A stretch of 35,818 nucleotides of DNA, taken from Xanthobacter autotrophicus. GTDB taxonomy: Bacteria; Pseudomonadota; Alphaproteobacteria; Rhizobiales; Xanthobacteraceae. A program made the position numbers and the translations under genes. Below the pieces are notes generated by a model. The model was given only the letters and a program-made list of their open reading frames with translations, did not search any database and was not told the DNA's origin. Shown piece by piece: positions 1 to 35,818 of this stretch (its first letter is position 1; every line of letters begins with the position of its first letter). The DNA is taken from the NCBI RefSeq assembly GCF_030015065.1, contig NZ_JAIVFN010000038.1, forward strand, positions 1-35,818. Direction: 5' to 3'.

Positions 1-5
1 CTGCA

Positions 6-39
6 GTCTCGTGGGCTCGGAGATCTGTATAAGAGACAG
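6..39. other. Illumina Nextera adapter remnant at contig start
   Basis: The 34 bases match the Nextera read-2 transposase adapter, including the 19-bp mosaic end that finishes in AAGAGACAG, with one mismatch (C at position 25). This is library-preparation DNA, not genome. The first base that can belong to the organism is about 40. Any reading frame that begins in this stretch is artificial. Confidence 0.95.
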
Positions 40-41
40 TC

Positions 42-1694
42 GGCGATCTCGGCGGGCTTTCGCGGCGGCAGCGGCGCAGGTCCCGGCGGAGGCGCGGGCG
101 GAGGCGGCCCGGCACCGCCCGCGGTCTGCGGATCCGCCTTCTCGGGCGTGCCGGACCTGTCCTTCTGCGGGTCGGCACCGGCCTTGCCGGCATCGGGGGT
201 GTCCGGCTTGCTGTTGTCCGGCTTGGCATTGTCCGGCTTGGCCGGATCAGATTTGGCCGGATCGGATTTGCCGCCGGCATTCTGCTGGCCGCCCCCTCCC
301 CCGCCGGAGCCGCCTTTGTCCTTCTTGTCGTTCTTCTTGTCGTTCTTCTTCTCGTCGTCCTTCTTCTTGCGGGCGTCGAGGATGGCCTGAACCAGATCGC
401 GGTTGAACTTCGCGTCGGCGTCGGCAGGGTCGGCCGCGAGCGCGGCGTCGTAGGCGGCGACGGCCTCCTCCAGCCGGTCGGCCCGGGCGAGCGCGTTGCC
501 CCGATTGTAGTCGGCGCCCGCAATGGCGGCGTAGGCGGCAGCGGCGCCCGCATGGTCGCCCGCTTTATAGAGCGCGCCGGCCCGCCAGGCCGGGTCCTCG
601 AAGCGCCGGGCGGCGGCGGCGTAGTCGCCCGCCGCGAAGGCGGCCGCGCCCTGCTGGTCGGGCCGCCACCACAGGTCGTCCCAGGTCCCGGCCAAGGCCG
701 GCGGGGGCGCGGCAAGGGCGGGCAGCACCGCGAGAAGCAGCATGGCGATCCACCCCCGGCGGAAGGCGAGCGGCGCCAGCAGCACGGCGAGGAGCAGCAC
801 GAACGGCCCCATGTCGGCCCACACATCGGCCGTGAAGCCGTCCCGATCCACGGGCGGGGCCACGGCGGACGCGCTCGTGGGCGGCAGGGTGCTCTCCAGG
901 TCGCTGTCGTCGGCGGTGAGGCGGGAGAACGTCCCGCGCCCCGCCACCGCAAGGGCGGAGAGGCCCGCCGCATCCACCGGCCCGGCCCCGTCCGCGCCGG
1001 TGGAACCCACGCCGATGACGTTGACCCTGAAGCCCGCCGCGGCTGCCGCTTTGGCCGCCGCCTGCGCCTTCGCGGGGGCGTCTCCCGCGCCATCCGCGAG
1101 GATGAGGATGCGCCCGGTGGAGGCGCCGGCGCCCTTGAGCAGTTCGACGGCCTTCTCGATGGCAAGGTCGGGGCGCGCCGGCCCGCCGCGCATCAGGCTG
1201 GTGGCGAGGTCCGGCAGCATCTGGCCCACCACGCGGGTGTCCTCGGTGAGCGGCGCGGCGGTGAAGGGAATGTCGGCGTAGATGACCAGCGCCACCTCGC
1301 CGCCCCGCATGCGCGACAGCACGTCGGCCACCTTGTAGCGGGCGGCGGCGAGCCGGGTGGGGCTGGCATCGCTCGCGCCCATGGACGGGGCGAGGCTGAG
1401 CACCACCACCACCGGATCGAGCCGCCCGCCCGCCGGCTGCGGCAGCTTCTCCCAGGCCGGCCCGGCCATGGCGACAACGGCCGCGATCCAGCCCGCCAGC
1501 AGCAGCAGGACCGGCCAGCGGCCGGCCTGCCGCCCGTCCGGCGCGGCCAGATGGGCGAGCAGGTGGGCATCCACCACCCGCGACCAGTCGTTCGAGCCCT
1601 GCTTGAGCCGGCGCCACAGCAGAGCCGCGAGCACGATGGCCGGCAGCAGCGCCAGCAGCCATTCGGGCCGCAGGAAGTGGACGCTCGCCGGCAT
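42..1694 (-). CDS. BatB-like VWA-TPR protein, 3' end missing
   Basis: This is the last gene of the MoxR/VWA operon. Its frame stays open for 551 codons and runs into the adapter, so the C-terminus is lost. Two N-terminal membrane segments lie near residues 11-27 and 60-79, followed by a von Willebrand A domain, a membrane segment near 306-335, a TPR-like region near 350-430, and a Lys/Asp/Pro/Gly-rich low-complexity tail from about 433. The metal site that reads DxSxS in ordinary VWA domains is SLAPS at residues 100-104, so the first Asp and first Ser are missing. The ATG overlaps the BatA stop by one base (TGATG), which suggests translational coupling. Bat-type proteins are periplasm-facing membrane proteins tied to aerotolerance or envelope stress in some bacteria. 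The role here is inferred from family and operon. Confidence 0.85.
201..270 (-). repeat. 15-bp period repeat encoding a Lys-Pro-Asp tail
   Basis: Five consecutive units of about 15 bp begin at 201, 216, 231, 246 and 261. The first three start GTCCGGCTTG and the last two are diverged (for example ATCGGATTTG). On the minus strand they encode five-residue steps such as NAKPD and DPAKS in the disordered tail of the BatB-like protein. The period is a multiple of three, so copy-number changes would keep the frame. Confidence 0.8.
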
Positions 1695-2731
1695 CAGGCG
1701 GAGCCCTCCGCGCGCGCCCGTTTCGCGCCGCCCGCGCCCCGGCGCAGGGACGACGGCATCACCAGCAGGGCGCAGACGAGAAAGCTCGCCAGCAGCGCCG
1801 CGCCGAGGGGCCAGAAGAACAGGGCGACGGTGGGGCGCAGATACTGGGGGTCCCCCGCCACCGGTTCCAGACGGTCGATGTCGGCATAGATGCGGGCGAG
1901 GCCCTTGTCGTCGCGGGCGCGGAAATACTGGCCGCCGGTGAGCCCCGCGATCTTCTTCAGCGCGTCCTCGTCGAGGTCGGCGGAGGGGTTCATGGGCATG
2001 CCGGGCTGGATGTCGATGGCATAGCCGTCGGCGCCGACGCCGATGGTGTGGATGCGCACATTCTCCTTGGCGGCGATGGCCGCCGCCTCGATGGGATCGA
2101 GCACGCCGGAGGTGTTGGCGCCATCGGTGAGCAGGACGAGCACGCGATCCTTGCCCGGCCGGTCGCGCAGCGTCTTCACCGCAAGGCCGATGGCATCGCC
2201 TATGGAGGTGTTGCGCCCCGTCATGCCGATGGAGGCCTCGGCGAGGAGCTGGCGCACCACGTTGCGGTCGAGGGTGAGCGGTGCCTGCACATAGGCCCGC
2301 GTGCTGAACAGGATGAGACCGATCCGGTCGCCCGTGCGACGGGAGATGAAGTCGTCCGCCACCCCCTTGACCACCTGGAGCCGGCTCGCCGGCACCCCGG
2401 AGCGGGCGAGGTCCTGCTGCGCCATGGAGGCGGAGAGATCCACCGCCAGCATCATTTCCCGCCCCTCCACCGGGAGGGCGACGGGCGTGCCCACATAGAC
2501 CGGCCGCGCGGCGGCGATCACCAGCAGGGTCCAGATGAAGGCGAGCGCGGCGAGCCTGAGCCGCCGCCAGCGCGGCCGTCCGGCGGTGACGAGGCCGGCC
2601 TGCACCAGCTCCGCGAAGAAGGGCAGGCGCAGCGCGCCGGCCCGCCGCTCCGGCGCGCGCGGCAGGACCAGCCGCACCAGAAGGGGCAGCGGCAGCAGCG
2701 CCAGCATGAGGGGCCATTGCAGCGTGATCAT
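1694..2731 (-). CDS. BatA-like VWA domain membrane protein
   Basis: This 345-residue protein starts MITLQWPL with an N-terminal membrane segment (about 8-24) and a second near 57-78. A von Willebrand A domain follows, with an intact metal site read as DLSAS, and a C-terminal membrane segment lies near 317-340. This is the standard BatA layout: an inner-membrane protein displaying a VWA domain that is expected to bind protein partners through a divalent metal. The ATG at 2731 overlaps the stop of the DUF4381 gene by four bases (ATGA), and its own stop overlaps the BatB start. These overlaps fix the start, although the frame is open further upstream. Unlike its BatB neighbour it keeps the metal-binding residues. 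The ligand is unknown. Confidence 0.93.
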   Translation of the reverse strand: MITLQWPLMLALLPLPLLVRLVLPRAPERRAGALRLPFFAELVQAGLVTAGRPRWRRLRLAALAFIWTLLVIAAARPVYVGTPVALPVEGREMMLAVDLSASMAQQDLARSGVPASRLQVVKGVADDFISRRTGDRIGLILFSTRAYVQAPLTLDRNVVRQLLAEASIGMTGRNTSIGDAIGLAVKTLRDRPGKDRVLVLLTDGANTSGVLDPIEAAAIAAKENVRIHTIGVGADGYAIDIQPGMPMNPSADLDEDALKKIAGLTGGQYFRARDDKGLARIYADIDRLEPVAGDPQYLRPTVALFFWPLGAALLASFLVCALLVMPSSLRRGAGGAKRARAEGSA

Positions 2732-3297
2732 GCGCGCGCCCGGATCCAGCGCCGCACGGCGGCGGCGAAGGCCTTCGGCGCGATGTCGGCGTCCGGGGCC
2801 TCGCCCGGCGGAAAATAGGGCGCGCGGGCGAGGAAGGCCGCCTCGGGGACGCCGAAGCCCGCCTTGCCGGCCATGAGCACGCGCCTCCATGCCGCCTCGG
2901 TCACCACGGGCGCCCCATCCCCCGACTGGGCATGGACGAGGCGGCGCAGCACGCCGGACGCCGCGGCGGCGACGAATTGGGCATCCGGGGCGCCATCCCG
3001 GGCGCCGGCCCGGGCCAGCGTGGCCTCGAACTCCTTCAGGGCCTTGTAGGCCAGCGTCTGCCGCCACCGCCATTCGCGGATGGCGAGCACCACCCCCACC
3101 AGCAGGACCAGCCCCGCCAGCGCATACCAGCCGGGCGCCGGCGGCCAGAACGGCACGTCGGGCGGCAGGTGGATGTCGCGCAGGCCGGCGAGGGCTTCCT
3201 CCAGCGGGGGGGCGTCCGGCGCGCCCGGCGCCGTGGAGCCCGGCGTCAGGAAGTCCGGCGTCGAGAAATCGGGTTTCGGGGCTGCGGGCGTCGTCAT
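2728..3297 (-). CDS. DUF4381 membrane protein
   Basis: A 189-residue protein with a Pro/Ala-rich N-terminus, one clear membrane segment at about residues 57-75 (WYALAGLVLLVGVVLAI) and a soluble C-terminal half rich in Ala, Arg and aromatic residues. Size, single membrane anchor and position between DUF58 and the BatA-like gene are those of DUF4381 proteins, which occur in MoxR/Bat operons. No enzymatic motif is visible. It overlaps both neighbours by four bases (ATGA at each junction), which points to one translation-coupled unit. The likely role is a structural component of the Bat membrane complex, inferred only from context. Confidence 0.85.
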   Translation of the reverse strand: MTTPAAPKPDFSTPDFLTPGSTAPGAPDAPPLEEALAGLRDIHLPPDVPFWPPAPGWYALAGLVLLVGVVLAIREWRWRQTLAYKALKEFEATLARAGARDGAPDAQFVAAAASGVLRRLVHAQSGDGAPVVTEAAWRRVLMAGKAGFGVPEAAFLARAPYFPPGEAPDADIAPKAFAAAVRRWIRARA

Positions 3298-4241
3298 GCA
3301 GAGGCGCGCCGCCCTGCCGACTGGAGCGGCCGCAGCCGCTCGGGATGCAGCACATCGGCCGGATCGGTGCCGGTCTCCAGATCGAGAAAGGTCATGCCCC
3401 GCTCGTGGCAGATCCGCTCGACGGCGTCATGCCGGGCGGCGAAGCGCCGGGCATAAGCGGCCCGCAGCGCCTCCCGCTCCGCATCGAGGCGCGCCACCGC
3501 CGCCCCGTCGGTGACCGGATAGAGGCCGGAGCCCGGCATCTGCGCCTCCAGCCGGTCGAACACGAACAGGCAGGTAACATGGTTCTCCACCGCCAGCCGC
3601 TCCACCTCGCGCGCCGCATGGGCATCGAGATCGGCGAAGTCGGTGACGAGGAAGACGAGGGTGCCGGGCCGCGCCAGCGCGCGCGTCCGTGCGATCGCTT
3701 CCGCCAGCGCAGGGCCGTCCTCCGGCGCCCCCGCCGGCTCCGCGGTGGCATCCGCGACGGCCCGCACGAAATTCAGGATCCGCCGGCGGCTGCGCTCGGG
3801 CCGGAAGGTGCCGACGCCCGACGGCGCCAGCACGACGCCGCCCACCCGGTCGCCGCCGGCGATGCCCACCCAGGCGAGGATGGCGGCCGCCTTCGCCGCC
3901 AGCACCGACTTGAAGCTGCCGCGCGTGCCGAAGCGCATGGGCGCGCGCGCATCGGCGAGGATCAGGACCGGGCGCTCGCGCTCCTCCTGGAACAGCTTGG
4001 TGTGGGTGCGCCCGGTGCGGGCGGTGACGCGCCAGTCGATGGTGCGCACGTCGTCGCCGGGATGGTAGGCACGCACCTCGTCGAATTCCATGCCGCGGCC
4101 GCGGAAGGACGAGCGGTGGCCACCAAACTGGTGGGTCCGCACCTTGCCGCCGGGCGCAAAGCCGCCGCCCCCGCGCGGGCGCGCCGCCACGAGTTCCGGC
4201 AGGCGGGCGACGACGCCCTTCAGCGGATCCTGTTCCGACAT
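3294..4241 (-). CDS. DUF58 domain protein of the MoxR operon
   Basis: A 315-residue protein with the DUF58 hallmark near residues 45-75: GRGMEFDEVRAYHPGDDVR followed by IDWRVTARTG. The C-terminal half has a VWA-like fold signature (LVFLVTDFADLD). No membrane segment is seen, so it is probably cytosolic, as usual for short DUF58 proteins. It starts 14 bases after the moxR stop, with a GAGGTCGGGA ribosome-binding region upstream of the ATG, and overlaps the DUF4381 gene by four bases. MoxR ATPases and DUF58 proteins almost always travel together, and the pair is thought to remodel or insert metal into VWA clients. No client is known here beyond the two downstream VWA genes. Confidence 0.93.
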   Translation of the reverse strand: MSEQDPLKGVVARLPELVAARPRGGGGFAPGGKVRTHQFGGHRSSFRGRGMEFDEVRAYHPGDDVRTIDWRVTARTGRTHTKLFQEERERPVLILADARAPMRFGTRGSFKSVLAAKAAAILAWVGIAGGDRVGGVVLAPSGVGTFRPERSRRRILNFVRAVADATAEPAGAPEDGPALAEAIARTRALARPGTLVFLVTDFADLDAHAAREVERLAVENHVTCLFVFDRLEAQMPGSGLYPVTDGAAVARLDAEREALRAAYARRFAARHDAVERICHERGMTFLDLETGTDPADVLHPERLRPLQSAGRRASA

Positions 4242-4255
4242 GGCTGTTCCCGACC

Positions 4256-5302
4256 TCAGCCCACCGGCACCCGGGCAATGAGGAGGTCGATGAAATCGTC
4301 GCTCGTCACCCCGTCCGCCTCGGCCTCGAAGGTCATGAGCACACGGTGGCGCAGCACCGGTTTCAGCACGGCCTGCACGTCCTCAGGCACCACATAGTTG
4401 CGCTTGCGGCGCCAGGCATGGGCGCGGGCGCAGCGGTCGAGGGAAATGGTGCCGCGCGGGCTGGCGCCGAAGCTGACCAGCCCTTCGAGGTCGGCGCCGT
4501 AGAGCTCGGGACGGCGGGTGGCCTGCACCATCTGGAGCAGGTATTCCTCCACCGGCTCCGCCATATGCACGGCGGCCACCTCGCGCCGGGCGGCGAACAC
4601 CACCTCCTGCGGCAAAGGCGGGCCGAAATCCGGCGCCACCCCCCGCGCCTCCCCGCGCACCAGGCGCAGGATCTCGCGCTCGGCGTCGATGTCGGGGAAA
4701 TCAATGCGCACATGCAGCAGGAAACGGTCGAGCTGGGCCTCGGGCAGGGGATAGGTGCCTTCCTGCTCGATGGGGTTCTGCGTCGCCATCACCATGAAGA
4801 GGTCGGGCAGGCGGTAGGTCACGCCGCCCACGGTCACCTGCCGCTCCGCCATGGCCTCCAGCAGGGCCGACTGGACCTTGGCCGGGGCGCGGTTGATCTC
4901 GTCAGCGAGGATGAAATTGTGGAATACCGGCCCCTTCTGGAACCGGAAGCTGCCATCCTCGGGCCGGTAGATGTCGGTGCCGGTGAGGTCGGAGGGCAGG
5001 AGATCCGGGGTGAACTGGATGCGCTGGTCGCTCAGGTCGATGGCCCGGGCCAAAGCCTTGATGGCCTTGGTCTTGGCGAGGCCCGGCGCGCCTTCCACCA
5101 GGAGATGACCGTCCGCCAGCACCGCGATGAGCAGCAGTTCCACGAAGTCCGGCTGGCCGAGGATGCAGGCATTCATGTAGGCGGCGAGATCGTCGAAAGC
5201 CCGCTCAAGCCCGGCGCGCTCCTGTCCGGCGCGCTCCGCCACGGGGGGCCGCGTCCGGGCCAAGGCGCCCTCCAGGAAACTGGCGTCACGGGTGGTCGTC
5301 AT
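4256..5302 (-). CDS. MoxR family AAA+ ATPase
   Basis: A 348-residue AAA+ ATPase heading the operon. Walker A is degenerate, as usual in MoxR (EGAPGLAKT), Walker B is ILADEIN, and sensor and arginine-finger regions follow (MATQNPIEQEGTYPLPEAQ and LDRFLL). The C-terminal lid carries GASPRG. The frame is open well upstream, but homology begins only after MTTTRD, so the ATG at 5302 is chosen; its ribosome-binding site (GGAACC) is weak. MoxR proteins act as chaperone-like ATPases for VWA proteins, and the DUF58, DUF4381 and two VWA genes directly downstream are the likely partners. It faces the DUF938 gene across 283 bases that should hold both promoters; an AT-richer patch lies near 5340-5385. 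Confidence 0.95.
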   Translation of the reverse strand: MTTTRDASFLEGALARTRPPVAERAGQERAGLERAFDDLAAYMNACILGQPDFVELLLIAVLADGHLLVEGAPGLAKTKAIKALARAIDLSDQRIQFTPDLLPSDLTGTDIYRPEDGSFRFQKGPVFHNFILADEINRAPAKVQSALLEAMAERQVTVGGVTYRLPDLFMVMATQNPIEQEGTYPLPEAQLDRFLLHVRIDFPDIDAEREILRLVRGEARGVAPDFGPPLPQEVVFAARREVAAVHMAEPVEEYLLQMVQATRRPELYGADLEGLVSFGASPRGTISLDRCARAHAWRRKRNYVVPEDVQAVLKPVLRHRVLMTFEAEADGVTSDDFIDLLIARVPVG

Positions 5303-5585
5303 GAAAAATGGGTTCCGGTCTCGCGCTGGCTTTGCTTCCTTATATCGCCGCGACGGCGGATCGCACATTATCTCGCGTTCATTTTTCAGCCCTGCGGCGC
5401 GCCGGGGACGACATGCGGCACGTTTGCCGACCATTGTGGCGGAACCGGGCGGCGCAGACGGTTGAGCGCCGGGGCGACCCCCGCCAAGATGCGCGCACCA
5501 GCCCACGGGGCCGCGATCCTGCCCGCCGGCCCTTCCGGCCGCCGGGCCAGCGTCCCCCGCCCCGACACAGCGGAGAGTTGATCCC

Positions 5586-6233
5586 TTGTCCAGTCCATCC
5601 CTTGACGCGCGCCGCTCCGCCCCGGCGGTCGCGCGCAACCGCGAGCCCATCGCCGCCATGCTGGCGCCGCTCCTGCCGGCCTCCGGGCTGGTGCTGGAGA
5701 TCGCCAGCGGCACCGGCGAGCATGCGGTGCATCTCGCCCGCAGGATGCCGCACCTCACCTGGCAGCCCTCCGACCCCTCGCCCGACGCGCGCGCCTCCAT
5801 CGCCGCATGGACCGCCGCGGAGGGGCTCGGCAACGTGCGCCCGCCCCTCGCCCTGGACGCCGCCGCCGCGGACTGGCCGGTGGGGAAGGTGGACGCCGTG
5901 ATGTGCGTCAACATGATCCACATCAGCCCGTGGGAGGCGACCGAAGGCCTCATGCGCGGCGCCGGTGCCCGCCTGCCGCCGGACGGCGTGTTGTTCGTCT
6001 ACGGCGCCTTCCGGCAGGACGGCGTGCCCACCGCCCCCTCCAACGAGGCGTTCGACGCCGACCTGAAGCGGCAGGACCCGCGCTTCGGCCTGCGCAACCT
6101 CGCCGACGTGGCGGCCTGCGCGGCACGCAACGGCCTCGTCCTTGCCCGCGTGGCCGAGATGCCGGCCAACAATCTTTCGCTCGTCTTCCGCAAGGTGATG
6201 GTGGTTTCGCCCGGCGCGGGCCCTGTGCCATAG
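5586..6233 (+). CDS. DUF938 class I SAM methyltransferase-like protein
   Basis: A 215-residue protein with a Rossmann SAM-binding motif near residues 37-45 (LEIASGTGEHA) and the DUF938 signatures SPWEAT and FRQDGVPTAPSNEAFD; it ends with NNLSLVFRK. The family is named as methyltransferase-like but has no established substrate. The only start consistent with the homology is a TTG at 5586, preceded by GGAGAG at 5572-5577 with eight bases of spacing. It stands alone on the plus strand between the divergent moxR operon and the MotA-like gene, with about 107 bases before the latter. Confidence 0.9.
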   Translation: MSSPSLDARRSAPAVARNREPIAAMLAPLLPASGLVLEIASGTGEHAVHLARRMPHLTWQPSDPSPDARASIAAWTAAEGLGNVRPPLALDAAAADWPVGKVDAVMCVNMIHISPWEATEGLMRGAGARLPPDGVLFVYGAFRQDGVPTAPSNEAFDADLKRQDPRFGLRNLADVAACAARNGLVLARVAEMPANNLSLVFRKVMVVSPGAGPVP

Positions 6234-6340
6234 TCGGGCACCGGCCATGAGCGGAATCGGGTGAGCGGGACTCACCGCAATCTGCTATCAGGGCCGGGCC
6301 GGATCTTCCGCTCGATGCCCCTTCCGCTCGAGGACCTTTC

Positions 6341-7423
6341 ATGGCGCGCGTCGTCGATCCTTTCATCAAGGTATCGTCCCCCCAGATCTTCCTGGTGCGG
6401 ATGATCGTGTTCCTGGCCCTGTGCGCGGCGCTGGCCGCCGTGCTCCACCGCCAGATCGTCAGCGCCTTCCTCAACAATCCGGGCCTCAACGGCGTCATCT
6501 TCGGGGTGCTGGCCGTGGGCATCATCCTGGCCATCCGGCAGGTGGCGCGGCTGTTTCCGGAGGTGGACTGGGTGAATTCCTTCCGCCTGTCCGATCCGGG
6601 GCTGGCGGTGGCGCGCCCGCCCACTTTGCTCGCGCCCATGGCGGCGCTGCTGGGCGACCGGGTGGGGCGCATGTCCATTTCCCAGGTCACCATGCGCTCC
6701 ATCCTCGATTCCATCGGCACCCGCCTCGACGAGAGCCGGGACATGGGGCGCTACCTCACCGGGCTTCTGGTGTTCCTCGGCCTGCTCGGCACCTTCTGGG
6801 GCCTTCTGGAGACCGTCTCCTCCATCGGCACGGTCATCGGCTCGCTGCAGGTGGGGCCGGATACCGGCTCCATCTTCGAGGACATGAAGAGCGGCCTTGC
6901 CGCCCCCCTCGGCGGCATGGGCACGGCGTTCTCGTCCTCCCTGTTCGGGCTTGCGGGCTCGCTGGTGCTCGGCTTCCTCGACCTCCAGGCAGGGCAGGCG
7001 CAGAACCGCTTCTATACCGACCTCGAGGACTGGCTCTCCACCACCGTGCGCGACCTCGACGACGCCCCGCGCGACCGCGCCTTCGGCTCCGAGGCGGCGC
7101 TGGCCCGCGTTTCGGCCACCGCCCCGCCGCCGGTCCCCTCCAGCCCGCCCCTCGCTTTGCCGCCGCCGCAGCCGGCCTTCGACACCGCGCCCCTGGTCTC
7201 GGCCATGGGCCGGCTGGAGAAGGCCATGGCGGAAGCCGGGTCCCAGCGGGTGACCACCGCCATGTCCCAGCTGGCCGAGAGCCTCCAGGGCCTCGTCACC
7301 CACATGCGCTCGGAACAGGCGCTGCTGAAGCAGATGGTCGAGGCCCAGGGCGCCCAGAACGAGGAGCTGAGGCGCCTGGTCCGGCGCTTCAATGACGAGA
7401 CCGTCGGCAGCGGCAGAAGCTGA
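6341..7423 (+). CDS. MotA/TolQ/ExbB-family proton channel protein
   Basis: A 360-residue inner-membrane protein with four membrane segments at about 17-38, 49-67, 140-165 and 195-218. The third and fourth carry the family signature: GRYLTGLLVFLGLLGTFWGL, then PLGGMGTAFSSSLFGLAGS. After a Pro-rich linker (about 265-290) comes a helical cytoplasmic tail ending in charged heptads. It is followed 32 bases later by a MotB/OmpA-like gene, so the two probably form a proton-driven stator-like complex spanning the envelope. No flagellar, Tol or TonB genes are nearby, and no partner of the kind found in Zorya defence systems. The work done by this motor is unknown. The start has GAGGA upstream. Confidence 0.9.
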   Translation: MARVVDPFIKVSSPQIFLVRMIVFLALCAALAAVLHRQIVSAFLNNPGLNGVIFGVLAVGIILAIRQVARLFPEVDWVNSFRLSDPGLAVARPPTLLAPMAALLGDRVGRMSISQVTMRSILDSIGTRLDESRDMGRYLTGLLVFLGLLGTFWGLLETVSSIGTVIGSLQVGPDTGSIFEDMKSGLAAPLGGMGTAFSSSLFGLAGSLVLGFLDLQAGQAQNRFYTDLEDWLSTTVRDLDDAPRDRAFGSEAALARVSATAPPPVPSSPPLALPPPQPAFDTAPLVSAMGRLEKAMAEAGSQRVTTAMSQLAESLQGLVTHMRSEQALLKQMVEAQGAQNEELRRLVRRFNDETVGSGRS

Positions 7424-7455
7424 GCGGGAACGGGACCACGAGCGGGAGCTGAGCC

Positions 7456-8478
7456 ATGGCCTTGAGCAGACGCGGCCGCGACCGCCACATCGACTACTGG
7501 CCCGGCTTCGTGGACGCCCTGTCCACCCTGCTGCTGGTGTTCATCTTCCTGTTGTCCGTCTTCATGCTCACCCAGTTCTTCCTGACCCAGGAAATGTCGG
7601 GCAAGGACAACGTGATGCAGCGCCTGCAGGCGCAGATCCGCCAGCTCACCGAGCTGCTCTCGCTGGAGCGCGCCACCGGCCAGACCGCGGACAGCGAGCT
7701 CGCCACCCTGCGCGCCTCGCTGGAAGCCACCGAAAGCGAGCGGGACCGCCTCAAGGGCCAGCTTTCCGCGGCCCCGGCCCCCGCCTCCGATACCGGCCGC
7801 GCCCAGGCCCTCGCCCGCGAGGTGGACCTCCAGAAGGACGTGGCCGCCCGCGCCATCGCCCAGATCGAGCTGCTCAACCAGCAGATCTCCGCCCTGCGCC
7901 GGCAGATGGCCGCGCTGGAAGAAGCCCTCAACGTGGCCGAGAAGCGGGATGCGGAGAGCCAGACCAAGATCACCGACCTCGGCCGCCGGCTCAACGTGGC
8001 GCTCGCCCAAAGGGTGCAGGAGCTGACGCGCTTCCGCTCGGAATTCTTCGGCCGGCTGCGCGAGATCCTCGGCAACCGGCCGGACGTGCGCGTGGTGGGC
8101 GACCGCTTCGTGTTCCAGTCGGAAGTCTTCTTCGACCGCGGCTCCGCCACCCTGCGCCCGGAGGCGCTGGCGGAGCTCGACAAGCTGACTGGCGCCATCC
8201 TCGAGCTGGAGAAGAGCATCCCGCCCGACATCTCCTGGGCGCTGCGCATCGACGGGCACACCGACAACCGGCCCATCACCACGCCCCAGTTCCCCTCCAA
8301 CTGGGAATTGTCGGCGGCGCGGGCCATCGCGGTTGTCCAATACCTCATATCCTGGGGCGTGAGCCCGCAGCACCTGATCGCCGCCGGCTTCGGCGAATAC
8401 CAGCCCATCGACACCGCCGCCACCGAGGACGCCCGCGCCCGCAACCGCCGCATCGAGCTGAAGCTGACGGAGCGGTGA
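7456..8478 (+). CDS. MotB/OmpA-like peptidoglycan-binding partner of the channel
   Basis: A 340-residue protein with one N-terminal membrane segment (about 17-42) containing Asp20 in FVDALSTLLLVF, which matches the proton-carrying Asp of MotB-type proteins. A long coiled coil (about 45-185, rich in Leu, Glu, Arg and Gln) leads to an OmpA-like peptidoglycan-binding domain (about 210-338) with IDGHTDNRPI and a terminal ARNRRIELKL. The layout is that of a stator subunit: anchor, periplasmic stalk, wall grip. GGGAG precedes the ATG. The protein pairs with the MotA/TolQ-like gene upstream. The coiled coil is longer than the linker of flagellar MotB, so a non-flagellar use is more likely. Confidence 0.92.
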   Translation: MALSRRGRDRHIDYWPGFVDALSTLLLVFIFLLSVFMLTQFFLTQEMSGKDNVMQRLQAQIRQLTELLSLERATGQTADSELATLRASLEATESERDRLKGQLSAAPAPASDTGRAQALAREVDLQKDVAARAIAQIELLNQQISALRRQMAALEEALNVAEKRDAESQTKITDLGRRLNVALAQRVQELTRFRSEFFGRLREILGNRPDVRVVGDRFVFQSEVFFDRGSATLRPEALAELDKLTGAILELEKSIPPDISWALRIDGHTDNRPITTPQFPSNWELSAARAIAVVQYLISWGVSPQHLIAAGFGEYQPIDTAATEDARARNRRIELKLTER

Positions 8479-8640
8479 GAGCGTTCGTCCTCCCGGCGGG
8501 TGCGGTCCTGCCGATGCGCCACAAGGTGTTAAGCGCCCGGCAACCGGTCTGCGGCACCGTGGATGCCCCGGACACGACGGTGCGGAGACGGATCGGCAAG
8601 CGGCCGTCCGGCCGCCATGAGACCAATGCGCAACACCCCG

Positions 8641-9102
8641 ATGCCTTCCCCCATGCCCTACACCCTCGCGCCCGCTTTGCCCGCCCATCGCCCCGCCATG
8701 GCACAGCTGTGGGTGGAGAGCTGGGCGAGGACCCTGCCGGAGATCGACTTCGAGGCCCGCCGGCCGTGGCTGGAACGCCATCTCGACGACCTTGCGGCGG
8801 GCGGCGCTCTCATCCGGGTGGCGCTCGACCCTGATGGGGCGGTGGCGGGCTTCGTCGTGATCCATCCCGGCACGGGATACCTCGACCAGCTGGCCGTCGC
8901 CCCGCGCGTCTGGGGCCGGGGCGCAGCCGAGGCACTGATGGACGAGGCGCGGCGGATCTCCCCTGCCCTCGTCACCCTGGACGTGAACCAGGACAATCCG
9001 CGGGCGGTGCGCTTCTACGAGAAGATGGGCCTTGCCGTCGTGTCGGAGGGGGAGAACCCCATGTCTGGCCGCCGCACCTTCCGCATGGAATGGCGGCCCT
9101 GA
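8641..9102 (+). CDS. GNAT family N-acetyltransferase
   Basis: A small acetyltransferase of about 153 residues. The acetyl-CoA motif A is seen in LDQLAVAPRVWGRGAAEALM, and the C-terminal motif B is VNQDNPRAVRFYEKMGL, a very common ending in GNAT proteins. The substrate (amine, amino acid or protein N-terminus) cannot be told from sequence. Several in-frame ATGs occur (8563, 8617, 8626, 8641, 8653) and none has a convincing ribosome-binding site. 8641 is chosen because the fold starts just after it. A strong inverted repeat follows, shared with the convergent ABC transporter gene. Confidence 0.85.
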   Translation: MPSPMPYTLAPALPAHRPAMAQLWVESWARTLPEIDFEARRPWLERHLDDLAAGGALIRVALDPDGAVAGFVVIHPGTGYLDQLAVAPRVWGRGAAEALMDEARRISPALVTLDVNQDNPRAVRFYEKMGLAVVSEGENPMSGRRTFRMEWRP

Positions 9103-9140
9103 CCGGGACCCCGCCAGCCGATGTCGAACTGTCCCGAACC

Positions 9141-9176
9141 CCGCCGAACCTGCCGATATCGGGAGCGGTTCGGCGG
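9141..9176. terminator. Convergent terminator-type hairpin
   Basis: CCGCCGAACC pairs perfectly with GGTTCGGCGG across 16 bases, and the loop itself contains the palindrome CCGATATCGG. It lies between the stops of the GNAT gene (plus) and the ABC transporter (minus), so it can serve both. There is no long T run. Confidence 0.65.
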
Positions 9177-9181
9177 CAAGA

Positions 9182-11008
9182 TCACGCCGCCGCGTTGAAC
9201 TGGAGCTGGGCGAGGCGGGCATAAAGTCCGCCCTTGGCCACCAGCTCCGCATGGGTGCCCTCGTCCACGATGCGACCCGCCTCCATGACGAGAATGCGGT
9301 CGGCCTCGAGCACGGTGGCGAGCCGGTGGGCGATGACGAGGGTGGTCCGCCCCTCCATGGAGCGCTCCAGCGCGGTCTGCACCAGGGTCTCGCTTTCCGC
9401 GTCCAGCGCGCTCGTCGCCTCGTCGAGCAGGAGGATGGGGGCGGCCCGCAGGATGGCGCGGGCGATGACGATGCGCTGGCGCTGGCCGCCGGAGAGCGTC
9501 ACCCCCCGCTCGCCCACCACGGTATCCCAGCCCTGCGGCAGGCGCGCCACGAACTCGTCCACCGCCGCCGCCCGGCCGGCGGCCTCCACCTCGGCATCGG
9601 TGGCGTCGGGCCGCCCCAGCCGGATATTGGCGCGCACGGTGTCGGCGAAGATGGCAACCTCCTGCGGCACCAGCGCGATCTGCCGGCGCACGTCCACCGG
9701 ATCGGCGGTGCCGATGTCGATCTCGTCCAGCAGGATGCGCCCGGCCTGCGGGTCGTAGAAGCGTTCCAGCAGCTGGAACACGGTGCTCTTGCCGGCGCCG
9801 GACGGCCCCACCAGCGCCACCCGCTCGCCGGGCCGCACGGTGAAGGAGACGGCGTGCAAGGCATTGTCCTCGCCCCGGGTGGGATAGGCGAAGGACACCT
9901 CGTCGAAGCGGATCGCGCCGGACAGGCGGGCCGGCAGCGTCACGGGCCGGTCCGGCGTGCGCACCTGGGGCTCCACCTTCAGCAGCTCGCCGATGCGCTC
10001 GGCGGCGCCGGCGGCGGCGGAGACCTCGCCCCAGGTCTCGGACAGATTGCCGAGGGAGGCCGCGGCCAGCACCGCATAGAGCACGAACTGGCCGAGCGCC
10101 CCCGAGCTCATGGTGCCCGCGAGCACCGACTGGGCGCCCGCCCACAGCACCGCGACGATGCTGGCGGTGATGAGGAAGATGGCGACGCCGGTAAGCCAGG
10201 CCCGCGCCCGCGTCGCGTCCCGCGCCGCGCCGAAGGCCTCCTCCACCGCCCCGTCGAAGCGCGCCCGCGCCGCGCCCTCCGCGCTGGACGACTGGAGCGC
10301 CCGCATGCCGTTCAGCGCCTCGGCGGCATAGGCCGAAGCGTCGGCGAGGGTGTCCTGGGCATGGCGGGTACGCCGGCGCACCTTGCGGCCGGACGCCACC
10401 AGCGGCAGCACGATGATGGGGATCGCCACCAGCACCAGGCCCGACAGGCGCGGGCTCGTCACCACCATCATGGCGATGCCGCCCACGCACAGCACCAGGT
10501 TGCGCAAGGCGGTGGAGGCGGACGCCCCGACCGCGGACTTCAGCTGCGTGGTGTCCGCCGTGAGGCGGGAGGTGAGCTCGCCGGAGCGGGCCGAATCGTA
10601 GAAGGCTCCGTCCAGCGTCACCAGCCGGGCAAACACGGCGCTGCGCAGATCCGAGACCACGCGCTCACCGAGAGTGGTAACCAGATAATAGCGCGCCGCC
10701 GAAGCGGCGGCCAGCACCGCCGCCACCGCCACCAGAACGGCGAAATAGCGCTCCACCAGGGCGGAATGGTCGGCGGCGAAGCCGAAATCAATCATGCGCC
10801 GCACCGCCAAAGGCAGCGCCAGCGTCGCCAGCGCAGCCACCAGGATGGCAACCAGCGCCGCCGCCACCCGGCCGCGATAGCGCGACAGGTAAGGGGCAAG
10901 TCCCTTGAGCGGCTTCAGGTTGGCCTTGCGGCGCCGCGCGGCGGCAACGTCGCCGCCGGCGGCGTTCTTGGGGGCAGGTGAGGTGTCGGCTTGTGTCAAG
11001 GCATGCAC
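9182..11008 (-). CDS. ABC transporter, fused membrane and ATPase domains
   Basis: A 608-residue half-size exporter. Six membrane helices occupy about residues 40-320, and the nucleotide-binding domain occupies about 365-600. Walker A (GPSGAGKST, about 401-409), the signature LSGGQ (about 504), Walker B (ILLLDEATS, about 525) and the switch His in AHRL (about 561) are all intact, so it should be active as a homodimer. The overall form is MsbA/LmrA-like, but the substrate (lipid, drug or peptide) is not evident. The only usable start is GTG at 11008, because the overlapping ATG at 11004 meets a stop after two codons. It is divergent from rpmE across 90 bases. Confidence 0.93.
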   Translation of the reverse strand: MHALTQADTSPAPKNAAGGDVAAARRRKANLKPLKGLAPYLSRYRGRVAAALVAILVAALATLALPLAVRRMIDFGFAADHSALVERYFAVLVAVAAVLAAASAARYYLVTTLGERVVSDLRSAVFARLVTLDGAFYDSARSGELTSRLTADTTQLKSAVGASASTALRNLVLCVGGIAMMVVTSPRLSGLVLVAIPIIVLPLVASGRKVRRRTRHAQDTLADASAYAAEALNGMRALQSSSAEGAARARFDGAVEEAFGAARDATRARAWLTGVAIFLITASIVAVLWAGAQSVLAGTMSSGALGQFVLYAVLAAASLGNLSETWGEVSAAAGAAERIGELLKVEPQVRTPDRPVTLPARLSGAIRFDEVSFAYPTRGEDNALHAVSFTVRPGERVALVGPSGAGKSTVFQLLERFYDPQAGRILLDEIDIGTADPVDVRRQIALVPQEVAIFADTVRANIRLGRPDATDAEVEAAGRAAAVDEFVARLPQGWDTVVGERGVTLSGGQRQRIVIARAILRAAPILLLDEATSALDAESETLVQTALERSMEGRTTLVIAHRLATVLEADRILVMEAGRIVDEGTHAELVAKGGLYARLAQLQFNAAA

Positions 11009-11098
11009 TCGGTTATAGACCCGCCACTTCCGTCAGGAACCGAAATTGACGCTGCCGGTCCCGGGAGGGCGTCGGCGTGGCGATAAAGGATTGAACCA

Positions 11099-11323
11099 AT
11101 GAAGAGCGACATCCACCCCGATTACCACTTCATCAAGGTGGTGATGACGGACGGTTCCGAGTACACGACCCGGTCGACCTACGGCAAGGAGGGCGACACC
11201 CTTCAGCTCGACATCGACCCGCGCACCCATCCCGCGTGGACCGGCGGCACCCAGCAGCTGATGGACCGCGGCGGCCGCGTTTCCCGCTTCAAGAGCAAGT
11301 TCGGCGCCCTGCTCAAGGGCTGA
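11099..11323 (+). CDS. rpmE: 50S ribosomal protein L31
   Basis: A 74-residue protein with the L31 pattern from start to end: [33 protein letters not shown] and a basic C-terminus. It has no cysteine, so it is the zinc-free (C-minus) form of type A L31 that is usual in Hyphomicrobiales. It sits on the surface of the large ribosomal subunit and helps bridge the two subunits. It is transcribed alone, divergently from the ABC exporter, and a hairpin follows about 22 bases after the stop. Confidence 0.97.
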
Positions 11324-11345
11324 TCGCCGGCCCGCCGCGGCATCC

Positions 11346-11372
11346 GGCCCTGCGTATCTGCGTCGCAGGGCC
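11346..11372 (+). terminator. Hairpin downstream of rpmE
   Basis: GGCCCTGCG and CGCAGGGCC form a perfect 9-bp stem with a 9-base loop, 22 bases after the rpmE stop. No T run follows, so it may be a weak terminator or a transcript-stabilising hairpin. Confidence 0.55.
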
Positions 11373-11449
11373 TGACGTTGCGGCCTCGCCAGGCTGGCGC
11401 CGGAGCATGCCGCAGCGCGATGCCGTCAAGGGTGTTGCGCCGGCTTTCA

Positions 11450-11524
11450 GCTCGATTGCGTCACGCTCGATTGCGTCACGCTCGATTGCGTCACGCTCGA
11501 TTGCGTCACGCTCGATTGCGTCAC
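11450..11524. repeat. Five exact tandem copies of a 15-bp unit
   Basis: The unit GCTCGATTGCGTCAC is repeated five times without a mismatch at 11450, 11465, 11480, 11495 and 11510. It lies between rpmE and the small minus-strand gene, whose TGA stop falls inside the last copy. Identical copies imply recent expansion or active homogenisation. No function is apparent. Confidence 0.97.
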
Positions 11525-11934
11525 CAGACCAAGCCGCGGGCGGCCCTGCCGCCGTCGCGGCTTTCCGCGTTGCCGGCAGTGCCGGCCATGTCCCCGCCTG
11601 CCTCCTCCTGAAGCCGCGCGGCGAGCGCGCCGCAAAGGGTCGCGAGCTCCAGCGCCCCGATCCGGGCCGCCGCCGGCAGGCGTTCGACGAGCCCCCCCGG
11701 CAGGGCCAGGTCGAGCCGGGCCGCTTCGCGCCGGAACCGGTCCGGCTCCATGTCGCGGTCACCCAGCCTGTCGAGCATCAGCAGCGCCGAGGAGGCATCC
11801 ATGACGAGGCGGCGCAAGGCGGCGACCGCGGCCTGGTCGAGCGGAGCCGCCGCAAGGCGCGCCTGAGCCGAGGCCAGCCGCTCCATGCCACGACTGAAGA
11901 TGGAGGCCGATGCCGCCTCGTCCCTGTCCCGCAC
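11521..11934 (-). CDS. Small hypothetical helical protein
   Basis: I do not recognise this family. A GTG at 11934 is preceded by an excellent ribosome-binding site (GGAGGAG, minus strand of 11942-11948, seven bases of spacing) and gives 137 residues; an ATG at 11886 is the alternative. Composition is that of a real protein rather than a shadow frame: mainly helical, rich in Ala, Leu, Arg and Glu, with segments such as MERLASAQARLAAAPLD and LVERLPAAARIGALELATL. There is no membrane segment, cysteine pair or enzyme motif. In some related genomes the cell-cycle protein RcdA (DUF1465) sits near rpmE and DUF1192, but I cannot align this sequence to it. The stop lies within the 15-bp tandem repeat. 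Confidence 0.55.
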   Translation of the reverse strand: MRDRDEAASASIFSRGMERLASAQARLAAAPLDQAAVAALRRLVMDASSALLMLDRLGDRDMEPDRFRREAARLDLALPGGLVERLPAAARIGALELATLCGALAARLQEEAGGDMAGTAGNAESRDGGRAARGLVW

Positions 11935-12080
11935 CGCCGCACTCCTCCGCAAGGGCGGGCATCAAGCGGAATGCCGGCCCGTGCGTAAAGGGGCGGCGGC
12001 CGAAAAGGCATGGGGATATCGGGCACGAGCCCAACAAGGCACCGGCCGGGGTGGGGGTCGGACCGCGCGGGACCCCGCCC

Positions 12081-12160
12081 AAAGAAGAGCCGCCTCGCGG
12101 CGGCTCCGAAGTCTGACAGGGAGAGTTGCCAGTTGTCCGGGAGGAAACCCGACGGACAAA
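12081..12160 (-). ncRNA. Candidate small RNA with CU-rich hairpin loops
   Basis: Read on the minus strand, three hairpins follow one another. Hairpin 1 (12159-12133) has TTGTCC/GGACAA and GGG/CCC stems around loop TTTCCT. Hairpin 2 (12132-12113) pairs CTGGCA with TGTCAG around loop ACTCTCCC. Hairpin 3 (12106-12087) is an 8-bp GC stem followed by TTCTTT. A -10-like TACTGT (12167-12162) and a perfect CtrA box (12196-12181) sit upstream at suitable distances. CU-rich loops complementary to Shine-Dalgarno sequences plus an intrinsic terminator are the layout of alphaproteobacterial trans-acting small RNAs such as the alpha-r14 (NfeR1) family. Predicted length is about 80 nt. There is no coding frame of note. 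The family link is an inference. Confidence 0.5.
12087..12106 (-). terminator. Intrinsic terminator on the minus strand
   Basis: GAGCCGCC and GGCGGCTC form a perfect 8-bp stem with a TCGC/GCGA tetraloop. On the minus strand it is followed by TTCTTT, a fair U tract, so it should end transcripts coming from the DUF1192 side or from the candidate small RNA promoter. Confidence 0.7.
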
Positions 12161-12180
12161 TACAGTATGGCAAGCAGGGA

Positions 12181-12196
12181 TTAAGGCCGTCTTAAC
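12181..12196. promoter_or_regulatory. Perfect CtrA binding box (TTAA-N7-TTAAC)
   Basis: TTAAGGCCGTCTTAAC matches the full consensus of the alphaproteobacterial cell-cycle regulator CtrA. Such an AT-rich motif is improbable by chance in DNA this GC-rich. It lies 40 bases beyond the DUF1192 stop and about 25-35 bases upstream of the predicted start of the minus-strand small RNA, which is the -35 position where CtrA usually activates. The small unknown gene at 11521-11934 is the next coding target. Confidence 0.7.
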
Positions 12197-12235
12197 GCGT
12201 GGCCTTTAGAAACCCTGCCCCTTCCGCCGGAGCCC

Positions 12236-12424
12236 CTACAGCTTGAATGCGGCATTGGCTGCGGCGCGGGATGCCCGCTTGGCCTCGAGCGCCGCCTCCA
12301 GGCGCGCGATCTCCGCCCTGAGGTCGGCGATGCGCTGCTCGATCTCGTCCACGGACAGGCGCGAGATATCCGCTGCGACCAGCGGCTCGCGCGGCGGGGG
12401 CAAAGCGTCGTCGTCCATTGGCAT
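12236..12424 (-). CDS. DUF1192 family small protein
   Basis: A 62-residue protein. After an acidic, Pro-rich N-terminus comes the family pattern LSVDEIEQRIADLRAEIARLEAALEAKRASRAAANAAF, a single amphipathic helix likely to form a coiled coil. DUF1192 proteins are short, of unknown function and typical of Alphaproteobacteria. The neighbour on the divergent side, a PIG3-type quinone oxidoreductase, is also usual. The ATG at 12424 is preceded by AGGGGCG on the minus strand. A CtrA box and terminator lie beyond its stop. Confidence 0.85.
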   Translation of the reverse strand: MPMDDDALPPPREPLVAADISRLSVDEIEQRIADLRAEIARLEAALEAKRASRAAANAAFKL

Positions 12425-12673
12425 CTTGCGCGCCCCTCCTTATTGTCGCCTCGCGCTTCCGGGCGGACTTCAGGTCCGGCCCCTATTTTGCCCGTCCCCG
12501 CTTCGGTTTAAAGAGGCCGCTCGCACGCGCCGTCCAACCTCTTGAAGAAAGCGGCTTCACCAGCCAGCCTGATCCAGGCCGGGGACCCCGTTCCCGTTCC
12601 ACCCGTTCCCCTGCCCTCGTTTCAGGGCCTCCGCCTCAGGCGCCGCGCCGCCAGCCCCTTCGGAGCCGTCTTC

Positions 12674-13681
12674 ATGTCGTCCGCCCCCCTCCCCGAAACC
12701 ATGACCGCCATCCTCATCTCCGCGCCCGGCGGACCCGAGGTGCTCGTGCCCGGCACCCGGCCGGTGCCCGCCCCAGCCCCCGGCGAGGTATTGGTGAAGG
12801 TGGAGGCCGCGGGCATCAACCGGCCGGACGTGATGCAGCGCAAGGGCCTCTATCCGCCGCCGCCCGGCGCCTCCGACATTCCGGGCCTGGAGATCGCCGG
12901 CACGGTGGTCGCCCTCGGCGCGGGCGCGAGCCGCTTCCAGGTGGGCGACCGCGTCTGCGCGCTCGTCACCGGCGGCGGCTATGCCCAATATTGCACCACC
13001 CATGAAGCCACCGCTTTGCCCATCCCCGAGGGCCTCAGCGCCGCCGAGGCCGCAGCCCTGCCGGAAACCGCCTTCACCGTGTGGAGCAACATCTTCGAGC
13101 GCGGCCAGCTGAAGGCGGGCGAGACGCTGCTGCTGCACGGCGGGTCCAGCGGCATCGGCACCACGGCCATCCAGCTCGCCAAGGCCTTCGGCGCGCGGGT
13201 GGTGGTGACGGCGGGGTCGGACGAGAAATGCGCCGCCTGCCTGAAGCTGGGCGCGGACCTCGCGGTGAACTACCGCACCCAGGATTTCGTGGCGGAGGTG
13301 AAGAGCTTCACCGCCGGCAAGGGCGCCAACGTGATCCTCGACATGATCGGCGGCCCTTACATCCAGAAGAATTACGAGGCCGCCGCGCAGGACGGGCGCA
13401 TCGTGCAGATCGCGTTCCAGCAGGGCGCCAAGGCCGAGGTGGACTTCATGCGCCTCATGCTGAAGCGCCTCACCCATACCGGCTCCACCCTGCGCTCGCG
13501 CCCGGTGGAGGAAAAGGCGGCGCTGGCCGCCGCCATCGTGGAGAAGGTGTTTCCGCTGATCGCGGCGGGCAAATACCGCCCGGTGATGGACGAGACCTTT
13601 CCCCTGGCGAACGCAGCCGCCGCCCATGCCCGCATGGATGCGAGCACCCATGTGGGCAAGATCGTCCTCACCGTGGACTGA
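12674..13681 (+). CDS. PIG3-type NAD(P)H-quinone oxidoreductase (zinc-free MDR)
   Basis: A 335-residue medium-chain dehydrogenase/reductase. The N-terminal GroES-like domain has GINRPDVMQRKGLYPPPPGA, typical of the TP53I3/PIG3 quinone oxidoreductase subfamily. The Rossmann motif LLHGGSSGIGTTAIQLAKAF lies at about residue 152. The cysteines and histidines that hold zinc in alcohol dehydrogenases are absent, as expected for this branch. It should reduce quinones with NADPH in the cytosol. The frame is open 44 codons upstream (to 12542), but that part is Pro/Arg-rich noise; homology fits the ATG at 12674. Two hairpins follow the stop. Confidence 0.93.
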   Translation: MSSAPLPETMTAILISAPGGPEVLVPGTRPVPAPAPGEVLVKVEAAGINRPDVMQRKGLYPPPPGASDIPGLEIAGTVVALGAGASRFQVGDRVCALVTGGGYAQYCTTHEATALPIPEGLSAAEAAALPETAFTVWSNIFERGQLKAGETLLLHGGSSGIGTTAIQLAKAFGARVVVTAGSDEKCAACLKLGADLAVNYRTQDFVAEVKSFTAGKGANVILDMIGGPYIQKNYEAAAQDGRIVQIAFQQGAKAEVDFMRLMLKRLTHTGSTLRSRPVEEKAALAAAIVEKVFPLIAAGKYRPVMDETFPLANAAAAHARMDASTHVGKIVLTVD

Positions 13682-13733
13682 CGCGCGAGGACCGGCCGGG
13701 CCACAAGCCGCCCTCGCCACATTCCCGCCTCAC

Positions 13734-13752
13734 CCTCCGGCGTGTCCGGAGG
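13734..13752. terminator. Hairpin after the quinone oxidoreductase gene
   Basis: CCTCCGG and CCGGAGG form a perfect 7-bp stem with a 5-base loop, 53 bases after the quinone oxidoreductase stop. It lies between convergent genes. No T run is seen. Confidence 0.5.
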
Positions 13753-13791
13753 ACCCGGCCGGCAACCACGGCTTGCGTGGACATCCGGACC

Positions 13792-13816
13792 CATGCCCCG
13801 GACGCGCCGGGGCATG
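13792..13816. terminator. Perfect 10-bp hairpin between convergent genes
   Basis: CATGCCCCGG and CCGGGGCATG pair perfectly around the loop ACGCG. It lies 47 bases from the stop of the minus-strand YqaE-like gene and may end transcripts from either side, or be a dispersed palindromic unit. Confidence 0.55.
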
Positions 13817-13862
13817 ACAGGCATGAGGGGCCGCAGAAACCCGCGGCGCGGATTGTCGTGCC

Positions 13863-14114
13863 TCAGGGGCGCCAGTCGCGGGGCGGGACGCCGGTGCGCT
13901 CGATGGTCTCGATGACCTCGCGCTGGCGGCGATCGGTGCGCTTCATGTGCACGGCGATGACCGCATGGGCCGACGGCACCAGGAACAGGAGCGGGAAGAT
14001 CAGGCCGAGCAGGATGCACGGCACGATCATGACCAGATTGATGAGTGCCGAAATCGGCTGTCCGTTCACCAGCAGGCCGAGCGGCGGAAGCAGAGCGGCG
14101 AGAATGTAGACCAT
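13863..14114 (-). CDS. YqaE/Pmp3-like small membrane protein
   Basis: An 83-residue protein starting MVYILAALLPPLGLLVNGQP, with two membrane segments (about 3-20 and 25-57) and a basic soluble tail. The N-terminal LLPPL pattern and two-helix form resemble YqaE/Pmp3 proteolipids, which affect membrane potential and ion homeostasis under salt stress. The second helix and the 30-residue tail depart from the classic 52-residue form, so it could also be an unrelated two-helix protein. AGGAGG lies upstream of the ATG, with rather long spacing (about 13 bases). Confidence 0.65.
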   Translation of the reverse strand: MVYILAALLPPLGLLVNGQPISALINLVMIVPCILLGLIFPLLFLVPSAHAVIAVHMKRTDRRQREVIETIERTGVPPRDWRP

Positions 14115-14291
14115 GGTCGCGTCAGGCCCTCCTTAAAGGCCTCGGCATCCATATGGTGTGGTTGCGCGTCCCTGCAAGGCATCGTGGCCCCTGGCGCCGG
14201 GGTGGTTGATCGCGGCCGGCGAAGCCCCTATTCGGAACCCCGGGCCCGACGCGCCGCTCTGCCCCCGAGGCGCGCCCCTACGGAAACGCTC

Positions 14292-15731
14292 ATGCCGCGC
14301 CACGCGCTGCCGCCGCAGGTTCTCATTCCCCTCATCGTCGCCTGTGCGCTGTTCATGGAACAGGTGGATGCGACCGTCATCGCCACCTCCCTGCCCGCCA
14401 TCGCCGCCGACCTGAAGGAAGATCCGGTGGCGCTCAAGCTGGCGCTCACCTCCTACCTGCTCTCCCTCGCCGTCTTCATCCCGGCCAGCGGCTGGGCGGC
14501 GGACCGCTACGGCGCACGCACGGTATTCCGATCCGCCATCGTGATCTTCACGGTGGGCTCGATCCTGTGCGGGCTGTCCACCTCGCTCGCCGACTTCGTG
14601 CTCTACCGCATCATCCAGGGCATGGGCGGGGCCATGATGGTGCCGGTGGGGCGGCTCGTCATCCTGCGCTCGGTACCGAAGACGGAGCTGGTCTCCGCGC
14701 TGGCCTGGCTCACCATTCCCGCGCTGCTGGGGCCGGTGCTCGGCCCCCCGCTGGGCGGCTTCATCACCACCTATTTCGACTGGCGGCTGATCTTCTTCAT
14801 CAATGTGCCCATCGGCGTGCTGGGCGTGTTCCTCGCTACCCGCTTCATCGAGAATGTGCGGGAGGAGGACGTGCCGCCGCTGGATCTCAAGGGCCTCGTC
14901 CTCTCCGGCATCGGGCTCGCCGGCCTCGTTTTCGGCTTCGCCGTGCTCGGGCAGGAGCTGGTGCCGGTGTGGGCCGCCCTCACCGTTGCCGGCATCGGCG
15001 CCGCTGCGCTGTGGCTCTATGTGCGCCACGCCAGGGTCACGCCCCATGCGGTGCTCGACCTGAACCTCTTGCGGCATTCCTCGTTCCGCGCCGGCGTGGT
15101 GGGCGGCTCCCTGTTCCGGGTCGGCATCGGCGCCCTGCCCTTCCTGCTGCCGCTGATGCTCCAATTGTCCTTCGGCCTGTCGCCCTTCGTCTCCGGACTG
15201 CTCACGCTTGCCGCCTCGGCCGGCGCCCTGGTGATGAAATTCACCGCCGCCCCGCTGCTGCGGCGGCTCGGCTACAAGCGCGTGCTCCTCGCCAACGCCG
15301 TCGTCTGCGCCGGCTTCATCGCCGTGAACGCGGCCTTCACGCCGTTCACGCCCCATTGGATCATCGTAATGGTGCTGCTGGTGGGCGGCTTCCTGCGCTC
15401 GCTGCAGTTCACCGCGCTCAACGCCCTGAGCTATGCGCAGGTGGAGCCGCAGGAGATGAGCCGGGCCACCTCCTTCGCCAGCGTGGCGCAGCAGGTGTCG
15501 CTCTCGTGCGGGGTGGCGCTGGCCGGCTTCGTGCTGGAGACCCTGCGCGCCGGCCGGGGCGAAATGACGGTGACCCAGGGCGACTTCGCCGTCGCCTTCC
15601 TGGTGGTTGCCGTGGTGAGCGTGCTCAGCCTCGCCTTTTTCATCACCCTGCCGAAGGATGCCGGCGCGGAGCTGACCGGCCGCAAGCCCGACCTCGCCGA
15701 CCCGCGCAGCGAGGTCAGTCCCGATCACTGA
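14292..15731 (+). CDS. MFS transporter, DHA2/EmrB-like drug exporter
   Basis: A 479-residue major facilitator. Helix 1 carries CALFMEQVDATVIATSLPAI, a DHA2 (EmrB/QacA-type) signature. The helix 2-3 loop has GWAADRYGART, and helix 5 carries motif C, LLGPVLGPPLGG. The number of hydrophobic segments is near 14. Such pumps exchange drugs or toxic metabolites for protons at the inner membrane; the substrate is unknown, and no EmrA-like adaptor is next to it. The frame is open upstream to 13947, but homology begins at MPRHALPP, so the ATG at 14292 is used. Its stop overlaps the convergent rlmE stop by seven bases. Confidence 0.92.
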   Translation: MPRHALPPQVLIPLIVACALFMEQVDATVIATSLPAIAADLKEDPVALKLALTSYLLSLAVFIPASGWAADRYGARTVFRSAIVIFTVGSILCGLSTSLADFVLYRIIQGMGGAMMVPVGRLVILRSVPKTELVSALAWLTIPALLGPVLGPPLGGFITTYFDWRLIFFINVPIGVLGVFLATRFIENVREEDVPPLDLKGLVLSGIGLAGLVFGFAVLGQELVPVWAALTVAGIGAAALWLYVRHARVTPHAVLDLNLLRHSSFRAGVVGGSLFRVGIGALPFLLPLMLQLSFGLSPFVSGLLTLAASAGALVMKFTAAPLLRRLGYKRVLLANAVVCAGFIAVNAAFTPFTPHWIIVMVLLVGGFLRSLQFTALNALSYAQVEPQEMSRATSFASVAQQVSLSCGVALAGFVLETLRAGRGEMTVTQGDFAVAFLVVAVVSVLSLAFFITLPKDAGAELTGRKPDLADPRSEVSPDH

Positions 15732-16474
15732 TCCCGGGACACCTGTGCCTCGGCCGTCTCAGCGTCATCCGCCTGCGCCCGGTCCGCCTCGCCCCGGAAG
15801 CCCGTGGCCAGCACATAGAGCTCGGCCGAATCGGCGCGGCTCGCCGCCGGCTTCACATGGCGCACCTGCGCGAAGTCGCGCTTGAGGTCGGCCAGAAGCG
15901 TGGCTTCCATGCCCCCCTGGATCACCTTGGCAAGGAAGGTCCCGCCCGGCGCCAGCACCTGGCGGGCGAAATCCACCGCAAGCTCCACCAGGCCGACGAT
16001 GCGCAGATGGTCCGTCTTCTTGTGGCCCGTGGCATTGGCCGCCATGTCGGACATGACGAGGTCGGCCGGTCCGCCCAGCATGGCGATCAGGCGCTCCGGC
16101 GCGTCGGCGGAGAGGAAATCCATCTGGGCGAAGGCGACCCCGGGAATGGGCTCGATCTCCAGGAGGTCGATGGCGACGATCTTGCCGTGCCCTTCCGCAA
16201 GGCCGATCTTCTTCGCCGCCACCTGGCTCCAGCCGCCGGGGGCGGCACCGAGGTCCACGACGCGCATGCCTCGCTTCAGAAGCTTGGCCTTCTCGTCCAT
16301 CTCGATGAGCTTGAAGGCGGCGCGCGAGCGCCAGCCCTCCCGCTTGGCGCGGGCGACGTAAGGGTCGTTGAGCTGGCGCTGCAGCCATTTCTGGGAGGAT
16401 GTGGTGCGGCCGCGCGCGGTCTTCACGCGCACTTTCAGGGGCCGGCCGTCCGGCCCGCGGGGTGGTGTGGTCAC
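15725..16474 (-). CDS. rlmE: 23S rRNA (uridine-2552) 2'-O-methyltransferase
   Basis: A 249-residue RlmE/FtsJ enzyme. The SAM-binding motif is VVDLGAAPGGWSQVA. The catalytic K-D-K-E set is visible in AAFKLIEMDEK (about 55), VMSDMA (about 140), FLAKVIQGG (about 180) and SAELYVLATG (about 218). It methylates U2552 in the A-loop of 23S rRNA late in large-subunit assembly. The GTG at 16474 overlaps the ppx stop by four bases (GTGA), which fixes the start and implies coupling with that gene. The C-terminal 25 residues are a family-atypical Asp/Ala-rich tail. Confidence 0.96.
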   Translation of the reverse strand: MTTPPRGPDGRPLKVRVKTARGRTTSSQKWLQRQLNDPYVARAKREGWRSRAAFKLIEMDEKAKLLKRGMRVVDLGAAPGGWSQVAAKKIGLAEGHGKIVAIDLLEIEPIPGVAFAQMDFLSADAPERLIAMLGGPADLVMSDMAANATGHKKTDHLRIVGLVELAVDFARQVLAPGGTFLAKVIQGGMEATLLADLKRDFAQVRHVKPAASRADSAELYVLATGFRGEADRAQADDAETAEAQVSRDQ

Positions 16475-17808
16475 GCGCGTGCGTCTCCGGAGGGGGCGCC
16501 GGCAGGGCGGTTGCGCCGCCATGCGCCGTCGGCCCGCATCAACTGCACCAGCATGCCCTCGCGCAAGCCCCGGTCCGCCACCCGCAGGCGATCGGCGGGG
16601 AAAACGCGGCGCACCGCCTCCATGATGGCGCAGCCGGCCAGCACCAGATCCGCCCGCTGGGCACCGATGCAGGGATTGGCTACCCGCTCCTCGAACGACA
16701 TGCACATGAGGCGCTCCACCACCTGCTCGATGTGGCTGGCGCCGAGCCAGGCACCGTCCACGCGGGTGCGATCGTAGCGGTCGAGGCCGAGATGGATGCC
16801 GGCCACGGTGGTCACCGTGCCGGAGGTACCGAGCAGGTGCAGCCGGCCGGGCGCGCGCACGCCCCAGCTCTGGCGCACGCCGTCCAGCATGCCGCACACC
16901 TCGTCCACCATGGAGCGGAAGACCTGGGGCGAGACCCGCACGCCGCCATGCCGCTCGGACAACGACACCACCCCGACCGGGAGCGAAACCCAGGAGCGGA
17001 TGCGGGCGCGCGGCGGGCCGTCATCCCCCGCCGAGCGCCGGCCCAGCCACACCACCTCGGTGGAGCCGCCGCCGATGTCGAACAGGACGGCGCCGTCGCA
17101 GGTAGGGTCCACCAGCGGCGCGCAGCCGGTGGCGGCGAGCCCCGCCTCGGTGCGGCGGTCCACCACTTCCAGCCTCAGGCCGGTGCGCGCTTCCACCCGG
17201 GCGCAGAACTCCTCGCCGTTCTCGGCGGCCCGGCAGGCTTCGGTGGCGACGATGCGGGCCCGGCTGACGCCGCGCAGGTCCATCTTGCTCGCGCAGATCT
17301 CCAGCGCCGCCACCGCCCGGTCCATGGCCTCCTGGCAGAGGCGGCCGGAGGCGCCCAGGCCCTCGCCGAGACGCACGATGCGTGAGAAGGCATCCACCAC
17401 CCGGAAGCTGCGGGCCGTGGGACGCGCCACCAAAAGGCGGCAATTGTTGGTGCCGAGATCAATGGCGGCATAGACCGCGCCGGCGTGGCCGGCCGCATAG
17501 GCCGGGGCGGGATTCGGGCTCGCCGATGCCGCAGTGGTCGCGGGCGCGCCTGCGGAGGCCGGGCCAGCACCTGCCGGCGCCACAGCCTCGGAATGCACGG
17601 GATGGCGATTCGGGCTTGCGCCATTCGCGCGGGACGGCGCGGGAGCGGGAGACAAGGGAGCGGGAGACCGGGACGCGGCGGCCGGATCACATCCCGCAGC
17701 CACAGGCCCCGTCGTCGCGCGGCGTTGATCCGTCGCGCTTTCCGCAACGGAACGCTCACGGCAAGACTGCCCCGGACCCGCCCCGGGCCCGTGCGTCTCG
17801 TCCCTCAT
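16471..17808 (-). CDS. Ppx/GppA family phosphatase
   Basis: A protein of about 445 residues with the ASKHA-fold phosphate motifs of the Ppx/GppA family: AAIDLGTNNCRLLVA (about 113), SRIVRLGEG, ATEACRAAENGEEF, VLFDIGGGSTEVVWLG and LGTSGTVTTVAGI. Members degrade inorganic polyphosphate or pppGpp. It lacks the long C-terminal HD domain of the larger Ppx enzymes. The first 110 or so residues are a Pro/Ala/Ser-rich disordered extension not usual in the family. The ATG at 17808 is chosen over 17814 because GAGGGG then lies at proper spacing. It is coupled by a 4-base overlap to rlmE, a pairing seen in other Alphaproteobacteria. Confidence 0.92.
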   Translation of the reverse strand: MRDETHGPGAGPGQSCRERSVAESATDQRRATTGPVAAGCDPAAASRSPAPLSPAPAPSRANGASPNRHPVHSEAVAPAGAGPASAGAPATTAASASPNPAPAYAAGHAGAVYAAIDLGTNNCRLLVARPTARSFRVVDAFSRIVRLGEGLGASGRLCQEAMDRAVAALEICASKMDLRGVSRARIVATEACRAAENGEEFCARVEARTGLRLEVVDRRTEAGLAATGCAPLVDPTCDGAVLFDIGGGSTEVVWLGRRSAGDDGPPRARIRSWVSLPVGVVSLSERHGGVRVSPQVFRSMVDEVCGMLDGVRQSWGVRAPGRLHLLGTSGTVTTVAGIHLGLDRYDRTRVDGAWLGASHIEQVVERLMCMSFEERVANPCIGAQRADLVLAGCAIMEAVRRVFPADRLRVADRGLREGMLVQLMRADGAWRRNRPAGAPSGDARA

Positions 17809-17915
17809 GTCCATCCCCTCGCCGCAAGGCGGAAACATGCGCTCAGGCCTGCCGCTGGGTCAGCGACCGGCTGCGCCTTGTGGCCAGTGTATCAGCGCAC
17901 GCGATGTGTGCAATG

Positions 17916-17948
17916 CCGGGGCCTGCCTTCGATGCAGGCAGGCCCCGG
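17916..17948 (-). terminator. 12-bp hairpin after the transaldolase gene
   Basis: CCGGGGCCTGCC and GGCAGGCCCCGG form a perfect 12-bp stem with a 9-base loop, seven bases beyond the transaldolase stop on the minus strand. It lacks a T run but is one of the strongest inverted repeats in the window. Confidence 0.7.
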
Positions 17949-17954
17949 GAAAGG

Positions 17955-18704
17955 TCACTCCGCGGCGGCGCGGCCCTTCAGGTCGAGGGTGAGGCCGGCG
18001 GCCAGAGCATCGGCGCGGAACGCCTTCACGGCGTCGAGGGACAGCTCGGCCGCGGTCCGCGAGCCCAGCGCCGGCAGCTTCTTCAGCACGTCGGCGGGGG
18101 CGGTGATGATGTGGCAGCCCATCTCGTCCGCCTCGATCACGTTCCACACCTCGCGGGTGGAGGCCCAGATGACCTCCACATTCCCGGTCGCGTTGGCGAG
18201 GGCCACCGCCCGCGAGATGGCGGGCCTGTAGTCGATGCCGAGGTCGGCGAGGCGTCCGGCGAAGACCGAGATGATCGACGGCGCTCCGCCAGCCAGCGCC
18301 TTCACGCCCTCTTCCACCTGGGGCACGTCGAAAATGGCGGTGAGGTTCACCTTCACCCCGTCGTTCACCAGGTCCCGCACCAGGTCATAAAGCGTCTCGC
18401 CGCGGGTGGTGGAGACCGGAAGCTTGACGTGCACGTGCTCGCCCCAGGTGGCGATGACGCGAGCCTGGGCGCGGATTTCCGGGATGTCGTCGGAGAAGAC
18501 CTCGAACGAGATGTGCCGGTCCGGCACTGCGGCCACGAGATCGCGGGCATAGGCCTCGTAGTCGGTCACGCCGGCCTTGCGCAGCAGGGACGGATTGGTG
18601 GTGAAGCCGGCGATGTGGGGCTGCTTGGCCATTTCCACGATCTGCGCCTTGTCGGCCCCGTCGGTGAACAACTTCACCTTCAGGTCGCTGAGCTTCACGG
18701 ACAT
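17955..18704 (-). CDS. Transaldolase family protein
   Basis: A 249-residue TIM-barrel protein of the transaldolase/fructose-6-phosphate aldolase superfamily. It begins with KLFTDGADKAQIVEM and IAGFTTNPSLLRKAG. The Schiff-base lysine is in HVHVKLPVSTTRG (about residue 92), and NLTAIFDVPQ and ISVFAGRLADLGID follow. Short forms like this transfer or cleave dihydroxyacetone units in the non-oxidative pentose phosphate route; transaldolase and F6P aldolase activity cannot be separated by eye. The frame is open 11 codons further, but the ATG at 18704 has GGGAG at proper spacing. It is followed closely by a 12-bp hairpin. Confidence 0.93.
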   Translation of the reverse strand: MSVKLSDLKVKLFTDGADKAQIVEMAKQPHIAGFTTNPSLLRKAGVTDYEAYARDLVAAVPDRHISFEVFSDDIPEIRAQARVIATWGEHVHVKLPVSTTRGETLYDLVRDLVNDGVKVNLTAIFDVPQVEEGVKALAGGAPSIISVFAGRLADLGIDYRPAISRAVALANATGNVEVIWASTREVWNVIEADEMGCHIITAPADVLKKLPALGSRTAAELSLDAVKAFRADALAAGLTLDLKGRAAAE

Positions 18705-18741
18705 GCTGGACTCCCTTGATCCCGTTTCGGCCCGCATCCTA

Positions 18742-18771
18742 GAGCGCGATCCGGATAAATTGAATCAATTT
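18742..18771. repeat. Possible dispersed palindromic repeat unit
   Basis: GAGCGCGATCCGG (18742-18754) is followed by the odd palindrome AAATTGA-A-TCAATTT (18757-18771). The same 13 bases recur at 31995-32007 in another intergenic space. Short intergenic elements with a GAGC-GATCCGG edge are common in Hyphomicrobiales, and this looks like a degraded copy. Confidence 0.5.
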
Positions 18772-18967
18772 GCTCGGCGAATCGCCCGCTTCCCGAAGAA
18801 AGAAGGGCCGCCGGCGCAGCCGCGATGTGGGGCAGCCGGATCATCACCGGCCCGTGCGGCAGACTGATGACGTTCACGTTTTCATCCCCCCGCTCTTCCT
18901 CCGCTGCCGAGGGGGTCCGCTCCGGCGCCGCGCGGGCGGCTGTGGGCGAAGCGCACCAGCGCTGGCA

Positions 18968-18983
18968 TTAACGCTCCATTGAC
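18968..18983. promoter_or_regulatory. Near-match to CtrA box (one mismatch)
   Basis: TTAA-N7-TTGAC differs from the CtrA consensus TTAA-N7-TTAAC at one base. It is 108 bases upstream of the hypothetical gene at 19091. One mismatch in nine fixed positions is weak evidence by itself. Confidence 0.3.
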
Positions 18984-19090
18984 CATGTCGGAAGGTCGCG
19001 CCGGCCGGCAACTTCCGGGAAAGGGGAATCCGGCATGCTGCCATCCATCCGGGGGGCCGGGCTCGATTTGTCAGGCGTTGAGAGGCGGGG

Positions 19091-19456
19091 ATGCTGGCGA
19101 CGGACATGGTGGAGCGCATGGCGCGCGCGATGCACGCTTTCTCCCGGCAGCGCTATCCCCTGCTGGAGCCGTGGGACGAGCTTTCGCCCGAACGGCGGGC
19201 CTATCAGCGCCAGCTCGCCACCCATGCCCTCCAGGCCCTCACACCCCACGACGTGATCGAGATCACCTCGCGCGCCGCGCCCGAGATCGTCGCCATCCCG
19301 GTGGAGCCGACCCCCTGGGCGCTCGCGGAGCTGCAGGAAGCCGCCATCGCCGACAACGGCACCGCCATGGATGCCCGGCGCCGCTACCGCTCCTTCCTCG
19401 CCACCGCCTCCCTGCCGCTGGCCACCCGCTACGCCGAGAGCGAAGGCGCGCGCTGA
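19091..19456 (+). CDS. Hypothetical protein
   Basis: I do not recognise this 121-residue protein. It is soluble, with no signal peptide or membrane segment. The sequence is protein-like, with good codon bias, and has segments such as YPLLEPWDELSPERRAYQRQ, which resembles phrases in small proteins where a Trp-Glu-Leu helix precedes Arg-rich helices. A downstream part is mainly helical and ends in a basic tail. GAGGCGGGG lies upstream of the ATG. It is convergent with the DUF2023 gene across 32 bases. Confidence 0.7.
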   Translation: MLATDMVERMARAMHAFSRQRYPLLEPWDELSPERRAYQRQLATHALQALTPHDVIEITSRAAPEIVAIPVEPTPWALAELQEAAIADNGTAMDARRRYRSFLATASLPLATRYAESEGAR

Positions 19457-19488
19457 GCCCGCCCCAGGCCGCCTGCTGGCCACCGGCC

Positions 19489-19962
19489 TCACTCCGCCGC
19501 GAGGGCGATGACCTCCGGTTGGCCGCGCCCGGAGCGGCCGAGATAGCGCCGGCACTGCTGCTCCCTGTCATAGCCGAGCAGCGTGCCGAGCATGAAATCC
19601 TCTTCCGCCGTCAGGGTGTTGAGCGGCCGCGTGACCACCGCCCGCGCCACCGCCACGAAAGCCGGACGGCCGAAGAAGAGGTTCACCTTGACCGGGCTCA
19701 CCTCCTGCACGAAATGGTCGATGCCGTGCCGCCCGAGCCGCGCCAGCACCAGCGGCAGCTCGGCGCGACAGAGCGTCATGAGGAACAGGGCGCGCACGCC
19801 CCGCCCGTATTCGTAGACATGATGCTGGAACAGCCGCATCACCGGCGCCGCGCACCCGTCCGCGACGGCAGCGGCGGGGGATGGAGGCCACAGGGCCTCC
19901 TCCGGGAGCGGCGCATCCCCGGGCGCGTCCGCGCAGGGGCCTAGAGCAGCTTGCTGAGCCAT
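19489..19962 (-). CDS. DUF2023 family protein coupled to flavodoxin
   Basis: A 157-residue protein. The first 40 residues are Ala/Pro-rich. The conserved part begins MRLFQHHVYEYGRGVRALFL and continues with LFFGRPAFVAVARAVV and a C-terminal LTAEEDFMLGTLLGYDREQQC. This fits DUF2023, a family of unknown function often found next to flavodoxin genes; I recognise it from pattern and position, with moderate certainty. Its ATG lies inside the end of the flavodoxin gene (22-base overlap), so the two are probably translated together. A role as a partner or regulator of the flavodoxin is inferred. Confidence 0.7.
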   Translation of the reverse strand: MAQQAALGPCADAPGDAPLPEEALWPPSPAAAVADGCAAPVMRLFQHHVYEYGRGVRALFLMTLCRAELPLVLARLGRHGIDHFVQEVSPVKVNLFFGRPAFVAVARAVVTRPLNTLTAEEDFMLGTLLGYDREQQCRRYLGRSGRGQPEVIALAAE

Positions 19963-20423
19963 GCCGTCACCCGTTTGTCCGTCATGCCGGACTGCGTGTC
20001 CTGGTCGAGGGCGAGGCCGACGAACCGGCCCTCCCGCTCGGCGGTGGAGCCCACATAATCGTAGCCGGCGGTGTCGGTGAACCCGACCACCTCCGCGCCC
20101 AGCTCCGTCACCTCGTCATAGAGGATGCCGATGGCATCGACGAAGGAGGTGGGATAGCTCTCCTGGTCCCCGGTGCCGAACAGCGCCACTTTCTTGCCCT
20201 TGAGGTTGGCGGCGCGCAGCTTGTCGATGTTCTCCTCCCAGTCCGTCTGCAATGTGCCATCGCCATAGGTGGGCGAACCCAGGATGAGCAGGTCGCAATT
20301 CTCGAAGTCGGCCTTCGTCGCGGCCTTGATGTCCACGGAGCGACCCTGGCACTTCTTGGAAATCCTGGACGCGACCCCTTTCGTGGCTCCGCCGTCGGAG
20401 CCGAAGATCACCGTGACAATCAT
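19941..20423 (-). CDS. Flavodoxin (long-chain type)
   Basis: A 160-residue FMN electron carrier. The phosphate-binding loop VIFGSDGGATKGVA fits the flavodoxin signature, although GG replaces the usual TG. The isoalloxazine loops are ILGSPTYGDGTLQTDW and ALFGTGDQESYPTSF. The extra loop after the latter makes it long-chain (FldA/NifF-type). Flavodoxins replace ferredoxin when iron is scarce or feed specialised reductases, including nitrogenase in some diazotrophs. I see no sigma-54 promoter upstream, which argues against the NifF role. GACGAGG precedes the ATG. The 5' region is unusually AT-rich. Confidence 0.95.
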   Translation of the reverse strand: MIVTVIFGSDGGATKGVASRISKKCQGRSVDIKAATKADFENCDLLILGSPTYGDGTLQTDWEENIDKLRAANLKGKKVALFGTGDQESYPTSFVDAIGILYDEVTELGAEVVGFTDTAGYDYVGSTAEREGRFVGLALDQDTQSGMTDKRVTAWLSKLL

Positions 20424-20823
20424 GTCCTCGTCTCTTTATGGATTGATTCAAATCTGAAACAGGCGAACCGACCAACACGAGCTCGCCCAACACACCGGTA
20501 AACGCTACCGAAGCCATGATAACTCAACAACACGGGATATTCACGGATTGAATGTTTCAGGAAGGCATCGTATGCATAGAACATAGCTGAATTTCATGAT
20601 CGAGAATTATTACAAATCTATCTTCAGTTTCGATCTGTTCTGATCTGGGCAAGACATCACGTCGCCCCGGGGGCTCGTCCCGCCCCACGCTTCAGCCCGC
20701 ACAACCTTCCGGAGATCACGCCTTCCGGAGATCACGCGATCCGCCAAGTCCCGCAGCGCCACTCGCCCGGCGGGGGGCTCCGCGTCGCGGGGACGCTGCC
20801 TGGCAGGCCCGGGCGCTGCGCCC
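20424..20823. other. 400-base AT-rich leader region of flavodoxin
   Basis: No gene is seen. From 20424 to about 20640 the base composition drops far below the surrounding 70 percent GC. Possible operator elements are TTGAT-N4-ATCTG (20443-20456, an imperfect FNR/FixK-like site close to the start codon), the TGAA-N3-TTCA element in TGAATGTTTCA near 20550, and a GATCGA/TCGATC inverted repeat (20598-20603 and 20630-20635). The TTTGTAATAATTCTCGA string on the minus strand has partial likeness to the iron-control (Irr) motif. None is decisive. The remainder, 20640-20823, is GC-rich with a 16-bp tandem duplication. Confidence 0.6.
20705..20736. repeat. Exact 16-bp tandem duplication
   Basis: CCTTCCGGAGATCACG occurs twice in direct succession (20705-20720 and 20721-20736) between gltS and the flavodoxin leader. 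It looks like a recent duplication. Confidence 0.95.
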
Positions 20824-22032
20824 TCAGCGCAGCATGAAGCCGATGGCGAGGGCGTTGGCGATGTCGATGAAGAAGGCCGAGACCAAAGGCAGGATGATGA
20901 AGGCGATGGGCGCCGGCCCATGGGTGCGCGTCACCGCCGTCATGTTGGCGATGGCGGTGGGCGTCGCCCCGAGGCTGATGCCGGTGAAGCCGGCCGCCAG
21001 CACCGCCGCCTGATAGTTGCGCCCCATGGCCGGGAACACCGCGAACAGGATGTAGAGCACCGCCACCAGCGTCTGCAGGCCGAGCACGATGGCCAGCGCC
21101 GGCCCGAGCCCGCCCAGGGTCCACAACTGCATGCTCATGAGCGACATGGCGAGGAAGATCTTCAGCGACAGGTCGGAGATCAGCGCCAGCGCCGGCGTGC
21201 GCGCCGGCCACGCCATGCGCGGCAGGAGGCGGGGCAGCGTGTTGGTGATGACGATGGCCACCAGCAGGCACACCACGAACATGGGCAGCTTGATGCCCGT
21301 CTGCTCCACCGCGCCCTCCAGCGAGTAGGCGACGAGAATGGCCACGTTCAGCACCAGCAGCGCGCTCAGGATGTTGCGGTAGGTGACCTTGCCCGCGTCC
21401 GGCCCCACGTCGTCGTCGGGCAGGCCCACCATGGGGGGCAGGATTTCGTCGCTGCGCAGATTGAAGCGGTTGATGAGGATGCCCGCCACCGGCCCGCCCA
21501 CGAGGCTGGCGATGACGAGGCCCAGGGTGGCGCTGGCGATGCCCACCTCCAGCGCGTTGGGCAGGCCGAACCGCTCGGAGAGCAGCGGCGCCCAGGCGAT
21601 GGTGGTGCCATGGCCGCCGATGAGCGAAACCGAGCCGAGCAGTGGCGCGATGCCGTCCGGCAGCCCCAGCGCCTTGGCTCCGCCGATGGCCACCGCGTTC
21701 TGGAGCCCGAGATAGACCACGGTCAGAAGCAGCAGGATGAGCAGCGGCCGCCCGCCCAGCGCGAGGTCCGACAGCCGTGCATTGAGGCCGATGCCGGTGA
21801 AGAAATAGAGCAGCAGCATGTCGCGCGCGGCGAGATCGAAGGAGATGGCGAGGCCGAGCACGCGGTAGCACAAAAGCGTCACCACGGCGGCGAGCAGGCC
21901 TCCGGTGACCGCCTCGGGAATGTTCCAGCGCCGCAGCGGCGCGATCACGCCATTGAGCCCGGCCCCGACGAAATACACCACGATGGCGAGGGTGAAGGTG
22001 AGGAAGCCGGAGACCTCAAAGGTGGCTGGCAT
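20824..22032 (-). CDS. gltS: Sodium/glutamate symporter
   Basis: A 402-residue integral membrane protein of the GltS (ESS) family, with about ten membrane helices. Family landmarks are the inverted-repeat pore loops around GSVSLIGGHGTTIAW and FTGISLGATPTAIANM, and FFTGIGLNARLSDL near helix 3. It takes up glutamate with sodium across the inner membrane. The ATG is the first codon consistent with homology. It lies 83 bases after the GntP permease gene on the same strand, so it may belong to the same transcript as patatin and GntP. Confidence 0.95.
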   Translation of the reverse strand: MPATFEVSGFLTFTLAIVVYFVGAGLNGVIAPLRRWNIPEAVTGGLLAAVVTLLCYRVLGLAISFDLAARDMLLLYFFTGIGLNARLSDLALGGRPLLILLLLTVVYLGLQNAVAIGGAKALGLPDGIAPLLGSVSLIGGHGTTIAWAPLLSERFGLPNALEVGIASATLGLVIASLVGGPVAGILINRFNLRSDEILPPMVGLPDDDVGPDAGKVTYRNILSALLVLNVAILVAYSLEGAVEQTGIKLPMFVVCLLVAIVITNTLPRLLPRMAWPARTPALALISDLSLKIFLAMSLMSMQLWTLGGLGPALAIVLGLQTLVAVLYILFAVFPAMGRNYQAAVLAAGFTGISLGATPTAIANMTAVTRTHGPAPIAFIILPLVSAFFIDIANALAIGFMLR

Positions 22033-22115
22033 GTCTCCCCCCGCATATGTGGCCGGTGTGAGGTTTAGAATGGACGGCCGCCCGCCGGCCGCCGGTGTAA
22101 TCTAGAGCACGCGCC

Positions 22116-23579
22116 TCAGAAGCTGCCGACCAGGGTGCCGAGCCCGATCACCACGGCGAGCGCGATCAGCGCCCCCACCACCGCCGCCATGACGATGTCG
22201 AGATAGCCTTCCTTGTGGGTCACCCCGCACACGGACAAGAGCGTCACCACCGCGCCGTTGTGCGGCAGGCTGTCGAGGGTGCCGGAGCCGATCACGGCCA
22301 CGCGGTGCATCAGCGCCGGGTCCATGCCGATCTCGGCGGCAATCCTCATGTAGGTCGGTCCCAGCGCGTCGAGCGCGATGGTGAGGCCGCCGGAGGCCGA
22401 TCCGGTCAGCGCGGCGAGGATGTTGGTGGCCACCGCCAGCGACACCAGCGGGCCGCCCTCGATGGACAGCACCCAGTTGCGCACATCGGCGAAGGCCGGC
22501 AACGCGGCGACGATGGCGCCGAAGCCGACCAGGCTCGCCACCGACAGGATCGGCAGCACCGAGGCATTGGCGCCCGCCGTCATGGTGGCGCGCAGTTCCG
22601 GCACGCTGCGAAAGTTGATGGCGATCACCGCGATGATGGCGGCGGTAAGCGCCACGATCACCGACCACACCCCGCCCACCGCGGAGAGGCTGGTGGCGCC
22701 CCACTGGTCGGTGGCGAGGAAGGCGGTGTCCATCCGCGGCAGAATTGCGAAGGACATCAAGAGATTGACCACGATCACCACGATGATCGGCAGGGCCGCG
22801 AGCAGGATGGGGGGATTTCTGGCGGCCGCGTCGCTCGAATGGATCTCCGAGGGATCGAACGCACCGGCGGTGGTGGCCCGCTCGCGCACCAGGGGGTCGT
22901 CGGCGGCAAGCTCGGCGGATTCGTCCGGCGCCGCGATCAGCGCGCCGAAGCCCTCGCCCTTGGCCCGCGCCTTGTTCTCCCTCAGCTTCAGCCACCACAT
23001 GCCGAAGCCTAGCATGACCAGCGAGGCGATGATGCCGAGGCCCGGTGCCGCGAACGGCGTGGTGCCGAAGAACGGCATGGGGATGGCGTTCTGGATGGAG
23101 GGGGTGCCGGGCATGGCCGACATGGTGAAGGTGGAGGTGCCGAGCGCGATGGCCGCCGGCATCAGCCGCCGCGGCACGCCGGACGAGCGGAACAGGGCCA
23201 CCCCCATGGGCGCGAGCACGAAGAAGGCCACGAACAGGCTGACGCCGCCATAGGTGACGATGGCGCCCGCCAGCACCACGGCGAGGATGGCGCGCTGCGC
23301 CCCCAGCTTCTGTGTCATGAAGTTGGCGATGGAGATGACCGAGCCGGAATCCTCCATCAGCTTGCCGAACAGCGCCCCCAGCAGGAACAGGGGGAAGAAT
23401 TGCGCGACGAAGTCCGCCGCGTTGCGCATGAAGGTCTGGGTCCAGCTCGCCAGCAGCGGCTCGCCGGAGAAGGCGGCCGCGATCAGCCCGGCGATGGGGG
23501 CGAGGATGAGGATGCTGGAGCCCCGGAAGGCCAGGAAGATGAGGACGGCGAGGCCGACCAGGATGCCGAGAAGACCCAT
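22116..23579 (-). CDS. GntP family permease
   Basis: A 487-residue membrane protein with about 12-14 helices and a soluble loop around residues 205-245. GntP family landmarks are the N-terminal MGLLGILVGLAVLIFLAFRG, the segment FFPLFLLGALFGKLMEDSG and the C-terminal IGSGTLDSLPHNGAVV. The family brings in gluconate or short hydroxy/oxo acids with protons; a substrate such as 3-hydroxybutyrate would fit the lipase-like neighbour but is not proven. It starts three bases after the stop of the patatin gene, indicating an operon. Confidence 0.9.
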   Translation of the reverse strand: MGLLGILVGLAVLIFLAFRGSSILILAPIAGLIAAAFSGEPLLASWTQTFMRNAADFVAQFFPLFLLGALFGKLMEDSGSVISIANFMTQKLGAQRAILAVVLAGAIVTYGGVSLFVAFFVLAPMGVALFRSSGVPRRLMPAAIALGTSTFTMSAMPGTPSIQNAIPMPFFGTTPFAAPGLGIIASLVMLGFGMWWLKLRENKARAKGEGFGALIAAPDESAELAADDPLVRERATTAGAFDPSEIHSSDAAARNPPILLAALPIIVVIVVNLLMSFAILPRMDTAFLATDQWGATSLSAVGGVWSVIVALTAAIIAVIAINFRSVPELRATMTAGANASVLPILSVASLVGFGAIVAALPAFADVRNWVLSIEGGPLVSLAVATNILAALTGSASGGLTIALDALGPTYMRIAAEIGMDPALMHRVAVIGSGTLDSLPHNGAVVTLLSVCGVTHKEGYLDIVMAAVVGALIALAVVIGLGTLVGSF

Positions 23580-23582
23580 GGC

Positions 23583-24602
23583 TCACACTCCCTGCAGCAG
23601 CACGTCGAGATCGACGGTGGACTCCATGCCGAGCCGGTCGCCGAAGCTGTCGAGGAAATCCTGCCCGGCCTTGCGGCCCTCGTCCTTCAGCATGGACAGG
23701 AAATCCCACTCCGCGTTGAGCTTGGAGGAATAGCCCAGCGTCCCCATCAGCCGGTTGGGCACCATGTGGATGCGCATCTTGGCCCACTCGGCGCCCTCGG
23801 TGTCGCCGGGGTCGGCCACCTTGCGCATCAGCGCGATCATGCGCAGCTCCTTGAGCAGCACGGCGTTGAACGACACCTCGTTCAGCCGGTTCATGATCTC
23901 CGCCGCGGTCTTGGGCGTGCCGGGCCGCTCCACCGGGTTGATGGGGATCAGGATGGTGTCGTCCGATGACAATTCGCGCACCAGCGGCGTCATGGTGGGA
24001 TTGCCGGAATAGCCGCCGTCCCAATAAGCCTCGCCGTCGATCTCGATGGCCTGGAACAGGGTCGGCAGGCAGGCGGAGGCCAGCAGCACGTCGGCCGAGA
24101 GTTCGGCGTTGCGGAATACCCGGCCGCGGCCGGTGCGCACGTTGGTGGCGGTGATGAAGAGGCGGATGGGCGAGCCCATAAGTCGCTCGAAGTCGATGTG
24201 CTCCTCGAGGATGCCCTTGAGCGGGTTGAAGTTGCCCGGGTTCAGGTCATACGGCGAGAACAGGCGGGACATGAGGTCCATGCCGACGAACAGCGGCGAG
24301 GAATCCAGCGTCCACTTGCCCAGCAGCCGGTCCAGCGGGCCGCGCTGGAAGGGGGAGAAGCGCGCCGCGTCGGCCACCGCGCGCCAGTAGCGGTCGAGCG
24401 CCTGCCGCGCCCCCTCCGCCCCGCCGGCGGCGTAGCCGTCCGCCAGTACCGCCGCATTCATGGCGCCGGCCGAGGTGCCGGAGATGCCGTCGATCTGGAG
24501 CCAGGTCTCCTCCAGCAACCGGTCGAGCACGCCCCATGTGAAGGCGCCATGGGCGCCGCCGCCCTGCAGGGCGAGGTCCACGAGAAGGGGGGAGCGATCC
24601 AT
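23583..24602 (-). CDS. Patatin-like phospholipase
   Basis: A 339-residue patatin-fold acyl hydrolase. The oxyanion glycine loop is QGGGAHGAFTWGVL (13-26), the nucleophile elbow is GTSAG (Ser44), and the catalytic Asp is in DGGYSGNP (about residue 197). No signal peptide is present, so it is cytoplasmic. Family members hydrolyse phospholipids or, in PHB-storing bacteria, are linked to polyhydroxybutyrate turnover. The GntP permease follows after three bases. A hydroxybutyrate-related operon is plausible, though no dehydrogenase gene is present here. Confidence 0.93.
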   Translation of the reverse strand: MDRSPLLVDLALQGGGAHGAFTWGVLDRLLEETWLQIDGISGTSAGAMNAAVLADGYAAGGAEGARQALDRYWRAVADAARFSPFQRGPLDRLLGKWTLDSSPLFVGMDLMSRLFSPYDLNPGNFNPLKGILEEHIDFERLMGSPIRLFITATNVRTGRGRVFRNAELSADVLLASACLPTLFQAIEIDGEAYWDGGYSGNPTMTPLVRELSSDDTILIPINPVERPGTPKTAAEIMNRLNEVSFNAVLLKELRMIALMRKVADPGDTEGAEWAKMRIHMVPNRLMGTLGYSSKLNAEWDFLSMLKDEGRKAGQDFLDSFGDRLGMESTVDLDVLLQGV

Positions 24603-24717
24603 TTCAGGCGTCTCCAGTCAGTTGGCCGGGCCGTGTGGCCGGCGTGAACCTTGCGCCCGTGGCGCCGCCTCCCCTCGCGGGCGGGTCGTGCCGTGCGGCC
24701 GCCCCCCGTCGCTGTTG

Positions 24718-24742
24718 CCCGCCGCCGGGACGCGGCGGCGGG
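24718..24742. terminator. 10-bp GC hairpin between RND and patatin genes
   Basis: CCCGCCGCCG and CGGCGGCGGG pair perfectly around GGACG. On the minus strand it lies 21 bases after the RND pump stop. There is no T run, but the stem is long and entirely GC. Confidence 0.65.
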
Positions 24743-24763
24743 ATCCTTGGTCCGCCGGGCGCG

Positions 24764-27700
24764 TCAGGCCCTGGCAGTGCCGGCGGCCGGCGACGCCGGC
24801 GCCCGCTCCGGTCCGGTATCCGGGCCGAACCAGGCGACATAGAGCGCCGGCAGGAAGATGAGGGTGAGCAGCGTGCCCACCATGAGCCCGCCCATGATGG
24901 CGAAGGCCATGGGCCCCCAGAACACGGTGGGAGCGATGGGGATCATGCCCAGCACCGTGGACACGGCGGTGAGCATGATGGGCCGGAAACGGATGGAGGA
25001 GGCGTGCACCACCGCATCCCAAACGGTCTTGCCCGCCGCGCGGTCCGCCTCGATCTGGCCGATGAGGATGACCGCGTTCTTGGTGATCATGCCGATCAGC
25101 GCCAGCACGCCGAGGATGGCCACGAAGCCCAGAGGCCGCCCCGAGGCGAGCAGCGCCGCGACCACGCCGATGAGTCCGAGCGGCGCCACCGACAGTACGA
25201 TGAGGAGGCGCTGGAAGCTCTTCAGCTCGAACATGAGCACCGAGAACATGAGCAGCAGCATCACCGGCACCACCGCCACCACGGAGGCCAGCGAGGCCGC
25301 GCTCTCCTCCACGGTGCCGCCCACGGTGATGGCGTAGCCGGGCGGCAGGGTCTTGCGCAGGGCGTCGATCTTGGGATCGAGCTCGCTCACCACCCCTTCC
25401 GGCAGGATGCCGCGCCGCACGTCCGCCTGCACGGTGAGGGTCGGCACCCGGTCGCGGCGCCAGATGGCGGGATAGTCCTGGGTGTAGTCGAAGGTGGCGA
25501 TCTGGCTCAGCGGCACCGTCCGCCCGCTGGGCAGCGGCACCTGGAGGGTGGAGAGGGTGGCGAGCGAGACGCGCTCCTCGTCGGTGGCGCGGGCCACCAC
25601 GTTGACGAGGTAGATGTCGTCGCGCACCTGGGTGATGGCCTGTCCGGACAGCACCGTGTTGAGCACGCCGGCGAGCTGGGCGGTGGACAGGCCGAGCAGG
25701 CGCGCCTCGTCCTGGTCCACCTTGATGCGCACCTGCCGCGCCGGCTCGATCCAGTTGTAATTGACCGTCTCGACCTTGGGGTTGGAGGCCATCACGGCGG
25801 CGAGGTCGAAGGCGATGGCGCGCACCTTCTCGATGTCCGGTCCCGAGACGCGGTACTGCACCGGCCAGCCCACCGGGGGGCCCAGCTCCAGCGGCGAGAC
25901 GCGGGCGACCAGCTGGGGGAAGTCCTCCGCCAGCACCTTCTCCAGCTTGGCCCGCAGGCGATCGCGGGCCGCCACGTCCTTCGCCACGATCACGGTCTGG
26001 GCGAAGAAGTCGTTGGGCAGCTGCACGTCGAGGGGCAGATAGAAGCGGATGGCGCCGCGACCCACATAGGTGGACCAGCGGGCCACGTCCGGGTCATCGG
26101 CGAGCACCGCGTCGAACGTCTGAGCCACCTTCTCGCTCTGGTAGATGGAGGCGTTCTGCGGCGAGGCGAGATCCACCAGCAGCTCGGGCCGGTCCGAGGA
26201 GGGGAAGAACTGCGAGGGGATCAGCGGCAGCGCCAGCGCCGACAGCGCGAACAGGCCGAGGGTGACGGCGATGGTGGCCCAGCGCAGCCGCAGGCAGAAG
26301 ATCAGGAAGGCGCGGTAGAGCCCCATGACCCCCGTGGGCGGGGCATCGGGATCGGGGACCTTGTCCCTGGGCGGGGCCTTCAGGATCAACACCTGCATCA
26401 GCGGGGCGAACAGCACCGCCACGATCCACGACACCAGGAGCGCGATGCCCACCACGGCGAACAGGGTGAAGGTGTATTCGCCCGCCGAGCTGGCCGCGAA
26501 GCCCACCGGCACGAAGCCCGCCACCGTCACCAGCGTTCCCGCCAGCATGGCCGCCGCATAGGCCTTGAAGGCGTAGGACGCCGCCGTCACCTTGTCGTCG
26601 CCGGCGGCAAGGCGCGTGAGCGTCGCGTCGGTGGTGGTCATGGCGTCGTCCACCATGAGCGCCAGCGCGATGATGAGGGCGCCCAGCGAGATGCGCTGCA
26701 TGTCGATGTGAACGAGCTGCATCAGCGCGAACACGATGGCCAGCGTCAGCGGGATGGCGAGCGCCACGATGGCGCCGGCCCTGACCCCCAGCGCGATGAA
26801 CGACACCACGAGGATGATGCCCACCGCCTGCCACAGGCTTTCCATGAACTCGGCGATGGCGCTGTTCACCGTCACCGCCTGGTCGGCCACCAGATGCGCC
26901 TCGATGCCCACGGGCAGGTCGGCAATGAGGCGGTTCATGGTCTTGTCGATGTTCCTGCCCATGGCGAGGATGTCGCCGCCGTCGCGCATGGCGATGGCGA
27001 GGCCGATGGCCTCCTTGCCGTTGACCCGGAACATGGGCTGCGGCGGGTCGGCATAGCCGCGGCGGATGGTGGCGATATCGACGAGGCGGATGAGCCGGCC
27101 GTTCACCACGAAGTTCACGTCGGCGACGTCCGCCTCCGAGGTGAAGGCCCCGGACACGCGGATGGAGATGTTCTCCGCCCCGGTCTGGATCTCGCCCGAG
27201 GGGCGCACGATGTTCTGGCTCTGCAACGCCGACAGCACGGCCGCGCGGTCGATGCCGAGGCTGGCGAGCTCCCGCATGGAGAACTCGATGAAGATGCGCT
27301 CGTCCTGGGCGCCGAGGATCTCGATCTTGGAGACATCCGGCACGTGCAGCAGCTCGGAGCGCACATCCTCCACATGATCGCGCAGCTCGCGATGGGTGAA
27401 GCCGTCCGCGGTGAAGCCGTAGATGATGCCGAAGGTGTCGCCGAACTCGTCGTTGAAGAACGGCCCGACGATGCCCTGCGGCAGGGTGTGGCGGATGTCG
27501 CCGATGCTCTTGCGCACGTGGTACCAGATGTCCGGCACCTCGGCCGCCGTGGCCGAGCCCTTCAGGTGGACGAAGACAGTGGTGGTGCCGGGCTTGGTGT
27601 AGCTCTCCAGATAATCGAGCCTGGGCACTTCCTGGAGCTTGCGCTCCAGCCGCTCGGTCACCTGCCGGAAGGTCTCGTCCAGGGTCGCGCCCGGCCAGTT

Positions 27701-27859
27701 GGCCTGCACCACCATGGTCTTGATGACGAAGGTCGGGTCTTCCGCCCGGCCCAGGCTCTTGAAGGCCATGATGCCGGCCACCACCGAGATGGCCATGAGA
27801 TAGATGATGACCGAGCGGTGCTTCAGCGCCCAGGCGGAGAGGTTGAAGCCGCCGCTCAC
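24764..27859 (-). CDS. RND efflux pump permease subunit
   Basis: A 1031-residue inner-membrane pump with the duplicated RND layout: a helix, a large periplasmic loop (about 35-330), five to six helices, a second loop (about 550-860) and a final helix bundle. Helix 4 has the proton-relay pair in ALMVDDAMTT (about 402-404). The N-terminus FNLSAWALKHRSVI and the GRAEDPTF phrase are typical of the group often called AcrB/VexF-like or multidrug family in Proteobacteria. The GTG at 27859 overlaps the adaptor stop by four bases (GTGA) and is preferred over upstream in-frame codons. The outer-membrane factor is not in the window. Substrate unknown. Confidence 0.95.
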   Translation of the reverse strand: MSGGFNLSAWALKHRSVIIYLMAISVVAGIMAFKSLGRAEDPTFVIKTMVVQANWPGATLDETFRQVTERLERKLQEVPRLDYLESYTKPGTTTVFVHLKGSATAAEVPDIWYHVRKSIGDIRHTLPQGIVGPFFNDEFGDTFGIIYGFTADGFTHRELRDHVEDVRSELLHVPDVSKIEILGAQDERIFIEFSMRELASLGIDRAAVLSALQSQNIVRPSGEIQTGAENISIRVSGAFTSEADVADVNFVVNGRLIRLVDIATIRRGYADPPQPMFRVNGKEAIGLAIAMRDGGDILAMGRNIDKTMNRLIADLPVGIEAHLVADQAVTVNSAIAEFMESLWQAVGIILVVSFIALGVRAGAIVALAIPLTLAIVFALMQLVHIDMQRISLGALIIALALMVDDAMTTTDATLTRLAAGDDKVTAASYAFKAYAAAMLAGTLVTVAGFVPVGFAASSAGEYTFTLFAVVGIALLVSWIVAVLFAPLMQVLILKAPPRDKVPDPDAPPTGVMGLYRAFLIFCLRLRWATIAVTLGLFALSALALPLIPSQFFPSSDRPELLVDLASPQNASIYQSEKVAQTFDAVLADDPDVARWSTYVGRGAIRFYLPLDVQLPNDFFAQTVIVAKDVAARDRLRAKLEKVLAEDFPQLVARVSPLELGPPVGWPVQYRVSGPDIEKVRAIAFDLAAVMASNPKVETVNYNWIEPARQVRIKVDQDEARLLGLSTAQLAGVLNTVLSGQAITQVRDDIYLVNVVARATDEERVSLATLSTLQVPLPSGRTVPLSQIATFDYTQDYPAIWRRDRVPTLTVQADVRRGILPEGVVSELDPKIDALRKTLPPGYAITVGGTVEESAASLASVVAVVPVMLLLMFSVLMFELKSFQRLLIVLSVAPLGLIGVVAALLASGRPLGFVAILGVLALIGMITKNAVILIGQIEADRAAGKTVWDAVVHASSIRFRPIMLTAVSTVLGMIPIAPTVFWGPMAFAIMGGLMVGTLLTLIFLPALYVAWFGPDTGPERAPASPAAGTARA

Positions 27860-28965
27860 AGCTGCGTCCCCAGAAGGCGGACCCTCTGCCCCGGATGCAG
27901 CGCCTGGACGCCGGCCGTCACCACGATCTCGGAGGGCTTGAGCCCCTCGGCCACACTTACGGTGGCGGGGCTGAAGCGCAGCACCTCCACGTTGCGCAGG
28001 GAGACGGTCTGGGCCTTGGGATCCACCACCCACACCGCCGGCTTGTCATTGAGGCGGGTGAGCGCGCTGGCCGGGATCTCGATGACCGGGCCGGTATCCA
28101 CCACCACGCGGCCGATGACCGTGGTGCCGAGCCGCAGCCCCTCGGGCGGATCAATGAGGCCGACGCGCACACGGAAGGTGCGGGTGACGGGATCCGCCTG
28201 GGGCGCCACCTCGCGCACCCGGCCCGTCGTCCGCACCGCGGGGTCGCCCGAAAGGGTCACCTCCACCTCGGGATCGCCCGGCAGGGAGGTGAGAAGGGCG
28301 GCCGGAACCTCGAACACCGCGTCGCGCCCGTCCTGGCGCGCCACCTCGATCACCGGCTGGCCGGCCTGTACCACCTCGCCGGGCTCGGCCCGGCGCTGAG
28401 TGACGACACCCGCCGAATCCGCCTTCAGCTCGGTGAAGCCGAGACGGTCCTCGGCCATCCTCAGCCGCGCCTCGGCGTCCTCCACCTGCGAGCGGGCGTT
28501 GAGGAAGGCCTGCTCTGCCTGCTCGTACTGGGCGCGGGGGGTGAAGCCGCGGGCCAGCAGCTGGCGCTGGCGCTCATACTGGTTGCGGGTCTGGCTGAGA
28601 TTGGCATTGGCGGCAGAAAGCGCCGCCTGGGCCGAGCGCAGGCCGTTCTGCTCGTCCTGCGGATCGAGCCGCGCCAGCACCTGGCCCGGCTTCACCCGGT
28701 CGCCCACATTCACGAGGCGCTCGATGATTCGCCCGCCGATGCGAAAACCGTAGGTGGCTTCGTTCTGCGCCTCCACCTGGCCGGTGAGGGTCGCTGAATC
28801 GCTCGCCGCGCGGCTGGTGGCGAGAACCGTCCGCACCGGCCGGGGCTCAGGTGCCTTCGCCTCAGGCGCCTCGCCGCATCCCGCCAGCAGGGCCGCGCCG
28901 AGGAGGACCACGGGCGCTCCCAATCGAACACGTCCCGAAGCCACTGCGTTCGGCGCGCGATGCAT
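27856..28965 (-). CDS. RND efflux periplasmic adaptor lipoprotein
   Basis: A membrane-fusion protein of about 369 residues. The signal peptide ends in a lipobox LLAGC near residue 29, so it is lipid-anchored in the periplasm. Next come a lipoyl half-motif (RIGGRIIERLVNVGDRVKPG), a helical hairpin with QTRNQYERQRQLLARGF, the second lipoyl half (ADSAGVVTQRRAEPGEVV) and a beta-barrel/proximal domain. It links the inner-membrane RND pump to an outer-membrane channel. The ATG at 28965 suits the signal peptide; an ATG at 29010 is in frame but less likely. It is coupled to the pump gene by a 4-base overlap. Confidence 0.93.
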   Translation of the reverse strand: MHRAPNAVASGRVRLGAPVVLLGAALLAGCGEAPEAKAPEPRPVRTVLATSRAASDSATLTGQVEAQNEATYGFRIGGRIIERLVNVGDRVKPGQVLARLDPQDEQNGLRSAQAALSAANANLSQTRNQYERQRQLLARGFTPRAQYEQAEQAFLNARSQVEDAEARLRMAEDRLGFTELKADSAGVVTQRRAEPGEVVQAGQPVIEVARQDGRDAVFEVPAALLTSLPGDPEVEVTLSGDPAVRTTGRVREVAPQADPVTRTFRVRVGLIDPPEGLRLGTTVIGRVVVDTGPVIEIPASALTRLNDKPAVWVVDPKAQTVSLRNVEVLRFSPATVSVAEGLKPSEIVVTAGVQALHPGQRVRLLGTQL

Positions 28966-29118
28966 CACGTCGGCCACGGGACAACTCCTCTTTGCGCACT
29001 GCAACCGCATACCCCTATAGCGGAGGTCTCGGTGGGCGACCAGAGCGGCGGGCGACCGACTTGACGCAGCGTGATGCCCCTTTGCGGCGGTCAGGCCCTG
29101 TCGCGTCCCATGGGAGGC

Positions 29119-30453
29119 TCAGCCGCCGGCGCCGAGATGGCGCAGCGGACGGCCGTCGAGCACGTCGGCCTCGATCTCCTCCAGCCCCACGCGGCGCGTC
29201 TCCGGCACGAACAGCAGCGCGACCACCAGCGACAGGACGCACACCACGAAGAAGATGCCGATGGTGCCGGCGAGGCCGATGCCCTGCACCACCGACAGGA
29301 AGGTGCCGGCGACGATGCCGTTGAAAAGCCAGCTGGTGGCCGAGGCCACCGCGATGCCCCGCTCCCGGATGGCGGAGGGGAACAGCTCCGACATGAGCAC
29401 ATAGGGCAAGGGGCCGAGGCTGAGGGCGAAGGCGACGATGTAGGCGCACAGTCCCGCCAGCGCCACCCAGGGCCAGTCGGCCAGCGCCGCGACGATGACG
29501 GCGGCAAGGCTCGCCGCCATGGCCGCCGACCCCACGATCAAGAGCGGCCGGCGGCCGAGCCGGTCCACCAGCGCCATGGCGGCGATGGTGGCGATGACGT
29601 TGAACAGCCCCAGGCCGAAAGTGGCGGCCAGCGCCGCGACCCCCGCCGGAAAGCCCAGCTCGGTGAAGATGTGCGGCGCGTAATAGAGAATGCCGTCGAT
29701 GCCGGAGAAATTCTGCAGCACGAACAGCACGCTGCACAGGACCAGCACCGCCATGGTGGCGCCGCGGCCGAGCACCGCGCGCCAGTTGGCCCCGTCCGGT
29801 GCGCGCTCCTCTCCCATCTCGGCGGCGATGCCGAGCGCGCGGGCGGCGGCCTCGGCGCGCGCGCTCATGCCCCTGGACCTGAGCCAGCGCGGGCTTTCCG
29901 GGAGCAGCAGCACGATGGCGGCGCAAGCCGCCGCGATCAGCACCCCGCCGCCAAGCATCTGCTGCCATGAGGCGCGGCCGATGAGAACAAGCGGCACCGC
30001 ATATCCGATCAGGATGCCGATGGTGATGGCCAGCTGGAACAGGGAGACCACCGCCCCCCGGTGTCGCGCCGGCGTTACCTCGGCCGCATACATGGGCACC
30101 ACCATGGAGGACAGGCCAACCCCGAGCCCGACGAGGATGCGGGCCGCCACCAGCATGCCCGGCCCGGCCGCCACGCCCTGTCCCAGCGGAATCAGAATGT
30201 AGCCGGCCATGGCCAGCAGCGCCGCGAGCAGGCAGGACGGCCGCCGACCGATTCGCGCCGACACCGGCGCGGCGGCGGCGGCACCCACGAAGCAGCCGAC
30301 CAGGAGAGAGGTCACCACCATCTCGGTGGCGCGGGTGGACAGGGCGAAAGCCTCGGTGATGGCCCCCACCACACCCGCGATGGACGCCGTGCTGAAGCCG
30401 AAAAGGATGCCGAACAGCAGCACGAGACTGGCCGTGAGCAACAGCGTCTTCAT
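29119..30453 (-). CDS. Sugar porter family MFS transporter (divergent)
   Basis: A 444-residue, 12-helix major facilitator of the sugar porter type. Motifs seen: SARIGRRPS after helix 2, LLPESPRWLRSRG, VLQNFSGIDGILYYAP in helix 7, DRLGRRP in the helix 8-9 loop, and a C-terminal PETRRVGLEEIE. The family carries hexoses, pentoses or inositols with protons. The ATG at 30453 starts the homology; the longer frame to 30576 adds no family sequence. It is divergent from the DegT gene over 155 bases, and the downstream plus-strand genes include a second porter of the same family, so both likely serve one pathway. Confidence 0.93.
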   Translation of the reverse strand: MKTLLLTASLVLLFGILFGFSTASIAGVVGAITEAFALSTRATEMVVTSLLVGCFVGAAAAAPVSARIGRRPSCLLAALLAMAGYILIPLGQGVAAGPGMLVAARILVGLGVGLSSMVVPMYAAEVTPARHRGAVVSLFQLAITIGILIGYAVPLVLIGRASWQQMLGGGVLIAAACAAIVLLLPESPRWLRSRGMSARAEAAARALGIAAEMGEERAPDGANWRAVLGRGATMAVLVLCSVLFVLQNFSGIDGILYYAPHIFTELGFPAGVAALAATFGLGLFNVIATIAAMALVDRLGRRPLLIVGSAAMAASLAAVIVAALADWPWVALAGLCAYIVAFALSLGPLPYVLMSELFPSAIRERGIAVASATSWLFNGIVAGTFLSVVQGIGLAGTIGIFFVVCVLSLVVALLFVPETRRVGLEEIEADVLDGRPLRHLGAGG

Positions 30454-30608
30454 GGATGGCTCCAGAGGTCGATCGTCGAGATGAGGTACCCCATAGCCGC
30501 TTAACGGAAAGGACTTGTAAGCTGCGGCGAGGCAGGAGCATAAGTACAGAAAAAATCCGGCCTCGACAGGTTTCAATCGATAAATCTGGCTTCAAGGGAG
30601 AGCGCCAA
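30454..30608. promoter_or_regulatory. Divergent promoter region of the DegT/GMC cluster
   Basis: These 155 bases separate the divergent sugar porter and DegT genes and must carry both promoters. The DegT side is AT-richer (AAAAAATCC and CAATCGATAAATC near 30547-30588), with a GGGAGAG ribosome-binding site at 30597-30603. I see no clear operator dyad, and no regulator gene is encoded in the window. Confidence 0.5.
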
Positions 30609-31931
30609 GTGACGGTCTCAGCCACTGCGCACGAGCACGCCAATCGTCTGGCCATCGAGGGCGGTGACCCCGTCCGCAAGGCACCGCTGCCGTGGGAGCT
30701 GCCCGGCGCCCACTGGATCGGCGACGAGGAGCTGGAGCTGGTCTCCCGCGTGGTGCGCGCCAAGAGCCCCTTCCGCTTCTACGGGCCGGACCTCCAGCAC
30801 ATGGTGGACACGCTCGAGAAGGAATGGTGCGCCGCGTTCGGCCACAAGCATGCGCTCGGCGTCTCCTCGGGTACGGCGGCCCTCTCCATCGCCATGTCGG
30901 CGCTGGAGATCGGCCCCGGCGACGAGGTGCTGGTGCCCGGCTATCTTTGGGTGAGCTGCGTGAGCGCTGTGGTGCGCGCCGGCGCCATTCCGCGCCTCGT
31001 GGACGTGGATGACTGCTTCACCCTCGATCCCGCCGATGTGGAGCGCAAGATCGGCCCGAATACCCGCGCCGCGCTGATGGTGCACATGAGCGGGGCACCG
31101 GGGCGTGTGGCGGAGGTCGCCCGCATCTGCCGCGAGCGCGGCATCGGCCTCATCGAGGATTGCGCCCAGACCGCCGGCGCCAGCCAGAACGGCAAGGCCG
31201 TGGGCACCTTCGGCGACGTGGGCATCTTCTCCTTCCAGCTCAACAAGAACATGACCTCCGGCGACGGCGGCATGGTGGTGACCGAGCGCGACGACCTCTA
31301 TCGCCGCATCGTGGCGCTGCACGACCTCGGCTATCCGCGCAACGCCCAGGGCCGGCTCGACACCTCGGACGAGACCTGCCAGCTGTGGGGCGTGGGCGCC
31401 CGCATGTCGGAGCTGACCGGCGCCATGTGCCTTGCCCAGATGCGCAAGCTGCCGCAGATCACCGGCGCCATGCGCACCGCCAAGTGGCGCATCCGCGAGG
31501 CGCTCGCCGGCACCCCGGGCCTCGGCTTCCGCACCATTCCCGATCCGGCGGGCGACACCGGCCCCTTCCTCATCATGACCCTGAAGGACGAGGCAACCGC
31601 CCGCCACTTCGTCGATGCGCTGCGGGCCGAGGGCATCGCCGGGCCGCCCGGCTCGCTCGCCTGCCTCACCATGCGGGAATGGGGCATGCACTGGTACTCG
31701 AACATTCCGAGCCTGGTGAACAAGAGGTCGGACAGCCGCGACGGCTTCCCCTGGACCCACCCGTCCAATGCGTTCGGCGCCGGCTACAGCTACGCCGCGG
31801 GCGCGCTGGCCCATTGCGACGAGCTGCACGCCCGTGGCGCGCTGCTCACCATCGCCTCGACGCTCACGCCGCAGGACGTGGACGACATCATCACCGCCAT
31901 GCGCAAGGTGGCGAAAGTGGTGCTCGCGTAG
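30609..31931 (+). CDS. DegT/DnrJ/EryC1/StrS family aminotransferase
   Basis: A 440-residue PLP enzyme. The N-terminal LAIEGGDPVRKAPLPW and GDEELELVSRV, then GVSSGTAALSIAMSAL, VPGYLWVSCVSAVVRAGA, and EDCAQTAGA are family landmarks. The PLP lysine is Lys213 in FQLNKNMTSGDGG, with the Gly-rich turn following it. Such enzymes transaminate keto-sugars or ketocyclitols, usually with glutamate or glutamine; the related StsC and RifK branches have a similar N-terminus. The GTG at 30609 has GGGAGAG at good spacing; the longer frame to 30456 lacks homology. The second sugar porter and GMC dehydrogenase follow, suggesting oxidation and amination (or the reverse) of one polyol. Confidence 0.93.
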   Translation: MTVSATAHEHANRLAIEGGDPVRKAPLPWELPGAHWIGDEELELVSRVVRAKSPFRFYGPDLQHMVDTLEKEWCAAFGHKHALGVSSGTAALSIAMSALEIGPGDEVLVPGYLWVSCVSAVVRAGAIPRLVDVDDCFTLDPADVERKIGPNTRAALMVHMSGAPGRVAEVARICRERGIGLIEDCAQTAGASQNGKAVGTFGDVGIFSFQLNKNMTSGDGGMVVTERDDLYRRIVALHDLGYPRNAQGRLDTSDETCQLWGVGARMSELTGAMCLAQMRKLPQITGAMRTAKWRIREALAGTPGLGFRTIPDPAGDTGPFLIMTLKDEATARHFVDALRAEGIAGPPGSLACLTMREWGMHWYSNIPSLVNKRSDSRDGFPWTHPSNAFGAGYSYAAGALAHCDELHARGALLTIASTLTPQDVDDIITAMRKVAKVVLA

Positions 31932-31994
31932 TGCGCGCCACGATCGGCCCGCATCGCAGGCTGATCGGGTCACGCGTTCTGCGTCTTGAATTTT

Positions 31995-32007
31995 GAGCGC
32001 GATCCGG
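31995..32007. repeat. Second copy of GAGCGCGATCCGG
   Basis: Thirteen bases identical to 18742-18754, in the gap between the DegT and second sugar porter genes. This supports a dispersed intergenic element, although 13 bases could recur by chance in GC-rich DNA. Confidence 0.4.
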
Positions 32008-32054
32008 GTCCCGCATAACGAACACCTGAAACCGCACTCCGGGAGGGGCGCCCC

Positions 32055-33425
32055 ATGATGTACCTCATCGCCGCCATAGCCGGCATCGCCGGTGCGTTGT
32101 TCGGCTTCGACGAAGGCGTCATCGCCGGCGCCCTGGCGCCGCTGCGCCGGGACCTCGGCATCGATCCCGTCGCCGAAGGCATGATGACGGCGGCCGTGCC
32201 GTTCGGCGCCTTCCTCGGCGCCATCGTCGGCGGCCGCCTCGCTTTGGCCCTGGGCCGGCGCCGGCTGCTGCTCGCCGCCGCCGTCCTGTTCGTGATCGGC
32301 GCGCTCCTGAGCGCCCTCGCCGGGGGGCTCTGGACCCTGACCTTCGCCCGGCTGATCATCGGCCTCGGCGTCGGCGTCGCCGCCATGATGGCGCCGCTCT
32401 ACATCTCCGAATGCGCGCCGGCGAAAGAACGCGGCATGCTGGTCTCCATCTACCAGCTCGCCATCACCCTCGGCATCCTCGGCGCCTACGTGGTGGGCTA
32501 TGCGTTCGACGAGGCCTGGCGCTGGATGTTCGCGGTGGGCGCGGTGCCGGCCATCGCCCTGTTCCTCGGCATCTTCGTCCTGTCGGACACGCCGCGCTGG
32601 CTCGCGGTGCGCGGCCGGGAGGCCGAGGCCCGCGCCGCCCTCGCCCGCATGCGCGACAAGCCGGAAAGCGACCCCGCCGTGAAGGCGGAGTTCGAGGAGA
32701 TCCGCGTCGCCGCGACCCAGGACGAGAACCGCAAGGCGCGCCTCGCCGACCTGCTCACCCCGCGGGTGCGGCCGGCGCTCATCGTCGCCATGGGGCTGTT
32801 CCTGCTGCAGCAGCTCTCCGGCATCAACGCGGTGATCTATTACGCCCCCACCGTGTTCGAGCTGTCCGGCTTCGGCTCCACCACCACCCAGATCCTGGCC
32901 ACCGCCGGCATCGGCGTGGTCAACGTGCTCATGACCGTCGTCGGCATGGCCCTCATCGACCGGCTCGGCCGGCGGCTGCTGCTGCTGATCGGCTTCGCCG
33001 GCACCGCGGTGGCGCTGGGCGTCATCGCCATCGGCGCCGCCACCGGCAGCGAGATGATGGGCAAGCTCGCCCTCGGCGGACTGGTGCTCTACATCGCCTC
33101 CTTCGCCATCGCCATCGGCCCCTTGCCGTGGGTGATGATGTCGGAAGTCTTCCCCCTCGACGTGCGGGCGCTGGGCATGAGCATCGCCTCGCTGGTCAAC
33201 TGGGGCTTCAACTTCCTGGTGGTGTTCAGCTTCCCGGTGCTGGTGGCCGAGTTCGGCCTCGCCGGCGTGTTCGGCCTCTATGCGGTCGTGTGCGTCGTCG
33301 GGCTTGCCTTCACCCAATGGCTGGTGCCCGAAACGTCCGGCGTGAGCCTCGAGGAGATCGAGCGTCACCTCGACAGCGGCCGGCCCCTGCGCGACCTCGG
33401 CCGCTTCACGCCGCGTCCCGCCTGA
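32055..33425 (+). CDS. Sugar porter family MFS transporter
   Basis: A 456-residue, 12-helix major facilitator of the sugar porter type. Helix 1 has GALFGFDEGVIAGAL, the helix 2-3 loop has ALGRRR, and the mid-loop has LSDTPRWLAVRGRE. Helix 7 has LQQLSGINAVIYYAPTVF, a signature shared with hexose and inositol porters, and the helix 8-9 loop has DRLGRRL. The ATG at 32055 has GGGAGG upstream. It lies 123 bases after the DegT gene and 13 before the small unknown gene, so it sits inside the DegT/GMC transcription unit. It is clearly a different paralogue from the divergent porter. Confidence 0.94.
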   Translation: MMYLIAAIAGIAGALFGFDEGVIAGALAPLRRDLGIDPVAEGMMTAAVPFGAFLGAIVGGRLALALGRRRLLLAAAVLFVIGALLSALAGGLWTLTFARLIIGLGVGVAAMMAPLYISECAPAKERGMLVSIYQLAITLGILGAYVVGYAFDEAWRWMFAVGAVPAIALFLGIFVLSDTPRWLAVRGREAEARAALARMRDKPESDPAVKAEFEEIRVAATQDENRKARLADLLTPRVRPALIVAMGLFLLQQLSGINAVIYYAPTVFELSGFGSTTTQILATAGIGVVNVLMTVVGMALIDRLGRRLLLLIGFAGTAVALGVIAIGAATGSEMMGKLALGGLVLYIASFAIAIGPLPWVMMSEVFPLDVRALGMSIASLVNWGFNFLVVFSFPVLVAEFGLAGVFGLYAVVCVVGLAFTQWLVPETSGVSLEEIERHLDSGRPLRDLGRFTPRPA

Positions 33426-33438
33426 GGAGAGCCGAGCC

Positions 33439-33774
33439 ATGGCCGCACCTGAAGCCGAAGCCGCCAGCCCCTCCGCGGCACCGCTCGATTTCGAGCGCCT
33501 CGTCGCGGCGGTGCTGCCGCTCGACCACTATCATCGCGAGCTCGAGCCGCTGCTGCCCGACCTCGCCCGCGTCGCGGCGCTCAACGACCAGCTCAACGCC
33601 GCCTTCCGGCGCATCGCGGCGCGCGCCGCCTTCACCGAGGGCGGCGAGGTCGAGCGCGCGCATCTGGGCGACGACGCGGAGACCGTGCACACCTTCTTCG
33701 AATACGTTTACTTCGCCTCGCCGGCTTTCCTGAGCACGGTGGGCGAATGGCCCCTGGGAGGCGTGCGTGGCTGA
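33439..33774 (+). CDS. Small unknown protein upstream of GMC dehydrogenase
   Basis: A 111-residue acidic, helical protein with no signal peptide, membrane segment or cysteine. The C-terminal FFEYVYFASPAFLSTVG followed by EWPLGG is only vaguely similar to the end of gluconate 2-dehydrogenase subunit 3 (gamma) proteins, which are longer and usually Tat-exported. Its position just before a GMC flavoprotein, with an 8-base overlap, is that of such a subunit. GAGGAGAG precedes the ATG. I treat the identity as unknown: a maturation partner or small subunit of the GMC enzyme is the best guess. Confidence 0.8.
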   Translation: MAAPEAEAASPSAAPLDFERLVAAVLPLDHYHRELEPLLPDLARVAALNDQLNAAFRRIAARAAFTEGGEVERAHLGDDAETVHTFFEYVYFASPAFLSTVGEWPLGGVRG

Positions 33775-35413
33775 AGCAGCCCATTGCGATGTCATCGTCG
33801 TCGGCACTGGGGCGGGAGGCGGCATCCTCGCCTACGAGCTCGCCAAGGCCGGGCTGAACGTGGTCTCCCTGGAGCAGGGCGGCCAGCTGGCGGACGACCA
33901 TTTCAAGCGCGTGGACCCGCCGGGCACCGCGCTCGATTTCGGCATCCGCGCCAACACGGTGTGGCCCGCCGAACCGCATGACAGCCTGTTTGTCCATCCC
34001 CTGTTCGAGAAGGGCGAGGATGGCTCCACGGGCTGGCCGGAGGGCGGCTTCCGCCATTACCAGATCGTCGCGGTGAACGGCCTGCAGAATCTCTGGAACG
34101 GCGTGAGCGTGCGCTTCTCCGAGAAGGACTTCGCCGACTGGCCGTTCCGCTATGCGGAACTGGCGCCGCACTATGACGCGGTGGAGCGCCGCATCGTGGT
34201 GTGCGGCACCACGGAGAACATCCCCGAGCTGCCGGACGGCATCTATGTGCCGCCCAAGCCCCTGCGGCCCGCCGACCAGATGATCATCGACGCGGTGAAC
34301 GGCCTCGATGAGCCCTATTCCCGCGCCATTCCCAACCGCAAGGCCATCGACACAAGGCCCGACAGCCCCAACGCCTGCGTCTCCACCGGCATCTGCACCT
34401 CCGGCTGCCCCACCGGCGCGGTCTACAAGTTCACCGCGCGCCTGCTGCCGGAGATCGCCAAGCTGCCGAACTACGAGCTGCGCACCGGAGCCAAGGTGGT
34501 GCGGCTGCTGCGCGAGCCCGGTTCGCGGCGGGTCATGGGCGTGGAATACCGCGACATGGCCACCGGCGAATCCCGCCTCCTCACCGCCGATACCGTGGTG
34601 CTGGCCACCGGCGCCGTGGAGACCCCGCGCATCCTGTTCAACTCGGCCGACGACATGGCCCCGGAGGGCATGGGCAACGCCTTCGGCCAGCTCGGCCTGC
34701 GGCTCCAGGACAATCCCAAGTCCGTGCTGTCCACCTCGCTCTGGCGGCTGTGGGGCAGCGGGCGGGACTTCGACATCGGCTATGGCGACCTCCTGATCCT
34801 CCTGTCGCGCGGCACCCTGCCGGACGGGGAGGAATTCCCTTTCATCGGCCATGCCATCCACGGCGTGCCGGACGTGCCCCATTATCTTGCCGGCATGAAG
34901 CGCTTCCCGCCTTTCATGAAGGAGCGGCTCTCCCGCTTCATGTTCCACTCCTATGTGACGCTGGGCCTGTTCTGCGCCGGCGATCCCAACCCCGCCAACC
35001 GGGTGCGGCCGGCCAACAGCTACGACCGGTTCGGCGTGCGCCACGTGACCGTGGATTTCTCCTCCTCCGCCAAGGCGGACAAGATGATGGACGCCATGGA
35101 AGCCTGGGGCCGCACGGTGCTGCGCCATGCCGGGGCGACCTCCATCTATCCGTCACGGGACAATAGCGGCACCGGCATCCACTATGCCGGCACCACCGCC
35201 ATCTCTGCGGACCCGGGCAAGGGCGTGGTGGACGCGGACCTGAAGTGCCACGACCTCGACAATGTCTATGTCTGCGACGGTGGCGTGGTGCCGGTGCTTC
35301 CCGACAAGCACCTCACCCTCACCATCATGGCCATGGCCCACCGCCTCGCCGGCCATCTGGCGGAGAAGGCCCGCTCCGGCGCCGCCGCTCCCGCCCAGCC
35401 GGCCCACGCCTGA
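33767..35413 (+). CDS. GMC family FAD-dependent dehydrogenase
   Basis: A 548-residue flavoenzyme. The FAD-binding motif is VIVVGTGAGGG (Gly13-Gly19), and the active-site pair is His472 in GIHYAGTT and His515 in PDKHLTLTI, where many relatives have Asn in the second position. Three cysteines at 204, 210 and 214 (CVSTGICTSGC) lie where FAD-glucose and gluconate dehydrogenases carry Fe-S-type ligands. It lacks an export signal. Family members oxidise alcohol groups of sugars, polyols or cyclitols. The GTG at 33767 is preceded by GGGAGG and overlaps the small upstream gene by eight bases. Substrate unknown. Confidence 0.94.
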   Translation: MAEAAHCDVIVVGTGAGGGILAYELAKAGLNVVSLEQGGQLADDHFKRVDPPGTALDFGIRANTVWPAEPHDSLFVHPLFEKGEDGSTGWPEGGFRHYQIVAVNGLQNLWNGVSVRFSEKDFADWPFRYAELAPHYDAVERRIVVCGTTENIPELPDGIYVPPKPLRPADQMIIDAVNGLDEPYSRAIPNRKAIDTRPDSPNACVSTGICTSGCPTGAVYKFTARLLPEIAKLPNYELRTGAKVVRLLREPGSRRVMGVEYRDMATGESRLLTADTVVLATGAVETPRILFNSADDMAPEGMGNAFGQLGLRLQDNPKSVLSTSLWRLWGSGRDFDIGYGDLLILLSRGTLPDGEEFPFIGHAIHGVPDVPHYLAGMKRFPPFMKERLSRFMFHSYVTLGLFCAGDPNPANRVRPANSYDRFGVRHVTVDFSSSAKADKMMDAMEAWGRTVLRHAGATSIYPSRDNSGTGIHYAGTTAISADPGKGVVDADLKCHDLDNVYVCDGGVVPVLPDKHLTLTIMAMAHRLAGHLAEKARSGAAAPAQPAHA

Positions 35414-35429
35414 ACCGGCTCTGATGCCC

Positions 35430-35455
35430 GCCCGACGCCCCACGGGGCTTCGGGC
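35430..35455. terminator. Convergent terminator after the GMC gene
   Basis: GCCCGA/TCGGGC and GCCCC/GGGGC stems form an interrupted hairpin (one internal mismatch) with loop AC. It lies between the GMC stop at 35413 and the convergent TSUP stop at 35459, so it can serve both. Confidence 0.7.
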
Positions 35456-35458
35456 TGC

Positions 35459-35779
35459 TCAGCGGTGCTGCCAGACCTTGACGGCGGACACCAGCAGGAT
35501 GACCGCGAGGCCGGGCAGCAGGATCTCGCTCGGCACGAGGCCCAGCAACTGGCCGCCGAGGAGGCTTCCCGCCACGGAGCCCGCCGCCATGATGACGAGG
35601 AAACGCCGGTTGCGGCCCAGCACGGCGAAGCTGCGATCCTGGCTGTAGCGGGCAAAGCCCACGACCATGGTGGGCAGGCTGATGGCCAGCGACAGGCTGC
35701 CGGCCAGCTTGATGTCGGCACCGAACAGCATCACCAGCGTCGGGATCAGCAGCTCCCCGCCCGCCACCCCGAGCAGCGA
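35459..35779 (-). CDS. TSUP (TauE/SafE) transporter, 5' end missing
   Basis: Only the C-terminal 106 residues are present; the frame continues into adapter sequence, which adds a false MCNKRQ start. The remaining part begins SLLGVAGGELLIPTLVMLFGA and carries three to four membrane helices with GSVAGSLLGGQLLG, the glycine-rich repeat of the TSUP (TauE/SafE, DUF81) family. Members move sulfite, organosulfonates or other anions across the inner membrane. Its real start lies beyond the contig. Confidence 0.85.
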   Translation of the reverse strand, partial: SLLGVAGGELLIPTLVMLFGADIKLAGSLSLAISLPTMVVGFARYSQDRSFAVLGRNRRFLVIMAAGSVAGSLLGGQLLGLVPSEILLPGLAVILLVSAVKVWQHR

Positions 35780-35813
35780 CTGTCTCTTATTACACATCTG
35801 ACGCTGCCGACGA
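35780..35813. other. Illumina Nextera adapter remnant at contig end
   Basis: Reverse complement of the Nextera read-1 adapter: CTGTCTCTTA, then ACACATCTGACGCTGCCGA, with one extra T in the middle. The bases after it (35814-35818) are also suspect. It truncates the TSUP gene. Confidence 0.95.
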
Positions 35814-35818
35814 CTTAA

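Follow-up and report, generated by a model that had tools for sequence, protein, structure and literature searches.

A candidate CtrA-controlled small RNA gene related to BjrC1505 lies between DUF1192 and a probable, very diverged rcdA in Xanthobacter autotrophicus

The window analyzed here, a stretch of 35,818 nucleotides of Xanthobacter autotrophicus DNA, carries on its minus strand a gene for a 62-residue DUF1192 protein (12236..12424), which matched Pfam PF06698 at 6e-21. Downstream of this gene, on the same strand, lies an interval predicted to specify a small RNA (sRNA) of ∼77 nt (12081..12157), which occurs once in its own genome. The RNA is followed on the same strand by an ORF with a GTG start (11521..11934) that is probably a very diverged rcdA (RcdA/DUF1465-like), given its weak match to an RcdA profile and its equivalent genomic place. 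In Alphaproteobacteria, CtrA is the master regulator of the cell cycle, and RcdA is the protease adaptor that delivers CtrA to ClpXP. By eye, a 15-bp unit, TCACGCTCGATTGCG, was seen to be repeated head to tail about five times at positions 11455-11523, at the end of the rcdA-like ORF and before rpmE.

Upstream of the predicted RNA, a full CtrA box of the form TTAA-N7-TTAA, TTAAGACGGCCTTAA, is present on the minus strand (12181..12195). As the preliminary description had stated, this box is perfect; it is the only exact TTAA-N7-TTAA in the 35.8-kb window, and none of 100 shuffled sequences contained one. A -10-like hexamer, CATACT (12164..12169, minus strand), follows 11 bp after the box. The preliminary description had likewise placed a -10-like element here, and that element stands, but the exact hexamer it proposed, TACTGT, was dropped in favor of CATACT, which overlaps it two bases upstream, because the invariant positions fit CATACT: its A2 and T6 did not vary among 11 of 11 aligned Xanthobacter copies. 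In 84 other loci, the same columns, equally spaced from the box, show a loose TATnAT/C-like consensus; this comparison was made without duplicates, without two loci whose box has two mismatches and without L060, L063, L072 and L135, for which the box had been chosen off-position. Given this consensus 11 bp past the box, the 5' base of the box would lie ∼38 nt upstream of the predicted start (∼12157). According to excerpts of PMC4287350, full boxes near -35, and at -39 in ctrA P2, mark CtrA-activated promoters in Caulobacter. The window likewise has a full box whose 5' end falls near -35 to -39, as counted from a start predicted from the -10 element.

Three hairpins within 80 nt had been proposed for the RNA, and all were recovered, the third being a GC-rich terminator with a TTCTTT tail. 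Hairpin 1 (12133..12159, minus strand) has a C-rich, anti-Shine-Dalgarno interior, TTTCCTCCC. In its minimum-energy fold, GUCGGG pairs with CCC.GAC around the loop UUUCCU. An alternative stem, TTGTCCG/CGGACAA, was recognized by eye; all 11 aligned Xanthobacter copies have its core, GTCCG..CCGGAC, although the stem was absent from the RNAalifold prediction on the Xanthobacter alignment (A2). Hairpin 2 (12113..12132, minus strand), CTGGCA-(ACTCTCCC)-TGTCAG, presents an anti-Shine-Dalgarno loop on a stem whose pairs are retained in all 11 Xanthobacter copies, one of them as either UA or UG. The loop reads ACUCUCCC in Xanthobacter, and elsewhere the counterpart is UUGAC-(GCCUCCCU)-GUUAA. The sequence thus bears out the earlier description of a compact hairpin RNA with C-rich anti-Shine-Dalgarno loops. 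The predicted intrinsic terminator (12081..12107, minus strand), GGAGCCGCC-GCGA-GGCGGCTCT with the tail TTCTTT, was recovered both in the folds and in the Xanthobacter alignment. A terminator hairpin with a T-run was also present in the 54 relatives of alignment A1, in which pairs changing on both sides were found mainly within the terminator. Hairpin 2 and the terminator were common to both folds.

Folding of the RNA was moderately better than chance, with z values of -2.6 and -2.9 and with 2 of 200 and 3 of 200 shuffles equally stable. Chance is excluded mainly by conservation, since all 11 Xanthobacter copies that carry the body motif also carry a perfect box. Loss of the hairpins in close relatives had been named at the outset as an observation that would count against the RNA; they were kept in 11 of the 13 Xanthobacter loci adjoining DUF1192. 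L032 and L035, which also adjoin DUF1192, have a degenerate body and half a box only, and L033 is likewise a degenerate copy. In the X. autotrophicus group (L023-L026 in alignment A2), a GAGTACCTGGACC-like repeat of varying copy number lies inside the sRNA and lengthens it.

No Rfam family scored over its cut-off in the window. The covariance search against Rfam that the preliminary description had proposed was run with relaxed thresholds, and BjrC1505 (RF02356) reached 15.7 bits (E 1.1), below its gathering score of 50 bits. The 11 matches obtained with E-values up to 10 included neither alpha-r14/NfeR1, to which kinship had been suggested, nor EcpR1, and both assignments were rejected. A search of the window genome with RF02356 gave no match. 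When the same model was applied to intervals 3' of DUF1192, 7 of 10 loci matched with 84-127 bits, the three unmatched loci being the three from Xanthobacter. A second model (R1) describes the RNA body only; it was built from 54 non-Xanthobacter loci and excludes the box. R1 matched the window at 12077-12161 with a modest 25.5 bits (E 1.1e-4 over 88,749 bases). Genome-wide, the window locus ranked first (E 0.0065), and the sRNA locus was the top R1 match in 12 of the 14 Xanthobacter genomes; in G013 the best match lay elsewhere, and G006, which has no DUF1192 match, is also outside the 12. Several of the other Xanthobacter genomes placed the locus first only at E 0.03-0.6, and a stricter R1 search (E ≤ 0.001, strict filters) returned no match in the window genome. 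With several genome-wide E-values this weak and no match in the stricter search, the assignment depends on homology together with genomic place.

In the wider family, the RNA body consists of a C-rich CTCCCTGT loop followed by GAGCCGC..GCGGCTC and then T's, with two hairpins at the front, ATCCAG..CTGGAT and GAGTGG-CTCCTGT-CCACTC. Homology of the window RNA to BjrC1505 in loop and terminator was detected through R1, and the two RNAs occupy equivalent positions, with DUF1192 on the 5' side and rcdA on the 3' side, the latter represented in the window by a very diverged ORF. The front set ATCCAG..CTGGAT and GAGTGG..CCACTC was not found in Xanthobacter, which has one hairpin with a C-rich interior instead. 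On this comparison, the reading that we favor for the window RNA is that of a diverged ortholog of BjrC1505 in Xanthobacter, not of a formal Rfam member. Its earlier presentation as an undescribed element did not hold, given the R1 homology and the RF02356 matches at DUF1192 loci; BjrC1505 is already known as a named, little-studied Rfam family. It was reportedly described by Madhugiri et al. (2012, RNA Biology), who are said to have detected it in Bradyrhizobium, at a lower level in nodules.

Within the order, RF02356 matched 244 of 297 genomes (211 over the cut-off), as compared with none of 14 control genomes; in genomes drawn from the class, it matched 19 of 190 (9 over the cut-off). R1 gave matches in 108 of 121 genomes at the level of the order and in 31 of 190 at that of the class. 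The class-level R1 matches L185, L186, L189, L190, L191 and L195 have in common a stretch like ACGTCTCCCAGACGTGAAGCCTCCCTGTT and lack the CtrA box; they may represent an sRNA family of their own that has the same GCCTCCCTGT loop.

Conservation of the CtrA box was assessed in 115 fetched loci (L022-L136). Of these, 103 were anchored by a body pattern, and 101 were retained after removal of the duplicates L073 and L076; the 12 loci that departed from the pattern (L032-L035, L037, L044, L082, L083, L086, L088, L096 and L126) stand outside the 103. Because the pattern demands TCCCTGT and a terminator, constancy of that motif in the anchored sets is by itself no proof. A box with at most one mismatch was found upstream of the RNA in 99 of the 101 loci and was perfect in 52, whereas dinucleotide shuffles gave 13.3% within one mismatch and 0.8% perfect, and the sequence just downstream gave 14.9% and 4%, respectively. 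The box lay 82-95 nt before the CTCCCTGT loop anchor in 81 of the 101 loci. Within Xanthobacter, this distance ranged from 70 to 131 nt, since the hairpins and the inserted repeat differ.

Given that the Rfam model spans the box, circularity was checked with loci found by the box-free model R1 and with loci found through DUF1192. At R1 loci, a box with at most one mismatch was present in 37 of 40 further loci of the order (hand-chosen among R1 matches new to the set, mostly weaker ones), 25 of 28 high-scoring loci of the order (30 minus L202, omitted, and L205, too short) and 21 of 30 loci of the class, the last two sets overlapping partly with the 101. Shuffle controls for these three sets gave 104/800 (13%), 97/560 (17%) and 64/600 (11%), and the downstream controls gave 13/40, which is high, 0/28 and 2/30. 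The remaining 9 of the 30 class-level matches had no box within one mismatch. Among 30 loci found by the DUF1192 protein alone, 24 had an anchored body, and a box with at most one mismatch was present in 24 of these 24, in perfect form in 19. The loci share ancestry, and counts of boxes and neighbors are not independent events. On this evidence, the locus is very probably a real and conserved sRNA locus with a CtrA box.

DUF1192 lay upstream, on the same strand and within 700 nt, in 88 of the 103 anchored loci, and in 64 of 79 once the 24 loci found through DUF1192 were set aside. Downstream, a profile search placed rcdA on the same strand and within 700 nt in 83 of the 103 loci (82 of 92 outside Xanthobacter), a neighbor that the preliminary description had overlooked. 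The RcdA profile was built from L042, L071 and L052, whose downstream genes match NCBIfam RcdA and Pfam DUF1465, and was then extended over the loci; the L071 product matched a solved structure named RcdA (3ctw) at 2.4e-40. Within Xanthobacter, no family match was obtained for the window ORF in Pfam or NCBIfam or for the L030 ORF in Pfam. Scored against the RcdA profile among 9 sequences, a set that included the window ORF and left out L022, L028 and L036 because of wrong frames, the window ORF gave an E-value of 0.05 and the ortholog from genome G004 gave 3.8e-8 (6.5e-5 in a six-frame search). Comparison of the Xanthobacter ORF alignment with the RcdA alignment gave E 1.9e-4 and a probability of 47. 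Thus, decay of rcdA in the Xanthobacter copies seems to have left a short ORF that is barely recognizable, whereas the sRNA and the box are mostly intact. CtrA was present in all 11 Xanthobacter genomes searched, of 14. In the stretch from terminator to rcdA, a box with at most one mismatch was found in only 19 of 83 loci, so the box before the RNA is the strongly conserved one.

We consider it probable that the best explanation of these features is a small RNA gene under CtrA control, orthologous to BjrC1505, with a promoter that also stands upstream of rcdA. Here, phosphorylated CtrA would bind TTAA-N7-TTAA at approximately -38 and activate a sigma-70-type promoter, as suggested by the site, its spacing and its conservation. 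The resulting RNA of ∼77 nt would end at the GC hairpin, and its two C-rich loops may pair with the purine-rich ribosome-binding sites of target mRNAs and so block translation. Given that the same promoter lies upstream of rcdA and that no other strongly conserved box occurs from the terminator to rcdA, CtrA would drive the RNA and, when transcription occasionally runs past the terminator, also the factor for its own degradation. The RNA would then constitute a post-transcriptional arm of the CtrA negative-feedback locus.

The main rival to this explanation, which we regard as unlikely, is that the hairpins form a cis-acting leader of rcdA, that is, that there is one CtrA-driven transcript in which the terminator serves as an attenuator or riboregulated stop tuning the level of RcdA. 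The proximity of rcdA in 83 of the 103 loci and the box on the sRNA side as the sole strongly conserved one are both consistent with a leader. Published accounts point the same way: in the portions available, regulation of rcdA by CtrA is described as conserved (PMC2877005); in S. meliloti, the start site of rcdA is reported to have a CtrA motif upstream of it (PMC3616915); and in agrobacteria, rcdA is reported to be transcribed from several start sites, the predicted CtrA site lying further upstream than its Caulobacter counterpart (PMC10469942). Against this, the body, comprising the C-rich loop and the terminator, is conserved beyond the need of a plain leader, with a T-run in the aligned copies; the spacing between the terminator and the RcdA domain ranges widely (135-564 nt); and Xanthobacter mostly keeps the RNA while its rcdA has decayed. 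If the promoter belongs to an sRNA gene, as we prefer, then in rhizobia that carry the RNA, the CtrA site assigned to rcdA may be the promoter of the RNA.

Two further arrangements concern the 5' side of the RNA. It is improbable that the BjrC1505 transcript starts upstream of the box, with TTAA-N7-TTAA forming a 5' hairpin within the RNA. The 140-nt RF02356 model does cover the box (in L042, the match spans 1731-1869 and the box begins at 1738), which would place the box inside the RNA if the true 5' end were there, and the bases flanking TTAA co-change in Xanthobacter (GC to CG or UG) in a hairpin-like manner. However, a symmetric protein-binding site would give the same pattern of co-change, a UUAA stem is weak, and the -10-like consensus lies 11 bp past the box; the 5' part of the RF02356 model may be promoter rather than RNA. 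It is likewise improbable that the hairpins, terminator included, simply form the 3' end of the DUF1192 transcript, in which case the short RNA would be a read-through or processed product without a promoter of its own. Such an origin would agree with the presence of DUF1192 upstream in 88 of the 103 loci and with the observation that no terminator hairpin was recognized by eye from the DUF1192 stop to the sRNA, but it leaves aside the CtrA box and the -10-like element, and in 15 of the 103 loci DUF1192 was not detected within 700 nt, although 40 loci have a flank of ∼600 nt and some genes were perhaps missed.

Potential targets of the RNA were sought by complementarity. The C-rich loops resemble a generic anti-Shine-Dalgarno sequence. 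Predicted duplexes reached -39.2 kcal/mol with the ctrA leader (shuffles, -35.2 ± 4.7) and -43.3 with the leader of the rcdA-like gene (shuffles, -41.0 ± 4.3), no significant excess in stability in either case; in the ctrA leader, two-part complementarity to the RNA (AGUUGC and GAGGAAA) was seen by eye only. Across the 14 Xanthobacter genomes, CAGGGAGAG was found shortly before an ATG 136 times, as compared with 15 for the reversed pattern. This excess may reflect ordinary ribosome-binding sites only, and 2 of the 136 matches are the sRNA gene itself on the opposite strand. When the ORFs at ten of these places were read, three (L296, L297 and L298) proved to mark the beginning of a single large repeat protein shared by sister genomes, and the others had no common theme. 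In the leader of this protein, a GCAACTCT..AGAGTTGC hairpin encloses the ribosome-binding site near the start codon. One arm of that hairpin is part of a 13-nt perfect complement to the sRNA loop, and the complementarity is thus also explained by the hairpin of that mRNA.

A literature search, mostly of papers accessible without subscription, found no link between BjrC1505 and CtrA, DUF1192 or rcdA, and a look-up of terms in the available part of PMC3927594 likewise gave none; the visible portion of PMC6337395 names BjrC1505 in a table. The connection of a BjrC1505-type RNA with CtrA and rcdA therefore appears to be undescribed within the searchable literature. As a tentative extension, in Hyphomicrobiales and part of the other Alphaproteobacteria, the CtrA promoter of the rcdA locus would first yield an old, highly conserved anti-Shine-Dalgarno sRNA (BjrC1505), and the adaptor only by read-through, such that proteolysis feeds back on CtrA and the RNA acts on its regulon. 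The RNA arm might be the older or more essential one, because Xanthobacter mostly keeps the RNA while rcdA decays. If true, an sRNA with a CtrA box, present in most sampled genomes of the order and located beside rcdA, would add to the CtrA circuit a post-transcriptional arm that had been missing, and a function would be provided for BjrC1505, an Rfam family for which almost no literature was found.

Among known systems, BjrC1505 shares with the window RNA the place 3' of DUF1192, the CTCCCTGT loop, the GAGCCGC terminator, the upstream CtrA box and the -10-like spacing. By contrast, the window RNA scores below the Rfam cut-off, has one hairpin in place of two, carries the loop ACUCUCCC instead of GCCUCCCU and, in the X. 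autotrophicus group, contains the inserted GAGTACCTGGACC-like repeat. The suhB/MmgR family (RF00519) has CUCCCU..GACUU followed by a GCCGCC terminator, which also occur in the window RNA; it was rejected as an assignment, the window RNA scoring 18.2 bits against a cut-off of 41, whereas copies over the cut-off lie elsewhere in the same genome (C57). To our knowledge, CcnA of Caulobacter is what we would take to be the nearest functional analogue of a BjrC1505-like RNA. As described in excerpts of PMC8959179, CcnA is a putatively CtrA-activated RNA with a C-rich loop, proposed to act on the ribosome-binding sites of cell-cycle mRNAs; the likeness to the window RNA is one of description, and CcnA, unlike the window RNA, is located at the origin of replication; its own targets are ctrA and gcrA. 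Similarly, EcpR1 and GspR of Sinorhizobium are rhizobial sRNAs that act on cell-cycle mRNAs, but EcpR1 lies downstream of pleD and divK, and neither RNA is described as CtrA-activated in the available parts of the two reports (PMC4414408 and PMC5928217).
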